Below, piece by piece: positions 1 to 64,000 of a stretch of 64,000 nt of DNA. Source of the DNA: Acidobacteriaceae bacterium (lineage in GTDB: Bacteria > Acidobacteriota > Terriglobia > Terriglobales > Acidobacteriaceae). The translations under genes and the position numbers were made by a program. Location: assembly GCA_025462735.1 (NCBI GenBank), contig JAOAPC010000016.1:124001-188000 (forward strand), read 5' to 3'. Under the pieces are notes generated by a model, which ran no database searches, was not told the origin of the DNA, and saw nothing but the letters and a program-made list of their open reading frames with translations. Every line of letters begins with the position of its first letter. Position 1 is the stretch's first letter.

Positions 1-1314
1 TGCTGGTCCACTCCCATTCTCTCGCATTCGGGTAAAGCGATGGGCTCGTTTGCCATGTATTACCGTGAACCGCGCAGTCCGAGCCCGGCTGAGACCCGCG
101 CCCTGGAAATGGCCACCCATCTCGCCGGTATTGCCATTGAACGCAAGCTGTCGCGCGAACAGCTACAGCGAAGCGAAGCTTATCTGGCCGAAGCGCAGAG
201 GTTGAGCCACACCGGCAGCTGGGCTTTCAATGCTGGAGAGGCGATCTACTGGTCAGAGGAAAATTTCCGAATTTGGGGCTTCAATCCGCAGCAGGGTCTT
301 CCGGATCGCGAAACCGTGTTGCACCGGATCCATCCAGAGGATCGCGACAGGGTGGTCGAAAGTGTCGAGAAGGCGGTACGCGAAAAAAGCGACTATGCTG
401 TCGAGTTCAGAATCGTGCTACCCGAGGGAACAGTCAAACACATCCATGGGTTAGGCCATCCGGTGTTTAGCGCGAGCGGGGAGCTTGTTGAAGTCGTCGG
501 TACGCAGCTCGACGTGACAGAACGTAAACGCGCCGAAGAAGAACGCGAGAGATTGGGGCAGCTACAGGCGGATCTCGCACACATAAACAGAGTGACCACC
601 ATGGGCGAGTTGACCGCGTCTCTAGCGCACGAGATCAAGCAGCCCATTACCGCAGCCTTAACCGACGCCAAAACCTGCATGCGATGGCTTCGTCGCGATG
701 AGCCCGACCTGGCAGAGGCGTGCGAAACCGCATCGAGAGTGGTTACAGACGTAACGCGCGCGTCCGAAATCATTAGCAGAATCAGCTTGCTGTTCAAGAA
801 GGGCGCTCCGCAGCACGCGTTGGTTGATGTAAATGAACTGATTCGGGAAATGATTGTCCTACTGCGTAGTGAGGCCGCCCGGCACTCGATCTTGATTCGC
901 TCCGAGCTCGCCGACGGTCTTCCCAACATCATGGCGGAGCGGGTTCAGTTACAGCAGGTGTTCATGAACCTGATGCTCAATGGCATTGATGCCATGAAGG
1001 ACGTATGCACCGCAGGTGAACTGACCATAAAGTCGCAGCAACTTAAGGAGAACCAACTGCTGGTATCGGTCAGTGATACTGGAGTCGGACTGCCGCAACA
1101 GCAAGCCGAACAAATGTTCAACGCGTTCTTTAGTACGAAGGCCCACGGTACGGGTATGGGACTGCCGATCAGCCGCTCCATCATCGAATCTCACGGGGGC
1201 CGTCTGTGGGCCACCTCCAACTCTGGCCGGGGCGCAAGCTTCCATTTCACTCTGCCAAGCAAGGGCGAAAGACGTACGACATCGGCACAGAGCGACATCC
1301 CTCAGAGCGCCTAG
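1..1314 (+). CDS. Sensor histidine kinase (GAF-PAS-HisKA-HATPase), 5' partial
   Basis: The frame is open from base 1, and the bases before the first ATG (40) already encode a GAF-like end, so the gene starts upstream of the window. Counting from that ATG, the visible parts are the tail of a GAF domain (to about residue 40), a PAS_3-type fold (about 50-165), the dimerisation/phosphoacceptor helix with H197 in LAHEIKQP, and a HATPase_c domain with an N-box (NLMLNGIDAM) and glycine boxes DTGVGLP and GTGMGLPI. No transmembrane segment is visible, so the visible part is cytosolic. It should autophosphorylate and pass phosphate to a response regulator that lies outside the window. It converges on a Crp/Fnr gene. 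Confidence 0.93.
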   Translation, partial: CWSTPILSHSGKAMGSFAMYYREPRSPSPAETRALEMATHLAGIAIERKLSREQLQRSEAYLAEAQRLSHTGSWAFNAGEAIYWSEENFRIWGFNPQQGLPDRETVLHRIHPEDRDRVVESVEKAVREKSDYAVEFRIVLPEGTVKHIHGLGHPVFSASGELVEVVGTQLDVTERKRAEEERERLGQLQADLAHINRVTTMGELTASLAHEIKQPITAALTDAKTCMRWLRRDEPDLAEACETASRVVTDVTRASEIISRISLLFKKGAPQHALVDVNELIREMIVLLRSEAARHSILIRSELADGLPNIMAERVQLQQVFMNLMLNGIDAMKDVCTAGELTIKSQQLKENQLLVSVSDTGVGLPQQQAEQMFNAFFSTKAHGTGMGLPISRSIIESHGGRLWATSNSGRGASFHFTLPSKGERRTTSAQSDIPQSA

Positions 1315-1353
1315 TCAGTTCCAGAGCTCAAAGAACCTTCAAAGCAGGCACGA

Positions 1354-2103
1354 TTATCTCAAGCCAAGCTCGCCGTTGTATTGCTGGGTCATCTTGTAGC
1401 ACTCACAGGCGGAGTCCTCCAGTTTCTTGCGGTTCAGAATCGTGACCGCGCCACGCGTGTACTTGATAGTCTGCTCCTTCTGCAAAATGCTGGCGGCCAA
1501 AGTCACACTTGGTCTTCCTGTTCCCAGCATGGTTGCAAGAAAGTCATGGGTAATTGGCAGCGTCTCCGAATCGACCCTATCCTGGGTCATCAGCAACCAC
1601 CGCGCCAGGCGCTGCTTGATATCATGCAGCCGATTACACGCCGCGGTCTGCGCGATCTGCATTCCCAAGAGTACCGCGTAGCGGCACAAGTCCAACTGAA
1701 GGCCTGGAGCCGATTCCAAAATTTTCTGTAACGCTCCCACTTGTATGCGGAAGCCATCTCCCGGGATTTGTATTACCTCCCTCATCATGCCTGTGCCCAG
1801 GCCAACCGCCGCTGGTATTCCCGTAAAACCTTCATTCCCTACCACGCCGGTCTCGGCCGTCTTCCCATTTCTCATGGCGACAACCAGAGAAATCAAACCT
1901 CCATTCAGAAAATACGCATATTTTATTTTGTCACAGGCTTCGTGAATAACCAGATGGTGCGGCAGGTCGAGATATTCGAGATGAGGACGCAGTAAGCTGT
2001 AGTCGCTATCGGAGGCCGACAAAAGTAGGATGTTTTTTACAGCCTTCCCCTGAGCGTTCGTGCGCTCGCCCGACTGCACGACCTGGGGCTTGTAGGTGGC
2101 CAT
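1354..2103 (-). CDS. Crp/Fnr family transcriptional regulator
   Basis: 249 residues. An N-terminal cyclic-nucleotide-binding-like beta roll (about 25-130, with the GVVGNEGFTGIP turn) is followed by a dimer helix and a C-terminal winged helix-turn-helix (about 175-235; recognition part LATMLGTGRPSVTLAASIL). The N-terminal Cys cluster of Fnr and the Arg/Ser pair of the cAMP pocket are not evident, so the ligand is unknown. This subtype is common in rhizobia and Acidobacteria. It is a single gene that converges on the histidine kinase. Confidence 0.88.
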   Translation of the reverse strand: MATYKPQVVQSGERTNAQGKAVKNILLLSASDSDYSLLRPHLEYLDLPHHLVIHEACDKIKYAYFLNGGLISLVVAMRNGKTAETGVVGNEGFTGIPAAVGLGTGMMREVIQIPGDGFRIQVGALQKILESAPGLQLDLCRYAVLLGMQIAQTAACNRLHDIKQRLARWLLMTQDRVDSETLPITHDFLATMLGTGRPSVTLAASILQKEQTIKYTRGAVTILNRKKLEDSACECYKMTQQYNGELGLR

Positions 2104-2314
2104 AAACGATCCTTGAATAAGGAACCAGTATCACAGGCGAGAATCTTCCTGTGGTCAAAATTATACGAGCGCTTCATTCGCTGTGGAATCCGGAGCTGGA
2201 TTGGCTTGAAATGTCACCATTCCACTCAGAGCAGTAGTGAGTGAAAATCTCCTGATTACAACAGTTGGTGCTCACAGCCGGAAGACCTCGAGCGATGTTC
2301 CGTTCTATGGGAGA

Positions 2315-3844
2315 ATGGCTCCCATGCCTAAGCTTGGTTCCAGCGCCTCGCCTGATTCCATGCGCACCGCCTACTTCGGGCTTGCTATCTTTCTGTTCAG
2401 TTTTTTTCTGCCAGCGGTCGGCTCTCTCATCGGCTTCCAGTGTGCTTTTTGGGCCCTCACCTCTTGGAATCACCAAGACAAAATATCTTCCCTTGCACTA
2501 TTTGGGGGCTGGCTCAATCCCATGGTGCTCGTACTCTTCTTTCTCTCTATTTTCCGCCGTGCACCGCGGATTCGATCCGTGCTTACGGTCACTATTCTCT
2601 TTTCTATACCCATGACGTGGATCGCCATCTATCGCATGGCGGTTGTCGGAATGTATATGGATTTGGATGTCGGCCACTTTCTCTGGATCGCCGGAATTCT
2701 CGTTATCGCGTTGCCAAACGTTCGGCCCGCGTTTTCATTCTCACTAGCTCGGTGGCTTGCGGGCGGGGCAGCCTCGGTGATTGCTTTCCTTTCTGTTCCC
2801 CTCCTTATTGCCCTCACAATGCGTCCCGCGAGCGAGCTGGACGATTTCTTTTATGTGGTTGCCTGGACCCTAAAGGAACCGAGTATCTGCGGAAAAATCA
2901 GTGCGAATGCGATTGGCCGTCCAGACCAGCGTGATTCCACGGATTTCACCTACATGCAATCGGATTGTTATCGCAATATTGCGGCAATGCTTCACGCGCC
3001 GGACCTGTGCAGCCACGTCAAATCCGCTAGCATTGATCGCCTTATCGGTAGTCCTTCCGCGAAATTGAGCTGCCGCAAGCAGCAATACACCCTGGGCACG
3101 GCCATGCCTGGCACTGAACCGAACTTAATTGGTACTATGCGCTCGATGGGCTTGGGTGACGAGCAATTGGCGGAATTTCTTTACGAGGAGCGGCCCGATA
3201 ATTATCTTGATCCTGTTTTGAAAATTCTTCGAAACGATCCTGCGTTTCTCTCACGCCTGACCGCCGCACCAAACTACGACGAACCATTCAGGTTAGAAAA
3301 TAGGCGCAGTGCGCATTCGTTGGAGTTCCTGGATGACATAATTGCCATACAGTCGGATATTCCCTCTCTCTGCAAAAAAATCTCTCCGAATGCACAGGCC
3401 CAAGACTTCGGCGGCCATTTTTTGCTACGAAATGCCTGCTTCTCGAACGTCGCTTTCAACCGGAGAGACGAATCTCTCTGCGGGAACCTAGCGCGTGCGG
3501 GAGACATCCAGCAACCAAATCACGGTGACCCTAGTAGGGCCTATGAGGCCTGCGTGAAAACTGTGGCTATCCTGCGCGATCCACGCACGCACTTGCAGTC
3601 GTTTCGCTATCCAGGAAGTTACTTTCCCACCTGGCCACAATTCCAGGAAGCTATCCAGCAACTTGGTTACCCCTCGACCACTCCGTGGTTGCAGCTTCCC
3701 CATCCGGTACCCGAACAGTATGCAAATTACTTCTTGTATGTCGCCCAGCCGCAACACGTTACGGCTCGCGCCGATTTCGTCCGCCGTGTACTTGCCATCC
3801 AGTCGGCTTCGTCTCTCGCATTTCGACAAACCGCCTCAAGATGA
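2315..3844 (+). CDS. Membrane protein with Cys-rich C-terminal repeat region, function unknown
   Basis: A GTG start at 2237 is possible; ATG 2315, preceded by GGAGA, seems better. About five hydrophobic segments fill the first 200 residues (for example FGLAIFLFSFFLPAVGSLI). A soluble region of about 300 residues follows, with recurring pairs of the form C-x3-(I/V)A ... (D/E)xLC (SDCYRNIAAMLHAPDLC, NACFSNVAFNRRDESLC). These look like degenerate helical repeats stabilised by Cys, probably outside the cytoplasm. I do not recognise the family and assign no function. Confidence 0.6.
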   Translation: MAPMPKLGSSASPDSMRTAYFGLAIFLFSFFLPAVGSLIGFQCAFWALTSWNHQDKISSLALFGGWLNPMVLVLFFLSIFRRAPRIRSVLTVTILFSIPMTWIAIYRMAVVGMYMDLDVGHFLWIAGILVIALPNVRPAFSFSLARWLAGGAASVIAFLSVPLLIALTMRPASELDDFFYVVAWTLKEPSICGKISANAIGRPDQRDSTDFTYMQSDCYRNIAAMLHAPDLCSHVKSASIDRLIGSPSAKLSCRKQQYTLGTAMPGTEPNLIGTMRSMGLGDEQLAEFLYEERPDNYLDPVLKILRNDPAFLSRLTAAPNYDEPFRLENRRSAHSLEFLDDIIAIQSDIPSLCKKISPNAQAQDFGGHFLLRNACFSNVAFNRRDESLCGNLARAGDIQQPNHGDPSRAYEACVKTVAILRDPRTHLQSFRYPGSYFPTWPQFQEAIQQLGYPSTTPWLQLPHPVPEQYANYFLYVAQPQHVTARADFVRRVLAIQSASSLAFRQTASR

Positions 3845-3970
3845 CTATAGGCGTAGACCGCGCTGCGGTCATGAGCTAGACCTTAAGGAACTGTTCCGCT
3901 ACGCCTGGCGTCCGTAGACTTGTGCCATCCTCCCCGACGATCAGAAGATTATCTGAGGACCCAGCCTGCG

Positions 3971-4594
3971 ATGCACATGCAATGGTTCAGTCAGCACAGT
4001 ATCCCGTTTACCGTGATTTTGGAGTACATTCCACTGATTGCGACGGTGGCGACCACCGTCCTGAGCCTGGTGCTGGCACGTGCCACCCTGCGCTATGCAG
4101 AGGCCAGCGACAAAAGCCTGGCGCTGGCGCGTGAGGAGTTCGAGCGCCAATGGTCACCCGAATTGCACATTAAGTTGGAGAGGGTCAACTCTCGTCAAGC
4201 GAGAATCGTGGTCACCAATTTGGCGAAGATTTCTGTGCTGCTGCAGTTGGTACAATTGCGCCGGCTGGCGATGGGTGTTCCTTCTTTGCGCACCGTCCTG
4301 AATGAACCGCTGGTGGGGGGGACAACCTGGAACCACGATCTGGGGAAGAATCTGTTTGGCTGCACTGGCGACGACTACGAAGGCCAGATCGCTGCCTCCA
4401 TGGCTTTTTATGCTTCCGGACGCCTGTTTCATACCGACTGGTTCCGCTTTCAGATCCAGGTCAGCCACGGGGAGATCCTACGGCTTGAGCCGGTGAACAT
4501 CGCGGCCCGGCGGGTACGCATGATCGATAGCGCTGACGAAACAGAGCAGGAGTTGGTGAAGGACGTGGCCAAAGCCAGCGCTGCGAACGCGTAA
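3971..4594 (+). CDS. Single-pass membrane protein, unknown function
   Basis: The frame is open from a TTG at 3920, but ATG 3971 with upstream TGAGGA fits better. One membrane segment (ILEYIPLIATVATTVLSLVLA) lies near the N-terminus, followed by a charged helix and a beta-rich soluble domain of about 150 residues. The layout of a short N-terminus, one helix and a coiled stretch suggests a membrane-anchored cytosolic domain. No family was recognised. Confidence 0.6.
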   Translation: MHMQWFSQHSIPFTVILEYIPLIATVATTVLSLVLARATLRYAEASDKSLALAREEFERQWSPELHIKLERVNSRQARIVVTNLAKISVLLQLVQLRRLAMGVPSLRTVLNEPLVGGTTWNHDLGKNLFGCTGDDYEGQIAASMAFYASGRLFHTDWFRFQIQVSHGEILRLEPVNIAARRVRMIDSADETEQELVKDVAKASAANA

Positions 4595-4703
4595 TAGTCC
4601 GTTAACGCCGGAACTCCAAGGCAAAGTACACCTTTCTAGCCCAGGCCACGGGCAAACTCGTGCGAAGGCGTGGCATCTCACTCGCCGAGAGTCACAGATC
4701 TTT

Positions 4704-5264
4704 ATGAAATCTTACTTTGCAGTTGCCGTAATTATTGCAATGACATCCTTTGGATCCGCGTCAGCTCAAACTAGCGAGCCAGCACCGGCCGGAACGAAGG
4801 TTGACCAGCAGGACCCGACAACCGTTCAACCCACAAAACAGAAGATCGAGGTGACGCCGAGTGTGATCCGTGAAGCGCAGCAAAAGCTGGACGATGCCGG
4901 TTATCGCGCAGGGAACGCCGATGGAAAAATCGGCCCAAAAACCCGATCCGCAATACGCAAATATCAGCGAGACCAGAGCCTATCCGTAAATGGCAAGCTC
5001 GATGAGAGCACGCTTTCTCATCTCAACGTGGGCGGAAATGAAACCATGTCCGCGGCCCCAGGAGACCTGAAAAATGGCGCGAGGGCAGCGGGTCACGACA
5101 TTAAGAAGGGGCATCCCGTCGCCGCCGCCAAGGCCATGGGCAAAGGAATCGGTCGCGCGGGCAAAGAGGTGGGTGAAGGGACAAAGTCCGACGTGGTGAA
5201 AGGCGCGAACAAAGTCAAGGACAAGACGTCGGGCGACGATCCGGCCACACCGCCGAAGCAATAG
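4704..5264 (+). CDS. Exported peptidoglycan-binding domain protein
   Basis: 186 residues. Residues 1-21 are a signal peptide ending SASA/Q. Residues about 52-108 form a PG_binding_1 domain, recognisable from AQQKLDDAGYRAGNADGKIG, KTRSAIRKYQ and LDESTLSHL. A low-complexity Lys/Gly/Ala-rich tail follows. There is no catalytic domain, so it probably only binds cell wall in the periplasm. It appears to be a single-gene unit. Confidence 0.8.
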   Translation: MKSYFAVAVIIAMTSFGSASAQTSEPAPAGTKVDQQDPTTVQPTKQKIEVTPSVIREAQQKLDDAGYRAGNADGKIGPKTRSAIRKYQRDQSLSVNGKLDESTLSHLNVGGNETMSAAPGDLKNGARAAGHDIKKGHPVAAAKAMGKGIGRAGKEVGEGTKSDVVKGANKVKDKTSGDDPATPPKQ

Positions 5265-5439
5265 GAGTAAGTCTCTCGCGTTACCCCTCGAAGAAGCACT
5301 TTCCGTCAGATATTCTCATCGGCGCAAGGCTGGGATACGTACCGGCCCCCTAACTGCCTGAACACTGATACTCGACAAGTGTGATTCGCTAATTTTAGCT
5401 TCATCCGACGCCTGCGGATAAGCCCGTTTCGAATTGTCG

Positions 5440-6162
5440 TCATTTCCTGCCGAAGACTTCCTTTAGTAACGCGGTGGTGCGGGCGGCTGGGTCCTTGCGG
5501 ATCTGTTTTTCTTGTTCTCCGAGCACATGGAAGAGGCCGTCAAGCGTTTTGCTGACTACGTATTTGTCGACATCAAACTGACCAGCCAGGGCGCTGCCAC
5601 CCGGGGCGCTCTTGATTACCTGGTTATATTGTTGAACCACGCCAACCCGTTCCATAGACCTATGGACGATCGGTGAGAAAGCGACAGTGAGATCGGGGGA
5701 ACTGGTTCGCTTGAAATATTCGGTTGCAGCAGTATCGTCCTCTGTAAGGATGTGGCGGGCGTCGTCGAAAGTCATCTTCTTCAGAGCAGCGAGAAAGATT
5801 TGTTTTGCCTGGGGCGCAGCTTGCTCAGCGGCGCGGTTCATCCCGACTTCGAGTTCGTCCACTTTCGCCCCCATGCCCACCATGCGCAGACCCCGGCCGA
5901 CAGTTGCCAACTTAGGAGGCAACACGATCTTGATGGCTTCGTTTTTCAGGAACCCGTTGGGTCTGCCAGTAAGAGCCACAGCCTTTGCAGTGCTGACCTG
6001 AAGCGCTTGCTTCAGCCCTGCGATGATTTTGTCATTACTCAGGCTGGAGGTGTCGCGGTGCGCAAGAGTTTCGCCGGCTTTCTTGAGAACTTCGTCAAGT
6101 TGCGCCGCATTGTAGGTGGAGCAGAAGATTACAAGAGCGATGATGAGCAGGGAAACACGCAT
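5440..6162 (-). CDS. DUF4197 family exported protein
   Basis: 240 residues. An N-terminal signal sequence (LLIIALVIFCSTYNA) is followed by an all-helical domain with family hallmarks: GLKQALQVSTAKAV, IVLPPKL, AAEQAAPQAKQIF, the TFDDARHIL stretch followed by acidic residues and TAATEYFKR, and the C-terminal DKYVVSKTLDGLF. Members are periplasmic or lipoprotein-like and their function is not established. No operon partner lies next to it. Confidence 0.85.
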   Translation of the reverse strand: MRVSLLIIALVIFCSTYNAAQLDEVLKKAGETLAHRDTSSLSNDKIIAGLKQALQVSTAKAVALTGRPNGFLKNEAIKIVLPPKLATVGRGLRMVGMGAKVDELEVGMNRAAEQAAPQAKQIFLAALKKMTFDDARHILTEDDTAATEYFKRTSSPDLTVAFSPIVHRSMERVGVVQQYNQVIKSAPGGSALAGQFDVDKYVVSKTLDGLFHVLGEQEKQIRKDPAARTTALLKEVFGRK

Positions 6163-6394
6163 GAGAGTCCTCGCAGCGGGTAAGTTGAGCTGGGTGATTC
6201 TATCGCAATGGGCTTGTGAGAATTTGTGAGCGTACTCTCACGTACTCCGGGAACAATCACTCCAGGTGGCAGGGGAACCAACCTTTTTGTGGTCCTTAGA
6301 AGGCGTTTACAAGCGTATAGAAACCCGTTTGCTCCTAAAAGATTGGGCCGATGCGATCAACGCACCGGCCCATTTTATTGACGTGGACAACGCC

Positions 6395-7744
6395 TCAGGG
6401 ACAGGTACAGCCACTAATAACATCGGAGTCCAACGTGACCGCGCCATTCCGCGCCAGGGCTCTGCCTTCCAGATCCACGCCGGTGGTGACTGTGATTGAG
6501 GTCAGCGCCAGGATGTTTCCTTTGAAGACTGAGTTTGTTCCTAGAGTCGCCGAGCTGCCGACCTGCCAGAAGACGTTGCAGGCCTTAGCGCCGTTGGTCA
6601 GGACAACATGGCTGCCGCTGCCCGTAGTGAGCGTGGACGCGATCTGGAAAATGAAAACTGCATCCGGATTGCCCTGAGCATCGAGAGTGACGTCCCCGGA
6701 GATTGCAAGCGACGATGTTGATTTGTAGACACCAGTGGTGAGCGTCTGCCCGACCAAATCTCCAGCCACCGAACTGGCGCCCGATCGTCCGGCAGCGTCG
6801 ATATAGGCAGCAGTCAAAGTAGTCTGGGCCTGGCCTGCTGGACCGTCGGCAATATGGATCGTCCCGCCCGTCGAGCCCGGGGGGAATCCAGTCACAGCGG
6901 TACCCGGACTAACTCCAACATCTCCGGAGACCGTGGTGGAACCGGTGTTTGTAACAGTGGTTCCAGCCAGGACCGAGAAATTCCCTATTCCAGGACAAAG
7001 GACTACCGGCAACGGTCCACCGGTCTGGCAGGGGCCGGTGGTAAAAGTCTGATGGAACGGCGCGGGCAAAGGCACTCCGCCCATGTCCTTGACCCCCGTA
7101 GTTACTGTGATCGTGTAAGTGGTATTCGCCGCCAAGGCAGTCGAGGGCGTAAAAGTGGCGGTCTGACTGACCACGTTATAGGTCACGGCGCCGGCCACAC
7201 CTTCAATAAAGAATGTGCGCGAAGTGATGGTGAGCGAGTCCATTTGCTCGTCAAAAGTGACCTTGATCTTCTGGTCTAGGGGCACGCAAGTGGCGCCCGC
7301 CGCAAGATTGACGGCGACGACTTCCGGTGGAGAAGCGTCTTTAGTTGCGCGGGTGGTGAAAGAGAAATCGAATGCCTTGGCAAGCGGAGTTCCACTTATG
7401 TCTTTGGCACCAACTGTAATACTCGCGTTATACATCGTACTGGCGGCGAGGTCAGCAGAAGGCTTGAAGGCCCCAATCTTGTTGGCTGCGTCGTACGTAA
7501 CTGTGCCAGATACACCTGCAACCACAAAGGTATCGGTGTTGATGCTTGCCGGATCCATCGGCTTGCTGAAGACCACTGCAATCGAGCGGTTGGTGCCCAC
7601 TCCGTTGGTTTGAGGGACCACCATCAATACCGCGGGAGCGTCGGAAGCTTGGGGAGCTGGCTGGTTTGGAACACCACTACAGCTAAGGAGAAAAATCGTT
7701 ACCAGAAGGGCGGTTGAACCCTTGCAGAACTGTCGGATTGACAT
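6395..7744 (-). CDS. DUF3494 ice-binding-like lipoprotein with two Ig-like domains
   Basis: 449 residues. The N-terminus is a lipoprotein signal with lipobox LLSC (Cys about 22). Two Big_5-type domains follow (about 37-135 and 138-240), each starting with a PxxV...P.....I.V.F...MD pattern and ending in an F-rich strand. The C-terminal 200 residues are a DUF3494 beta-solenoid (GNFSVLAGTTVTNTGS, GDLVGQTLTTGVYKS, KACNVFWQVGSSATLGTNS). DUF3494 proteins bind ice or act as surface adhesins; attachment to the outer membrane is inferred from the lipobox. Confidence 0.9.
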   Translation of the reverse strand: MSIRQFCKGSTALLVTIFLLSCSGVPNQPAPQASDAPAVLMVVPQTNGVGTNRSIAVVFSKPMDPASINTDTFVVAGVSGTVTYDAANKIGAFKPSADLAASTMYNASITVGAKDISGTPLAKAFDFSFTTRATKDASPPEVVAVNLAAGATCVPLDQKIKVTFDEQMDSLTITSRTFFIEGVAGAVTYNVVSQTATFTPSTALAANTTYTITVTTGVKDMGGVPLPAPFHQTFTTGPCQTGGPLPVVLCPGIGNFSVLAGTTVTNTGSTTVSGDVGVSPGTAVTGFPPGSTGGTIHIADGPAGQAQTTLTAAYIDAAGRSGASSVAGDLVGQTLTTGVYKSTSSLAISGDVTLDAQGNPDAVFIFQIASTLTTGSGSHVVLTNGAKACNVFWQVGSSATLGTNSVFKGNILALTSITVTTGVDLEGRALARNGAVTLDSDVISGCTCP

Positions 7745-8021
7745 AGGATCCTTTCACAGTACCTCGGCGAGTTCGGGCGATAACACACCTGGTAGTTAGA
7801 GCTACCTGCCCGCTACTAAGGCCACGATTGGAGCCGAAGCAAGCGTGGGAACAAAAACTCGGAACTCCTGAGAGAGGTGAGCTCCGCAAATTTAACTTTG
7901 AGATTATCTGGCTGTAAAGTCAGAGTGTCTGTTCAGAATCGCTCACTTCGCTGTTTTTTTATCCGGGGAGAATAAGCTGCTTTCCAAGGTGTGATGAGGA
8001 GGCGTCCAATTCCTCGGAAAA
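7745..8021. other. Intergenic, no gene seen
   Basis: A 277-base spacer between the divergently placed upstream region of the DUF3494 gene and the stop of the Nramp-related gene. No reading frame of coding character and no clear terminator was seen. Confidence 0.5.
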
Positions 8022-9347
8022 CTATTTCCAGCTAAGGACCACGCTTGCACCAGCGCAGAACATCACTGCTGTTCCGATCCACCCAACCAACCTGAGGTAG
8101 CGTGGTATTACAAACTGACCCATTACTTTTCTGTCCGACGCCATAATCATGATTACAACCATTAGTGGTCCCGCGATCAACCCATTTAAAACGGCAGCCC
8201 AGAAAAGAGCCCTTACGGCATCGATGTGTAGGAAATTCAGTGATAATCCGACGACGGTTGCGGCGCAGATCGCAGCATAAAACCGTACCGCCTGCTTCGG
8301 CGTCCGCTCCAGACTTGCATTCCAGCGGCAAGCCTCTCCAATGCCGTAGGCAGCGGAGGCTGCCAAAACCGGCACCGCGAGGAGCCCGGTCCCAACGATT
8401 CCGCAAACGAAGAGCGCAAAAGCGAAACGACCGGCCAAAGGCTCCAAAGCGGTGGCAGCTTGAGCCGAGGTGGAAATCTGCGTAACGCCATGAACGTGCA
8501 ACGTAGATGCCGCAGTAAGAATAATGAAAAAGGCAATTACGTTCGAGAACGCCATTCCAACATAAGTGTCGATGCGAATGCGTTCGAGCTGCGCTGGCGC
8601 CTGTACCGGAGCACGCTTTAGCGCCTTCTCCCCCCGGTTGTTTTTTACTTCTTCCACTTCTTGGGAAGCTTGCCAGAAAAAAAGATATGGACTGATGGTG
8701 GTGCCGAGCACCGCCGCTAAAGCAGTCAGATACTCTCTCTTTAACTGAACGTGCGGAATAATACTTGCTCGTAGCACCTCGCTCCAAGGGACATGAACGA
8801 AGAAGATCACGCCAACATAGGCGAAAAGCGACAGTGTGAGCCACTTCAAATATTTCATGTATTTTGAGTAAGGAACAAACAATATGGCAACTAGCGATGT
8901 CGCTCCAAAAAACACCACGAAGATGCTCGACTTTGCCGGAATGAGCAAGTGCAAGGCATCTCCCATGGCGCCGATATCCGCACCTAAGTTGAAAACGTTC
9001 GCAATCGCCACTGCGGTCAGTACGGCATAGAGCAATGGCTTGGGATAGTTTTTGCGAAGATTGCCAGCGATACCGCAGCCAGTGACGCGGCCAACGCGCG
9101 CGCTAATCTCCTGAATCGCGGCCATCAGCGGGTACGAGATGATCATGGTCCAGAGGAGACCGTAACCAAATCCAGCTCCAACCTGAGAATATGTTGCGAT
9201 CCCGCTGGGGTCGTCGTCGGAAGCCCCTGTAACTAGTCCGGGGCCTAGCGTTTTTAGGAAGAGGTTGATGGCACCCAGGCGTTTCTTGCGTTTGCCTGGA
9301 AGGGAACCGTCGATTTTGCGTTCAGGTTTTACAACTTGAGTTGTCAT
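8022..9347 (-). CDS. Nramp-related metal ion transporter
   Basis: The frame is open to 9509, but ATG 9347 (441 residues) avoids a long overlap with the next gene. About eleven membrane helices fit the Nramp fold. The substrate motifs differ from classical Mn/Fe transporters: helix 1 has DDDPSGIAT (residues 44-52) instead of DPGN, and the helix 6 region reads TISPYLFFWQ without the usual Met-Pro-His. That pattern occurs in Nramp-related branches with other divalent substrates such as Mg, so the ion is uncertain. It lies downstream of a ferritin-like DUF892 gene on the same strand. Confidence 0.88.
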   Translation of the reverse strand: MTTQVVKPERKIDGSLPGKRKKRLGAINLFLKTLGPGLVTGASDDDPSGIATYSQVGAGFGYGLLWTMIISYPLMAAIQEISARVGRVTGCGIAGNLRKNYPKPLLYAVLTAVAIANVFNLGADIGAMGDALHLLIPAKSSIFVVFFGATSLVAILFVPYSKYMKYLKWLTLSLFAYVGVIFFVHVPWSEVLRASIIPHVQLKREYLTALAAVLGTTISPYLFFWQASQEVEEVKNNRGEKALKRAPVQAPAQLERIRIDTYVGMAFSNVIAFFIILTAASTLHVHGVTQISTSAQAATALEPLAGRFAFALFVCGIVGTGLLAVPVLAASAAYGIGEACRWNASLERTPKQAVRFYAAICAATVVGLSLNFLHIDAVRALFWAAVLNGLIAGPLMVVIMIMASDRKVMGQFVIPRYLRLVGWIGTAVMFCAGASVVLSWK

Positions 9348-9447
9348 CGGTCCACGAAAACCAGCAAAGGACGCAAAACAAGAGGCGACAGGCCCGCTAG
9401 TTGTCGCCTCAATCTGTTCCTCCTCGTAGCGAATCGCGATCCAACGG

Positions 9448-9990
9448 CTATGCCACCCGCTTGGCAGCCTTGCGGGCCTTGCCAGGCTCCTTGGCTTCAA
9501 ATTCCTCATTCGCCTGGGAATTAATTTCTTTGGCGAGTTCAGTCAGCTTTTCATCGGTTTCTTTCTCTTCCTCAAGAGTTTGTTCCAGAAGCAATACGTG
9601 CTCGGATTCGCCGAGAATACGGGCGAATTCAGATGCGGTTCCATAGGCTGCGATCTCGTAATGTTCAACGCGTTGCGCCGCACCGATTAATGCGGCGTCC
9701 TTAACGGCATCTTCGAAGTCCTCTTCCATGACTTCGCTCCCTTCCTTCACCAAGCCTTCCATTCCCACACATTTTTTGCCCTTTGGGCTCTCATCGAGGG
9801 CCTTGAAAATCTTTTCCAGCCGCTGCACGTGTTGCCGAGTTTGTTCCAGATGGTCCTCGAATCCCTGCCGCAGTTCCTCTGAGGCGGCAGCCTTGGCCAT
9901 CTTGGGGAGAGCTTTTACTAGCTGGTTCTCCGCGCTGTACAGATCTTTTAGTTCGTCAACGTACAGATCCTTGAGTCCTTCGTTTGGCAT
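9448..9990 (-). CDS. DUF892 (YciE/YciF) ferritin-like protein
   Basis: 180 residues from ATG 9990, chosen for the GGAGG ribosome site just upstream. A four-helix ferritin-like fold is indicated by ELKDLYSAENQLVKALPKMA, the EDHLEQTRQHVQRLEKIF helix and QRVEHYEIAAYGTASEFA, with carboxylates and His positioned for a di-metal site. A Lys/Ala-rich tail follows. The family is linked to stress and stationary phase; its biochemical role is not settled. It is 100 bases upstream of the Nramp-related gene and may share a transcript with it. Confidence 0.9.
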   Translation of the reverse strand: MPNEGLKDLYVDELKDLYSAENQLVKALPKMAKAAASEELRQGFEDHLEQTRQHVQRLEKIFKALDESPKGKKCVGMEGLVKEGSEVMEEDFEDAVKDAALIGAAQRVEHYEIAAYGTASEFARILGESEHVLLLEQTLEEEKETDEKLTELAKEINSQANEEFEAKEPGKARKAAKRVA

Positions 9991-10257
9991 ATGTCCTCCG
10001 ACATAAACACAGATAGTGCGCGGGTTAGTTGCCGAGAGGGTTTGCAGGGTTGGACGGGAAGCGGCATCGACGTAAACCGAACATGCACGGGTGTGCCATT
10101 CGCCGGCTCGACCCTTGCCAATTCGTGATGCCGCCATTCAATTGTTCGCTGGAAGACAAAAATAACGAATGCGCCACTCTGGATTCCAGCGTGAGTCACT
10201 GATGAATTATGGGCAAGGCCAGTTTCCTACGCGAGACTAAGCGCTGAACTGTAGCGA

Positions 10258-11541
10258 CTACACACTTTGAGCATTGGTCGCGGTATCAGCAGTCTGCGCC
10301 TGAACCGGCGTCAACTTGTCCGCATCCCGCAGCTCCGGGAACAGCCAAGCCCACAGCGCGACTACGATCAATGTTCCGGCCCCGCCCAGAATCACCGCGG
10401 GAACCGTGCCGAACCAATGCGCGGTCACGCCGGATTCAAATTCGCCGAGCTCGTTCGACGCGCCGATGAAAATCATGTCAACAGCGTTCACCCTGCCGCG
10501 AACTGCGTCCGGAGTCGCTATCTGCACCAGCGTTCCACGCACGACCACGCTGACCATGTCTGAAGCTCCGACCAGTACGAGGGAGATGAGGGACAGAACT
10601 AAGCTATGAGAAAGACCAAACACAATCGTGAAGACGCCGAATCCGGCGACACAAAACAGCATGATCTTGCCCACGCGTTGTCGGAGCGGCCGATACGCCA
10701 GCAATATCGCCATGACCGACGCGCCCACTCCGGGGGAGGCGCGCAACAATCCAAGTCCCCACGGGCCGGTGCGTAAAATTTCGCGCGCATAAACCGGAAG
10801 CAGAGCCACAGCGCCGCCCAAGAGAACGGCAAAGAGATCAAGCGATGTCGCTCCGAGGATCAGTTTGTGGGTCCAGATGTAGTGCAACCCCGCTAGCACG
10901 GTGCGAACCGTAAACTCCTCTTTCTGGCGAACGCTGGTCCGCGCGCGAATTCGTACCAGCGCCACTGTCGCGATACCGCAAGCGACCACGGATACGCCGT
11001 ACACGCCTGCCGGCCCACCAAACAGCGCGTAAAGAAATCCACCCAGTGCCGGCCCGAGAATGGTTGCCGCCTGAAACATGGTGGCATTCCAGGCGACGGC
11101 ATTAGGAAAGACTTCAACCGGAACGAGCAATGGCAGCAGTGATCGGCCCGCGGGACTATTGAAAGAGCGCACTATTCCCAGCAGCACGAGCACTACATAA
11201 ATCGGTTTGGCATTGTGCGGACCACGGTGTGTGATCTCAATCAAGAGAGCGCAACAACCGGCAAACGCCAGATTGCAAAGCAGAAGAATACTTTTGCGAT
11301 TGAAGCGGTCCGCGGCATGACCGGCAAGCAGAAACAAAAAAACGTTAGGCAGGAATTGCGCCAGGCCTACGTAGCCCAGATCCAGCGGCCGGCGCGTGAT
11401 CTCGTAGACTTGCCATCCCACAGCCACCGAGAGCATCTCCAGGCCTGCGACCACGAAAAATCGCCCAAGCTGATAGAGCGTGAAATCGAGATGGCGGAAG
11501 GCGGACAGCCCGGCATGCGCATGGCTTTCGGCTTCGGACAT
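10258..11541 (-). CDS. MFS transporter (EntS-like MFS_3 family)
   Basis: 427 residues with twelve predicted membrane helices. The loop 2-3 motif is present in form (GHAADRFNRKSILLL), and an Asn/Pro-rich turn in helix 5 (FNSPAGRSLLPLLVP) is typical of the enterobactin-exporter-like MFS_3 group. Substrate cannot be told; there is no siderophore cluster nearby. It is divergent from the lolE-like gene, with a palindromic repeat in the shared upstream region. Confidence 0.85.
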   Translation of the reverse strand: MSEAESHAHAGLSAFRHLDFTLYQLGRFFVVAGLEMLSVAVGWQVYEITRRPLDLGYVGLAQFLPNVFLFLLAGHAADRFNRKSILLLCNLAFAGCCALLIEITHRGPHNAKPIYVVLVLLGIVRSFNSPAGRSLLPLLVPVEVFPNAVAWNATMFQAATILGPALGGFLYALFGGPAGVYGVSVVACGIATVALVRIRARTSVRQKEEFTVRTVLAGLHYIWTHKLILGATSLDLFAVLLGGAVALLPVYAREILRTGPWGLGLLRASPGVGASVMAILLAYRPLRQRVGKIMLFCVAGFGVFTIVFGLSHSLVLSLISLVLVGASDMVSVVVRGTLVQIATPDAVRGRVNAVDMIFIGASNELGEFESGVTAHWFGTVPAVILGGAGTLIVVALWAWLFPELRDADKLTPVQAQTADTATNAQSV

Positions 11542-11602
11542 GTTCTACTAATGTGCCACACTGCGCGAGAGGAATGAGAAGCTCAGCTAGAATCAGCAGT
11601 GA

Positions 11603-11664
11603 ACATGTAGAGGCGGGCGTCCACGTCCGCCCACCTCCGAACGTGGACGTTCGGGGCTACATGT
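11603..11664. repeat. Branched palindromic repeat upstream of lolE-like gene
   Basis: Outer arms ACATGTAG and CTACATGT enclose two inner hairpins, one GC-rich (GGGCGTCCACGTCCGCCC) and one CCGAACGTGGACGTTCGG. This gives a three-way-junction shape like other repeats in this window. Confidence 0.6.
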
Positions 11665-11681
11665 CGTGGTGTGCGGTTTTC

Positions 11682-11710
11682 CTGATGGCTGAAAGCTGAG
11701 GGCTGACGGC
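11682..11710. repeat. Short intergenic repeat (GCTGATGGCTGA type)
   Basis: A run of CTGATGGCTGAAAGCTGA followed by GGGCTGACGGC, ending six bases before the next ATG. It belongs to a family with about eleven copies in the window. Confidence 0.6.
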
Positions 11711-11717
11711 TTTTTTC

Positions 11718-13043
11718 ATGCGCTTCGAATTGTTCATCGCATCTCGTTATCTTCGTGCCAAGCGCAAGCAGGCCGTGATTGGCGTGATCACAGGGCTGTC
11801 GATCGCGGGAGTTGCTGCCGGGGTGGCGTCGCTGGTCATCGCCCTCGCTATCAACAACGGGTTCCGGCAGGACCTGCAGGACCGGCTCCTCGGCTCAACT
11901 TCGCACGTGAATTTGCTGCGCACCATGGGCGATGGGATCCGCGACTGGCGTCCGCTCATGGAGCGTTTACAAAAACAGCCGCACGTGATCGCAGCCGCCC
12001 CGGATATTTATGAGCAGGTGCTGATCTCAATTGGATCTCGCGCGCGGGGAGCGGTGCTGAAGGGAATCATTCCGCAGGATGAGCGCAAGGTGAGCGACCT
12101 GCTCGACAGCGTGAAGCAAGGATCGGCGAAGGCGCTGGAGGAACAAACCGCGGACCAAGCTTCGGCGGGCGGGGGCGCCCGCCCCACACAAACACCACCC
12201 ACACGGCCGGATTCTGATTCTCTTGACGCGGTTGGGCAGCGACAGGCTTCGATGCCGCCGATCATTCTTGGCAAAGAAATGGCCGATGAACTGGGCGCGA
12301 AGGTTGGCTCGATTGTGCTGGTCACCAGCCCGCAGGGAGAACTTACGCCATTCGGCATGGTTCCCAAGTACGTGCGCTTTCGCGTGGCAGGAATCTTCGA
12401 CTCGGGTTTTTACGACTACGACTCTTCGTGGGCCTTCACCAGGCTTTCTGATGCGCAACATCTGTTCGCGCTGGGCGACGTCATCCAAATTATTGAATTC
12501 AAAATTGATGACATCTACAAAGCGCGGGAGGTCGGAAATAAACTGGAAGATGCGGCTGGGCCAGGATTCATGACCACCAATTGGATGGAACAGAACAAGC
12601 CTTTGTTCCATGCGCTGCGCCTGGAGCGTTTGGTAACGTTCATCACGGTTGGCCTGATTGTTTTTGTGGCCGCGTTAAATATCCTGATCTCGCTCACCAT
12701 GATGGTCATGGAAAAAACTCGCGACATCGCGGTGCTTATGTCGATGGGAACGCGGAAAGCGCAGGTGCGAAAGATTTTTATTGCTCAGGGAGCGTTGATC
12801 GGCGTGGTGGGAACTGCCATCGGCTTGGTGCTCGGTTATGTTCTTTCCTGGATGGGCGGCCATTACCACGCGTTCGCGCTGGCGCCTGAGGTTTATTCGA
12901 TTGACTACGTGCCGTTTGCGCCGCGGATCATGGACGGAATTTTGGTTGCAGTTGTTGCTGTGGGGACTTCGCTGGTGGCGACCATCTATCCTTCGTGGTC
13001 GGCTGCGAGAATTTTGCCGGCCGAGGCGTTGCGGTACGAATGA
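11718..13043 (+). CDS. LolC/LolE-type ABC transporter permease
   Basis: 441 residues. A membrane helix at about 22-45 is followed by a periplasmic MacB-PCD-like domain and three C-terminal helices of the FtsX fold (about 305-430), with VMEKTRDIAVLMSMGTRK, the typical coupling segment. It should extract lipoproteins from the inner membrane with LolD. An extra low-complexity stretch at about residues 142-172 is encoded by a GC-rich hairpin repeat. The ATPase gene lies 750 bases downstream, beyond an opposite-strand broken gene. Confidence 0.88.
   Translation: MRFELFIASRYLRAKRKQAVIGVITGLSIAGVAAGVASLVIALAINNGFRQDLQDRLLGSTSHVNLLRTMGDGIRDWRPLMERLQKQPHVIAAAPDIYEQVLISIGSRARGAVLKGIIPQDERKVSDLLDSVKQGSAKALEEQTADQASAGGGARPTQTPPTRPDSDSLDAVGQRQASMPPIILGKEMADELGAKVGSIVLVTSPQGELTPFGMVPKYVRFRVAGIFDSGFYDYDSSWAFTRLSDAQHLFALGDVIQIIEFKIDDIYKAREVGNKLEDAAGPGFMTTNWMEQNKPLFHALRLERLVTFITVGLIVFVAALNILISLTMMVMEKTRDIAVLMSMGTRKAQVRKIFIAQGALIGVVGTAIGLVLGYVLSWMGGHYHAFALAPEVYSIDYVPFAPRIMDGILVAVVAVGTSLVATIYPSWSAARILPAEALRYE
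12164..12183. repeat. GC-rich hairpin inside lolE-like coding sequence
   Basis: An exact 8-bp stem, GGCGGGCG and CGCCCGCC, with a GGGG loop. It encodes the Gly/Ala/Arg-rich part of an apparent insertion in the permease. Confidence 0.6.
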
Positions 13044-13146
13044 CGGTTCCCCGGACGAGGGCGTCCGGGGCTACGTGGCATAGCGAAGGGAACGGCATTA
13101 GGCGTGACGATTGAGCTAAATCGTGCGGGCTTCAGTCCCGTGAGAG
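13044..13146. repeat. Cluster of small palindromes after lolE-like gene
   Basis: Two hairpin-forming segments follow the stop codon: CCCCGGACGAGGGCGTCCGGGG, and further on CGGGCTTCAGTCCCG set within GCGTGAC...GTGAGAGCACGC. They resemble the other branched repeats of the window and may also stop transcription; no T-run follows. Confidence 0.45.
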
Positions 13147-13156
13147 CACGCCGAAC

Positions 13157-13599
13157 CTACTTTTGTGGTTCGTTGCTCCGCGCGTCGTTGATCTGCGAGT
13201 CGTCGGCTGCTCGTGGATGCGCTATCGCCGAGCGCACCTGATAGTTCGTTGCCAACTCGCAAGTCGAGTAGCCTCTCGATCCACTTTCCCCATCCGCAAA
13301 ATGCTCTTTCCGCTTCACTTTGTAGGTGCGCATGGTGTAGCACAGGTCGTCGTTTAAGATCGCGAACCTCGGCGCCACAGTAGGAGGATTCAGGCTGAGC
13401 CGCGGCCTGGTCTTCAAAAAGAACAATCCAGAAGAGGACTCAAAGTCTTGTGCAGGTGCGCCGAACGGTGCGGCATCTCCGATCTGGTTCTGCAACGAAC
13501 CAACGGATGTTTGCGTTTCGCCTCCTCATCGGCGGCCATGGACATGGTCGGGACGCCGGCGAGCAAAAGAAAAAGGAAGAGAAGTCTGGCGAAATTCAT
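13157..13599 (-). pseudogene. Small exported protein gene broken by a frameshift
   Basis: ATG 13599 begins a clean signal peptide (FARLLFLFLLLAGVPTMSMA), after which this frame soon ends at 13414. From about 13525 to 13157 an overlapping minus-strand frame (shifted by one base) carries 110-120 residues of protein-like sequence (CYTMRTYKVKRKEHF, SRGYSTCELA). Joined by one frameshift near 13500-13530 the two give a normal secreted protein of about 145 residues. Either a true frameshift or a sequencing error explains it. It sits between the two Lol genes on the opposite strand. Confidence 0.5.
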
Positions 13600-13797
13600 A
13601 ACCGAGCCTCCTCGATACGCGGCATTATAGCTCTAAAATTCTGTAGAAGCTTTGTTGGAACGCCTTCGATTAGACGTGCGGTTCCCAAACACGGAAGCAA
13701 CACTCGCTCTCTAACCGTGTTTAAATGAATGAGGCACGTTCCGCGAGGAATGTAGGTTCTTTCCGCCAGCTTAGGCTTGAGACGAGGAGCTTACTAT

Positions 13798-14505
13798 TTG
13801 CATCTAAATCAACAGGTGCTACGAATCGAAGGGCTGAAAAAGGTTTTTCGGTCTGGTGCCTCAGAATTGGTGCTCTTTGAAAATCTTTCGTTCGAAGTTG
13901 GCCAGGGAGAGATGCTTGCCATTGTGGGGGCATCGGGCGCGGGAAAGAGTACTTTGTTGCACATTCTTGGCGCGCTTGATAGGCCTTCTGCTGGTGAAGT
14001 ATACTGCGCCCACTTGCGTTTGAATTCTTTGTCGGAAGATGCCGCCGCTGATTTTCGCAACAAGGAAATCGGCTTTGTCTGGCAGTTCCACTACCTGCTG
14101 CCCGAGTTTACCGCCCTGGAAAATGTGGCCATGCCGCTCCTGATGCGCGGTACTCAGAAGGCAGAGGCAGAGAAGGAAGCACTGCGCTGGCTGGGGGAGG
14201 TAGGGTTGTCGCCGCGGTCACATCATCGCGCCGGGGAACTTTCCGGCGGAGAGCAGCAACGGGCGGCCCTGGCCCGTGCGCTCATCACTAAGCCAAAGAT
14301 TCTGCTTGCGGATGAGCCAACCGGCGACCTGGACAGCCGCACCGCCGATGCCGTCTTCGAATTAATCTCCCGGCTGCATCGCGAATACCAGCTTTCCTCC
14401 ATTGTCGCGACGCACAATTTTGGGTTCGCACGTCGGTGCCATCGCGTGCTACGGCTTGAGAGTGGGAGAATGGAGGAAGTTGCGCCAGAAACACTCGCGG
14501 ATTAA
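13798..14505 (+). CDS. lolD: LolD-type ABC transporter ATP-binding protein
   Basis: No ATG is near. TTG 13798, eight bases after GAGGAG, is the best start (235 residues); a TTG at 13777 is the alternative. Walker A GASGAGKST, signature LSGGEQQR, Walker B ILLADEPTGD and the switch His in ATHN are all present. The MacB/LolD subgroup is shown by the SGGEQQRAALARAL region and the D-loop context. It should power lipoprotein release by the upstream LolE-like permease at the inner membrane. Confidence 0.88.
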   Translation: MHLNQQVLRIEGLKKVFRSGASELVLFENLSFEVGQGEMLAIVGASGAGKSTLLHILGALDRPSAGEVYCAHLRLNSLSEDAAADFRNKEIGFVWQFHYLLPEFTALENVAMPLLMRGTQKAEAEKEALRWLGEVGLSPRSHHRAGELSGGEQQRAALARALITKPKILLADEPTGDLDSRTADAVFELISRLHREYQLSSIVATHNFGFARRCHRVLRLESGRMEEVAPETLAD

Positions 14506-14777
14506 GGCTGCGACTTGTCAGGAACGAAAGAAAAGATGTATGGAGGTGAATACATTTGCAGCTGTTCGTTATCAAATAGGAACTTGGGGTAATGAGACGT
14601 TCCTTTCGTAATGAGGAACAGTGGTAAAACATAGGGAAGCCCATCATAATGAGGTTGTGGGCGTCCGGGTTTAACGTTGGTGGGGTGTTCCGGAGAGTTT
14701 GGTGCCCAGGCATTTCGCGCGGTATGCGATAGATGGGTTTGCCTTCCATCTCTGGAGGAATCTGGGGGAAGGGGCTT

Positions 14778-17223
<2,446 letters not shown>

Positions 17224-17225
<2 letters not shown>

Positions 17226-17254
17226 CCGTCAGCTTTCAGCCATCAGCCGTCAGC
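17224..17254. repeat. Short intergenic repeat (GCTGATGGCTGA type)
   Basis: AGCCGTCAGCTTTCAGCCAT followed by CAGCCGTCAGC, directly after the clpC stop. The distal part is also one arm of a terminator. Confidence 0.6.
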
Positions 17255-17273
17255 GAAAAGCTGGCGGCTTTTC
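17245..17273 (+). terminator. Probable terminator of clpC built from a repeat
   Basis: Stem AGCCGTCAGC / GCTGGCGGCT (one G-U pair) with loop GAAAA, followed by TTTTC. It lies 20 bases past the clpC stop. Confidence 0.65.
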
Positions 17274-17373
17274 ACTTCTAGATGAAAAGCCCCTAGCGCT
17301 AGGTTTCTGCGCCAATTACAACCGTAACTTGCTGACTCGGTTCCTCGATCCTAAGGTGTGGGAGGAGCCCCTC

Positions 17374-18960
17374 ATGTCTAAATTCCGGCTGAGCCTTTCT
17401 CTTTTTCTCTATACGCTACTCCCGGTCACCGCGGCGGCACAACAAAAGGGGACTTGGCGCATTTCACCTCGCAGAATCAATATACGTGTGGGGGACGATC
17501 GTCCTCTACAGTTGCTGGACGCCAATGCACAGGAGTTGTTCGACGCGAACTGGTCCGTTGATAATCCCGAGTTGGCGGATATCGAATCCACGGAAGACGG
17601 CAGGGCCGTACTGCATGCCAAGTCCATGGGGACAGTTCGCGTCAGTGCTGCCTGGCATGGAGAACTGAAGTCGGAAGACATCAATATCTGGTCTGTAGTG
17701 AAAGGGCCACCGGTGGGAGCGACCAACTGGGGAGTCGACGACATCGGCACCCAGATTCGTGACTTACCAGCCGTCCCGACCGCAACCGGTCCTACTCTCT
17801 ACTCCCTTGAACAAAATGGAAGTGGGGAGACTTACCTTCGCGCATTCTCCGGCAGTGGAATGCAGCTTTGGAGATGGCGTCTGCCCGAGTCTTCCCGGAA
17901 CATTGAGCTCGTTTGCGGAGATTGGACTGGCGGGGCGTTGATAAGCGCAAATAATTCGCGATCTTTCACCCTGTACACGATCGGTGGAGATGGAAAGTTG
18001 CGTTGGCGGCAGACCTTAGCGGGGATTCGTAAAGGGCACACTTACAATCTTGATCACTTGGTGCACATACTCAGTCAGTCGGCCAACGGGACCAACACTC
18101 TGATAACAGGCTTTGATGAATTGACTGGCGCCAAGAGGTTTGAGTTGCCGATCCCCGCGTCAAATGAAACGCTCGTGAACTTGCACCGAGTCGGCTCCAG
18201 CTACGTATGTGCTGCAGCAACCTCCATTCAACCGGTGGGAACCATTACGACCCAACTCATGGTTAACATGGATGGGCTTGCATACGTCGCTTTCACGGAG
18301 AACCAATGGATCCTGCAGGCGCCAAAATGCTCTCCTGGTGCGGAACTCAAAGCATCCGAAATCTTATTTAGCCGCGACGAACAGGTCATTCTTTGGCAGA
18401 TCCATCCAGAAGGTACAGTACGGAGTACTGTCGTTGAAGGCTTGAAAGCCAAACAATCGCTTGCACTCGCCGGAATTACAGATTCTCCCACTGGTGCAAT
18501 TCTCACGGATAACTTAAACGGAGTCCTGTTATCCATTCGCCAGTCACGCAATAGGATTGCCGAAGCGGGAACCGATCCTTCCGATGAGTTTGTTTATCGC
18601 ATCAATCCTGCCGGCGAGGTACTTTTTAAATTTCCGCTGCCTAGCTATTCTGGCCCCCTTCATGACGATATGGTCATCGGAGAAAACGACATTGCGTTCG
18701 CGACTCGTGGCGGAAACCTGATCGCGTTCAGTTTGCATACCGGGAAAGAAGTTTGGGAATGGGATTCGAAAACGCCAGAAATATCAGTATTCGCAGCACT
18801 CGCCAACGGAGCTTGCGTGGTCAAAACGCCGTCAGGAATGGCCGAGGTTAACCATGGCGTGAAAATTAAGGATATGGCAATGGACGGCGTTCCGGTATTG
18901 GGATGGCAGGGTGACTTTTACCAGTCTCATAGCGGTCCGTCTGGTCCGTCTGAACAATAG
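17374..18960 (+). CDS. Exported protein, Ig-like domain plus PQQ/beta-propeller-like repeats
   Basis: ATG 17374 is chosen for GGAGGAG upstream and because it exposes a signal peptide (FRLSLSLFLYTLLPVTAAAQ). Residues about 30-110 look like a Big_2 bacterial Ig domain (INIRVGDDRPLQLLD, GTVRVSAAW). The remaining 400 residues show strand repeats with Trp-rich ends (MQLWRWRLPE, GKLRWRQTL, GKEVWEWDS) typical of PQQ-like propellers. The cofactor-binding residues cannot be judged. It is probably periplasmic; function unknown. Confidence 0.7.
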   Translation: MSKFRLSLSLFLYTLLPVTAAAQQKGTWRISPRRINIRVGDDRPLQLLDANAQELFDANWSVDNPELADIESTEDGRAVLHAKSMGTVRVSAAWHGELKSEDINIWSVVKGPPVGATNWGVDDIGTQIRDLPAVPTATGPTLYSLEQNGSGETYLRAFSGSGMQLWRWRLPESSRNIELVCGDWTGGALISANNSRSFTLYTIGGDGKLRWRQTLAGIRKGHTYNLDHLVHILSQSANGTNTLITGFDELTGAKRFELPIPASNETLVNLHRVGSSYVCAAATSIQPVGTITTQLMVNMDGLAYVAFTENQWILQAPKCSPGAELKASEILFSRDEQVILWQIHPEGTVRSTVVEGLKAKQSLALAGITDSPTGAILTDNLNGVLLSIRQSRNRIAEAGTDPSDEFVYRINPAGEVLFKFPLPSYSGPLHDDMVIGENDIAFATRGGNLIAFSLHTGKEVWEWDSKTPEISVFAALANGACVVKTPSGMAEVNHGVKIKDMAMDGVPVLGWQGDFYQSHSGPSGPSEQ

Positions 18961-19060
18961 ATTACTCCCCGCAGGAAGTTCCTTCTTTCTACACCTTTGC
19001 ACCGTGTCAGCGGACGTGGAGGTCACCAATTGATCGATGTTGAAAGAGCGGCAAACAAGA

Positions 19061-19087
19061 AAGGCGGCCGACTGGCCGCCTTTTTTC
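19061..19087 (+). terminator. Rho-independent terminator between convergent genes
   Basis: GGCGGCC / GGCCGCC stem with loop GACT and six T on the plus strand, 100 bases past the propeller-gene stop. It may also act on ftsH from the other side, where the T-run is interrupted. Confidence 0.85.
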
Positions 19088-19103
19088 TAATTGAGAGCTA
19101 AGT

Positions 19104-21008
19104 TTACGCTGGAGCCGGGCGCTCGCCCTTGGCGATTCCTGGCCGACCCGGTTCAGGTTTGAGCACCTGCTGTAGGCCTGAATCGTCGCCCTTAGGTGGA
19201 GGAATGATTTTCGGCAGTTCCTTGCCATCGATAATCAATTTGATTTCGTTGGCATCGAGAACTTCGCGTTCCAGCAGCGCAAGCGCGATTCGGACCAGGG
19301 TGTCGTGGTTTGCCCCGAGAATACCTTTGGCAGTTTCGTATCCCTTGCCAATGATGCGCTTCACTTCTTCGTCGATCTTAATCGCCGTGGCTTCGCTGTA
19401 ATCACGATGCTGGTTGATCTCGCGGCCGAGGAAGATTTGCTCTTCTTTCTTGCCGAAGGTGAGCGGCCCGAGTTCACTCATGCCGAACTCGCAAACCATT
19501 TTGCGGGCAAGTTCGGTTGCGCGCTCAATGTCATTGCCGGCGCCAGTGCTCATCTGGTTCAGGAAAATCTCTTCCGCCAGACGGCCACCCATCATGATGG
19601 AAATCTCGGTCTCGAGATATTCTTTGGTGTAGTTGTGCTTGTCGTCGATGGGCAACTGCATGGTGACGCCCAGCGCCATTCCGCGAGGAATGATCGTGAC
19701 CTTGTGCAAAGGATCGGAATTGGGCAGCTTGGCCGCAACCAGGGCATGCCCGGCCTCGTGATAAGCAGTGACCTTCTTTTCATCTTCCGACAGGATCAAC
19801 GACTTGCGCTCGACACCCATCAGCACTTTGTCCTTGGCGAGTTCGAAGTCATACATCAGCACGGCCTTGCGGTTCTGCCGCGCCGCGCTCAATGCCGCTT
19901 CGTTCACCATGTTGGCCAGGTCAGCGCCGGAGAATCCCGGTGTGCCACGCGCCAGGACCGAGAGATCCACGTCATCGGACAAAGGAATCTTGCGAGTATG
20001 AACGCGCAGAATTTCTTCGCGACCGCGCACATCGGGACGATTAACGACTACGCGCCGGTCAAAGCGTCCCGGCCGCAGCAGTGCCGGATCAAGCACGTCC
20101 GGCCGATTAGTAGCAGCCATTAGGATGACGCCTTCGTTCGATTCGAAGCCGTCCATTTCGACCAGCAGTTGATTTAAAGTCTGCTCGCGCTCATCGTGCC
20201 CACCGCCGAGTCCAGCTCCGCGATGGCGGCCAACCGCATCGATTTCATCAATGAAGATGATGCAGGGAGCATTCTTTTTGCCCTGCTCGAACAGATCGCG
20301 TACCCGGCTAGCGCCTACGCCAACAAACATTTCAACGAAATCCGAACCAGAGATCGAGAAGAAAGGAACATTGGCTTCACCGGCAACTGCTCTCGCGAGC
20401 AGGGTCTTGCCGGTTCCCGGAGGTCCGACCAGCAGCACGCCTTTGGGAATGCGGCCACCCAGTTTCTGGAACTTCTGCGCCTCGCGCAGGAACTCAATTA
20501 TTTCCTTCAGCTCTTCCTTGGCTTCTTCGACTCCGGCGACGTCTTTGAACGTCACTTTTTTCTGCTGCATCGAGAGCAGCCGGGCGCGGCTCTTGCCAAA
20601 CGAAAGCGCTTTATTGCCGCCCGTCTGCATCTGGCGGATCATGAAGTACCAGAGCGCCGCGAGCAATGCCAAAGGCGCAAACAGGTTGATCAGCCATCCC
20701 CAGCTGCTGTTGCCGACGTCCTGCACGGTGATGCTGACGTTCTTGTCCTGGAGCTTCTTGATCATCTCCGGGTAGTTGGCAGGGGCAGTCAGGTGGAACA
20801 GGGATCCGTCGGCCAGCTTACCCTTCACTTCCTGGCCGGTGATGGTGACGTCTTTAACCGTCCCCTGATCAACTTCCGACATGAAGCGCGAGAAGTTGAT
20901 CTCCTGGACCTTCTGGCCGGAGTTCGCGGTTTTGACCACTTGCCACAACGCGACCGCGGAGATCAGAATAACTACCCAAAAAATGATTGTTTTAACGGTT
21001 GAATTCAC
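19104..21008 (-). CDS. ftsH: ATP-dependent zinc metalloprotease FtsH
   Basis: 634 residues from GTG 21008, with AGGAG nine bases upstream. Two membrane helices (about 7-25 and 108-126) flank a periplasmic domain. The AAA module has Walker A GPPGTGKT (195-202), Walker B CIIFIDE and second-region-of-homology RPGRFDRR. The zinc protease has HEAGH (about 415) and a distal acidic ligand region. It degrades membrane and regulatory proteins. It is last in the leftward tilS-hpt-ftsH order found in many bacteria. Confidence 0.97.
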
Positions 21009-21396
21009 TAAAAAGCTCCTCAGAAAAGCCCATCGCCGAGTTACCCAGAGCTACGATGCTCAACGGGATTTCCGGTACAAACCCGGCGCACCTCTCATAA
21101 CAGATTAGATGCCGCTGCCGGAATTTAGATCGACAGAATGACCCGTCTCTATTCTACCCCTCTCTGGGAGAAAAAGTTCCTCGAGTTTAAAACCTTGGGT
21201 CATGGAAAGATCCGCGGCAGCGGGCGGTTGGTCGCTGTTTTAAAAAAGAGCACCAAAACTGCAACATTCTCAGCATTTGCGAGATCTTGTGTTTGGGTTT
21301 TGCCACCGCAAAGCCCGGCTGGGCTCAGAGAACGGCCAAATTCGTGATGTACTGCCGATTTTTCGCAGCCCAGCAACATTGGCCAAAGAAGCCCGA
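21009..21396. other. Intergenic region between hpt and ftsH
   Basis: 388 bases without a convincing gene. The minus-strand sequence TAGAAT at 21156-21151 could be a -10 element for ftsH, about 140 bases upstream, but no good -35 was found. A short minus-strand open frame overlapping the hpt stop looks non-coding. Confidence 0.4.
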
Positions 21397-21936
21397 TCAC
21401 CGGGCTACGGCCAAAAACGGCAGGTTGCGGTAAATCTGGTCGCGCGAACCCAGCCCGTATCCGACCAGGAAGGCGCTGTCGACCATGAATCCGAAGTAGT
21501 CGGGCTGGAGCTGCACACGTCGCGCAGACTGCCGTTCCACTAACGTCGCCAGTTTCACGGAAGCCGCGCCCCGCCGCCGCAAATCGCTCATGAGGAATTC
21601 TGTCGTCAACCCGGAATGCACCAGTCCCTCGACCACCAGCAAGTGTTGCCCTCGAATGTCGATATCGTGGCTGAAGAAGATTTCCATTACCCCGCCGTCC
21701 CTCGCGGTAGTTTCTGGTTTGTAGCGTGGCTTGATGAACTGACAGATCATCGGCACTTCAATGGCGCGCGCCAGGTCAGCCAGGAACATAAACCCGTTCT
21801 CCAACACGGCCAAGGCATGGATGGTCTTTCCTGCGTAATCATTTGAGATCTGGCGGGCGATGGCACGGACACGTTTTTGTATCTCTTCGGCTGAGATGAT
21901 GATCTCTAGCTTCCCGGATTGTGCCGTCCCCGCCAT
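21397..21936 (-). CDS. hpt: Hypoxanthine phosphoribosyltransferase-like protein with altered PRPP motif
   Basis: ATG 21936 gives 179 residues; a TTG two codons upstream is possible. The fold matches HPRT: N-terminal IIISAEEIQKRVRAIARQI, middle KGxxxFLADL-like segment (LENGFMFLADLARAI), C-terminal VDSAFLVGYGLGSRDQIYRNLPF. The PRPP loop, normally VEDIIDTG, reads VEGLVHSG, so the catalytic Asp is His here. Purine salvage (hypoxanthine/guanine to IMP/GMP) is expected from family and from the tilS-hpt-ftsH neighbourhood, but activity may differ. Confidence 0.85.
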   Translation of the reverse strand: MAGTAQSGKLEIIISAEEIQKRVRAIARQISNDYAGKTIHALAVLENGFMFLADLARAIEVPMICQFIKPRYKPETTARDGGVMEIFFSHDIDIRGQHLLVVEGLVHSGLTTEFLMSDLRRRGAASVKLATLVERQSARRVQLQPDYFGFMVDSAFLVGYGLGSRDQIYRNLPFLAVAR

Positions 21937-21979
21937 ATACAAAGATGAGGATCCAGTTCCGACTACTTAGTCTTGGTCT

Positions 21980-23422
21980 TTACTGTTGACCGATTGGTAT
22001 TGCTACTTCTTTGATCGCCACTCCGGTGGGGCCGTTTGATTGAAAGTCACGCCGCACGCCCAGTCCCCTGATCCAAATAATCTCGTCGCCGCTGGCAATC
22101 ACAGGCCAGCGTTGCTTCGCGTCGCCGGTGATATGCCTATCCTGCAGCAACTTTTTTATTTTTTTCGGCTCTTTGGTGTGCGCAGGCCAGAACCGCTCAC
22201 CTGCGCGCCAATTTCGCACCACTAATGGTCCCTTGGCAAAGCGAGAGTCCACCAAATGTTGAGGATTATACCTCCGAGTCTCCCTTGCTCCATTTACTAC
22301 AAATGTTTCGAGCTCGATGCCGGCTTCGATGACGGTGATCTTTCCCGGGACTGGAAGCTCATACTGATAGTCTGACGCGGCCTCGAGGGCTTTCCGAAAC
22401 CTGAGCTCATCCCCGTGGCGCGTGACGATCCATTCCCTAGGCAGAACTGAACTGTTCCCATCGGACTGTTGGTCGAGAATCTCTTCCACATGACGGAATT
22501 CAAGGGCCATGCCAAGTGTCTCAGCGGCTGCCCTCACTAATCTGCGGCGAAGCGCCAGCGGCAATGATGCGAAAAATTTGAGTTGCAGAATGCCGCCTTG
22601 TTTATCTTGGCTCCAGACCTGCGGCAGGTAGCGGGCAATCTCTTTGGCCCAATACCCTTCTTCTGCCCTGGCGATCTCAGCTGTTTCGGCAAGCACTTCG
22701 CATACACCAGGATTCACCTGCTGCTCGAGTCGGGGGAGGATCTCGTGTCGTACGCGGTTGCGCGTATGCCGCAGGTCTTCATTGCTGGAATCCTCGCGCC
22801 AGCTCTGGTCAATTTCAGCGAGGTACGATCTAAGCTGCGATCTCCGCGTTCCCAGCAGGGGGCGGATAATAGTGAGCTGACTCGAAGGTGTAGTTGACTT
22901 GGGTTTCGGTTCGGGTGGGCTGACGCCTGATGGCTGACGGCTGACGGCTACCTTCGGGTAAATTCCAGCCAGCCCGCGTGTTCCCGCGCCTCGCGCCAGT
23001 TTCAGCAACACCGTCTCAGCCTGTTCGTCTAGAGTATGCGCGGTCGCGATCCGATTGACGCTCGATTGCAGGGCACGCCGAAAGAATTCGTACCTGACCT
23101 CCCGGGCGGCGGCCTCTAAGCTCAGCTTCTTGTCCGCCGAATATGCTTTGACATCGTAGTTGTCCGCAATGAACTCGAGCCCATGTGACTCGGCCAGCTC
23201 ACGGACAAACTGCTCGTCCGTGTCTGAATCCGCACCGCGCAGCTTGTGATTGAAATGAACGACAGAAAGGACAATTCCAAGCTCGTCACGAAGATCGAGC
23301 ATTAACCGCAGCAACGCAACTGAGTCGGCTCCGGCAGAGACCGCAATGCCAACACGGTCGCCGGGCCGCAGCAGATCATGTTTGCGGATATACGCCGCGA
23401 CGGATTGAGCCGGCCTGTTCAC
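21980..23422 (-). CDS. tilS: tRNA(Ile)-lysidine synthase TilS
   Basis: 480 residues. The PP-loop near the N-terminus reads SAGADS (29-34) where SGGxDS is usual; the ATP-pyrophosphatase domain continues with HFNHKLRGADSDTDEQFV and HTLDEQAETVLLKLARG. TilS substrate-binding and C-terminal domains follow. It makes lysidine at C34 of tRNA-Ile(CAU), an essential step. Residues about 158-184 form a Pro/Ser/Lys-rich extra segment whose DNA contains an intergenic repeat. It lies upstream of hpt. Confidence 0.95.
   Translation of the reverse strand: MNRPAQSVAAYIRKHDLLRPGDRVGIAVSAGADSVALLRLMLDLRDELGIVLSVVHFNHKLRGADSDTDEQFVRELAESHGLEFIADNYDVKAYSADKKLSLEAAAREVRYEFFRRALQSSVNRIATAHTLDEQAETVLLKLARGAGTRGLAGIYPKVAVSRQPSGVSPPEPKPKSTTPSSQLTIIRPLLGTRRSQLRSYLAEIDQSWREDSSNEDLRHTRNRVRHEILPRLEQQVNPGVCEVLAETAEIARAEEGYWAKEIARYLPQVWSQDKQGGILQLKFFASLPLALRRRLVRAAAETLGMALEFRHVEEILDQQSDGNSSVLPREWIVTRHGDELRFRKALEAASDYQYELPVPGKITVIEAGIELETFVVNGARETRRYNPQHLVDSRFAKGPLVVRNWRAGERFWPAHTKEPKKIKKLLQDRHITGDAKQRWPVIASGDEIIWIRGLGVRRDFQSNGPTGVAIKEVAIPIGQQ
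22918..22949. repeat. GCTGATGGCTGA-type repeat inside tilS
   Basis: GGCTGACGCCTGATGGCTGA plus CGGCTGACGGCT on the plus strand; on the coding strand it is read as AVSRQPSGVS. It is the same family as the intergenic copies. Confidence 0.65.
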
Positions 23423-23445
23423 GGCTCAATGTTAATCCACGCAGA

Positions 23446-23919
23446 TCACTGGAGGTACAACTTCCAGTCCCCTCCTTCAGCCACCGACCGAATGTGCTCG
23501 TTCCTTTTTATGAGAAGCTTCTCCAGATAACTTCGAAGGACCAGCCTTTCAGCAATCCAGCCCACTAGATGGAGAGGCGCTTCGAATTGCAGGACATCTT
23601 TCATAAGAGTGATAGCTCCACGTTCCTCAAAGAAATGATCGTGACAAAAACTGCGGAACCCGCCTTTGATCATTTCATCCCGAAAAAATGTGGGGCGTGT
23701 ATATTCTGTGATCCGACTGGAATGTTCCATCTCTAGACCAAAGTGACGACCTCGCCAGGTAACGTTTTGCCCCGGTCCAATCAGTCCCGCGGTAACGCCG
23801 GCAATCGCTCTTTCGCCGGTCCAGTTCACTGATCGCACATGCAGGTCGATGCTTCGGGAGAGATCGAAGCACCGATCCAGCGGCGCAGCTATTTCAGTTA
23901 GGAGCTCTAGCCGAATCAC
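23446..23919 (-). CDS. SRPBCC-family (polyketide cyclase-like) protein
   Basis: 157 residues from a GTG. The N-terminal EIAAPLDRCFDLSRSIDLH and the C-terminal helix with GWIAERLVLRSYLEKLLIKR fit the START-like helix-grip fold seen in ligand-binding or cyclase-like proteins. MTRGRHFG-type core strands (VTWRGRHFGLEMEHSSRI) support this. The ligand is unknown. It ends 23 bases before tilS begins and probably shares its transcript. Confidence 0.75.
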   Translation of the reverse strand: MIRLELLTEIAAPLDRCFDLSRSIDLHVRSVNWTGERAIAGVTAGLIGPGQNVTWRGRHFGLEMEHSSRITEYTRPTFFRDEMIKGGFRSFCHDHFFEERGAITLMKDVLQFEAPLHLVGWIAERLVLRSYLEKLLIKRNEHIRSVAEGGDWKLYLQ

Positions 23920-24018
23920 TCCAGCGTCCGATTCATTAGGTTGAGCATTGGTTCATCTTTCCTTGACCCAAGTATGACGTCTGGTCTCCCCGTCTCGTGG
24001 GCTTGGCAACACGTGGCG

Positions 24019-24417
24019 TCATCGCAGGCCTGATTCTTTCTTGATTTTTTCCATAAACTGTCCCACGCTGACCACAGCCCGCCCAACCGTTCCCCGCCCA
24101 ATTTCGCGTGCGTCGTCGCTTGCTGAGACGCGCACGGTATAGAAGCGCCCGTCAAATGACTCCACGATTGCTTCGGCCCGGACGCGCGCCCCAATGCCAC
24201 TGGCCGCGCGGTGCTCGATGTTAATCGCCGTGCCTACGCTGATCTCGTCGCCTACGCAGTAGGGATGCAACGCGTGGAATGCGGCAGTCTCCATCAGCCG
24301 GATCATGTCGGGAGTGGAATAAACCGGCGGCAACTGCGGATGATGCGCGGTCAACGTGTGCTCGAACTTGACGACCTCTTCGGCCTCGCCTCGGGCGCCG
24401 ATAGGAACAGGTTTCAT
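24019..24417 (-). CDS. FlK-like thioesterase family (hot-dog fold) protein
   Basis: The frame is open to 24561, but ATG 24417 gives a normal 132-residue hot-dog protein. Sequence signs are the YSTPDMIRLMETAAFHALHP helix, GTAINIEHRAASGIGARVRA and FYTVRVSASDDAREIGRG. The family includes fluoroacetyl-CoA thioesterase and unclassified acyl-CoA hydrolases; the substrate is unknown. It is divergent from the YfiT-like gene. Confidence 0.75.
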   Translation of the reverse strand: MKPVPIGARGEAEEVVKFEHTLTAHHPQLPPVYSTPDMIRLMETAAFHALHPYCVGDEISVGTAINIEHRAASGIGARVRAEAIVESFDGRFYTVRVSASDDAREIGRGTVGRAVVSVGQFMEKIKKESGLR

Positions 24418-24525
24418 CGGAATTCGGATGGTAACACCGACATTGTCATGAACGACTTTGGCTATAAGAAAAACTGCGGCTTCGGCGTCGCACCGCGTCA
24501 TACTATAGTCGCAAGAGGAGACACA

Positions 24526-25050
24526 ATGGCTGATCCACGTTTTCCTATCGGGAAGTTCCACTATGAAGGCCCGCCGTCAGAGGACCAGCGCCGCAAATTC
24601 ATCGGCGAGATCGAGCAAAGCCCGGCGGCGATTCGTGCGGCAGTCCAGGGCTTGTCTCCTGAGCAGCTCGATACACCGTATCGCGAAGAGGGATGGAATG
24701 TACGGCAGGTGGTGCATCATGTCCCTGAGAGTCACATGAATGCGTATATCCGGTTCAAGCTGGCGCTCACCGAAGACGAACCAACGATCAAACCCTATGC
24801 GGAAGATCGTTGGGCACGGCTGGCAGACGTTCAAACCACGCCGGTGGAAATTTCGCTTGCCCTGCTCGAAAATTTGCATGTGCGCTGGGTAGTCCTGCTA
24901 CGTAGTTTGCGTGAAGACGATTGGAAGCGAATCTTCAAGCATCCCGAGCTGGGCCCGGTTTCTCTGGAAAAGAACCTCGCAATCTATGCGTGGCACGGAC
25001 GACACCACACTGCGCACATCACCGAGCTGCGAAAAAGAATGAAGTGGTGA
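24526..25050 (+). CDS. YfiT-like DinB-family putative metal-dependent hydrolase/thiol transferase
   Basis: 174 residues from ATG 24526, with AGAGGAG at 24513-24519. A four-helix DinB fold carries His metal ligands in VRQVVHHVPESHMNAY and in HGRHHTAHI, the YfiT (bstA-type) pattern. Members are called metal hydrolases or bacillithiol transferases; whether this host makes bacillithiol is not shown here. Followed by a PPOX gene. Confidence 0.85.
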   Translation: MADPRFPIGKFHYEGPPSEDQRRKFIGEIEQSPAAIRAAVQGLSPEQLDTPYREEGWNVRQVVHHVPESHMNAYIRFKLALTEDEPTIKPYAEDRWARLADVQTTPVEISLALLENLHVRWVVLLRSLREDDWKRIFKHPELGPVSLEKNLAIYAWHGRHHTAHITELRKRMKW

Positions 25051-25106
25051 GCACCTGCTAACATTGCCTAGTCTTCATTCTTCGCGATTGCCGGGAGATC
25101 CCTTCC

Positions 25107-25766
25107 ATGTCAAGTTCCTCAGCGCCGACGCCGCGCACGCGTGTGGTTCGCGAACCGCAGCGCGCAGTTTACGACCGTGACGTGCTCAACCGAATTCTCG
25201 ACGAGGGCTTCATATGCCACGTGGGCTTTGCGGTCGATGGCCAGCCATTTGTGATTCCGACAAGTTACGGACGCCATGAAGACGTTTTATACATTCATGG
25301 CTCAGCCGCCAGCCGCATGCTACGCAATGTGAGCGGCGGAATTCCGGTGTGCGTGACGGTTACGCTGCTTGATGGATTGGTATTGGCCCGTTCAATTTTT
25401 AATCATTCGATGAACTACCGGTCGGTCGTCGTGCTGGGAACGGGCACGGCCATCGAAGATCCCGAAGAGAAACTCACAGCACTACGCCTGCTTGCCGAAC
25501 ATATCGTGCCCGGACGCTGGCAGGAAGCACGCCAGCCGAACGAAAAGGAACTGAAAGCCACGACGGTCGTTCGAGTGCCGATTCGCGAATTTTCGGCGAA
25601 GGTACGCGAGGGGACGGTTATTGATGACGAAGAAGACTACGCGTTTCCGGTATGGGCAGGGGTGCTGCCTCTGAACGTGGTGGCGGGCGATCCAGTCAGG
25701 GACTCGCGAGTACCTGAAGGCATCGACGTTCCGGACTACGTCAAAAGCTATTCACGATCGCGATAA
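25107..25766 (+). CDS. Pyridoxamine 5'-phosphate oxidase-like flavin-binding protein
   Basis: 219 residues. The split-barrel FMN-binding fold is shown by FICHVGFAVDGQPFVIPTSY, LYIHGSAASRML and FNHSMNYRSVVVLGTG. It resembles the NimA/flavin-nucleotide-binding group rather than PdxH, since the pyridoxal-binding C-terminus is lacking. The reaction is unknown. It lies 56 bases after the YfiT-like gene, possibly as one unit. Confidence 0.8.
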   Translation: MSSSSAPTPRTRVVREPQRAVYDRDVLNRILDEGFICHVGFAVDGQPFVIPTSYGRHEDVLYIHGSAASRMLRNVSGGIPVCVTVTLLDGLVLARSIFNHSMNYRSVVVLGTGTAIEDPEEKLTALRLLAEHIVPGRWQEARQPNEKELKATTVVRVPIREFSAKVREGTVIDDEEDYAFPVWAGVLPLNVVAGDPVRDSRVPEGIDVPDYVKSYSRSR

Positions 25767-25824
25767 AAAAGTCCCACCCTTCGAAAACCGCGATGGATTG
25801 CCCGCGGATCGGGAAAGGGTGGGA
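25765..25824. terminator. Bidirectional terminator between convergent genes
   Basis: TCCCACCCTT and AAGGGTGGGA arms enclose an inner CCGCG/CGCGG stem. Six A on the left side give a T-run for minus-strand transcripts of the VOC gene. Confidence 0.75.
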
Positions 25825-25849
25825 TATTTACGTTGCCTGAAGTTTTGCT

Positions 25850-26311
25850 TCAGGCAGATTTTGTCATCGCGGCCATCCGGTTTTGCATTTCCTGTTCAGA
25901 CACATCTTCCTTGTGGGTTGAGACGGTCCAAACGTGACCGAACGGGTCAACCAAGTTCCCCGATCGGTCGCCGTAGAACTGGTCTTGCACGGCGCGGGTT
26001 TCTTTGGCGCCGGCGGCAATCGCCTGTTTGAAAGTGTTGTCCACGTCGGGAACATAGAGCATCAGGCTCACGGGTGAGCCGCCTAACGCCTCAGGGCTTC
26101 GGTACTGGCCTTGCTGCTCGTCGGCCAGCATAATCCGCGAGTCCCCGATCTGAATTTCGGCGTGCGCCACGCTGCCGCCTGGCCCCGGCATGCGCATAAT
26201 TTCAGTCGCGCCAAATACCTTCTTGTAAAAGTCAATGGCCCGGCTAGCGCCTTTGATCATTAGATACGGAGTTACTGAATGATAGCCCTCGGGAATTGGT
26301 TTCACTGCCAT
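25850..26311 (-). CDS. VOC superfamily (glyoxalase/PhnB-like) protein
   Basis: 153 residues from ATG 26311, with AAGGAGG just upstream. A paired beta-alpha-beta-beta-beta fold is shown by HSVTPYLMIKGASRAIDFYK, MPGPGGSVAHAEIQIGDSRI and YGDRSGNLVDPFGHVWTVST. Metal ligands may include the His after SV and the Glu in HAEI. These proteins are often annotated as PhnB-like or bleomycin-resistance-like; substrate unknown. Confidence 0.88.
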   Translation of the reverse strand: MAVKPIPEGYHSVTPYLMIKGASRAIDFYKKVFGATEIMRMPGPGGSVAHAEIQIGDSRIMLADEQQGQYRSPEALGGSPVSLMLYVPDVDNTFKQAIAAGAKETRAVQDQFYGDRSGNLVDPFGHVWTVSTHKEDVSEQEMQNRMAAMTKSA

Positions 26312-26552
26312 AGCGGCCTCCTTGTGTAGATGGGCTGGTTGGAGGTGGGGGCGGAACCTGGTGAGCACGTGCATCTAGGGCGTCGCCCTCGCCCGTCCAG
26401 TCACGGTCAGCTTACCAAATTTCGGGGAAAACGGAGCTGTGGATACCAGGATCCCCTTAGTTGTCATAGGCCTCAAAGCATCCCACTTACTTTTCTGGAC
26501 ATCCGATGTACCCGGCCAGCAAAGGTGTGAAATTCACGATGACGAGGTTCAT

Positions 26553-27206
26553 ATGAGAATACTCGGAGTACTCTGCACATTAGCTTTATTTCTATTCCTG
26601 ATCGCGCCCTCTCGGGGCTACGCGCAGGATGAAAATAAATCCAATCAACCACAGGATGACCAGAAGGCGAAAGACAACAAAGCGAAGGAGAACGACAAAG
26701 CCAGGCAGGAAGACAAAACCGCCAGACCAGATGAAGGAAAACGGCAGGAACAGCCGAACGCCGGTCGTCAGGACGAGCGCCAGAACCAGCCCACGGCCAA
26801 TCGCCCTCAGGAAGAAAAGCCCCGTGAGCAACAGCAACGCGACCAACAGCAGCGGGATCAGCGGCGAGACCAAGGACAGCGATCGACGGAAAATGATCGC
26901 CGCTCGGGTCAGGACATGGGGCGAGACCAGAACCGTAACTCGGGCGAGCGCGGAAGACGCCTTCCAGATGACCAGTTTCGTGCCCACTTCGGCCGGGAGC
27001 ACAGGTTCCACGTGGATCGGCAGCGAATCGTGAATGTCTCGCAGCCGGTGGTCGTCTACGGTGGTTACTCTTTTCAGTTGGTTGACGCATGGCCGTCCGA
27101 CTGGTCATACGACGACGACTGCTACATCGACGATGTTAACGGAGAGTACTTCCTGTTTGACGCGTTTCACCCTGGCATTCGGATCGCAGTGTTTGTGATT
27201 GGATAG
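26553..27206 (+). CDS. Exported protein with charged low-complexity linker
   Basis: ATG 26553 starts a signal peptide (ILGVLCTLALFLFLIAPSRG, cleavage near YAQ). About 110 residues of Gln/Lys/Arg/Asp/Glu repeats follow, likely disordered. A 75-residue C-terminal domain (VVVYGGYSFQLVDAWPSDW, CYIDDVNGEYFLFDAFHPG) resembles small domains common in exported acidobacterial proteins. Function unknown. Confidence 0.7.
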   Translation: MRILGVLCTLALFLFLIAPSRGYAQDENKSNQPQDDQKAKDNKAKENDKARQEDKTARPDEGKRQEQPNAGRQDERQNQPTANRPQEEKPREQQQRDQQQRDQRRDQGQRSTENDRRSGQDMGRDQNRNSGERGRRLPDDQFRAHFGREHRFHVDRQRIVNVSQPVVVYGGYSFQLVDAWPSDWSYDDDCYIDDVNGEYFLFDAFHPGIRIAVFVIG

Positions 27207-27352
27207 GCCGCAGAGACACACGAAGGAGGTCGTTTGGCTTCCTTCGTGTGATCTCATTGTAGTTTCCGAACATTGCGAGGGACTTACCTTCCGGCGGCAC
27301 TTGGGACGGAATAAACTAAGTGCCTGTCTTCCTGACTGAATGAGGGCAACAG

Positions 27353-27808
27353 TTGCGGGGTCTTACTTTGATTAGGAGATTTCTTTCCAGCCCTGTTTTG
27401 GGCCTTGCTGTGTTAACGGGCATCTCTTCGCTCGTTTTCACTTTCGCAGTTGGGTATTTTATTCAGAATTCGATCTACGCGAAAAATCAAGATGTTACTG
27501 GTGCGCATCTGTTTTGGCTGGAATATGTTGCCGTTCCTCTTGGGATCTCGACTTTACTTGGAGTCTTGTTTTCGCGTGCAAGATACATTCAGCACATTTC
27601 GCCAAGACAAACGATTATCGCAATAGCTGTGGCGCCATTCGTCGCATTGTGCACCTTCCTCGCGGCATATCTCATCCTTTTGTCATTTCATAACGGGCAC
27701 TACACACCGAGATTCATCGATTTAGTTTTCGTTTTGGCTTTCGTCACAGTAGGAATCATCGTGCGCTGGTCTGTACCTCTATTTTGCGGGCCCAAGAAGT
27801 CTTCTTGA
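27353..27808 (+). CDS. Small four-helix membrane protein, unknown
   Basis: The start is uncertain (TTG 27353, no strong ribosome site). Four hydrophobic segments are clear (for example VLGLAVLTGISSLVFTFAVG and IIAIAVAPFVALCTFLAAY). The last residues are a short basic tail. No family recognised; it converges on fabF. Confidence 0.5.
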   Translation: MRGLTLIRRFLSSPVLGLAVLTGISSLVFTFAVGYFIQNSIYAKNQDVTGAHLFWLEYVAVPLGISTLLGVLFSRARYIQHISPRQTIIAIAVAPFVALCTFLAAYLILLSFHNGHYTPRFIDLVFVLAFVTVGIIVRWSVPLFCGPKKSS

Positions 27809-27872
27809 GTCAAGAGTGATAATTGTTGGGACCGAGAGATGAAACGAGTATTGCCACGCCCAGCCCAATAAC

Positions 27873-29108
27873 TTATCCGTTCCATCTTTTGAACAGCAGC
27901 GCGCCATTGGTGCCACCGAAGCCGAAGGAGTTGGACATGGCGTATTCGATGGGAGCTTTGCGGGGATGGTTGGGGACGAAGTCCATGCCAGCAGTATCGG
28001 GATCTTGGTTCTCAAGATTAATGGTTGGCGGGAGAATCTGATCACGCAGGGCCAGCACGGTTACTCCGGCCTCGAGCCCTCCCGCACCGCCGAGCAGATG
28101 CCCGGTCATCGACTTGGTCGAGCTGACCGCGATTTTATGATCGCCAAAGAAGTTGCGGATGGCGTGGGCTTCGAGAGTATCCCCGATAGGCGTTGACGTG
28201 CCGTGGGCATTAACGTAGCCGATATCGGTCGGCTTGATTCCAGCGTCGCGCGCGGCGTTTTTCATGACGCGGAAACCGCCTTCGTGCTCTGGTGCAGGCT
28301 GCGTGATGTGGTAAGCGTCTCCGCTCATGCCGTAGCCGACAACCTCCGCAATCGGCTTTGCCCCACGTGCGCGGGCATGTTCAAGCTCTTCCAGGACGAG
28401 GATTCCAGCGCCTTCGCCCATCACGAAACCGTCACGATCGCGGTCCCACGGGCGGCTGGACTTTTCCGGATCATCATTTCGCGTGGAGAGCGCGCGCATT
28501 GCGGCGAATCCTCCAACACCCAAGGGAGTGATCGCAGCTTCAGAGCCGCCGGCGATCATCACATCGGCATCGCTGTGTTGAATAATACGAAATGAATCGC
28601 CGATAGAGTGCGCGCTGGTAGTGCAGGCTGTCGCGGTTGCTTCGTTCGGCCCCTTCGCGCCAAAGCGCATCGAAACGTGGCCGGCCGCGAGGTTCACGAT
28701 TGCCGCCGGAATAAAGAACGGAGAGATCTTGCGCGGACCGCCTTCCATCAGGGCGGTGTGCTCGCGCTCGATGATGTCGAATCCGCCGATTCCCGAGCCT
28801 ATGTGCACGCCAACGTTCTCTGCGTTCTCCGGCGTGACCTTCAGGCCGGACATGCACATGGCTTCTTCCGCCGCCGCCATCGCCAGGTGAATGAAGCGGC
28901 CCATCTTCTTTACTTCTTTTTTCTCGATGAAATTCAGCGGGTCGAAATTTTTGACTTCGGCCGCGATCTGGCAGGCGTGTTTGGAGGCGTCAAACTGAGT
29001 GATCCGGCCGATGCCGCTCTTGCCCGCCAGCAGGTTCCGCCAGACCTCATCAGTTTTGTTGCCGACCGCGCAGATCAGGCCGATCCCGGTCACGACAACT
29101 CGTCGCAC
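27873..29108 (-). CDS. fabF: 3-oxoacyl-[ACP] synthase II
   Basis: 411 residues from GTG 29108. Catalytic Cys in [15 protein letters not shown] (the TACxT context) and the two His in [11 protein letters not shown] and [13 protein letters not shown] are present; the C-terminus [15 protein letters not shown] is typical. It elongates acyl-ACP in fatty-acid synthesis. It starts four bases after acpP, so the two are co-transcribed. Confidence 0.97.
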
Positions 29109-29111
29109 CAG

Positions 29112-29357
29112 TTACTTCCCCGCTTTCGCGTGCTTGCCGATGTAATCGACGGCGTCCTGGACGGTGCGAATCTTTTCCGCGTCCTCGTCGGGGATTTCGA
29201 TCTCGAAAGCTTCTTCGAACGCCATGACCAGTTCGACGGTGTCCAGCGAGTCGGCGCCAAGGTCATCCACGAACGAGGCGGTGGGGGTCACTTCGCCCTC
29301 GTCCACTCCCAGTTGTTCCACGATAATCTGCTTAACTTTTTCATCAACCGCTGCCAT
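29112..29357 (-). CDS. acpP: Acyl carrier protein
   Basis: 81 residues. The phosphopantetheine attachment motif [18 protein letters not shown] is intact (Ser in DSL) and helices I-IV match AcpP. It carries growing acyl chains and is the partner of the downstream fabF; GAGGAAAA-like spacing precedes the ATG. Confidence 0.97.
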
Positions 29358-29480
29358 GATTTTCCTCGCTCAGAATTAAATGGGACTGCCGGGGCAAAGG
29401 GAAATCCTAATCGTTGCTGGGTTTGTGGTCAAACGGCGGCGAGATTTGCCTCATCCCGCGGTAAACTGCAGAATCTTGAC

Positions 29481-29930
29481 ATGCGGGCCGTCGTCCAACG
29501 CGTAAGCCGCGCTCAGGTGAGTGTCGGCGAAGAAGTCGTCGGGAAGATTGGGCCTAGGGTGCTGGTGCTTCTGGGAGTCGCGAAATCCGACACGCGCGCA
29601 GATGCGGAGTATTTGGCTGCAAAGATTACAGGCATGCGCATCTTCGAAGACGAAAACGGCAAGATGAATCTGTCTCTCGCAGAAACCGGCGGCTCGATTC
29701 TGGCTGTTTCTCAGTTCACTCTCTACGGCGATGTGCGGAAGGGCAAACGGCCTTCGTTTGATGAAGCTGCTCCGCCAGAACTTGGGCGCGAGCTCTACGA
29801 ATATTTCACTTCGAAAATTCGCGAAGCCGGCTTCACCTGCGAAACTGGCCGCTTCCAGGCGATGATGCAGGTGGAACTGGCGAACGATGGCCCGGTCACG
29901 ATCCTGCTGGATTCTTCACGCGCGTTTTGA
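29481..29930 (+). CDS. dtd: D-aminoacyl-tRNA deacylase
   Basis: 149 residues from ATG 29481; the open frame further upstream is antisense to fabF and acpP and is ignored. [13 protein letters not shown], the catalytic [17 protein letters not shown] segment and the C-terminal GPVTILLDS (cross-subunit GP motif) are all present. It hydrolyses D-aminoacyl-tRNAs and glycyl-tRNA-Ala in the cytosol. Confidence 0.97.
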
Positions 29931-29950
29931 TGAATTGGGACACTCAAGTC

Positions 29951-30104
29951 GGGAAGGGCACGACTTCAGTCGTGCCGCAAAGGCTTCAGGCGAATCACGG
30001 CGGCTTTAGCCGCTGAGGATTGCCATTTTGCGGCCTTCCCTCAGAGGCTAAAGCCAAATGTTTTAACCGAATCTAATGGCGCGAGTGGAACTCGTGCCCT
30101 TCCC
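29951..30104. repeat. Long branched palindromic repeat after dtd
   Basis: Outer arms GGGAAGGGCACGA (29951-29963) and TCGTGCCCTTCCC (30092-30104) are exact complements. Inside are a perfect hairpin GCACGACTTCAGTCGTGC and further short stems including CGGCGGCTTTAGCCGCTG. This spacer to folP holds no gene. Confidence 0.65.
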
Positions 30105-30193
30105 GTTCCTCGCTTGGGTCCTGCTTTCGCGGTTCGGTGTGGGCGTTCCATAACCTGGTTGAGTCTGGCAAGGTCAAGTACTCAGCGGAGCTG

Positions 30194-31072
30194 CTAGTTC
30201 GCCGCCACATCCGCCAGTTTCAGCGCCTCAACGCACGCCCGCACGTCGTGAGTCCGAATGATGTGGGCGCCTTTTAACGCGAGTGCGACTTCAGCGCCCA
30301 ATGTTCCGAACTGGCGATCGGTGGCCGCGGCATCGTTTTCGTTTTTCGATAGTGCGCGCCCCACGAATGATTTGCGCGATACTCCCGCAAGGAGAGGAAA
30401 ACGCAGTTCTTGGAATTCGCTGAAGCGCCGCAGCAGCGGGTAGTTTTCTTCGAGCCGTTTGCCGAAGCCGAAGCCGGGATCAAGCACAATGCGGTCGCGT
30501 TTAATTCGCGCATTCACTGCTGCGTCAGACCGTTCGCGAAGTTCTCGCTTCGTCAGCAAAACTAGGTCGGGAACTGCTGGTAATGAACGCCACTCATCCG
30601 GCCGTCCGCGCGTATGCATCAGCACGACGCCGCAGTTCAGACCAGCGAGCGTTGTCTTCATGCTGGGGTCCCATTGCAATCCTGAAACGTCGTTGACGAT
30701 TTCTGCTCCGGCTTCGACCGCCGTCCTGGCGACCTGTGCTTTGTAGGTGTCCACGGAAATGATCGCCGAAGCGCGTTCTTTCTTAACACCGGCAATCACC
30801 GGCAGCACCCGGCGCAATTCTTCTTGTGCCGAAACTGCGGGGTTTTCTGCGCCGACTCTGGCTTCCGGCCGCGTCGATTCACCTCCGACGTCGATCATGT
30901 CTGCGCCTTCGTCTAGCAACTTCAACGCGTGCGCTATCGCCGCTTCCGGCGTCAGATGCAGGCCACCATCAGAGAACGAATCTGGCGTCACGTTCACAAT
31001 TCCCATGACCAAGGTTCGCTTCCCCAACTCTACGGAGCGATCGCCGAGATTCCATGTGAACACGGGACGCAT
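30194..31072 (-). CDS. folP: Dihydropteroate synthase
   Basis: 292 residues. Signatures NVTPDSFSDGG, GGESTRP, DPGFGFGKRLEENY and GVSRKSFVG are present, and a TIM-barrel length is kept. It joins pABA to dihydropterin pyrophosphate in folate synthesis. A downstream ftsH-folP-glmM order is not seen here; it is a single minus-strand gene, divergent from dacB. Confidence 0.97.
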   Translation of the reverse strand: MRPVFTWNLGDRSVELGKRTLVMGIVNVTPDSFSDGGLHLTPEAAIAHALKLLDEGADMIDVGGESTRPEARVGAENPAVSAQEELRRVLPVIAGVKKERASAIISVDTYKAQVARTAVEAGAEIVNDVSGLQWDPSMKTTLAGLNCGVVLMHTRGRPDEWRSLPAVPDLVLLTKRELRERSDAAVNARIKRDRIVLDPGFGFGKRLEENYPLLRRFSEFQELRFPLLAGVSRKSFVGRALSKNENDAAATDRQFGTLGAEVALALKGAHIIRTHDVRACVEALKLADVAAN

Positions 31073-31116
31073 GTTCCAATTCTCTCACTGAAGCACATGG
31101 CCGCAGATTGTCTCGT

Positions 31117-31134
31117 ACGGGCGAGGACGCCCGT
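31117..31134. repeat. Small GC hairpin between folP and dacB
   Basis: ACGGGCGAGGACGCCCGT can pair, with further short stems to about 31190; it resembles the repeat hairpins elsewhere in the window. Confidence 0.4.
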
Positions 31135-31256
31135 CCCTCCAAAATGCCAGCAGATTTTCCAGGGCGAGGGTACTCCTGCTGCCAAAATATCAGCCGAGTA
31201 GCACAAACCCACGCCACAGTTCGACATCATACCCAGTGGTAAAATCAGCTTTGTAG

Positions 31257-32837
31257 ATGCAACTTCGTCGACTTCTCCGACTCGTCACCTATGCCGCGCT
31301 GGCGTGCATTTTCTTCACGCAGGCGGCGGTCGCGACCCCACACAAACCCCGCATCTCGCTGAAGAAGCAAGTGGAAACCATACTGGCGCAGCCTGACCTG
31401 GCGCGCGGGTTTTGGGGAATTGAGATAGCCTCCGCAACCTCCGGCAAGGTCCTTTATTCGTTCAATTCCACTAAGCTGTTCACTCCAGCTTCCAATACCA
31501 AGCTGTTCACCACGGCCGCGGCGCTCGCACTGATCGGCCCCGACTACAAATTTCGCACTACGGTTGAGACTAATGGCTCGCTGGACAAGTACGGACGCCT
31601 CACCGGCGACTTGATCCTGGTGGGCCGCGGAGATCCCACCCTTTCCGGCCGCGAACTCCCGTACAACACGCGCACGCAACGTGATGCCGACCCGGTACGG
31701 GTCCTCGAACAATTAGCAGATGAACTCGCGCAGAAGGGCGTGAAATATGTCGATGGAGATCTGATCGCGGACGACTCCTACTTTGCCTTTGAGCGCTATG
31801 GCGACGGCTGGAGCCAGGATGATCTGGTGTGGGCCGACGGCGCTCCAGTTTCTGCGCTCACTATTAATGACAATGTCGTCTTCGTGAACATTCTGCCCGG
31901 CGCTCGTCCCGGCGACAAGGCCTTCGTCAGCATCATGCCTTTTGCCGATTACTACACGATCGACAATCGCCTGATGACCACGCCGGCGGGCGGCGTGCGC
32001 AGAATTTATATCAATCGCGAGCCTGGAGCGACCCAGTTGACTCTTTGGGGCACGATGCCCATCGATGACACCGGAGCCAATGAGGGCCTGGCAATTGATG
32101 ATCCTGCGGAATTTGCCGCAACGCTCTTCCGCCACCTCCTCGAAGTGCGCGGGGTGGCAGTCTACGGAAAGCAACGCACCCGTCATACGGAGCTTGCAAA
32201 CTTATCGACATTCACCGCTACGGTGACGGCATCGAGCGGGGGCGGTGGCGATCACTCGCTCACTAGCCCCGCCGGCCCGTTGGTTCTGGCTGAGTATCAA
32301 TCGGGGCCGCTTTCCCAGGATATTGAGGTTGTTAATAAAGTCAGCCAGAACCTTCACGCCGAGATCCTGTTGCGATTACTAGGCCGCGAAAAAGGCACTG
32401 CGGGCACGGTGCAGGCTGGGCTCGAAGTCCTGCGCGGCTTTTTGAACAACGCCGGAATTTCCAGCGACGAGTACGACTTTCATGACGGATCGGGATTGTC
32501 GCGGCAAAATCTGGTCACACCACATGCGATTGTTCAACTCCTGCAATATGCCGCCGGGCAGCCGTGGGGGAAGGAATTCCGCGAGTCGCTTCCGGCCGCC
32601 GGACTGGATGGCTCGCTTGCCGACCGTTTCAAAGACCTTAATCCAGGCATAAAAATCTACGGAAAAACCGGATCATTGGGCGGAGTGAAGAGCCTTTCTG
32701 GATATGCGGTGACGCCCAAGGGCGAGCAGATCGTATTTTCGATCGTCTCCAACAACCTCAGTATCCCGGGTAAACGCGTTACCGACGTGATTGATAGTGT
32801 GGTGGAAGCCGCGGTGAACCACTCTGCGAAGAAGTAG
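31257..32837 (+). CDS. dacB: D-alanyl-D-alanine carboxypeptidase/endopeptidase (PBP4 family)
   Basis: 526 residues with a signal peptide (LLRLVTYAALACIFFTQAAVA). Active-site motifs: SxxK in TPASNTKLF, SxN in KVSQNLHAE and KTG in YGKTGSLGG. The large domain II/III insertion of class C PBP4 lies between the first two. It trims peptidoglycan cross-links in the periplasm. Confidence 0.95.
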   Translation: MQLRRLLRLVTYAALACIFFTQAAVATPHKPRISLKKQVETILAQPDLARGFWGIEIASATSGKVLYSFNSTKLFTPASNTKLFTTAAALALIGPDYKFRTTVETNGSLDKYGRLTGDLILVGRGDPTLSGRELPYNTRTQRDADPVRVLEQLADELAQKGVKYVDGDLIADDSYFAFERYGDGWSQDDLVWADGAPVSALTINDNVVFVNILPGARPGDKAFVSIMPFADYYTIDNRLMTTPAGGVRRIYINREPGATQLTLWGTMPIDDTGANEGLAIDDPAEFAATLFRHLLEVRGVAVYGKQRTRHTELANLSTFTATVTASSGGGGDHSLTSPAGPLVLAEYQSGPLSQDIEVVNKVSQNLHAEILLRLLGREKGTAGTVQAGLEVLRGFLNNAGISSDEYDFHDGSGLSRQNLVTPHAIVQLLQYAAGQPWGKEFRESLPAAGLDGSLADRFKDLNPGIKIYGKTGSLGGVKSLSGYAVTPKGEQIVFSIVSNNLSIPGKRVTDVIDSVVEAAVNHSAKK

Positions 32838-32853
32838 CCGCGCGGCTTTTTTG
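32835..32853 (+). terminator. Possible weak terminator of dacB
   Basis: AGCCGCGCGGCT, a 4-bp stem with a 4-base loop, followed by six T, overlaps the stop codon of dacB. Confidence 0.4.
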
Positions 32854-32949
32854 AAAACTTTTATAACTCTGCAGCAAAACTGGTAGCCTGCTCGCGCCTC
32901 ATTGCCACCGTCTATAATGCGCTCTTGGGGTTCTAGCAAGGAGGAACTC

Positions 32950-33348
32950 ATGTCGCAGTCCATCCCTGAGAAGTACCGTGACCTTTTCACCAAACGCGCC
33001 TTCGGCAGCCTGGCAACGCTCATGCCGGATGGCAGCCCGCAAGTCACTCCGGTTTGGGTTGACCTCGATGGCGACCTGGTGGTCGTCAATACCGCGAAGG
33101 GACGTCAAAAAGACAAGAACATGCGTCGCGATCCGCGTGTGGCGATAGCCATCATCGATCCTGACAACCCGTACCGTTATATTGAAATCCGGGGGCGCGT
33201 GGCCGAAATCGTCGAGCAGGGCGCCGACGCGCATATCGACAAAATGGCAAAAAAGTATTTAGGAGTGGACAAATATCCTTACCGCCAAGCAAGCGAAACG
33301 CGGGTCATGTTTAAAATCAAGCCCGAACACACGAACACGATGGGATGA
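32950..33348 (+). CDS. PPOX-class F420/flavin-dependent oxidoreductase
   Basis: 132 residues from ATG 32950, with AAGGAGG upstream. FGSLATLMPDGSPQVTPVWV, NTAKGRQKDKNMRRDPRVAI and the C-terminal ETRVMFKIKPE match the PPOX class Rv1155-like group, which can bind F420 or FMN. The substrate is unknown, and F420 use would need the host to make F420. Confidence 0.85.
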   Translation: MSQSIPEKYRDLFTKRAFGSLATLMPDGSPQVTPVWVDLDGDLVVVNTAKGRQKDKNMRRDPRVAIAIIDPDNPYRYIEIRGRVAEIVEQGADAHIDKMAKKYLGVDKYPYRQASETRVMFKIKPEHTNTMG

Positions 33349-33446
33349 GGCGTTGCTCTCTCGCTAGTAGTTCCTAACAACTGAAGCTTCAACCGCAAAG
33401 ACGCCTGGAAGATGTTCGCCTTGCGATCTGGGTGTACCCGGCGCTG

Positions 33447-34745
33447 AAAATGACATTTTCATTACTCGAGTCATCGCAATTGACCCCAAAGACGAATACG
33501 AAACCCTTCGACCTCGAGTGGGTCCGTTCGCAATTTCCATCGCTGTCACGCGAGGTAAACGGGCGCCAAGCTGCGTTTCTGGATGGCCCCGGTGGGACCC
33601 AGGTCCCGCAGCGAGTTATTGACGCGATTTCGGATTATCTTCGCGGCAGTAACGCCAATACTTGTGGCGCCTACGCCACTAGCCGAGAGACCGATCACGC
33701 GATTGCCGCAGCCCGTTCCGCGATGGCGGATTTCCTCGGCTGCGCTGCCGATGAGATTGTCTTCGGCCCGAACATGACCACGCTGACCTTCGCCATCAGT
33801 CGCGCTATCGGGCGGGAACTAAAGGCGGGCGACGAAATTCTGCTGACGCATCTCGATCACGATGCCAACATCTCTCCCTGGCGCGCGCTGGAAGAGCGCG
33901 GGGTTAAGATCCAGTTCGCGGACATTCACGAAAAAGATTGCACGCTCAACCTGGATGATCTGGCGAGCAAGATTACTTCCCGGACGAAAATCGTCGCGGT
34001 TGGATACGCATCGAATGCGGTCGGCACAATCAATGATGTGAAAACCGTCGTTCGTCTCGCCCATGAAGCCGGCGCGATGGCCTACATTGATGCGGTTCAT
34101 TACGCTCCGCATGGACCCATCGATGTTCGTGAGTTGGACTGCGATTTTCTGGCCTGCTCTACATACAAATTTTTCGGTCCCCACATGGGCGTGCTTTACG
34201 GCAAACGAGAGCACCTGGCGCGCCTTAAGCCTTACAAGTTGCGCGCCAACACTAATGCGGTCCCCCAACGATGGGAATGGGGCACGCTCAACCACGAATG
34301 CATTGCGGGAATTACCGCGTGCGTGGAATATCTGGCTGAGTTGGGCAGACAAAGCGGACCCGTCGCGGGCGGAAGGCGTGAGGCATTGCACGCCGCTTAT
34401 CGCGCGATTCAGGCGCATGAGCGCAAACTGATGGATCGCATGCTTCGCGGTCTTAGCGAAATTCCCGGGTTGCGGCTTTATGGAATCAGCGACCCGGCGC
34501 GGCTGGAATCACGCTGCCCCACATTCGCGGTCCGCATTGAGGGCCACAGTCCACTGGAACTCGCCACCAAACTCGGCGACCAGGGAATCTTCACCTGGGA
34601 TGGCAACTACTACGCCATCAACTTGACCGAACGCCTCGGTGTGGAACAAAGCGGCGGCTTTCTGCGAATCGGACTAGTGCACTACAACACCGAGCAGGAA
34701 GTGGATAGAGTAGTGGGTGGACTACGCTCCTCAACATTGCGATGA
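33447..34745 (+). CDS. Class V aminotransferase, cysteine desulfurase-like
   Basis: ATG 33447 is preferred over 33432. PLP-fold signs are DGPGGTQVPQRV near the N-terminus, THLDHDANISPWRAL, AYIDAVHYAPHG (PLP-binding Asp and His) and the Schiff-base Lys in STYKFFGPHMG. The WEWGTLNHECIAGI segment fits the group annotated as cysteine desulfurase-like. The exact substrate is unknown. It is the last clearly chromosomal gene before the phage-like block, with which it converges. Confidence 0.85.
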   Translation, partial: KMTFSLLESSQLTPKTNTKPFDLEWVRSQFPSLSREVNGRQAAFLDGPGGTQVPQRVIDAISDYLRGSNANTCGAYATSRETDHAIAAARSAMADFLGCAADEIVFGPNMTTLTFAISRAIGRELKAGDEILLTHLDHDANISPWRALEERGVKIQFADIHEKDCTLNLDDLASKITSRTKIVAVGYASNAVGTINDVKTVVRLAHEAGAMAYIDAVHYAPHGPIDVRELDCDFLACSTYKFFGPHMGVLYGKREHLARLKPYKLRANTNAVPQRWEWGTLNHECIAGITACVEYLAELGRQSGPVAGGRREALHAAYRAIQAHERKLMDRMLRGLSEIPGLRLYGISDPARLESRCPTFAVRIEGHSPLELATKLGDQGIFTWDGNYYAINLTERLGVEQSGGFLRIGLVHYNTEQEVDRVVGGLRSSTLR

Positions 34746-34807
34746 TTTTACTCGGATAAATGGGTTGCGTAGCGCGAATCCGAGGATTTTGCAGGCCAGC
34801 CCCACTT

Positions 34808-35275
34808 TTATTCTCCGAACTTCCATCGCCAGAACTTCCACCACGGTGTTTTGTTGGACGTACCCGCCGGGAATATCGACACGACCTTAAGTAACTTAGT
34901 TCGATGAACTGGCTTATTGGTCTTCTCCGACGTTATAAATTCGTCGGCGCCAGCGAACACAGCACACGCGATATGCACGGCGTCGATTCCATGAATGCCT
35001 GTCTTGCATGCTTCTTCCAGCGCATATTCCAAAAGGGCTTCGCTTGTAGGTATCGACCTAGCGGCGGTCGTAAAAAATAAATTGTAAAATGCGACCTCTG
35101 CGGCTCGCTTGTGAAAAGTGGCCTTGGGTAGGACTTCCAGGCGGACGTAATCGCTAGTAACGTATTCCCGGCTTGAATCGGCCAGAAAGGGGAGGGCTAG
35201 GGCTGCAACATTGCGCTTTCCCTGTGCCGCGCAGATGAGGACGCCTGAATCGATGTACGTAAGCGTCGCTGGCAA
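34808..35275 (-). CDS. PIN-domain protein (VapC-like)
   Basis: 155 residues from TTG 35275, two bases after the previous stop. PIN acidic residues are D9 (TYIDSGVL), E47 (RLEVLP), D98 (GIDAVHIA) and D111 (GADEFITSE), enough for a metal-dependent RNase site. It is last in a coupled three-gene set with a proteasome-like hydrolase and a 94-residue protein. RNase toxin activity is inferred from the fold only. Confidence 0.8.
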   Translation of the reverse strand: MPATLTYIDSGVLICAAQGKRNVAALALPFLADSSREYVTSDYVRLEVLPKATFHKRAAEVAFYNLFFTTAARSIPTSEALLEYALEEACKTGIHGIDAVHIACAVFAGADEFITSEKTNKPVHRTKLLKVVSIFPAGTSNKTPWWKFWRWKFGE

Positions 35276-35277
35276 AA

Positions 35278-35562
35278 CTAACGTTTACCCCTCATCTCAT
35301 CTATCTCTTTCGTCAACTGTTCTGCAGTCTTCAATCGAACACCAGATTCTTCTATCTGGCGACGCAGGGACATTAGATTCTCCTTTGTCTCTTCGGTAAC
35401 AAGCAAAGGAGCGTAAACGATCCCAGAAACTTCCGTCGTTGTTGGATACATAGGACCGTTCGAAAAATTTTCTGCTGCTATGGGCACGCTCTCAACCGCG
35501 TACATCTTGTCGGTTGAATTAAGTAATTCGGTGATTTTCCCTTCATTTATCGATAAAAACAT
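35278..35562 (-). CDS. Small protein, possible antitoxin, between Ntn hydrolase and PIN genes
   Basis: 94 residues from ATG 35562, nine bases after AGGAG, overlapping the end of the upstream gene by 20 bases. The N-terminal half is beta-rich; the C-terminus is a long charged helix (ENLMSLRRQIEESGVRLKTA). Its size and position just before a PIN gene suggest an antitoxin, but it matches no family I recognise. Confidence 0.65.
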   Translation of the reverse strand: MFLSINEGKITELLNSTDKMYAVESVPIAAENFSNGPMYPTTTEVSGIVYAPLLVTEETKENLMSLRRQIEESGVRLKTAEQLTKEIDEMRGKR

Positions 35563-36436
35563 GGATTGGCTCCTTGTTCAATGGTTGGTCGTAATAGTGT
35601 TTCCTACTAATCCACTTAAAATTCTCGTGCTTCGTAATTGCGGCTATCTCAATAGGACCGCCAACAATATTTGGTCCTGGCGAGAAACGGGAGAACATGA
35701 TTGCCGAATGTACCAAAAACCGAGCTAGATCGATAACGTCTTGAATCGGCATTGGAGCGAAAACTAGATTTGCCTGCATTCGCGCAGTCAACACTGGTCC
35801 GAGCTGGCTTGCGAGAACCGCTGGATTCTGTGGCGGCTGAGTCACGGATGCTAGATGCTGAAAGAGTGATGGGCTGAAACCAACAATCATGCGCTGTAGC
35901 ACCTCAGTTGCACCGCCCCAGCTCAGTCCCACTTCATGATCTTGTCTCAATTTTTTTGGTGGCTGAGGAACACCTTTCTTTATTTCCACTGACCATGATT
36001 CGCCCAAAGGGCCAGGTTTAGAATAACCGCCCAAAAGGAATCCCATATTTGTATTCAGCTTTGCGGCCTGCTCCAATTTGTCGCACTCTTCTCCTAGGAA
36101 CTTCGCCAGCCCCTTTGCGACTCCCTCCATTGTGTATTCATCCGCATTAAATCCCATTTCCTTCGGAGTGTCAGTCAGCTTCTTTCGAAGATCCTTTATG
36201 AGCGTGCCAATCGAAGCGTTTCCGATATTGCCGCTTCCGAAGGTAATGCAACCAATGGGTTGACCCTTGACGAGGTTGAAGATTTTGTTTGCGTTGTCAT
36301 ATACGTTTCCGACAACAGCACCCTGCTGTCCCGGCGGGAGCACAACACCCGGCGGGACAGGCATCGTCAAAGTGGATGCGCTATCTGCCGCCAGCACCAG
36401 ACCGTCATGAACGCCGATCAGGACCGCTATACTCAC
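35543..36436 (-). CDS. Proteasome beta-like Ntn hydrolase
   Basis: 297 residues from GTG 36436, with GGAG ten bases upstream. The N-terminus, MSIAVLIGVHDGLVLAADS, aligns with proteasome/HslV/Anbu beta subunits: if Ser2 is residue 1 after Met removal, the invariant Asp falls at 17. A Lys in NANKIFNLVKG fits the catalytic Lys33 role after a 16-residue insertion, and GCITFGSGNIG follows as in the fold. No ATPase partner is nearby. Peptidase or amidase action is plausible but untested; its genomic link to a PIN gene is unusual. Confidence 0.7.
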   Translation of the reverse strand: MSIAVLIGVHDGLVLAADSASTLTMPVPPGVVLPPGQQGAVVGNVYDNANKIFNLVKGQPIGCITFGSGNIGNASIGTLIKDLRKKLTDTPKEMGFNADEYTMEGVAKGLAKFLGEECDKLEQAAKLNTNMGFLLGGYSKPGPLGESWSVEIKKGVPQPPKKLRQDHEVGLSWGGATEVLQRMIVGFSPSLFQHLASVTQPPQNPAVLASQLGPVLTARMQANLVFAPMPIQDVIDLARFLVHSAIMFSRFSPGPNIVGGPIEIAAITKHENFKWISRKHYYDQPLNKEPIHVFIDK

Positions 36437-36673
36437 TGATAATTATCTCCGCAGCGAACTTCCCTTCAAATTCTAGAGAAGACGCCAGCATCTGGGCGCA
36501 ATGCGAAGCACTCTCGAATATGGTACATGCACCGGTACGAAGAGGAAAGCAATCGGAAGGGATAGCAGCCAAAGTCACCTTATCGCCGATAAAAAGCCCT
36601 ATAAAACCTGCAAAGTAAGGAAGTTCCAAAGTGAAACTGGGACAAGCCTTGATTGCTCATTCAGTGGTTTAGA

Positions 36674-36931
36674 TTATTTCGGCGCTACGCCGTCCGGATG
36701 TTTCAACTGGATTTCCGCGCAGTTCGGTCGATATTTTATAGTCACTACGCGGCACTGCGGCGGCTCCTTGGAACCATCGCAGTCCTGGAGCACCAAGGGC
36801 GCAGTCAGGCAATTTGCCCTGACCACAGTGCGAAAACCTGAAGCCTTGAATGACGCTGCTGGCTGCCGTACCGCGCAACCCGTCGATACCAATACAGCCA
36901 GAATGGCTGTTGCACACTTGTAACTCATCAT
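36674..36931 (-). CDS. Small probable lipoprotein
   Basis: 85 residues. A short charged start and hydrophobic run (ATAILAVLVSTGC) end in Cys, a lipobox-like STGC lacking the usual Leu at -3. The rest has several Cys. It lies just after a small coiled-coil protein in the phage block and may be an outer-membrane lysis (Rz1-like) protein; this is a guess from position. Confidence 0.45.
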   Translation of the reverse strand: MMSYKCATAILAVLVSTGCAVRQPAASFKASGFRTVVRANCLTAPLVLQDCDGSKEPPQCRVVTIKYRPNCAEIQLKHPDGVAPK

Positions 36932-37055
36932 GAATTCCTCTTCAGAGTTGCTCTCTTAGGTTGAACATCGGATAGGGAGTCCAGTTCTTCATGCTCTCGG
37001 CTGTGCAAACCACGCACGAAGGTCTCGGTGATGCGGCAGCGCGTCGCCGTCGAGT

Positions 37056-37364
37056 TTACTTCCACCAGCGGTCGTGCAGCGCGATCAATACGCTGATCGC
37101 CGTCGTCATCCCTGCATTCACTAGACGGTCATAAACTCCGCGCCGCACGTCATTGCGCTCCAGCGTATTGACCCGATTTTCTATAACGCTCATACGGCCC
37201 GGCTGTCCGCTTCCAAGTAGGGTTTCCATTTTTACTTCCAGGCGCGCGAGTTTTTCCAGCACTTCGCACTGGAAGTCGTTGTCGGTGACGCGCACCACCA
37301 GCGGATGCTTGGTGGGCTCGTGTTTGCGAGCAGTCTCTTCGACGTCTTGGGTTCGATTGGACAT
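37056..37364 (-). CDS. Small coiled-coil protein with C-terminal hydrophobic end, possible lysis protein
   Basis: 102 residues. The middle (EVLEKLARLEVKMETLL, MSVIENRVNTLERND) is coiled coil, and the end (GMTTAISVLIALHDRWW) is hydrophobic with aromatic tail. This resembles XhlA-type helper proteins found near phage holins. It is downstream of the tail hub gene. Function is inferred from layout. Confidence 0.5.
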   Translation of the reverse strand: MSNRTQDVEETARKHEPTKHPLVVRVTDNDFQCEVLEKLARLEVKMETLLGSGQPGRMSVIENRVNTLERNDVRRGVYDRLVNAGMTTAISVLIALHDRWWK

Positions 37365-37382
37365 AATTAAAACAGCGGGAAA

Positions 37383-37417
37383 CAGCTATCGGCTCTCAGC
37401 TCTTCAGCTTTCAGCCA
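37383..37417. repeat. Short intergenic repeat (GCTGATGGCTGA type)
   Basis: CAGCTATCGGCTCTCAGCTC followed by TTCAGCTTTCAGCC between tail genes; a degenerate copy of the family. Confidence 0.5.
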
Positions 37418-37450
37418 ACACAACGCGGCACGTACATCAAAGCGAAGCGC

Positions 37451-39820
37451 TCAATACGGAAAATCCACATGTAGCGCGGCAGATTGGCGTGAGTACTTTG
37501 GCGGCACTGAGCCATCAAACTGACGCAAGAAATAGTTCTGCACTTTTGACAGTCGCGGAAGCGTGAAGATTTGCGTCGTGAAGCGTCCGGCAAGGTTTTC
37601 GTCGTTGTAGGGGCCCCAGCCGCTGTCACTCCATCGGACCTCAAATCCGCCCGCGCTAAGCGCTGGAATGCCAGTGTCGATGCTGACGGTTGTCGAAGCC
37701 ACTTGCGTGACCTGCGCCGCAGTGAGGTTAGGTAACACCGTAGTACCTACTTGCGCGTTCGTGATCGGAGTGATGGTAAGCGGGGTGGTTACCTTGGCAG
37801 CTTCCAGTTCAAACGACAGAGTCTTAGCCGCATCGTCGGCAAACTGAATTTTGTACAGACTGTGGTCCCCGGCGAGATCTGTGAATGCGATCTCCACCTC
37901 ACGCACGATAGCTTGAAAACTTGCCGCGCATGAGGGAACGTTCACGTTGAGAGCATCACCAGGGAAAATATCTTGCGCAGCGCCGGGAAGAAAATCGCTC
38001 CAAGCTTCGTACTTGCCCGTCCAGCCTGCGGTCGCGCCATCCGACAAAAGGGCCAGCGCTGCATTTTCACAATCGACGCTGGTACGAGGCGGTGGCGACT
38101 TCACATGCCGCACCAGGCCGCGCACGCCATTATCGATTCCGCGCGGCTGGGCGGTGATGCTGGTTGGGTTCGTGACCCGCGCCATGGATCTTCCGGCGGT
38201 CAATAACAACGAGTCGCTTCCATATTGACCACGAAAATGCACTTCAATCTGTTCATTGAGAGCGGGGACATACTGAGTAAAGAAATCGAGAGTTGTGCCG
38301 GAGACAACGTTGCACTCGCATCCTGAAGAGAGCGGGCCGACAAGCCGCGTGGTATAAGGCTGTCCCGGAAGAGCGGTGCGCACTTCGACGTCGACCGCCT
38401 GAATAAGCCGCGTGAAGGCTATTGCGCAATACAGGCTGCGAGAGTTCACCAACGCGTAAGTGCAAAATGACGGGGCGCCGGAGGTGACGCCGTCATACAG
38501 CACAAGGGCGGGCGCAACCAGAGTGGCGGGATTAGTTGGATCAACGTCGTGCACTTCAAGCACCAGGCGGACATTTGCGCTTACCAGTGCTCCACCGACG
38601 CCGTTGCCCGCCGGATTCGCCGCGCAATGAAAAATCTGCTGCTGACGGTAAATTTCCTGGGAGTAGATTCGCGTGCTAAGGACGTAATGATGACCGGTAA
38701 CCGTGGCCAGTGCGGTTCCAACGGGGGTCCCGTTAATTAGAGCCTGTATCTGCGACACAGATCCTGCGGGCGTGATTTGAAATCCAGCCAGGCAATTCGC
38801 GGCCGAAATAGTGCCCAGGTAAAGACCGCCGAGAATCCCGGATGAAAGTGCCGAGGTGAAGACTACATCGCCATGCTCCACAACCCAGGAGCCACCAAGC
38901 TCTATTTTCTCCCCGAAGGTCACTGTGGTTGCGCCGTCAGCGCCGGTCCCGCCGGCAATCTGCAGTTTCCCGCCGCTGACGACGATTGCGGCACTCGGAC
39001 TGGCGACATTCCAGCGGGTCGGGTCGAGCGTGGCGGCCGTGTACTCCTCATCGAAGATAGTCCTGCTGCGCTTGGTGAACGGAGGCTGCGAAAGATAAAA
39101 GCGCGTCGTCAGGCCGTTACCGACGAAATAATCACGGACGTAAGCCTTCGGCTCGAGATCGCCAATCACGGTCACGTCGTTAGCGATGGCGTTCCCTGGA
39201 TGAAGAGTGAGACCTTCCGGAGAAAAGCTGGGATCCGACTCGTTAAGCGTGTACGAGGCGGAGCCAATCGGGGCGAATATCAGCGTTCCATTGACAACCC
39301 GGTAGCTGGCGCGGGCCGCGACGGAAATATCTGCAGCGTGCTGGGACCATGACTCCTGCGGGTCGGGCACATAATAAGGAAGCGTATCCAGATTCTGCGC
39401 AGCGCCAGTGTCAAGGGCTCCGGGGATCGCATCCTGGGTCACCTGCCGGAGCGCGTCACCCGCGCTCCGGGCCACGAAAGGGCTTCGGGTGGAGAGACGC
39501 TTTTCATCGAGCAACATTTCATCGCTTTGCGCGACAAAGTTGTAGCGGTACATCGCACCGCGCTCACCTCAACCCAGATACTCGTATTCCGGCTCGGTCT
39601 TTATATATCCCGTGAAAACGTCTTGGCCATTGGTGCGTCCCAGCGTGACGCGCGCGCCGCGATTCGGCACAATGAAATTCGGGCCTACAGAAATCAAACT
39701 GAACTGTAATAGCGAAGCCTCATTCAGCTTGCGCGTGACCCGCGGAGTGCGAGCAGCGTCGATGTCGGCGGTGTAATCCCGCGGGCCAGCGCCATCGAGA
39801 TTGTCAATTTGCAGTTTCAT
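37451..39820 (-). CDS. Phage tail hub/baseplate protein gene interrupted by an in-frame TGA
   Basis: ATG 39820 starts an open frame that stops at TGA (39571-39569, codon 84); the same frame continues to 37451. Joined, it spans about 789 codons including the TGA. The first part ends EPEYEYLG, and after TGA comes GERGA then MYRYNFVAQSDEML, which reads through without a frame change. TGA is one transition from TGG. Later parts carry beta-rich modules, one concanavalin-like (ASPSAAIVVSGGKLQIAGG). ATG 39553 could restart translation and make a 700-residue protein. TGA ends neighbouring genes, so code change is unlikely. Confidence 0.7.
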
Positions 39821-39899
39821 ATCAGTTAAGAGAATCGCTCCCCAGAGCTGGTTGCGCCAAACACACGCGATGTTTCTATTTGCGGAACAATGACCGGCG

Positions 39900-40913
39900 T
39901 CAGTACAGGGCGGCTGTGGCAGCTGGAAAGTAACTGCGATAGCACACAGCTATCTGGCCGTCGTTCTCATCGGTATGCGGCAGCGCAATAAATGCCGCGT
40001 GCAGGGCCACAGCGGCAATTGGTTTAGCAATCTCGATCGCCTGTTCGCGCTGCCATGGCGTCGGAACGCTGCTTGTAGTTGGGTGAACCGTTGTCGCCGG
40101 ACTCAAACGCGGATAATGAAAGCATATTCTTCCACCCGACTCATCGCCCGCAACAAACAACGCGGACCACTCCTGAAAGAATGCGCCTCCCTCGCGGTCC
40201 ACGAACGCTACAACCGTTTGCAAGCCCGCACCCGCCGGGGGCGCACCGCCCAGGAGAGGTTGCGCCAGTATTAAAGAAGTCGCGGTGACCTGCGCAACCC
40301 TACCGAGGTTAAAAGTCACACGACGAATATAATCCGCGTCTTGATTCACGTCGGTGGGATTGTTAACGTATGCGGCCGAAATTCCAGTGCCGACATAGCC
40401 CGTCTGTTGTTGGTAATCCGCGTCGACGGCGATAATGTCGCCTACGGAAAATGAATTTACTGATCCGACGCCCACGATTATTTCGGCTGCGCTGGAACCC
40501 GGCAGCACAGCAATCGGCGTCAGAGGGTTTCCGCCGGAAGGCTGTGCTTCCGCATTAGGATCCGTAGCGAGGACATTCATGTGCTCGGAGCCGCCCGCTA
40601 GCGCCATCTGCAACTTTCCCCATTCGCGAAAGTCGAAATCAATTCGCGCGTCAAGCGTGCCGCGAAATTGCGCGGCAGCAGCGCCTCGGACGCCTGCGCG
40701 TAACGGTTCATTCGGCGTAAGGCTGACGCGCTGGAAATTGTCGATCCAGCCCAGGTTGATCCAGGGAGCGGGTGGGGAGTCGAGCGGAAACGCTCCATAC
40801 TTTCCGGGATCGAAAATTGCCGGGACCCCGGAGACGCGATTGACCGGCGCAAAGTAAGCGCGCACACGTAGGCCCACCGGCACCATGGCGCCGCGAACTG
40901 CGAAGCTGCTCAT
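39900..40913 (-). CDS. Probable phage major tail (tube) protein
   Basis: 337 residues, beta-rich, with a repeated outlook of GLRVRAYFAPVNRVSG start and WINLGWIDNFQRVSL. It stands between the tail terminator and hub genes, where tube proteins sit. No tape-measure gene follows before the hub. Assigned mainly by position and size. Confidence 0.55.
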   Translation of the reverse strand: MSSFAVRGAMVPVGLRVRAYFAPVNRVSGVPAIFDPGKYGAFPLDSPPAPWINLGWIDNFQRVSLTPNEPLRAGVRGAAAAQFRGTLDARIDFDFREWGKLQMALAGGSEHMNVLATDPNAEAQPSGGNPLTPIAVLPGSSAAEIIVGVGSVNSFSVGDIIAVDADYQQQTGYVGTGISAAYVNNPTDVNQDADYIRRVTFNLGRVAQVTATSLILAQPLLGGAPPAGAGLQTVVAFVDREGGAFFQEWSALFVAGDESGGRICFHYPRLSPATTVHPTTSSVPTPWQREQAIEIAKPIAAVALHAAFIALPHTDENDGQIAVCYRSYFPAATAALY

Positions 40914-41021
40914 AATGAAGTCACCCGATTAGTATTCGTATTAAGCACTCAGCCCGACGCACGCTTCCGCCTAAAATGACGGCCTTCGCCCTGCTGAATG
41001 CTGAGTGCTAAGTGCTGGGGG

Positions 41022-41552
41022 TTAGAAACTCACTTCAGAAAAGAAGAAAACTTTCAGGTTCGACGTTCGTTCCAGCCGAATTCCAGCCGTGCCGCGCGGC
41101 AGAGCTTCGGTTCGCGGAGCTTCGCTGCCCACAACTTTTCCAAGTTGAGGCGTGCTCCACACAATGCTGGTACCTAGCCCGGCGGCAGGCGTTTGCGTAT
41201 AGTCGCGCTTGGGCGTGGTTGCAGGCTGACAGATTCTGATGAGCTCGGTATCGAGGGCGGCCAGTGTGCGTCCGCGATCGACTCCCGATTCCGCAGTGCC
41301 AAAGGTGTGATAAGAAATCAGGCACTCCAGCGAAAAGATTGCCCGGTCGCCGGTCTGCTGCGGCACAGGTTGCGCCGCTCCCCACTCGATGTAAAACGCG
41401 TCGGGCAGTGGCTTAATCGGAATCACAGCTTCATTTTCAGCGACGACAACTGCCGGCCGGGTGACTCCATTCAAAGTAATCATGCGTGATGGATTTAGCG
41501 CTGCCAGCCGGTCACGCAGCGTGATGTAAAAAGTGTCTTTGGTGAATTGCAT
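41022..41552 (-). CDS. Probable tail terminator/minor tail protein
   Basis: 176 residues. FTKDTFYITLRDRLAALNP, the strand RAIFSLECLISYHTFGTAES and a C-terminal beta stretch fit a tail-completion or terminator protein located between connectors and tube gene. Family is not certain. Confidence 0.5.
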   Translation of the reverse strand: MQFTKDTFYITLRDRLAALNPSRMITLNGVTRPAVVVAENEAVIPIKPLPDAFYIEWGAAQPVPQQTGDRAIFSLECLISYHTFGTAESGVDRGRTLAALDTELIRICQPATTPKRDYTQTPAAGLGTSIVWSTPQLGKVVGSEAPRTEALPRGTAGIRLERTSNLKVFFFSEVSF

Positions 41553-41557
41553 GAGCT

Positions 41558-41590
41558 AGCTTTCAGCCGTCAGCTATCAGCCATCAGCTA
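41558..41590. repeat. Short intergenic repeat (GCTGATGGCTGA type)
   Basis: CTTTCAGCCGTCAGCTATCAGCCATCAGC within the spacer after a tail gene; one of two facing copies here. Confidence 0.6.
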
Positions 41591-41665
41591 ACGGCACAAA
41601 CCTTTACGCGGTAATCGGACGCAACAAGATTTCTACAGAATCAAAAACAGACGTAATTTCGTAGA

Positions 41666-41692
41666 AAGCTGAGAGCTGATAGCTGACGGCTG
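41666..41692. repeat. Short intergenic repeat (GCTGATGGCTGA type)
   Basis: AAGCTGAGAGCTGATAGCTG then ACGGCTG, the complementary orientation of the copy 80 bases to the left; together they could pair. Confidence 0.6.
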
Positions 41693-41695
41693 CTC

Positions 41696-42097
41696 TTACT
41701 CCACTCCCACCAGCCGGTACAAATAAGCCGTTCCCGCGAAGTATTCCGTGTTCGCACTCTCGATGTGGAAGAGATCGCTCTGATACTGAATTCCCAGAGC
41801 CAGATCGAACAATGCTTCAGCGGTATCTGCTCCTTCGTCATCAACCGCATTCGCCACGGCCGAAGCGGAGATCAGAAATTCCAGGCGCACTCGCGGTCCG
41901 GTATTGGGCGCCGGAAGGGTGCGCACCACGACTGGCGAAATGGTCACCGTCTGCACGCCGGGATCGGTTAGCCCCAACTGCGTGCTGTCACTTCCTGTTT
42001 GAGTTGGCATCGGAAGTACGAGCCCGACTTCGTCTCCACCGAGCGCGCGCAGCAAAGCATCGGCGGCCCGCATAACTGCAGTTCCTGCGATCGCCAT
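41696..42097 (-). CDS. Head-tail connector-type protein
   Basis: 133 residues. A short N-terminal helix (MRAADALLRALGGDEVGLVL) is followed by beta strands and VRLEFLISASAVANAVDD; the C-terminus FAGTAYLYRLVGVE is beta. It sits between the connector and tail terminator genes, four bases after the former. Probably a head-closure or joining protein, by position. Confidence 0.55.
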   Translation of the reverse strand: MAIAGTAVMRAADALLRALGGDEVGLVLPMPTQTGSDSTQLGLTDPGVQTVTISPVVVRTLPAPNTGPRVRLEFLISASAVANAVDDEGADTAEALFDLALGIQYQSDLFHIESANTEYFAGTAYLYRLVGVE

Positions 42098-42100
42098 GGA

Positions 42101-42727
42101 TCATCTCGTTTTCTGCGCCACAAAGGGCGCGAGCATTGAACGCACGGTAGCATCGAGCAAATCCGGCGCGAAGTAATCCATGCGGAAACGGTCCATGCGG
42201 CCAGTCTTCACATTCACGGCCGGAGTCGCCTGGGCATTGCGGACCACCTGCGCGCAGGCGTATTTAACCGCGTCAGGAATCGTGGCGTATCCCGCCGTGT
42301 AGATCATGTCCACCTCGCTGAACCACAGGCCGACGAGGTTCAACGGCAGCGTGAGTTCGCCGGTAGCTGGATCGAAGTCGACCGACGCCGGGTCGATGTT
42401 GCTCCAGGTTCCTGGCATTCCAAACATGAGCGCCACATCGAGTCGTAGGTCATCGAACGGCCATTTTCCCCGGCGTGGAACCGTATATCGCCCACGGCCG
42501 GAGATAATAGGCGAAGTGGAGGGCCCTAACGGGACAAGTGGAAGATATGTGAGGTGAATAGTATTGCGATCGGGCATCATGCGGATGCGTTCTTCATATT
42601 GCGCAATCGCCAGCGTCGCGCGCCGGCAATGGGCGTCAATAAGCGACGACGCAGCCCCCACCAGCGACGGCTCAGTCGTCGTGTCCAGTCCGTAGAGTTG
42701 GTATTCGGTTGGAGAGAGATAGTTCAC
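42101..42727 (-). CDS. Phage head-tail connector (gp6-like)
   Basis: 208 residues. N-terminal LSPTEYQLYGLDTTTEPSLV, helical AASSLIDAHCRRATLAIAQY and the C-terminal IPDAVKYACAQVVRNAQATP are like the phage connector 1 family. It joins capsid portal vertex to tail. It follows the major capsid gene after a spacer that carries a repeat element. Confidence 0.6.
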   Translation of the reverse strand: MNYLSPTEYQLYGLDTTTEPSLVGAASSLIDAHCRRATLAIAQYEERIRMMPDRNTIHLTYLPLVPLGPSTSPIISGRGRYTVPRRGKWPFDDLRLDVALMFGMPGTWSNIDPASVDFDPATGELTLPLNLVGLWFSEVDMIYTAGYATIPDAVKYACAQVVRNAQATPAVNVKTGRMDRFRMDYFAPDLLDATVRSMLAPFVAQKTR

Positions 42728-42778
42728 GAAATCGGCTCCTTGCGTGTAGCTGTTTGCTGTTAATTTGATAAACCTTCG

Positions 42779-42813
42779 TCAGCCGTCAGCTGTCGGTCAT
42801 CAGCTTGTAAGCT
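42779..42813. repeat. Short intergenic repeat (GCTGATGGCTGA type)
   Basis: TCAGCCGTCAGCTGTCGGTC and CATCAGCTTGTAAGCTG before a connector gene. Confidence 0.6.
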
Positions 42814-42840
42814 GTGGTCAATGTGTGCGAATCGAAAAAA

Positions 42841-42931
42841 ATGTCATTCCGAATCGCTTTTAGCGATGAAGAACCTGCTTTGCGAAGGCGATAAGCAGAT
42901 CCTTCAGGAATAAATTCCTTCGGAATGACAT
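42841..42931. repeat. Three-hairpin palindromic repeat, copy A
   Basis: Outer arms ATGTCATTCCGAA and TTCGGAATGACAT are exact complements. Inside: side hairpin TCGCTTTTAGCGA (42854-42866), central stem GAAGAACCTGCTT with AAGCAGATCCTTC (two mismatches), then side hairpin AGGAATAAATTCCT. This is the same layout as copy B, with different side-stem bases. Confidence 0.8.
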
Positions 42932-42981
42932 CCCGCGTGAACGGGTGCGGCCAATGGTCGAACCGAAAGCGACGGTAGTCC

Positions 42982-43953
42982 TTACCGATCGACCTTCACT
43001 TCGTAATGCGCGTAGGAAGCACCCTTCACCACCACGCCCCCGAACTTCACCACCACGTTTTGCGCAGCCAGAGTACTTGGCAAGCCGAGCTGGAAAACGC
43101 GAGGATTCGGATCGGTGAGCCAGTGGTACTCGATCATGTCCTCACTAACGATGTAAGCCGGCAGCACCGCAGTGCCGCTGCCGGGAGTTCCGGTGTAACC
43201 GAGCGCCCACTCGGGGATCAGTGGCAAGTCGCCGGCCTGAGTGCTGAGCGCCTTCACGCGGAAGCCGCCGGTGATTTCAACCGTGTTGAGAACGACGTTG
43301 AATGCCGTCTTCATTTCGCGGTCGATCAGATCGAGCAGCACCGGATTCGCATAGATGGCAGTTGGCCTCACTGCGTAGCTGGAGTTCGAGACCATCTGCG
43401 CCACCGTGGACTTCAGCCCGTCGACGATGCTCGCCGAGGTCCCAATGGTTGTGGTATTGCCACCAGCTTCGATCTGGCCTATCGCGCCGAAATATTGCAG
43501 CGTGGTCGGCGTAGATAGCGAAGTATCGGTACCATTCCAGAGCGAGACGTCATGCGTGCGCATGATGCCGTCGATGGCATCCGCGAGATCTTTTGCCTGC
43601 AGATACGCGAACTGGCTCTGCTGACTGCCGACCTCGAGGTCGAAAAGGTTGTAGTTGATCTGTGAGACCAGCGCCTTCAATGGCACGCTGCGCTCCGCCC
43701 GGTTTGGGGCCTGCACTGTCGGGGCGATGTTGCGCGGATCGACAAATGCCTGTGCTGCAGTTGGCTGAGGAATTGCCAGTTCCTCGAAGAACCGCGATGG
43801 GTGCCCGGTTGCAGGCACCTGCTTAATACGCTGTCCGAAAGCGCCGCGCCGACGTACGATGTCGGTAATTTCTGTGAGATAGCGGTTAACTTCAATCGCA
43901 CCCGGCCCAAGGAAATCGGCAGCTGCGTGCAGGTCAATAAATTGTGCGTTCAT
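42982..43953 (-). CDS. Phage major capsid protein
   Basis: 323 residues from ATG 43953 with AGGAGAAAAC upstream. N-terminal helix LHAAADFLGPGAIEVNRYL, a loop, then AERSVPLKALVSQINYNLFD and the DAIDGIMRTHDVSLWNG region, with a C-terminus ending in beta strands, fit a HK97-type capsid fold. It is preceded by a scaffold-like gene. The strong ribosome site fits high expression. Confidence 0.8.
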   Translation of the reverse strand: MNAQFIDLHAAADFLGPGAIEVNRYLTEITDIVRRRGAFGQRIKQVPATGHPSRFFEELAIPQPTAAQAFVDPRNIAPTVQAPNRAERSVPLKALVSQINYNLFDLEVGSQQSQFAYLQAKDLADAIDGIMRTHDVSLWNGTDTSLSTPTTLQYFGAIGQIEAGGNTTTIGTSASIVDGLKSTVAQMVSNSSYAVRPTAIYANPVLLDLIDREMKTAFNVVLNTVEITGGFRVKALSTQAGDLPLIPEWALGYTGTPGSGTAVLPAYIVSEDMIEYHWLTDPNPRVFQLGLPSTLAAQNVVVKFGGVVVKGASYAHYEVKVDR

Positions 43954-44043
43954 GTTTTCTCCTGAAGAAAGAATGTGTGCTTCGATCAGATTTTCTGTGC
44001 CAGAACAACGTCAGCCGCAAGCCACCAGCAAACCATTTGACAT

Positions 44044-44134
44044 CTGTCATTCCGAGGACCTTCAGGTCCGAGGAACCTGCTTTGTTGTTTGAGAGCAGCA
44101 GATTCCTCACCGCTAAAGCGGTTCGGAATGACAG
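44044..44134. repeat. Three-hairpin palindromic repeat, copy B
   Basis: Outer arms CTGTCATTCCGA and TCGGAATGACAG. Side hairpin GGACCTTCAGGTCC (44056-44069), central stem GAGGAACCTGCT with AGCAGATTCCTC (one mismatch), side hairpin ACCGCTAAAGCGGT (44109-44122). Side stems differ from copy A yet stay paired. Confidence 0.8.
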
Positions 44135-44167
44135 CGTCTGAGAGTTTCTTGATAGCTCATAGCTGTC

Positions 44168-44590
44168 CTACTCGATCATTCCGGCGCGTGCCATTTCCGC
44201 TTTCACCGCAATGCGCTGTTCGACACTGAGGGTTTGCAGAGTTTTGTCGAGAGCGCCGGCTTCGAGCTTGTCTCCGAGTTCGGCATTATTTTTCGAGAGC
44301 AGCGCGGAGACAAATGGCGACAGAGTTTTGCGAGTTAGCCGCGCGGCCTGTGCCTTGAGGTCCGAATTTACCTTCTCGAGTTCAGCTACGCGGTGCTCAA
44401 GTTCGCGCGAGCCTCCCGCGTTCACTTCCACTCCGCGTTCTTCGACCGCGGCCACAATGCGATCGACTTTTGCGTTCAGCGTTTCCTGTTGTGCGTCTAG
44501 TTTTCCCAGAACGCGGTCCAAAGTTTCAGCCGCGTTCGCCAGGCGATCGGCGGCAGCGGCCAGTTGATTAAGGGTTTCGTTGTGTTCCAT
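44168..44590 (-). CDS. Probable capsid scaffold protein
   Basis: 140 residues from ATG 44590 with AAAGGAGAACTC upstream. Mostly coiled coil (ETLNQLAAAADRLANAAETL, ELEHRVAELEKVNSDLKAQA), followed by a conserved-looking C-terminal helix pair (TLQTLSVEQRIAVKAEMARA). Size, helices and location just before the capsid gene fit an assembly scaffold. Confidence 0.65.
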   Translation of the reverse strand: MEHNETLNQLAAAADRLANAAETLDRVLGKLDAQQETLNAKVDRIVAAVEERGVEVNAGGSRELEHRVAELEKVNSDLKAQAARLTRKTLSPFVSALLSKNNAELGDKLEAGALDKTLQTLSVEQRIAVKAEMARAGMIE

Positions 44591-44605
44591 GAGTTCTCCT
44601 TTTTA

Positions 44606-44634
44606 GCGATCAGCTGTCAGCCTCAGCTGTCAGG
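44606..44634. repeat. Short intergenic repeat (GCTGATGGCTGA type)
   Basis: CGATCAGCTGTCAGCCTCAG then CTGTCAG. Confidence 0.5.
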
Positions 44635-44652
44635 GGAGACACCCTTTCCACT

Positions 44653-44680
44653 TGTCATTCCGAGGACCTTCGGAATGACA
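44653..44680. repeat. Short hairpin form of the three-hairpin repeat, copy C
   Basis: TGTCATTCCGAGG plus ACC plus TTCGGAATGACA: only the outer stem of copies A and B is kept, so it looks like a minimal or collapsed copy. Confidence 0.7.
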
Positions 44681-44695
44681 GATGAAATGGGGTGT

Positions 44696-44728
44696 GCTGA
44701 TGGCTGATGGCTGACGGCTGAAAGCTGA
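44696..44728. repeat. Short intergenic repeat (GCTGATGGCTGA type)
   Basis: GCTGATGGCTGATGGCTGAC and GGCTGAAAGCTGA, the most regular copy, one base before a gene end. Confidence 0.65.
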
Positions 44729-44729
44729 T

Positions 44730-45266
44730 TTATTCCAACTCGATCCACGTATCCCGATATGCGGCTTTGTCGCGGCGAAGAATCGCGGCTCCGGTGAAGG
44801 TCACATGCGTCAGCGTCCAAATTTTTGCGCGAACATCGGCGACGCTGGCATCTGCGATTTCGTACGACATCCCGAGAGGGTTCTGTGGCCGACTGCGTGC
44901 TGAGCCGCTCGCGTGAATAATTCCCGACTCGATCTGCTGCACAATCTCCGGAAAATCTTTGGCGAAGAGATATCCGCTAAGTTCAAGCTCTTTGCCGGCG
45001 ATTTCCGCGCGCGTGATGACGCCAACTTTGCATCGCGCATCGTGGCGATCGAAGCTTGGGGAGAAGTCGAGTGCCATGCCAAGCAACGACGGCAGCGCTC
45101 GTTCGGCGGCGGTACGAGTCAGAATCACGCGATGGCCGCGCGACCCGGCCGGCGGCTTATCTGAAGGAGTGTCCACCAGCGTCAACACACCGCGGAACGG
45201 TTCCCGGTTCGGATGCCCGTGAACTGCGGGCATGGCAATCGCCATAGATGCAAGTTGGAAATTCAT
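44730..45266 (-). CDS. Probable prohead protease
   Basis: 178 residues from ATG 45266; the longer open frame upstream runs through repeat DNA. Segment LDFSPSFDRHDARCKVGVIT supplies a His, and GMSYEIADASV a Ser in the G-x-S-x-E context of HK97-like prohead proteases. The THVTFTGAAILRRD end also fits. It would mature the head and is placed correctly between portal and scaffold. Confidence 0.6.
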   Translation of the reverse strand: MNFQLASMAIAMPAVHGHPNREPFRGVLTLVDTPSDKPPAGSRGHRVILTRTAAERALPSLLGMALDFSPSFDRHDARCKVGVITRAEIAGKELELSGYLFAKDFPEIVQQIESGIIHASGSARSRPQNPLGMSYEIADASVADVRAKIWTLTHVTFTGAAILRRDKAAYRDTWIELE

Positions 45267-45308
45267 AGGTAGGTATCGCTCCTGGCCTTTCTGGCTTTCT
45301 TGTAACTG

Positions 45309-45368
45309 TGTCATCCTGAGCGGAACAGAATCATTCGCGCGCGAATGATTCTGTGGGGTCGAAGGACC
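45309..45368. repeat. TGTCATCCTGAG-type palindromic repeat, copy 1
   Basis: Conserved arms TGTCATCCTGAGCG and GTCGAAGGAC flank a perfect 30-base palindrome (45325-45354, ACAGAATCATTCGCG then its complement). Confidence 0.7.
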
Positions 45369-45466
45369 CCGCGTTCTTTGTATTGGCGGAAGTTGCGACG
45401 GGCGTTCAACCTGTGACCTCCTAAGAATGCCCCGCCGGCTGCAGACCGACACCAAGCATTCCAGAG

Positions 45467-45524
45467 GTCCTTCGACTCCGGGACTGGTCTGCATCGCAGA
45501 CCAGTCCCTTCGCTCAGGATGACA
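45467..45524. repeat. TGTCATCCTGAG-type palindromic repeat, copy 2 (inverted)
   Basis: GTCCTTCGAC, then GGACTGGTCTGC-ATC-GCAGACCAGTCC, then CTTCGCTCAGGATGACA. The core pairs perfectly but shares no sequence with copy 1. Confidence 0.7.
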
Positions 45525-45535
45525 GGGATGTTTGG

Positions 45536-45567
45536 GGCTGATGGCTGATGGCTGAAGGGTGAGAGCT
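45536..45567. repeat. Short intergenic repeat (GCTGATGGCTGA type)
   Basis: GGCTGATGGCTGATGGCTGA then AGGGTGAGAGCT, just after the portal stop. Confidence 0.6.
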
Positions 45568-45570
45568 TAT

Positions 45571-46821
45571 CTACAACGGCACCAGCCCGCGCATTCGCCG
45601 GACTTCGTTCACCGTAAGCACGCCGGATTGCAGCAGGATTTGCTGTATCTGCGCCTCTTCCATGGCGTCTCCGGGACCGTCCACATCGGTGAAGACAAAC
45701 TCAAGATCGTCCCAGCCGAGCTTTTTGCAGATTGCGTCGCGCGTGAGATATTCGGCAAACAACCGCGCGGTCGGCACGATTGCCTGGCGAAAAGCCTGGT
45801 CATTCATCTCTGCTGCGGTCGAGCGGTTCACATCGCGCTCGAGACCAAGCGATTGCGGCGGCAAATCAAAGGCATCGGCAATAATGCGCATCAAGAATTC
45901 CTGCCACTGCAATCGCAGGTCGGCGTCTGTGCCTCCGCCGAAACGTAGCACTTCAGGTTTGTTTTCGACTGATAGTATCGGGACCCGACCTGTTCCCTCG
46001 ATCTCATCCTGCCACCACCGAATGAGCCGCTCGTGCTGCTCGGGCGTCGTGTTCTGCAACCACAGTGCATATTCGACCACCGAGTTTGACGCCAGCCTTC
46101 CGGCATAACGGTGCGCGCCAAGAAATGAGTTGATCGACTCGAACGCAACTTCCAAACGCCCGAGTCCAAAAGGCGTAAACGTGCGCGGGTTGAGGCGCAT
46201 GTAGATCAGCTCGTCGTCGCTTAAAAGAATGTTGGCATTCGGGCCAGCTTTCGACGTGACCTGTTCGTAGCGGATCGAACTCGGCAATCCGTCCCAGTCC
46301 GCGCGCATGTTAATCGTGGATCCGTCGACCGGCCACAAAGCCAGTGGAGCATTGGCATCATCTGTGGCTTCGACTTCGATTGCACCAAAGCCGCCGACAA
46401 TGACGTCTTCGAGCACCTGCTCTGCTAGGGAGCGAAACGAATCATCAGGATTGGGCGAAGCTAAGTTGCGCGTAAGAATGAGAACACGCGTTTCAGCATC
46501 CGGTGATTGAGGCGTGCCAGGCTTTGACTGGACCCGCCAACGCATTCCGGCGATGTGGTCTTTTATTGTGTTGATCGCCCGCCGCGCCACTGGTATTTCC
46601 GAAAAGCGCCGCAGGTTCATCGGCGTGGGCCTGGGCATGGTCTGCGCCCGCGGCCCGTAAGTGTTGAGTATCGATGGGAGCGGCACCGTTCGGCGCTTGC
46701 CTTGCAGCATCCCGGTGGAGGCGCCTCCGGCGAAAATGCTTCCGTTCTGCGTCAGTCGGTTGACGAAAGACACTCCCGCAATCCGGCGCATTGCGCCGCG
46801 TAGCGTATTTGTGATGTTCAT
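45571..46821 (-). CDS. Phage portal protein
   Basis: 416 residues. Portal pattern: MNLRRFSEIPVARRAINTIK near the N-terminus, GFGAIEVEATDDANAPLALW, LIYMRLNPRT, and a long C-terminal region with VEYALWLQNTTPEQHERLIR and SLGLERDVNRSTAAEMNDQA. It forms the DNA entry ring in the capsid. A clear virion gene with gene order TerL, cargo, portal. Confidence 0.88.
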   Translation of the reverse strand: MNITNTLRGAMRRIAGVSFVNRLTQNGSIFAGGASTGMLQGKRRTVPLPSILNTYGPRAQTMPRPTPMNLRRFSEIPVARRAINTIKDHIAGMRWRVQSKPGTPQSPDAETRVLILTRNLASPNPDDSFRSLAEQVLEDVIVGGFGAIEVEATDDANAPLALWPVDGSTINMRADWDGLPSSIRYEQVTSKAGPNANILLSDDELIYMRLNPRTFTPFGLGRLEVAFESINSFLGAHRYAGRLASNSVVEYALWLQNTTPEQHERLIRWWQDEIEGTGRVPILSVENKPEVLRFGGGTDADLRLQWQEFLMRIIADAFDLPPQSLGLERDVNRSTAAEMNDQAFRQAIVPTARLFAEYLTRDAICKKLGWDDLEFVFTDVDGPGDAMEEAQIQQILLQSGVLTVNEVRRMRGLVPL

Positions 46822-46893
46822 GGGGATTTAAGACCTTCAGCAGCTAGGTATTAGAAAATCTGCTATCTGTAACTTGTGTCGATCTTCGTAGAG

Positions 46894-47709
46894 TTAGGGC
46901 CTTACTGCGACCCTGATTCCGTCCGCGATCTGCGGCATTGTTGCTGCAGGCGCCACGATGATTCCGTTTTCCTGCATCATGTCCAGCGCGAAATTCACTT
47001 CGTCTAGGCCGCGATCCACATCGTCATCCACCACGGCAGTTAGCCAAGCCTTCACGCCTTTCTTTGTCTGCATGCTGGCCGCGATCTGCGGAAAGCGTGC
47101 TGCCAAAATCATCCCCTGGTCGACCCTTTGCGCAAGCGAAACCGCATGAAGAAACTTGAACCCGTCATCCGCCGCATAGCCGAAGTCAAGTTTCAGAGGA
47201 TCACCCGGCCTGGTGTATTCGGACACCGCAATGTTTGTCTGCATTAATGCCAGTACGCCTGCCTTTTGCAGTTCGTCTCGCATCACGCTAAGTATGCGCT
47301 GTCGCCCGCTGATCTCTCGCTTCTCCGTTCCGGCCGGAGTTTCCAAATAAATCGTGTTGAGCCGCTCCATCTCCAGCGCCGGAGATTCAGTAAGGCAGAC
47401 CTGCAATTGTTCAAATCGAATCACATTCGACCAGGAATCTGCCAGTCTTTTCAGCAAGTCCGCACGCCGCTGCGGATCTTGCAAATCCTGCCGAATCTCA
47501 CGCTCGATGGCCTGCACTTCTTCAACGTCGGCCAGCGGATCGAAGCAGTGCAACCGCCTCCAGTTCCGGATAAAACGTACATCTGCAAATTCACCCGAGC
47601 CGCCTGCAGATGGCGCAATCGCCACCACGCCGAGATTGATGCTCTCGCCTTTGGTAGCGTCTCCGGCGTATCGCAGCAGGAAGAACTCAAGTTGTTGTAA
47701 GACAGCCAT
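46894..47709 (-). CDS. DUF3037 family protein
   Basis: 271 residues. QQLEFFLLRYAGDATKGESI and the PFADVR-like FADVRFIRNWRRLHCFDP start fit DUF3037, found beside HipA-like kinases. ATG 47709 lies three bases after the HipA-like stop, so they are translated as one unit. Function is unknown; a partner or control protein of the kinase is likely. Confidence 0.8.
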   Translation of the reverse strand: MAVLQQLEFFLLRYAGDATKGESINLGVVAIAPSAGGSGEFADVRFIRNWRRLHCFDPLADVEEVQAIEREIRQDLQDPQRRADLLKRLADSWSNVIRFEQLQVCLTESPALEMERLNTIYLETPAGTEKREISGRQRILSVMRDELQKAGVLALMQTNIAVSEYTRPGDPLKLDFGYAADDGFKFLHAVSLAQRVDQGMILAARFPQIAASMQTKKGVKAWLTAVVDDDVDRGLDEVNFALDMMQENGIIVAPAATMPQIADGIRVAVRP

Positions 47710-47712
47710 CAG

Positions 47713-48516
47713 CTAGTTCTCTACCCACTCCGGAAACGGGCTCCTCGGCGACATCCGGAAGCAGGTGATTAATTCCCGTACCCGTGCCCTTCGGGTGAGC
47801 AGTTCCTGTCCTAAGCTTTCCAGCGCGGCCCAGTCGCTCGCGTACCACTCGGGTGGAATTTCTCCCGCCTGTGACCAAATTTCGCTTTCGCACATTGTCT
47901 CTATCCGCGACAGCCAAGGCTCGAATGACTCCCAGCTCTTCACCCGGGCATATGCTTCGTTACGCGCGAACACCCCGCGCAACGGATAATCCGGAAAAGT
48001 CCATTCGCCCGCGTTGAAGCAGAAACCTTGATCGATAAAGGTCGCAGTGTATTTGCGTTCACGGCCTTTGCGCCAGAATGCCGCCTGACGTCCATTGGCG
48101 TTACCAGTCCATTTGTCGAGCGCCAACATGCCGGCGAATGCATCGAGATTTCGCACGCGATCGAACAGCTCAACCGGTAGCCAATCGTAAACCCGGCCTT
48201 CCACCGGATTTACCACGTATCGAGACCCGAACTGCAACCCTGGGGCGCACGCGATCACATTTCCCGCAAGCTGAATATTCAACTCGGGCGAATGCTTAAT
48301 CAGCCAATCATTCACTTCGACAACTTCTGTCGTCGGAACCGGCAAGCCGACCCGCTCCGCCAGCCGGGTTGCCAGAAGTTCATTGGCCAGAACCCGCAAA
48401 TGCTGCGGGTTATTACGAAACTTCACTACATAAAAATGACCGTCGGAGCAGCGCATCAAGTGGCTTTGCGCGCCGCCCCGCATCCTGCGAACGTGTTGGA
48501 CCGCATCCACTGGCAA
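47713..48516 (-). CDS. HipA-like kinase-fold protein
   Basis: 267 residues; TTG 48516 or GTG 48510 start. Kinase-fold signs: glycine loop region RRMRGGAQSH, Lys in FYVVKFRNNPQ (about 32), catalytic-loop-like LALDKWTGNANGRQ and metal-binding D in ATFIDQGFCF. It is shorter than HipA and lacks its antitoxin HipB. It sits with DUF3037 between terminase and portal genes, an odd position for a toxin-type kinase. Confidence 0.8.
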   Translation of the reverse strand: MPVDAVQHVRRMRGGAQSHLMRCSDGHFYVVKFRNNPQHLRVLANELLATRLAERVGLPVPTTEVVEVNDWLIKHSPELNIQLAGNVIACAPGLQFGSRYVVNPVEGRVYDWLPVELFDRVRNLDAFAGMLALDKWTGNANGRQAAFWRKGRERKYTATFIDQGFCFNAGEWTFPDYPLRGVFARNEAYARVKSWESFEPWLSRIETMCESEIWSQAGEIPPEWYASDWAALESLGQELLTRRARVRELITCFRMSPRSPFPEWVEN

Positions 48517-48533
48517 TGTTCGCTGTCAATCTC

Positions 48534-48593
48534 GTCCTTCGACTGCATGCGCGGACTCGCAAGCGAGTCCACGTACTTCGCTCAGGATGACAG
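48534..48593. repeat. TGTCATCCTGAG-type palindromic repeat, copy 3
   Basis: GTCCTTCGAC, core GGACTCGC-AA-GCGAGTCC, then CTTCGCTCAGGATGACAG. It is just upstream of the HipA-like gene's start. Confidence 0.65.
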
Positions 48594-48681
48594 GCAAGAG
48601 ATGCTAGCTCACAGCGCGGCATGAGCGATGTGACGAATGAACATTCGCAGCTGTGGATTTCTACTCCGATGCGTGACGCCG

Positions 48682-50193
48682 CTATTTGGATCCTGCCACA
48701 GCCTGCCGCCCCGCCAGCGCAATCGCCATGGCCATCACGCAGTCATCATGGCTTCCCGAACTGTTTCCGGACCCGCCATCAGCCCGGCGGATAAACGTCC
48801 TGAATTCTGCAAGCAGTCGTTCGCTCTGAAACAGCTGCGGCTTAACCGACAAAATTGCGGCCAGGTTTTCGATCATGGCTGGCTTTGTTACCGCCGACGT
48901 CAGCCAGCCGTCCTGGCCACCATGGCGAAATACGTTCTGATATCCCGCCGCCCTCAGGTTCGCCAGCACGCCGTGTCCGTGATTATTTCGTTCAACCACG
49001 AGCAGCGCATGGTTATACATTCCGCCCAAGTCAATCAACTTCATCGCCAGCTCGCGCGGAGAATAATGTCCGTGCAACTCCGCGCACTGCATCGCTGTTT
49101 GCCGGTCGATGACCTCCGCGCACGCGTAATCGCCTTCGGTGCCGCCTCCTGCAGGATCGACTCCGATAATGTATTGCCGCTCGCCTCGAGGCTGAAACCA
49201 GATGGTCAGCCGCGCATTGTCGCGCACAGTGGTTGGCCGAGACTGCGCGTCCAGTGCCCGATCGATTGCCTCCAACTCAAACACACATTCGCCCGAAGCG
49301 AGGAAACAGGAAACCGGGTCTTCGGCATACTCCTGCGTAGCCAAGCCTCGCATTTGCGCACGATTTGTCCGACGCCAGGCGATCTGCGCATCCGTCAGCC
49401 CAGCCCTTCGGACCAGGTCTTCTTCTTCCGGAGTTAATCGCAGAACATTGCTCAATCCTTTTTTGTCACGATATTCATCGTCATACCACCACGGGAAAAA
49501 GTGCCTTGTGTATCCCGTTTCATTCGCGTGCTGCCACTCTTCATAGAAGAGTCCGACCGCCCCGTTCGGGGTGGATTCCAAAACGATGTCTCCATCGGCC
49601 GGTACGGCTGCGCGCAACGAAGCCAGCGCTTCCGCCGGATCACGCAGCCAGCGGGCGACCTCCGAGCAATGCAAATTGTGGATAGTCAGCCCGCGGCCGG
49701 CATTGACGTCCCCAGCAGTGGCTACTCGGTACTCGCTGTCGAGCCGCGGAAACACCATCTGGCGGACGTTGGCGCGTGAGCGGATGAGCGCGCCGCGTTT
49801 CATCGCTTCGGGCAGGTTCTCCCAGAAGCGATGGACGATCTTGAAAATTTCCTCTGCCGATTCCTGATCGTGGGCTACCAGCACCGTCATCGTGCCCGGC
49901 CGCGTAATGGTCTGGATAAAGAATCGCGCCGCGATATAGGTCGTGATTCCCATCTGCCGCGCCTTCAGCACGATATTGCGATGAGTGCAGGTCTGCGAAA
50001 ATTCCCGCTGTACGCGATTCGGGCTCAGCCGCACCAGCCCGCGCTTTTTACTGCGCACTCGCAGGAAAATCGACATCAGAGAGTCGCGCACGCTTTCGCA
50101 TCCCGCGAAACCTGCAGCTCTCAGCCGCTCCACCGGGATCTTCGCTTCCAGCAAAATCCCCAACCGCTGCAACAGAGCAACGTCGTCGGTCAA
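48682..50193 (-). CDS. Phage terminase large subunit
   Basis: 503 residues from TTG 50193. ATPase part: Q-rich Walker-A variant NIVLKARQMGITTYIAA, Walker B region HNLHCSEVARW and coupling motif LESTPNG. RNase H-like nuclease part: IIGVDPAGGGTEGDYACAEV with the metal Asp. It packs DNA into heads, the defining phage gene of the element. Confidence 0.92.
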   Translation of the reverse strand: MTDDVALLQRLGILLEAKIPVERLRAAGFAGCESVRDSLMSIFLRVRSKKRGLVRLSPNRVQREFSQTCTHRNIVLKARQMGITTYIAARFFIQTITRPGTMTVLVAHDQESAEEIFKIVHRFWENLPEAMKRGALIRSRANVRQMVFPRLDSEYRVATAGDVNAGRGLTIHNLHCSEVARWLRDPAEALASLRAAVPADGDIVLESTPNGAVGLFYEEWQHANETGYTRHFFPWWYDDEYRDKKGLSNVLRLTPEEEDLVRRAGLTDAQIAWRRTNRAQMRGLATQEYAEDPVSCFLASGECVFELEAIDRALDAQSRPTTVRDNARLTIWFQPRGERQYIIGVDPAGGGTEGDYACAEVIDRQTAMQCAELHGHYSPRELAMKLIDLGGMYNHALLVVERNNHGHGVLANLRAAGYQNVFRHGGQDGWLTSAVTKPAMIENLAAILSVKPQLFQSERLLAEFRTFIRRADGGSGNSSGSHDDCVMAMAIALAGRQAVAGSK

Positions 50194-50242
50194 AGGCTCG
50201 GCCCAAAGTCAAAGAGCACGGAATATTGTTGCTTTCGTCTCA

Positions 50243-53029
50243 TTAAGGTGTTCGTATTCCACCTCGCACCGTGCTTTCTACATTGTTAATGTTCACCACA
50301 TCAGCCCCGAGATCAGTGCCATCGCTGGCCTGGTCAGCCTGCCCAGCAGCGAAGGGACTAACTCTGGTGCATCCGGCAACCGGATTACCCACGCCCTTGC
50401 ACAAACGGTAGTCGCCACCATTCGCACTGTTGTAGTTCGCGAAGGCCACTAAACTGCCTGCAGCCTGCCAAATGGGAGAACTCCGGAATACAGTCGGCGA
50501 GGCCGTGTTGTCCAGAAAGAGCAGGTGGTGAAGCGCGTACGGCGCGACGCAGGGCACCAGCGCATTGGCTTCGCTGTTATTGCTTCCAGTGCCGCTGGCT
50601 GCGTTGCAGTCGTTCACGTCACCGAAGGAATTGGTAAACGTAGAAGAACCAGCAGCCGCGAAAATGCTGTCTTGAAGCGTAAGGCCGATCAACTTGTACT
50701 GCACAAGATTGTTAGTGATCGAAAACGCATTCGTGCTTTGTCCCACGAACGTGATATGGCGAAACGAGACGTTGTCCACTAGCGGGGTTGCCGGCGAAGT
50801 CCAGGAAAGCATCGTGGTTCCTGACGTGCCTGAATACCGAATATCACTCATAGTCTTCAAAAATCCGTGCGACCAGCGCTGGTAATTGATGTCGTCGCCG
50901 AGCACATGGCTCACCGTGACGCGGTGCATCCCCATAGCACTGTGAAGAGCCGCAACCACGAAGCCCGAGGCGAAATGCTGGAATTTGTCATAGCGGATGG
51001 TGATGTCGCTGATATTTTCCGGGCCATAACCGACATTGTTTCCCGCGCCGTCGAGTACTTGGTTGGCTTGGTTTCCCACCTGCATGAGGAGCATGGTCCC
51101 GTCCTGTCCCCCGCCATTACCCTGTGAGCCCCAGGCGTTTTCTGCATAGCTGTTCTCTAAAAGGATCCGCTTGCCGCACTTCAACTCCCAGCCGTTCTTT
51201 GAGGTATTGGCCTTCAAGTCGAATCCCACGATGGGAGCGGAGTTAGAGACGCTGATGGCGCTTGATCCACTGACACTGTCTTCTGCTGCCGTGGAGGTGA
51301 CCGAATGGCTGCCGACAGCGGCCGGCGAACAATACAATCCCTGCGAATCGACCGTGCCTACCGTTGAATTTCCGCCCGCTACTCCATCCACTGACCACGT
51401 GATCGTGGCCGGGGAGTAATTCGCCACTGCGTTGAAGATCGCGCAAAACTGACGTTTGTTTCCGTACGTGTCCGAGTATGAAGGCTGCATTTGCAAATCC
51501 GACGCTGCAGGTCCGACCGCAATGAGATGTGCAGGATTCGAGCCGACAATCGTCACAGTCGAAGTTGCCGTTAGCATGCGATTATTTCCCAAGCTTGCCA
51601 GACGGCCGTCTATGGTCTGATAGCTGAGAGTGAGTGTGACGGTTCCTCCGGTCGGAATGGCAGAAGGCGCAGTGTAAGAAAAAATTCTCTGGTTTTGCAC
51701 CGTATGAATGCCGCTGCCCGTGGCGACTCCATCCTGAGTGGTGACCGTCCCGCAAGCTCCCGGTGATCCGCAGGATGCTGTCATTGTGGCGCCCGATCCA
51801 ACCGCCCGGTTAATGCCTTGCCGGCTGTCGTTCAGTTCCACATCTTGCAGTTGGAAGGATTGGTTGACTGCGAGCTGGAAGCTCGACGGCGTTAATGTAA
51901 GCTCCTGATCGTTGGCCGGTCCGTAACTGACGCCTTCGATGGTCTCGCTGGCGTTGAGCGTGGCTCCAATCTGCGTGTCCCACAGTGGGTTCTTGTACAG
52001 CCACTGCTGCGAGAACCAGACGTCGTGCGGAATTCCATCGTAGCCGGTCGCAGGACTGATCGGTTCTGTAAATGCGCCACAGAATATCGAGGACATGGTT
52101 GAAGCGGCAACGAAATTATTAGCGAATTTTCCAAAACCGACGTTGGTGTAGTTGTGTCCTGTTCCCCAGCCGTAGCCGTGAGCGTCCCCACCCCCTCCTG
52201 CGTAGGTCAAGGTGATGTCGTAGATATAGCTCTCGATGACCGCCACCCATCTTGCCCCGCCACCCTTGATGCCCAGGGCGGTTTGCCGCTGCGCATCGCC
52301 GTGCACGACGCAGCGATCGAAGATGATGTTCGTCGGCTGCAGGTTCAGGCAGGTCATGTCGGCAGCTGTGCAGGTTGAGTTATCGCCCAGGTTGATCAGT
52401 GCAAAAGTCAGGTCGAAATTGTTGTCGCGCGTGATCTCTATTCCGATGAAGCGCACAAATCCGCTTAACACCTGCAAGCTGCCGCTGCCCCCGGCGCCGT
52501 TGAAGATAATCTGCGGAATGTGCCGCGCAGGAGCAAGACAGTTGTAGGACGGGTAACCCGCCAGGGCCCACGATGCCAGGCCCATGTAGCACGGGGTTAT
52601 GCGAATGCCTTCCATGGGAAGACTCGCAGTCACTGCTGCCGTCTTTACCGTTATCCAGTTGCTGGCATTGCACGGCCCATTGTGCACGCCGTCTTTTGCA
52701 GGGACGGTCAGGCCGGTACCTGTGGCGGGGTAGATTCCGTTTTCCTGAATCGTCAACGTCTGACCGCACTGAATATCATTCAGCGCTTGTTGTAACTGAG
52801 TGTTGTTGTAAGTACAGCCCGATGCGCAAATCGTGAGCGTCGCTCCCGGACTGGGCGTAGCCGCAATTGCGGTGTTCCAGTTCAAGAGCGATGCATCCGG
52901 AAGCATTGCATTCGTGAAACCGGCAACGCCCGGGGTTACCATCGGCCCTTGGGACCTGAAGCCGCCCGACCAGGCGGACTGACCCCACGCGGTTGCAACC
53001 GCGAGAAGTAACAGCAAAATGGATTTCAT
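50243..53029 (-). CDS. Exported large beta-helix/Ig-like protein
   Basis: 928 residues from ATG 53029; a signal peptide (SILLLLLAVATAWGQSA) begins it. Parallel beta-helix repeats fill the first part (TLTICASGCTYNNTQLQQAL, FIGIEITRDNNFDL), then BIG2-like stretches (VDSQGLYCSPAAVGSHSVTS) and further helix coils. Probably a surface-exposed or receptor-binding protein. It stands directly upstream of the terminase gene. The start is chosen to keep the signal peptide. Confidence 0.65.
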   Translation of the reverse strand: MKSILLLLLAVATAWGQSAWSGGFRSQGPMVTPGVAGFTNAMLPDASLLNWNTAIAATPSPGATLTICASGCTYNNTQLQQALNDIQCGQTLTIQENGIYPATGTGLTVPAKDGVHNGPCNASNWITVKTAAVTASLPMEGIRITPCYMGLASWALAGYPSYNCLAPARHIPQIIFNGAGGSGSLQVLSGFVRFIGIEITRDNNFDLTFALINLGDNSTCTAADMTCLNLQPTNIIFDRCVVHGDAQRQTALGIKGGGARWVAVIESYIYDITLTYAGGGGDAHGYGWGTGHNYTNVGFGKFANNFVAASTMSSIFCGAFTEPISPATGYDGIPHDVWFSQQWLYKNPLWDTQIGATLNASETIEGVSYGPANDQELTLTPSSFQLAVNQSFQLQDVELNDSRQGINRAVGSGATMTASCGSPGACGTVTTQDGVATGSGIHTVQNQRIFSYTAPSAIPTGGTVTLTLSYQTIDGRLASLGNNRMLTATSTVTIVGSNPAHLIAVGPAASDLQMQPSYSDTYGNKRQFCAIFNAVANYSPATITWSVDGVAGGNSTVGTVDSQGLYCSPAAVGSHSVTSTAAEDSVSGSSAISVSNSAPIVGFDLKANTSKNGWELKCGKRILLENSYAENAWGSQGNGGGQDGTMLLMQVGNQANQVLDGAGNNVGYGPENISDITIRYDKFQHFASGFVVAALHSAMGMHRVTVSHVLGDDINYQRWSHGFLKTMSDIRYSGTSGTTMLSWTSPATPLVDNVSFRHITFVGQSTNAFSITNNLVQYKLIGLTLQDSIFAAAGSSTFTNSFGDVNDCNAASGTGSNNSEANALVPCVAPYALHHLLFLDNTASPTVFRSSPIWQAAGSLVAFANYNSANGGDYRLCKGVGNPVAGCTRVSPFAAGQADQASDGTDLGADVVNINNVESTVRGGIRTP

Positions 53030-53079
53030 ATGTTTTGTAGGTAGACGAATAAAGAAATATCGGATTACGCAGCTCTGGC

Positions 53080-55320
53080 CTATTTCGCTTTCCCTGGCGT
53101 CTCGCCAACAAGGGTGAATGCACCCATCTCCCACGAACTGCCGAATGTAGTTTGGTCATCGCCCATCAAGTCGAGTTTGAACTCAGCTGTGAGTGCCGCG
53201 CCCGCGTTCACCACCGGCGATGCCGCCGTGGGGCGCACATCTAGCGGAGGTCCGGTCACCGAATCTGCGTAATAAGTAGTGCCCGGATTCTGTTGTGCTC
53301 CGATCAAGTAATTCACCAGCTGAGTGTTCGTCATCAATGTCGCGCCCGATTGTTTCAGCGCGTCAATCATTACGCCAACTTGGTGCGCGGGAAGTTCGTT
53401 CACGTGCCAAAAGATGCCGATCGGCACTCCCCACACCGCAGACTTAAAGACAAGTGCCAGAAGCTTGCCCGTGAGTTGAGCATCGGTCAGGTTTTGGAAA
53501 TTCGGCGCAATGCCCTGGCTCAAAATGTTCTGCACGTTGATCCCGCTGGCCATTAAGGTCGCCGCATTGGGAGAAGGCTGCATTACGCCGGAACCTCGCG
53601 ATCCCGCATATCCAGCTGCGACGGCAATGCTCTCCGTTGATGTGTCTTCATAACTTCCGGGATACACATACACCCGGTTTGCCGGAAGGCCCGTCAGATT
53701 AGCGCTCATCCAGGCCATGGCCCAGTTGATCTCGTCAGTCATAAGGCGGGGCTTGTCCATCTGTAACGTGTAAGGCACGCTCAGAATGTCCTGTGAGGTG
53801 ATGTCGGCAAGGTCTTCGCTTTTCACAGCGCTCTTCATGTCGGGATCAGCGCTTACCGAAAACACCCCGCGCTGGTTCAGGGTGTACAAGATTCCGCCCA
53901 GCGTATCGAGGCCGGTGGGGACAATATCCGTTCCTGAGGAACTCAAGTCCCAGTTGACTTGCGCTGCTGGATCTCCGGGCGCGGTAATCACCAACTGCTT
54001 ATTGGCGATGGATAAAGTGACGCTGCTCGCGGCCGTACCCGTGTACTGCAGCGTGAATGCGTTCGGAAAGACAAAGTACTGGTGTGAAACCGAATGTGCG
54101 TTGAGGTCCCAGCCCGCATTGATCCACGACTGGAACGTGGGAACCAGTTGTTGCGAAAGCGGATATCCGGTGACCACCGCGATGCTCAGCGGGAAGTTTT
54201 TCTGCTGAAACATCGGCAGCAACGCCTGAATGTATTGGTGCGACCCATCGACCAGCCCGGGGTCGTCATAAGTCAGCGTGATCCGCGGCGGATATTGCAT
54301 AAATCCGCGCACGTTCGGCGGCGTATCTGCCGGAAGGTTATTTCCTCCGTTGATTGGCCCAGGCGTTCCCGTGACATCAGTCGAGATTCCTGTCGCAAGA
54401 TTGTTCGCGTAGAAATGACAGTAACTATAAGTCACAGCAGCGGTGTTATCCATCAAACCGTAAGTGCGATTGGCATAGGCGCGGCAGTTCTTGAGCTCGA
54501 TCGCTGTTGGCGTGCCATCGAAGCGGTAGCCAACGTAATTGCGGTGCGCATCCGTGTTGTAAAGGTGAATGTCTCCGGGCGTACCCGTAGGATGAACATA
54601 GAACCCTAAAGGCACCGTCGCATTCGGCACCTGACTGTCAGCGAGAATGTTCGCCAGCCATATGTGATCGCTCGCGCCTTGCACCTGGACTCCATACCCG
54701 TCGTACCAATGAAGCTTGATGTGCTGGATTTCGATGTAACTAACGTTGTTGATATTGATAAGTGATTGGCCGCTCAGAATGACCGGAGTAACTGACTTAT
54801 ACGCAGTAACAGGATTCCCTGCGCCGGAGTACACGTAGAGGATCTGATTCACTGCGTCGTAATACCAGTCTCGATTGTGGGCGAGAGCAGCCTGGGACAC
54901 TTGCGAATTTCCCCAAATACTTCCGAACCGCACGAAGTTTAATTGCGAAATCGCCTGCGCGGCTGTAAGCGCGATCTGCCAGATATTTCCCGAGGTGTTC
55001 GTCCACTGCGCACTGGTTGTCATGTATCGGCCAGTAAACTCCGGCGGACGTCCGTTGCCGTATGCGTCGAACTTAATCAAATTACCGGCGGTACCACTCG
55101 AGGGCGGAGTGAGCCACTCGTTCCACACTCCGTCGCGTTTGAACAGGATCACGTCGCCAGGCTGAAACGTCGAAATCCCGACTTTGAGCAGCGTGCGCCA
55201 CGGCGTCTGCGGAGAGAGCCCATTGTTGGCATTCGAGCCAGCGGGATCCACGTAGTACGTCGTGGCGCTCGCGCCTGCGCAGAGAAACGCGATCGCGAGT
55301 AATGTTCGAAGATGTTTCAC
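53080..55320 (-). CDS. Exported beta-helix protein fused to polysaccharide deacetylase domain
   Basis: 746 residues. Signal peptide (TLLAIAFLCAGASA) is followed by right-handed beta-helix coils (YYVDPAGSNANNGLSPQTPW, NVSYIEIQHIKLHWYDGYGV). A NodB-type deacetylase domain begins about residue 345 with TYDDPGLVDGS (Asp pair) and HSVSHQYF (His-x3-His), and includes the GLPANRVYVYPGSYED end. It may modify host or capsule glycan. Unusual to find with a signal peptide in a phage-type cluster. Confidence 0.7.
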   Translation of the reverse strand: MKHLRTLLAIAFLCAGASATTYYVDPAGSNANNGLSPQTPWRTLLKVGISTFQPGDVILFKRDGVWNEWLTPPSSGTAGNLIKFDAYGNGRPPEFTGRYMTTSAQWTNTSGNIWQIALTAAQAISQLNFVRFGSIWGNSQVSQAALAHNRDWYYDAVNQILYVYSGAGNPVTAYKSVTPVILSGQSLININNVSYIEIQHIKLHWYDGYGVQVQGASDHIWLANILADSQVPNATVPLGFYVHPTGTPGDIHLYNTDAHRNYVGYRFDGTPTAIELKNCRAYANRTYGLMDNTAAVTYSYCHFYANNLATGISTDVTGTPGPINGGNNLPADTPPNVRGFMQYPPRITLTYDDPGLVDGSHQYIQALLPMFQQKNFPLSIAVVTGYPLSQQLVPTFQSWINAGWDLNAHSVSHQYFVFPNAFTLQYTGTAASSVTLSIANKQLVITAPGDPAAQVNWDLSSSGTDIVPTGLDTLGGILYTLNQRGVFSVSADPDMKSAVKSEDLADITSQDILSVPYTLQMDKPRLMTDEINWAMAWMSANLTGLPANRVYVYPGSYEDTSTESIAVAAGYAGSRGSGVMQPSPNAATLMASGINVQNILSQGIAPNFQNLTDAQLTGKLLALVFKSAVWGVPIGIFWHVNELPAHQVGVMIDALKQSGATLMTNTQLVNYLIGAQQNPGTTYYADSVTGPPLDVRPTAASPVVNAGAALTAEFKLDLMGDDQTTFGSSWEMGAFTLVGETPGKAK

Positions 55321-55385
55321 AGTTCTCCTGATGAGTTGAGTCGGACTTCCGCTGGAAGTGCGAAGTCCTTTCCCTAAAGATTGTT

Positions 55386-55411
55386 GGCTGATGACTGAGA
55401 GCTGAAGGCTG
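55386..55411. repeat. Short intergenic repeat (GCTGATGGCTGA type)
   Basis: GGCTGATGACTGAGAGCTGA then AGGCTG between fibre genes. Confidence 0.5.
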
Positions 55412-55414
55412 TTT

Positions 55415-58400
55415 CTATCTCACGACGATAGCCGGTACTGTTGCTCCCCAAGACCATGAATCTGACGGAGGCGTAAAAGATGTCAGTGAACCGCCTGCGG
55501 TGATACCAGCGGTTCCGGCATTCTGAAACGTGACCGAAGCACCGCTCCCGTCGCCGGAAAGAACGGCTGCGTTCGCAGGGCAGCTAGTAGTAAATGCGAC
55601 GTAGTATTTGCCCGGCTGTAGCGTGGTGCTGCCTCCGCCCGACCAAGTAATAGTGTGTGCGCCGCTGCTGCCGAAGGTCTGATTTGCTGTGGACCCAAGA
55701 TGCAGTTTTATATTGCCGGTTGTATCAGCGATGCCAATGTCGTAGTTACAAGAGCCGCTGGTATTGGTGTCCCCCGTGCTCACGTTGTAAGTGACTTGAG
55801 CAGTTGTCACCGGCCAGGTGAGCACCACGCCCCACAGCTTCACCAGGTTCGCACTCGTGCTGAACGCCGAACTGCCGCCGCCGCGATAAACCGTAATCCA
55901 CGGTATCGAATAAGGCCCTGCATTCACGCCCGAGTCACCCAATCCCGCGCTGCCATTCGCCTTCGGATAATTCCCCGACGTCATCCCGGAGCCGGCTGCA
56001 TAGCCTTGCGCCTGCACGTAGGCTGTGGTCGCGATCTTCGTTGAGTTATCTGACGCCGAAGTTGTCGGCGCGGTCGGAGTTCCCGTAAATGCCGGGGAGG
56101 CCAGTGGCGCCGCACCTGTAACTTGACTCACGGTGTAATCGCCAGATGCGGCGACCACTGCTCCAATTCGTCCAAAAGCAGAGCTGACTGCTCCACTGGC
56201 TGCCAGGACTTCAGGTCCGAGCAGAGTTGTGTAACTCCCGGCCGCAGCATTTGTCGAAAGCACGCGTCCGAGCACTTGCCCCGAAGATGGATAAGCCGAT
56301 CCCGAGTCGTGACAATCGCCCGCATTAGTCGAGCTGATCTGCACGTAATCGCCGGCGGTCGTTGGTCCGTCAAAACTGCAACTTGCATAGCCGCGATACG
56401 CGATGACTGCGTTGCCACTGGTCCCCAATCCCCCACTAACGACGCCCATTGCGCTGGAAACGTCAGTCGTCGCAAGCTTGACCGCGCAAGAAGGATTGGC
56501 CCCATTCAGTTTGGCCAGAAAATTCAGGCTGGTACCGGTCGTTGAGTCGTTGCAAATCTCAAAGGTCTGGGCCCCGGTGGTGCTCATATCAAATGATGTT
56601 GCCGCGTATACCGTCTTCGGCCGCAGGGTCGCGCTCCCGACGTTGTAGGAGTTGTCAGTGAAAGGCTTGAGGGCCGATGCAGTGTCGATGGCCCAGCGAA
56701 TGTTGGAGCCGATCCAGAACCCAATTCCGCGCTGGCTTCCAGTTCCAGCATTTTCGTTTTTTAGGACGAAGTAGCTGTCACCCTGGTCCCAGGAAAGCCC
56801 GGTGCGCTCCCAGTTACTGGCATCGCTCCAGGTACCATATACACGAAACGCCTGCGGGCTCGTCCCGTTTACCTGTTCCAGAGTATTTGACGGATTGGTG
56901 CCGTTCGAATCCTGGTTAAACACATTGGTCAAACCTAGCTGCACCGCCTGCCCGCTGTTATCGATCACCTTGGGACAATGGCACGTCGAATCGAACCAGA
57001 AGATTCCATAATTCGGAATTCCAGTGGGCGCTGTCGTCTCCGCAAGCTGGATCTGGTCAGCGGTGCTGCAATTTGCATTTCCATTGGCTTGGATCCCAGT
57101 AGCAAAGCTTCCCGTACATTGCGTCGGAGTTTGCGCTAGCGCGACGGCGGTGGCAATGTTTCCGCTGGTATCGAGTTTGGCGACTTCGAGCAGCGCGCCG
57201 CCATTCTCTGAAACTTGCAGCTTGCCGTTGCTGCCGAAACCAATCAGCGACTGCCCACTGGGAGCAACATTCAAAGTACCGAAGCGGCCCTGCAGGCTCC
57301 ACGGACCGCTTCCGGTGGAGACGAACGAACTCGCCTGCACGCTTCCTGTTACCGTCAGGGCAGAGTCCATCTGCACATTGGTTTTGAATTCCTTCAGATT
57401 GCTGCTGAGACGCTCCAGCCAGTTCGTGCCGTCGCCCACGTTTCCGATGTAATTCGAAATCGACTTAGGGGCCCCGAAGCTGATCCCGATATTCGCCGGA
57501 TTTCCATCGCCACGGTCATAACCGACAAAAGCGTCGTTCGGGTCATTTGTAGGACGATTATTTTGGCTGGCAATGGTCTTCTGAAAGTTCGAATCTGAAA
57601 GCGTAATGATGTGACTCGGCCCCGACCCGAGTGTGGGAAAACTCAAGCGGCCTTTTAGGTTTAGCGTTCCGTTCGCATCCTGGTTCGGCTTGGCCGCAAG
57701 CAGCAACGCACCTTGCTGATAAAAAATGCTCGGTGCCATTGCGGTATAGCAACTCAGCCAAATTGGTGTCCATTGAGTCATGGCGTCGCAATTCGTCGCG
57801 ATTACCGATGGCTCCCCGGTTCCCGCAACTGCGACTATGCTGCTAGGCGCATTTTGCAGCCACGCGCGCGCTCCGCTGAGTACGCTATTCGAGTCCGAAG
57901 CCGCCCCCAAGATCAGGTTTCCTGGCCAGAAGGTCAGCAACGGATAATAGGCCGGAATCGCTACCGTGTAGCTTTGCAATGCTGCCTGGGTATCGGTAAA
58001 CGTGCATACGCCATTAGCGCAGGCAGAAGATCGAACCACGCCGGTCGCGACTGCGAAATTACCAGCTCCAAAAGGCGCCTGCTCCAGCCCGGCGATGGTT
58101 ACGCGAAGTAGATCGAAGGTCGTCGCTCCGGCAATGTCCGCGGTGGTGACCGTTATGTTTCCGCTCCCGCTGGTTAACGCGCGTCCTGCATATAAAGGAT
58201 TACTGGCGCCGTATGTCGCATGGTGCGCCACAATGTAGTAGCGGTAGTCTGTGGTCCCGGTGTTTGCGAAAAGCGGCACCACTCCCGAAGGACCTTCTCC
58301 GCCCGAAATTTTTACCGTGTTTCCCTGAATGATTGCGCCTGCCTGTCCGATATTTCCCGCGGGATTGGTGCAGGTTCCTGCTTCTTCATAGAGATTCGCG

Positions 58401-60190
58401 ATATCGAGGCCACCAAACCCACCCCGTCGTGTACCGCCCCGCACTCCGTATTGCGCGTACCCCTGAATTACGCTGTCGGAAATTCGCAGCGAGTTGCCGC
58501 TTTCCCAGTCAACGCCGTTTCCGCCGCATTGCAACGAAATATTCAGATTTTTCAACCATCCCACCGCCGAGAAAACATTGAATGGTCCCGGGGCATACAC
58601 CGCTGGCGCACAGACCGTACTGTCACAACGAAGGCCTTGCCCCAGCGTCGTGTCAAGGCCGTCGAGCAGGAAGGCTTGATCGTCATCGACCTGCACTATC
58701 GAGCCGAATGTCCCTCCCGAAAGCGGAAGCCGGGTCGCCACATTGAATAACCGAGTTTTTTGCGCGTTGACTTCAATGAAGGGAGCTACTCCAGCTGCTA
58801 TCGTCGGCCGTCCACGCGGATTCACCAGCGTGATATCTGAATAGGAATTTGAGTTGACAGCGTCGCCCACAAAAATGCAGGTGTCGATCATCCAGCACTC
58901 AATGATCGATCCGCTGAAGTCCACCGTGATGTTCGAAGCTCGAATTGAAACCCGGGCATAGGCTTTGAGTTCGCCCGGTGGCACAATCACTTTGCCAGAC
59001 TGCGACGTCCCCACTGGGTTACTGGGGGTGAAACGGGCTGCAATAAGAGCTTCCTGCAATCCGCCGGAAGCGCTTCCAACCACATAACCTGCTGGATGCG
59101 CACTTGTCGTTGTGAACTGCAACGTCCCAGCCAGGCCATTTCCAGCGCAACTGCCGCCTGTCACTAATGCTGCTTCGGCGGTTCCGGTTCCTGAGATGTA
59201 GACGTAATACTGTGGCTCGGTTCCGGTCACGCCCGCCGGGCATTGCGTCAGATTTACTATTTGCGCCCCGGCCGTGCTCAGATTGTTGACTGGGTTTTGG
59301 CTCCAGGCGAAGTCCGTCGCATACTTGATGGCCAACATTCCCGGAGTCAATCCCGAGCCGCTGCCAGTACCGCATCCGCCCCACGTAGAATCACCGTGCA
59401 GGCACACGCCGTTGTTGGCGCTCCCGGTTCCCAACTCCCCGGTTGGAACTCGGCCACCCACCAGATCTGCTTTCGACGCCGCAGTCAAATCAACGTAGTG
59501 CTTATCAGCGGCCTGTTGCGGCGCACTCGGATCCGCGGGCAGCGTGAGCGGCCCGGTCATGGTGTCTCCAGACTTGTGCACAAAACTTCCACTGCCAGAA
59601 TTCGTTATTGCGAAATCCACATAGGCCTTGTTCACAGCTTGACTCGATTGCGATGGCGCCGGCAGGATCGGAGGAACAATAAATTGTTTCGCGCCTGTGA
59701 CGGTTTCAGTTCCGCTCAGGTGCACAACTGTAGCCAGTTGCGCGTTCACATATTGCTGAGTTGCGGCCTGGGTCAGCGGCGTTCCGGTTCCTGCCAAAGT
59801 TCGAACCTGAGAAATTGTTTCGGGTGAAGTCGTGCCAATTGACCAGTTCTCGGTTTTCACTGTTCCGTCAGTGAGCTGGTAAGTCACTGTGTAAATCGTG
59901 CCCGCGGGTGTGGCGCCAACATTTGGCGCCAGTTGAGCGGTAAAGCTGCCATTTGGGCCTAGCGTCACGTTCTTGTTTCCCGCTGCCACGGTCGCGCCAG
60001 TGGCGGCGGTAAACGCTGGCCATGAAACAAGCAGGGTCCCAGCAGCGTAAGATCCATCGGCTCTATACACCGTGTCGGTGACTGTAGTGAGAGCTGGCGA
60101 TTGAGCGGCGCCTCGCGTCAGCAGCGCCAAGACTACACAACAGAGCTGCAAACAAAAAAGCCGCCATCTAGGGCGGCTTGCGTGCAACAT
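55415..60190 (-). CDS. Giant tail-fibre-like protein with N-terminal signal sequence
   Basis: 1591 residues. A cysteine-rich hydrophobic N-terminus (FCLQLCCVVLALLTRGAAQ) looks like a signal sequence. Then come tail-fibre style repeats (SGTETVTGAKQFIVPP, HKSGDTMTGPLTLPADPSAP, VNKAYVDFAI), a beta-helix region, and a C-terminal stretch with more fibre repeats (ASPAFTGTPTAPTTSASDNS). The 5' end of the gene overlaps a terminator-like hairpin, so the start may lie further in. Confidence 0.7.
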   Translation of the reverse strand: MLHASRPRWRLFCLQLCCVVLALLTRGAAQSPALTTVTDTVYRADGSYAAGTLLVSWPAFTAATGATVAAGNKNVTLGPNGSFTAQLAPNVGATPAGTIYTVTYQLTDGTVKTENWSIGTTSPETISQVRTLAGTGTPLTQAATQQYVNAQLATVVHLSGTETVTGAKQFIVPPILPAPSQSSQAVNKAYVDFAITNSGSGSFVHKSGDTMTGPLTLPADPSAPQQAADKHYVDLTAASKADLVGGRVPTGELGTGSANNGVCLHGDSTWGGCGTGSGSGLTPGMLAIKYATDFAWSQNPVNNLSTAGAQIVNLTQCPAGVTGTEPQYYVYISGTGTAEAALVTGGSCAGNGLAGTLQFTTTSAHPAGYVVGSASGGLQEALIAARFTPSNPVGTSQSGKVIVPPGELKAYARVSIRASNITVDFSGSIIECWMIDTCIFVGDAVNSNSYSDITLVNPRGRPTIAAGVAPFIEVNAQKTRLFNVATRLPLSGGTFGSIVQVDDDQAFLLDGLDTTLGQGLRCDSTVCAPAVYAPGPFNVFSAVGWLKNLNISLQCGGNGVDWESGNSLRISDSVIQGYAQYGVRGGTRRGGFGGLDIANLYEEAGTCTNPAGNIGQAGAIIQGNTVKISGGEGPSGVVPLFANTGTTDYRYYIVAHHATYGASNPLYAGRALTSGSGNITVTTADIAGATTFDLLRVTIAGLEQAPFGAGNFAVATGVVRSSACANGVCTFTDTQAALQSYTVAIPAYYPLLTFWPGNLILGAASDSNSVLSGARAWLQNAPSSIVAVAGTGEPSVIATNCDAMTQWTPIWLSCYTAMAPSIFYQQGALLLAAKPNQDANGTLNLKGRLSFPTLGSGPSHIITLSDSNFQKTIASQNNRPTNDPNDAFVGYDRGDGNPANIGISFGAPKSISNYIGNVGDGTNWLERLSSNLKEFKTNVQMDSALTVTGSVQASSFVSTGSGPWSLQGRFGTLNVAPSGQSLIGFGSNGKLQVSENGGALLEVAKLDTSGNIATAVALAQTPTQCTGSFATGIQANGNANCSTADQIQLAETTAPTGIPNYGIFWFDSTCHCPKVIDNSGQAVQLGLTNVFNQDSNGTNPSNTLEQVNGTSPQAFRVYGTWSDASNWERTGLSWDQGDSYFVLKNENAGTGSQRGIGFWIGSNIRWAIDTASALKPFTDNSYNVGSATLRPKTVYAATSFDMSTTGAQTFEICNDSTTGTSLNFLAKLNGANPSCAVKLATTDVSSAMGVVSGGLGTSGNAVIAYRGYASCSFDGPTTAGDYVQISSTNAGDCHDSGSAYPSSGQVLGRVLSTNAAAGSYTTLLGPEVLAASGAVSSAFGRIGAVVAASGDYTVSQVTGAAPLASPAFTGTPTAPTTSASDNSTKIATTAYVQAQGYAAGSGMTSGNYPKANGSAGLGDSGVNAGPYSIPWITVYRGGGSSAFSTSANLVKLWGVVLTWPVTTAQVTYNVSTGDTNTSGSCNYDIGIADTTGNIKLHLGSTANQTFGSSGAHTITWSGGGSTTLQPGKYYVAFTTSCPANAAVLSGDGSGASVTFQNAGTAGITAGGSLTSFTPPSDSWSWGATVPAIVVR
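60154..60179 (-). terminator. Terminator-like hairpin overlapping the fibre gene's start
   Basis: AAGCCGCC / GGCGGCTT stem with loop ATCTAG-like and six T when read on the minus strand, 50 bases after the phosphatase stop. It also encodes residues ASRPRWRLF of the next gene, so it may attenuate that gene. Confidence 0.7.
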
Positions 60191-60226
60191 AATTCCTCCG
60201 GGTCGGGGATAACTGAGAAACAGCCT

Positions 60227-60805
60227 CTAGTCTCCACTCCTGACTTGCTGCTGCAGGAAATTCTCCACGCTGTTGACGTACACGTCCGCGAAGTCCACCA
60301 CCGGACGCCGCGAAGAAATGGTCTCCATAGCGCTCGCTTGTTCCCAACCTATCGAGCACAACACCGCCAACGTCATCATCGGAGCGCGATGAACTCCGGC
60401 CGCGCAGTGGATGAACAACTTGTTGTGCGGCTGTTCCAGAATCTCTGCCGCAAACTCGACTCCTCGCTCGAACAGCTCCGGAGGTTTGGGCTGAAAATCA
60501 TCGTCGGTAGCATTCCACAATACCTGGATTCCATGGGGCTCCGCCAACGGCGTATCGTCAAACTCGATCTGCATATCGATGATGTGGGTGATACCCATGC
60601 GCGCTGCTTCCGCCATATTCTCAGGGTTCCAGATTCCGCCACCTAGCCCGATCCGGTCCGTAATCCACGTGATGTCCATTCCCAAGTTCCGTACTCTCCT
60701 GCTCGCGAAATCGATCTGAACAGCTTTGGACGCCGGAACTCCAGCTTGGCGTTGCAGCGCTTCCACAAAGCGCGATTCTGCACGCCCCCAGTTGATCTTT
60801 TTCAT
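60227..60805 (-). CDS. Dual-specificity protein phosphatase
   Basis: 192 residues. The signature HCAAGVHRAPM holds the C-x5-R loop (Cys nucleophile, Arg) and Asp residues in ATDDDFQ could act as general acid. Other parts (ITHIIDMQIEFDD, AEILEQPHNKLFIHCAA) fit the DSP fold. Its ATG overlaps the previous stop by four bases. A regulatory or host-signal role is guessed. Confidence 0.88.
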   Translation of the reverse strand: MKKINWGRAESRFVEALQRQAGVPASKAVQIDFASRRVRNLGMDITWITDRIGLGGGIWNPENMAEAARMGITHIIDMQIEFDDTPLAEPHGIQVLWNATDDDFQPKPPELFERGVEFAAEILEQPHNKLFIHCAAGVHRAPMMTLAVLCSIGWEQASAMETISSRRPVVDFADVYVNSVENFLQQQVRSGD

Positions 60806-61122
60806 TCTAAGGGATGGCGATCTGTGATTTCTGTTTCGCCGCCAGATACTTGTTTACCAGGCTGAATATTAGGCAAACCCAGTTGATCGAGTAATAATCG
60901 CGCTAGCGATTCCTGGACCGGAGATTCTTCCTGAGCGGTAGCCGGATAGAGTCCAACCATCTCGAAAAGAAACTTCATGGCCTGATATTGGCCTTCTTCT
61001 CGCACCGCATCGATCGCTTGCTGCACCATGGGAACCGCGTGCCGAGCCACCAATTCGCTGATTTTACGGCGCACCACCGAAAGTTCTTCGGTAGGGCCGG
61101 CTTTTGCAGTGCGGGTTCCCAT
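60802..61122 (-). CDS. Small helical protein, possible terminase-small-like
   Basis: 106 residues from ATG 61122, used in place of a longer frame. Mainly helical (ELVARHAVPMVQQAIDAVRE, QYQAMKFLFEMVGLYPATA). It overlaps the phosphatase start (ATGA). Size and place near TerL-distal end could suit a small terminase subunit, but I see no clear HTH. Confidence 0.5.
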   Translation of the reverse strand: MGTRTAKAGPTEELSVVRRKISELVARHAVPMVQQAIDAVREEGQYQAMKFLFEMVGLYPATAQEESPVQESLARLLLDQLGLPNIQPGKQVSGGETEITDRHPLE

Positions 61123-61140
61123 GGTGCGCCTCGAGTAGTA

Positions 61141-61176
61141 AAAAAGAAAAAGAGCGCGACAAGCGCGCTCTTTTTT
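61141..61176. terminator. Bidirectional terminator
   Basis: Stem AGAGCGCG / CGCGCTCT with an A-run on the left and T-run on the right, located between the sigma-like stop and the small-gene start; it separates early and late blocks. Confidence 0.8.
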
Positions 61177-61246
61177 CTTGCTCTCTATTTTCAGAATAGC
61201 ATTCTGAAAAGGAAATTGTGCCACACTTTGCATATTTATATTCGGC

Positions 61247-61903
61247 TTATTTACAAGCGCTTGCCGAGAATTGGGCTCTCGGACCCCCTTGACAAGAATT
61301 TTCCACAGATCGCCTCGGTGGCAGTCGATTCAGCAGACCTCCTTCAAGAAACAGTTCGCTGATCCGATCCACCGCTTCCGGAAACCCGCGGCACACGGTC
61401 CTCCTGGCGCAATGCAGCACTTCTGCGGCCTCATCTTGCGAATAATCCTGAAAGATAATTACCGCCACAAGATCTTTGCCGAAGGCATCCAGCTGATGCA
61501 GAGCACGCTCCACGTCATGAACGAAGATTACAGCGTCCTCAAAACTAGACATGCGGTATGAGGTCACTTTGGAGCGAAAAAGTTCCCGCCCCAAAAGCGA
61601 CGGCAGCCTTCCGACCTCCACCGATATTCGAAGATAACGCCTGAGCAGCGCGATGGTGCGCTCTCGATAAAGCCACAGGTCAGGATCGCCGCCCAATTCC
61701 ACCGGGCTGCCCGGGCTGTCTGCCTTATCGCCTCGAGAATTATCACTGGAAATAAAGTTAAGTGAGCTCTCTTCTCTAGCCGAGGGATGTGCCTGTTCTC
61801 CGGTCCACGGCGCAATCAGCCGCAACTCATTGGAGCATTCAAGTGCCCCAGATTCCTGTCGGTTTTCGAGATCACAATTGTCAATAGGGAGTTCCGCACT
61901 CAT
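61247..61903 (-). CDS. Sigma-70 region-4-like regulator
   Basis: 218 residues. A low-complexity 75-residue start is followed by helices and a C-terminal region-4-like helix-turn-helix (DLVAVIIFQDYSQDEAAEVL, ARRTVCRGFPEAVDRI). Region 2 is not evident. In phages such proteins act as late-gene activators. Overlaps the zinc-ribbon gene by four bases. Confidence 0.6.
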   Translation of the reverse strand: MSAELPIDNCDLENRQESGALECSNELRLIAPWTGEQAHPSAREESSLNFISSDNSRGDKADSPGSPVELGGDPDLWLYRERTIALLRRYLRISVEVGRLPSLLGRELFRSKVTSYRMSSFEDAVIFVHDVERALHQLDAFGKDLVAVIIFQDYSQDEAAEVLHCARRTVCRGFPEAVDRISELFLEGGLLNRLPPRRSVENSCQGGPRAQFSASACK

Positions 61904-62136
61904 GCGTTACCCCCTTCGCCCCAGAATGTACCGTTAATTTTCAGCTCGTAGTCCGGGGCCGGAGATGCTGCGTTATGGTGCTGCAGGAATCGTGGATCCC
62001 GAGCCAGCCCGGCCAATATTATTGAGCACGGCGGGCAAAATACGAGCTCAGAACCTATTAGCCGCAGCCAGAGTGCGCCACAGCGCTCGCAATATTTGAG
62101 TTCCATTTGAATTGCATTGCTGTCGAGCAGTTCCAT
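61900..62136 (-). CDS. Small zinc-ribbon protein
   Basis: 78 residues. Two CxxC pairs (YCERCGALW and FCPPCSII) make a zinc ribbon. Its last codon overlaps the start of the sigma-like gene, indicating translation coupling. Function unknown. Confidence 0.65.
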   Translation of the reverse strand: MELLDSNAIQMELKYCERCGALWLRLIGSELVFCPPCSIILAGLARDPRFLQHHNAASPAPDYELKINGTFWGEGGNA

Positions 62137-62163
62137 AAATCGCCTCCTAGCGATAATCGAGAC

Positions 62164-62203
62164 AAAAAAAAGGCCCTGTACCGGATTTGCCGGTTACAGG
62201 GCC
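62164..62203 (-). terminator. Strong terminator after DUF2292 gene
   Basis: GGGCCTGT-type stem: GGCCCTGTACCGG pairs with CCGGTTACAGGGCC, and the minus strand then has seven T. It lies 60 bases past the DUF2292 stop. Confidence 0.85.
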
Positions 62204-62264
62204 CGTTTCTCTTACGACGACCTGTTTGGATTATTCAGTTATAAGTCTGCGATGAAGCCAAGCT

Positions 62265-62471
62265 TCAGGTTGCGGAATGATGCCGGAAATAACCCTCCTC
62301 ATAACCCGATTTGAGCACCTGTCCGTTCTGGATGATCACGCTTACTTTGCCGTTAAAGTGAATGTCGGAAAGCAAACGCTGCATCGCGGCTGAAAGGACT
62401 TCGGCAGCGCGGATCTTGCGGCGAAATTCAACGAACCCAGTTTCTTCCGTTCCTCGCGATACCTCAGACAT
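62265..62471 (-). CDS. DUF2292-like small protein
   Basis: 68 residues. The C-terminal half NGKVSVIIQNGQVLKSGYEE fits the short DUF2292 (YezD-like) pattern. The first half is helical. It starts divergently from the repressor and ends in its own terminator. Function unknown. Confidence 0.6.
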   Translation of the reverse strand: MSEVSRGTEETGFVEFRRKIRAAEVLSAAMQRLLSDIHFNGKVSVIIQNGQVLKSGYEEGYFRHHSAT

Positions 62472-62683
62472 GTGCGCCTTCTTTTCTCCCTCGAACAGTT
62501 ATATCGGTTTGCTGATGCTATAGCTGTGAGTTTTCGCGAGTCAAGGCAAACTGCCAAAACACCGGGATTTACTTGTGTGGATGGGACTTGCGTTGACCAT
62601 TGCGCTCTGCCGTCGCGGACGGCGGCGCATTTTGGTTGTGGATATTGGTGGAAAACTTCAGGCTCCAGATCTCGTCCTCATAC

Positions 62684-62697
62684 TTATTAGCTGATAA
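62684..62697. promoter_or_regulatory. Candidate operator for the repressor
   Basis: TTATTAGCTGATAA is a 14-base palindrome with two mismatched positions, 50 bases before the repressor ATG. Binding is inferred. Confidence 0.4.
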
Positions 62698-62734
62698 TCA
62701 CGTAGAGATAATAGCCACCCGCTATAGGGGGTGC

Positions 62735-62740
62735 TATACT
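62735..62740 (+). promoter_or_regulatory. Candidate -10 element of repressor
   Basis: TATACT lies seven bases before the ATG, which would make a near-leaderless message; no good -35 was found. Confidence 0.3.
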
Positions 62741-62746
62741 TCGCCC

Positions 62747-63460
62747 ATGAAATTCAAGAGCCTGCAAGAAAACCTGCGTAAGGCCCTGTGGGAGCGGATT
62801 GATGAAGGCGAACTGACTGGTCTGCGGCTGGCTACACAGACCGGCTTCCGCCAGGCACACATCTCGAATTTCTTGAACCGCAAGCGCAGCCTTAGCCTGG
62901 AGGGCATGGACCGCGTCTTGAGTGTGCAGCACCTCTCGGTCCTCGATCTGCTTGATCCGGCTGAAGTCAATAAGCGCGCAACCATCGCCCCGCCCAGCGA
63001 TGATGCATTCGAGAACATTTTCGTGGTTGATGCCGGGATTGCCGCTAGCGAGCCGCTCATCATGAGCATGAACGTACGTGAGATCCAGAAATTCAAACGC
63101 AGCTTCCTCCGCAGGCTGCGTCCCGACATGCACGGTAAGAGGGCTGATTGGGAACGATTCGTGGCCATTAAGATCGCAGCCGACGGAATGAGTATGTATC
63201 CACGGCTATTCCCCGGGGCCACCGTGCTGATCGACCGCCATTACAATTCCTTGCAGCCGTACCGCAAGGGCGAGCTGAATATGTACGCCGTGCGCACGAA
63301 GGAATCCTGCATCGTCCGTTATGTGGAGTTGGCGGGAAGGAATATTATCCTGAGGCCGCATAACCAGGCCCATGCCGTCGAAGTGCTGACTATGGGAGAA
63401 GATGAAGGCCTGCCGGATTACCTGGTGGGCCGGGTCTGCTACATGGGAATTGAAACCTGA
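62747..63460 (+). CDS. Phage repressor, HTH plus S24 (LexA-like) peptidase
   Basis: 237 residues from ATG 62747; the open frame before it is ignored. The N-terminus has a HTH (GLRLATQTGFRQAHISNFLN). The C-terminal S24 domain shows the Ser in AADGMSMYPRLFPG and the Lys region YRKGELNMYAVR. It would repress the early genes and self-cleave on DNA damage. It faces the minus-strand block, as a lysogeny switch would. Confidence 0.85.
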   Translation: MKFKSLQENLRKALWERIDEGELTGLRLATQTGFRQAHISNFLNRKRSLSLEGMDRVLSVQHLSVLDLLDPAEVNKRATIAPPSDDAFENIFVVDAGIAASEPLIMSMNVREIQKFKRSFLRRLRPDMHGKRADWERFVAIKIAADGMSMYPRLFPGATVLIDRHYNSLQPYRKGELNMYAVRTKESCIVRYVELAGRNIILRPHNQAHAVEVLTMGEDEGLPDYLVGRVCYMGIET

Positions 63461-63660
63461 CCGGAATCAGTCCCAAAACCGCTCCAACCCGGTTGTACAC
63501 CCTCCTCTGGTAACCCTTAGTAACCATACGAATTAGATTGGCCAGCCGTACAATGACCATGTCCGAATGGCCGTCCCAGGCTTGCCCCAGCGAACTGCCG
63601 GCAATTGGTCATCTGTTCCGACTGGGGCGGGAGACGCACGGAACTGGAGTCGGTAATCTT
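63461..63660. other. Spacer to TPR gene
   Basis: 200 bases with no gene. A direct repeat GTAACC-CTTA-GTAACC is visible near 63510. No tRNA or clear attachment site is seen. Confidence 0.4.
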
Positions 63661-64000
63661 ATGGCGTTTGGTTTCGGTTTCAACAAACAGAAAGTTCTCA
63701 GCGCTGCGGAGAAATTCGTCCAGCAAGGGAAGTTACAGAACGCCATCTCCGAGTACGAAAAAGTCCTCAAAGCCGATCCCAAAGACCTGACCGTAATGAA
63801 TACGATCGGGGACCTCTATTCTCGCAGCGGCGAGCACGAGAAAGCTGCAACGAGCTTCAAAAACGTTGGCGATGCATACGCTGGCCAGGGCTTCACGGTC
63901 AAAGCCATCGCCATGTACAAGAAGTTAAGCAAGCTGAAACCCTCCACTGAATGTGTGTTGCGGCTTGCGGAACTCTATACTCAGCAAGGTCTTTTCAACG
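63661..64000 (+). CDS. Tetratricopeptide repeat protein, 3' partial
   Basis: ATG 63661 opens a frame that runs off the window end. TPR units are seen: VLSAAEKFVQQGKLQNAISE, LTVMNTIGDLYSRSGEHEKA, FTVKAIAMYKKLSKLKPS. Start choice is uncertain because the region upstream is also open in this frame. The gene probably marks the return to chromosome. Confidence 0.75.
   Translation, partial: MAFGFGFNKQKVLSAAEKFVQQGKLQNAISEYEKVLKADPKDLTVMNTIGDLYSRSGEHEKAATSFKNVGDAYAGQGFTVKAIAMYKKLSKLKPSTECVLRLAELYTQQGLFN

Follow-up and report, generated by a model that had tools for sequence, protein, structure and literature searches.

A family of 36-nt REP-like palindromic units in Acidobacteria with variable, paired stems

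The window analyzed here, a stretch of 64,000 nucleotides from an Acidobacteriaceae bacterium, holds two copies of a three-hairpin palindrome, A (42842-42930) and B (44045-44133), and a shorter relative, C (44653-44680). The side hairpins of A and B differ in sequence and are paired in both copies. What keeps such stems paired while their sequences change? An earlier note, made from the sequence alone, took the paired change as a sign of selection on structure, proposed that the copies, which flank a capsid gene, could affect transcript ends or processing, and called for a covariance-model search of the genome and a statistical test of covariation. The coordinates and hairpins that it gave for the three copies were all found in the sequence. 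We suggest that the underlying object is a small, probably mobile DNA hairpin of a lineage of Acidobacteria. The sequence of its paired stem varies at constant shape, loop, and ends, and the enzyme that copies it probably responds to shape more than to sequence.

The window copies and their unit

Copies A and B, neither of which has a strand of its own, are inverted doublets of two units. The left unit of A (42842-42878, + strand) consists of TGTCATTCCGA, the 15-nt hairpin ATCGCTTTTAGCGAT, and GAAGAACCTGC, with a covariance model score of 46.6 bits; the right unit (42895-42930, − strand; 48.3 bits) has the stem AGGAA/TTCCT and the loop TTTA. B combines a left unit (44045-44080, + strand; 57.7 bits) with stem GGACC/GGTCC and loop TTCA and a right unit (44098-44133, − strand; 64.8 bits) with stem ACCGC/GCGGT and loop TTTA, the commonest form in the source genome. 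The side stems are thus ATCGC(T) and AGGAA in A and GGACC and ACCGC in B. Either strand of both copies folds into an outer stem with left, central, and right hairpins. RNA folding z-scores were −6.6 (A) and −8.0 (B) on the + strand and −9.1 (A) and −9.8 (B) on the − strand, with 0 of 200 shuffles equally stable. Folding the + strand with single-stranded DNA parameters gave −7.1 (A) and −8.1 (B).

The outer arms and central stem that A and B had been said to share are present. Their agreement follows from the build of the element, in which one unit occurs twice in opposite orientation, and it is uninformative on structure. Only the side stems bear on that. The contrast between the side stems of A and B had been read as covariation; two copies are too few for that, but 85 distinct units do show it (see below).

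C is a 28-nt palindromic remnant, also without a strand. It equals B minus 61 bp, the deletion being bounded by two TTC triplets, and a collapsed doublet is therefore its best reading. From A, one deletion does not suffice to produce C. The C site in a congener, G003, has a full doublet with the left stem GGACC. A second C-like remnant, GTCATTCCGAGGACCTTTCGGAATGACAG, lies in another congener, G004 (L335:530-574), which suggests that doublets have collapsed repeatedly by the same route.

The basic unit is 36 nt long: TGTCATTCCGA and GAGGAAYCTGC enclose a 5-bp stem of variable sequence, which is capped by a TTYA loop. Its layout is a 5′ arm TGTCATTCC, a foot GA, the stem-loop, a second foot GA, and a 3′ arm GGAAYCTGC, usually followed by T-rich sequence. 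The foot CCGA occupies columns 8 to 11, each conserved to at least 90%. When single-stranded, the ACCGC unit forms one hairpin (−7.8 kcal/mol, DNA parameters), with an ATTCC/GGAAT pair outside a GA/GA internal loop. The loop was no search criterion in 50 source-genome units, and in these T, T, and A occupy positions 1, 2, and 4 in 48, 49, and 49 units, respectively, with T or C at position 3 in 48.

We counted 57 units in the source genome, 32 within 16 doublets and 25 solo. The doublets are mostly 86 to 119 bp long, with inverted units and outward tags, and several have one decayed half. They are REPIN-like and can also fold as a cloverleaf. Stems are fully paired in 22 of 25 solo units versus 20 of 32 doublet units, and the ACCGC stem occurs in 18 of 25 versus 7 of 32; arm mismatches are the same in both (0.56 per unit). 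Solo units are thus more uniform in stem than doublets, the opposite of REPINs. The conserved object is the 36-nt unit, not the three-hairpin figure, and the idea that the figure itself is selected is not supported, given the stem pairing in solo units.

Related hairpins occur as well. Long-hairpin (L-type) units of the source genome (e.g., L013, L016, L017, L043, L050, L055, and L058) have the same arms and 12- to 14-bp stems, which also remain paired; many have GATC(A/G)TTCGC arms. Short and long units form mixed doublets at two sites (L030 and L051). Hairpins of the GTCATCCTGAGCGAAG kind, with different and longer stems, lie at 45480-45527 and 48530-48600 of the window. In the congener G001 (L336, reverse strand), an array of the bare end TTTCGGAATGACATCTACTAC stands beside a solo unit.

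Copy number, occupancy, and paired change of the stem

The covariance model search of the source genome (4.36 Mb, 24 contigs) returned 56 strong units at E ≤ 1e-8, and the family is genome-wide. A single model with one loop and one arm pair fits all 56. Relaxing the threshold to E ≤ 0.1 gave 78 matches, with long-hairpin relatives among the weak ones, and BLAST gave 50 matches to B. Exact TGTCATTCCGA occurs 76 times, versus 2 for a reversed-pattern control.

With strict filters, 19 of 61 related genomes carry matches, the source included: 6 of 8 in the genus (again with the source), 11 of 29 others in the family, and 2 of 10 elsewhere in the class, with a match in none of 14 genomes of the sister family of the order. 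Copy number among eight genomes of the one genus ranges from 0 to 77, and over the whole search from 0 to 89 per genome. A phylum survey found matches in at least 6 of 297 genomes, all in the same family; its filters were strict enough to recover only 23 of the 56 source units, and the figure is therefore a lower bound. A genome pattern scan found at least 99 stretches, and those listed are all titled Acidobacteria, Acidobacteriaceae, Acidobacteriales, Terriglobia, or Candidatus Sulfotelmatobacter.

We then compared orthologous sites among congeners, retrieved by flank and not by repeat. At the L022 site, doublets are present in the source genome (ACGCC + ACCGC) and G004 (ATGGC + ACCAC), one unit (ATGGC) remains in G001, and no unit is present in G002, G003, G006, or G007. 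A different inverted hairpin pair fills the orthologous intergenic space in G007 (L232); therefore, unlike palindromes share the spacer across species. The L024 site is filled in the source genome and G001, with no unit nearby in the other relatives retrieved. At the first L057 site, G001 and G002 each have a lone right-hand unit, and G004 has a C-like remnant some 340 nt past the flank. The second is filled in the source genome, G001, and G004 (both G004 stems broken), with no unit in G002, G006, or G007. Both L035 sites are filled in the source genome only, among the congeners retrieved; at one of them the G004 stretch includes a run of N. Target duplication was not demonstrated, and the intergenic flanks align too poorly to define clean empty sites.

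These comparisons gave 29 matched unit pairs: 14 with the same stem, 9 with different stems that are both paired, 3 with one stem broken, and 3 of unequal length. The nine pairs with differing paired stems contain 16 both-side changes versus 2 one-side changes. The 29 include doubtful pairs: L023 versus L127 is better matched by a neighboring unit, and window B versus G003, which differ at four pairs, may reflect a flip or an independent insertion. Thus, copies are gained and lost, and those that are shared undergo paired changes.

The covariation test gave a similar picture. In 85 distinct units, 118 cells were changed on both sides, versus 38.7 in shuffles, and 0 of 500 shuffles were as high. 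The covariation score was 0.387, versus 0.114 in shuffles (0 of 500 reached it) and at most 0.078 in slid controls; 92.9% of cells were paired, versus 77.9% (0 of 500). A count of the pairs that have any change on both sides showed no excess (5 versus a shuffle mean of 4.9; 372 of 500 shuffles). The signal sits in the inner stem, and the ATTCC/GGAAT pairs are nearly invariant.

Structure and arms in that test were our own choice, and a pairing-blind scan is therefore the cleaner test. It fixed exact arms and the TTYA loop, left the ten stem bases free, and used 80 of the 99 listed stretches. Arms and loop in these loci are exact by construction, and therefore only their stems are unbiased. Among the matches listed, 65 of 91 stems were fully Watson-Crick paired, whereas shuffles averaged 16.3 and never exceeded 27, and 74 of 91 were paired with G-T allowed; 14 of the 36 distinct stems among them were paired, versus 2.5 in shuffles. 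The paired change of the side stems described in the earlier note is thus borne out by the 85 units, the pairing-blind scan, and the orthologous sites. Nor did a genome-wide search reveal side stems that generally fail to pair: 39 of 50 source-genome units with a 14-nt hairpin are fully paired, and 11 are broken. A chance origin of the repeat is ruled out by the fold z-scores, motif counts, pairing-blind scan, and covariation shuffles.

Across 195 units, 160 are fully paired, with 36 distinct paired stems, and 35 are not. Stem pairs 2 and 3 are the most variable and pair 5 the least; a purine opens the stem in 193 units. The dominant stem is lineage-specific, in a count by lineage that covers 169 of the 195 units and leaves out the remaining ones, mostly of unassigned genomes. 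ACCGC dominates in the source genome (20 of 49 units) and in several congeners. AGGGC makes up 12 of 15 units in one MAG of another genus and 0 of 154 across seven other genomes.

Pairing might be kept by mutation rather than by selection. In quasipalindrome template switching, one arm is copied onto the other, so that a point mutation on one side soon finds its match on the opposite side; this mechanism is established in E. coli, as reported in PMC7202029, and arm homogenization also appears in PMC8604942. The preponderance of both-side changes at matched sites is what such copying would leave, and C demonstrates replication-type deletions in unit hairpins. However, template switching gives no account of why the loop and the GA/GA feet are fixed, of the unpaired parts of the arms, or of the purine at the first stem base. 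Broken stems persist, and template switching alone gives neither the copy number nor the lineage-specific dominant stems. We consider it unlikely as the explanation of the paired stems, although it may act together with transposase copying and may account for part of the covariation.

Genomic setting and a proposed route of copying

The source-genome units occupy 39 sites, whose contexts derive from a crude ORF selection. Thirty-three lie between selected ORFs (17 convergent, 15 tandem, and 1 divergent) and 6 inside a crude ORF call. The excess of convergent over divergent sites (P = 0.00014) places the units strongly at gene 3′ ends, as would be expected of a host-selected RNA element, such as a stabilizer, processing site, or anti-readthrough hairpin, with pairing selected locus by locus. 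Some sites shared with congeners do keep both stems paired. However, insertion tolerance would also give this placement, and congeners lack a unit at many of the sites. Of 10 solo units in tandem gene pairs, 3 are oriented along transcription and 7 opposite to it. A terminator scan found 7 sites, with 3.7 expected; B contains one of the 7, on the + strand, whereas the genes are on the other strand. No Rfam family matched at gathering thresholds. We regard a host RNA element as quite improbable.

An intrinsic terminator, which has its T run directly after the stem, was also rejected: in the unit, CTGC separates the hairpin from the T run, and the solo orientation and the terminator scan speak against it as well. 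A structured RNA of a described family was set aside because Rfam 15 gave no match in the window at gathering score (best permissive match, E 0.063). Unrelated palindromic subfamilies that share arms and have decayed, their stems now unconstrained, would account for the 11 broken stems in the source genome and the doublets with one decayed half but are very improbable, given that one model fits 56 units at E ≤ 1e-8, that 160 of 195 units are fully paired with 36 distinct paired stems, and that the pairing-blind scan and the covariation test disfavor them.

The window region is identified as a prophage by a portal gene (45571-46821, − strand; PF04860, E 1.9e-46), a terminase large subunit gene (48682-50193, − strand; phrog_2, E 2.2e-30), and a head-tail adaptor gene (42101-42727, − strand; phrog_442, E 1.8e-9). 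A and B do flank a gene (42982-43953, − strand), as had been claimed; the label "capsid" comes from position only, and by its place beside the portal, adaptor, and terminase genes the product is a probable major capsid protein. It had no Pfam or PHROGs match at E ≤ 0.001 and no PDB match at E ≤ 1, and its structure model was unusable (pLDDT 31.7). Its 17 relatives gave weak PHROGs matches (best E 0.074), one of them to a "major head protein." The prophage, in the G003 copy as well, has intergenic spaces filled with heptad-like repeats, AGCTGATNGCTGACGGCTG or its complement (window 37383, 41558-41605, 41666-41692, 42779-42806, 44696-44728, and 45537-45567).

Sequence related to the prophage was found in 12 of 41 genomes searched, the source included, and within the genus only in the source and G003. 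G003 has a doublet at the B site (ATCGC + GGACC, the GGACC unit having decayed arms), a doublet minus the right side-hairpin at a fourth site, and no doublet at the A site. The exact pattern had no match in IMG/VR, and 20 related viral loci, searched with up to 4 mismatches, contained no unit except for one chance long-spacer match (L268). A phage-borne element was set aside on these two results; the units are a host-lineage repeat that is also present in the prophage. A role tied to the capsid gene or to transcript ends is not supported, for the same reasons together with the genome-wide spread of the family and the orientation of the tandem solos.

The flanks of the units are asymmetric. In 92 doublet units, the last 10 nt leading into the unit contain 13% G, versus 27 to 32% farther out, and on the two outer sides of doublets the adjacent 20 nt, read inward, are poor in G. 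Over the upstream 15 nt, C outnumbers G in 153 of 214 units, and the reverse holds in 34. The asymmetry follows the unit, not the gene, which probably reflects a target or flank requirement. CT stands just upstream in 38 of 214 units (background, 9%); a CT cleavage site like that of E. coli TnpA-REP was rejected on this weak signal.

We searched for a transposase beside the units. None of the 12 Y1_Tnp genes of the source genome has a strong unit within 1.5 kb, and 30 Y1_Tnp loci (of 39 hits) in seven related genomes contain no unit. The at least 99 unit-bearing loci listed include one Y1_Tnp gene, about as density predicts. A RAYT gene adjoining strong units was thus not found in the source genome or the sampled relatives, and mobilization is for that reason something that we infer. 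Bare or L-type arms do occur near two Y1_Tnp genes on contig C18 and one on C12, and 3 of the 30 loci have L-type-like matches that deviate at 2 to 4 positions; we did not count any of these as the element studied here. The class 3 Y----Q motif is absent by eye from the inspected Y1_Tnp proteins, a gene set defined by PF01797 matches.

Beside RAYT genes of the source genome stand other hairpins, which have TTYA loops and stem variants that keep pairing; at one such gene the stem changes pairwise (GGCACGTC, GGCACGCC, and GGCACGGC). TTYA hairpins are weakly enriched at Y1_Tnp loci (0.29 versus 0.18 per kb). Several Y1_Tnp genes (L047, L062, L063, and L065-L067) have a flanking hairpin family of their own, with TTYA loops at L063/L066 and L065.

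On the strength of the Marinomonas REP rules (see below), the CnGA foot, and the TTYA hairpins beside RAYT genes, we think it reasonably likely that A, B, and C are REP-like nonautonomous mobile palindromes, recognized as folded single-stranded DNA by a Y1 transposase acting in trans. In this scenario, a Y1 (HUH) transposase of the TnpA-REP superfamily would bind the unit in single-stranded form, contacting the ends, the paired stem, and the loop bases T, T, and A, and would then cleave it and rejoin it elsewhere. Selection would act at the copying step: the enzyme would require a paired stem and hardly read its sequence, so that the stems of copied units would drift only by paired changes. 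Lineages would end up amplifying units with different stems, and old doublets would lose one half or collapse as C did.

Tentatively, the units may form a REP class without GTAG, confined to Acidobacteria so far, whose transposase, perhaps a class 3 HUH protein or else an unrecognized one working in trans, reads shape, loop, and feet and leaves the stem as a free barcode. If so, each lineage amplifies its own paired stem, and the stem sequence records which source copies spread. The family also makes it testable whether a shape-reading transposase, the host, or template-switch mutation maintains covariation in bacterial intergenic palindromes, and it warns that covariation in gene-end repeats need not imply a functional RNA.

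Comparison with known systems

A literature search returned no description of a 36-nt unit family in the texts that it reached; the family may be listed in supplementary tables, which lay outside that reach. A search by sequence strings gave no title on bacterial repeats among the matches listed. Features that PMC12306157 gives for REPs are seen in the units, which are extragenic, short palindromic stem-loops in many similar copies. The family is REP/REPIN-like, lacks GTAG, and has a free but paired stem.

The GTAG REP superfamily is described in PMC3733652 as having a terminal GTAG tag, which is absent from our units, whose arms are TGTCATTCCGA and GAGGAAYCTGC. The same source reports that REPs are placed convergently more often than divergently, as the units are (17 versus 1), and that HH REP dimers include heterodimers with different stems. 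Like E. coli BIMEs as described in PMC8266576, the doublets join a unit and an inverted unit through a variable linker and have a stem-internal mismatch, here GA/GA; unlike BIMEs, they lack GTAG, a fixed stem sequence, and an adjoining gene.

Pseudomonas fluorescens REPINs (PMC3116915) likewise consist of two inverted units and a spacer, fold as one hairpin, are extragenic, and have solo counterparts. However, REPINs keep the REP itself constant and have their compensatory changes in the spacer, whereas here the unit's own stem varies. REPIN doublets are better conserved than singlets, which our doublets are not, and REPINs have an associated RAYT gene, of which none was found beside the units.

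Class 3 TnpA-Y1 structures, as reported in PMC6006769, have a 5′ foot CnGA and occur in Planctomycetes, Acidobacteria, and Proteobacteria, with about 600 copies in Solibacter usitatus. Our units resemble them in the CCGA foot directly 5′ of the stem, in their occurrence in Acidobacteria, and in high copy number. In contrast to them, no class 3 gene was identified here, and the two families are compared by description only.

The group 3 REP of Marinomonas sp. MWYL1, in the account of PMC8266576, has a 5-bp perfect stem and a TTTA loop in which T12, T13, and A15 are essential and base 14 is free; in vitro, stem positions 2 and 3 could be exchanged, and a mismatch was harmful. Our units share the 5-bp perfect stem, the T-T-N-A loop, and a spacing of two bases (GA in our units) from foot motif to stem. 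They differ in phylum and lack both the GTAG tag and an adjoining transposase. Pairs 2 and 3 are the most variable in the units and the exchangeable ones in the Marinomonas REP, although that account leaves the counting end unstated. In the Marinomonas REP, pairing was needed and stem sequence was minor in vitro, and the Acidobacteria units show the same pattern of variation. The family is thus a natural counterpart to the in vitro result, with dozens of paired stems, one loop, and one foot pair in many genomes.
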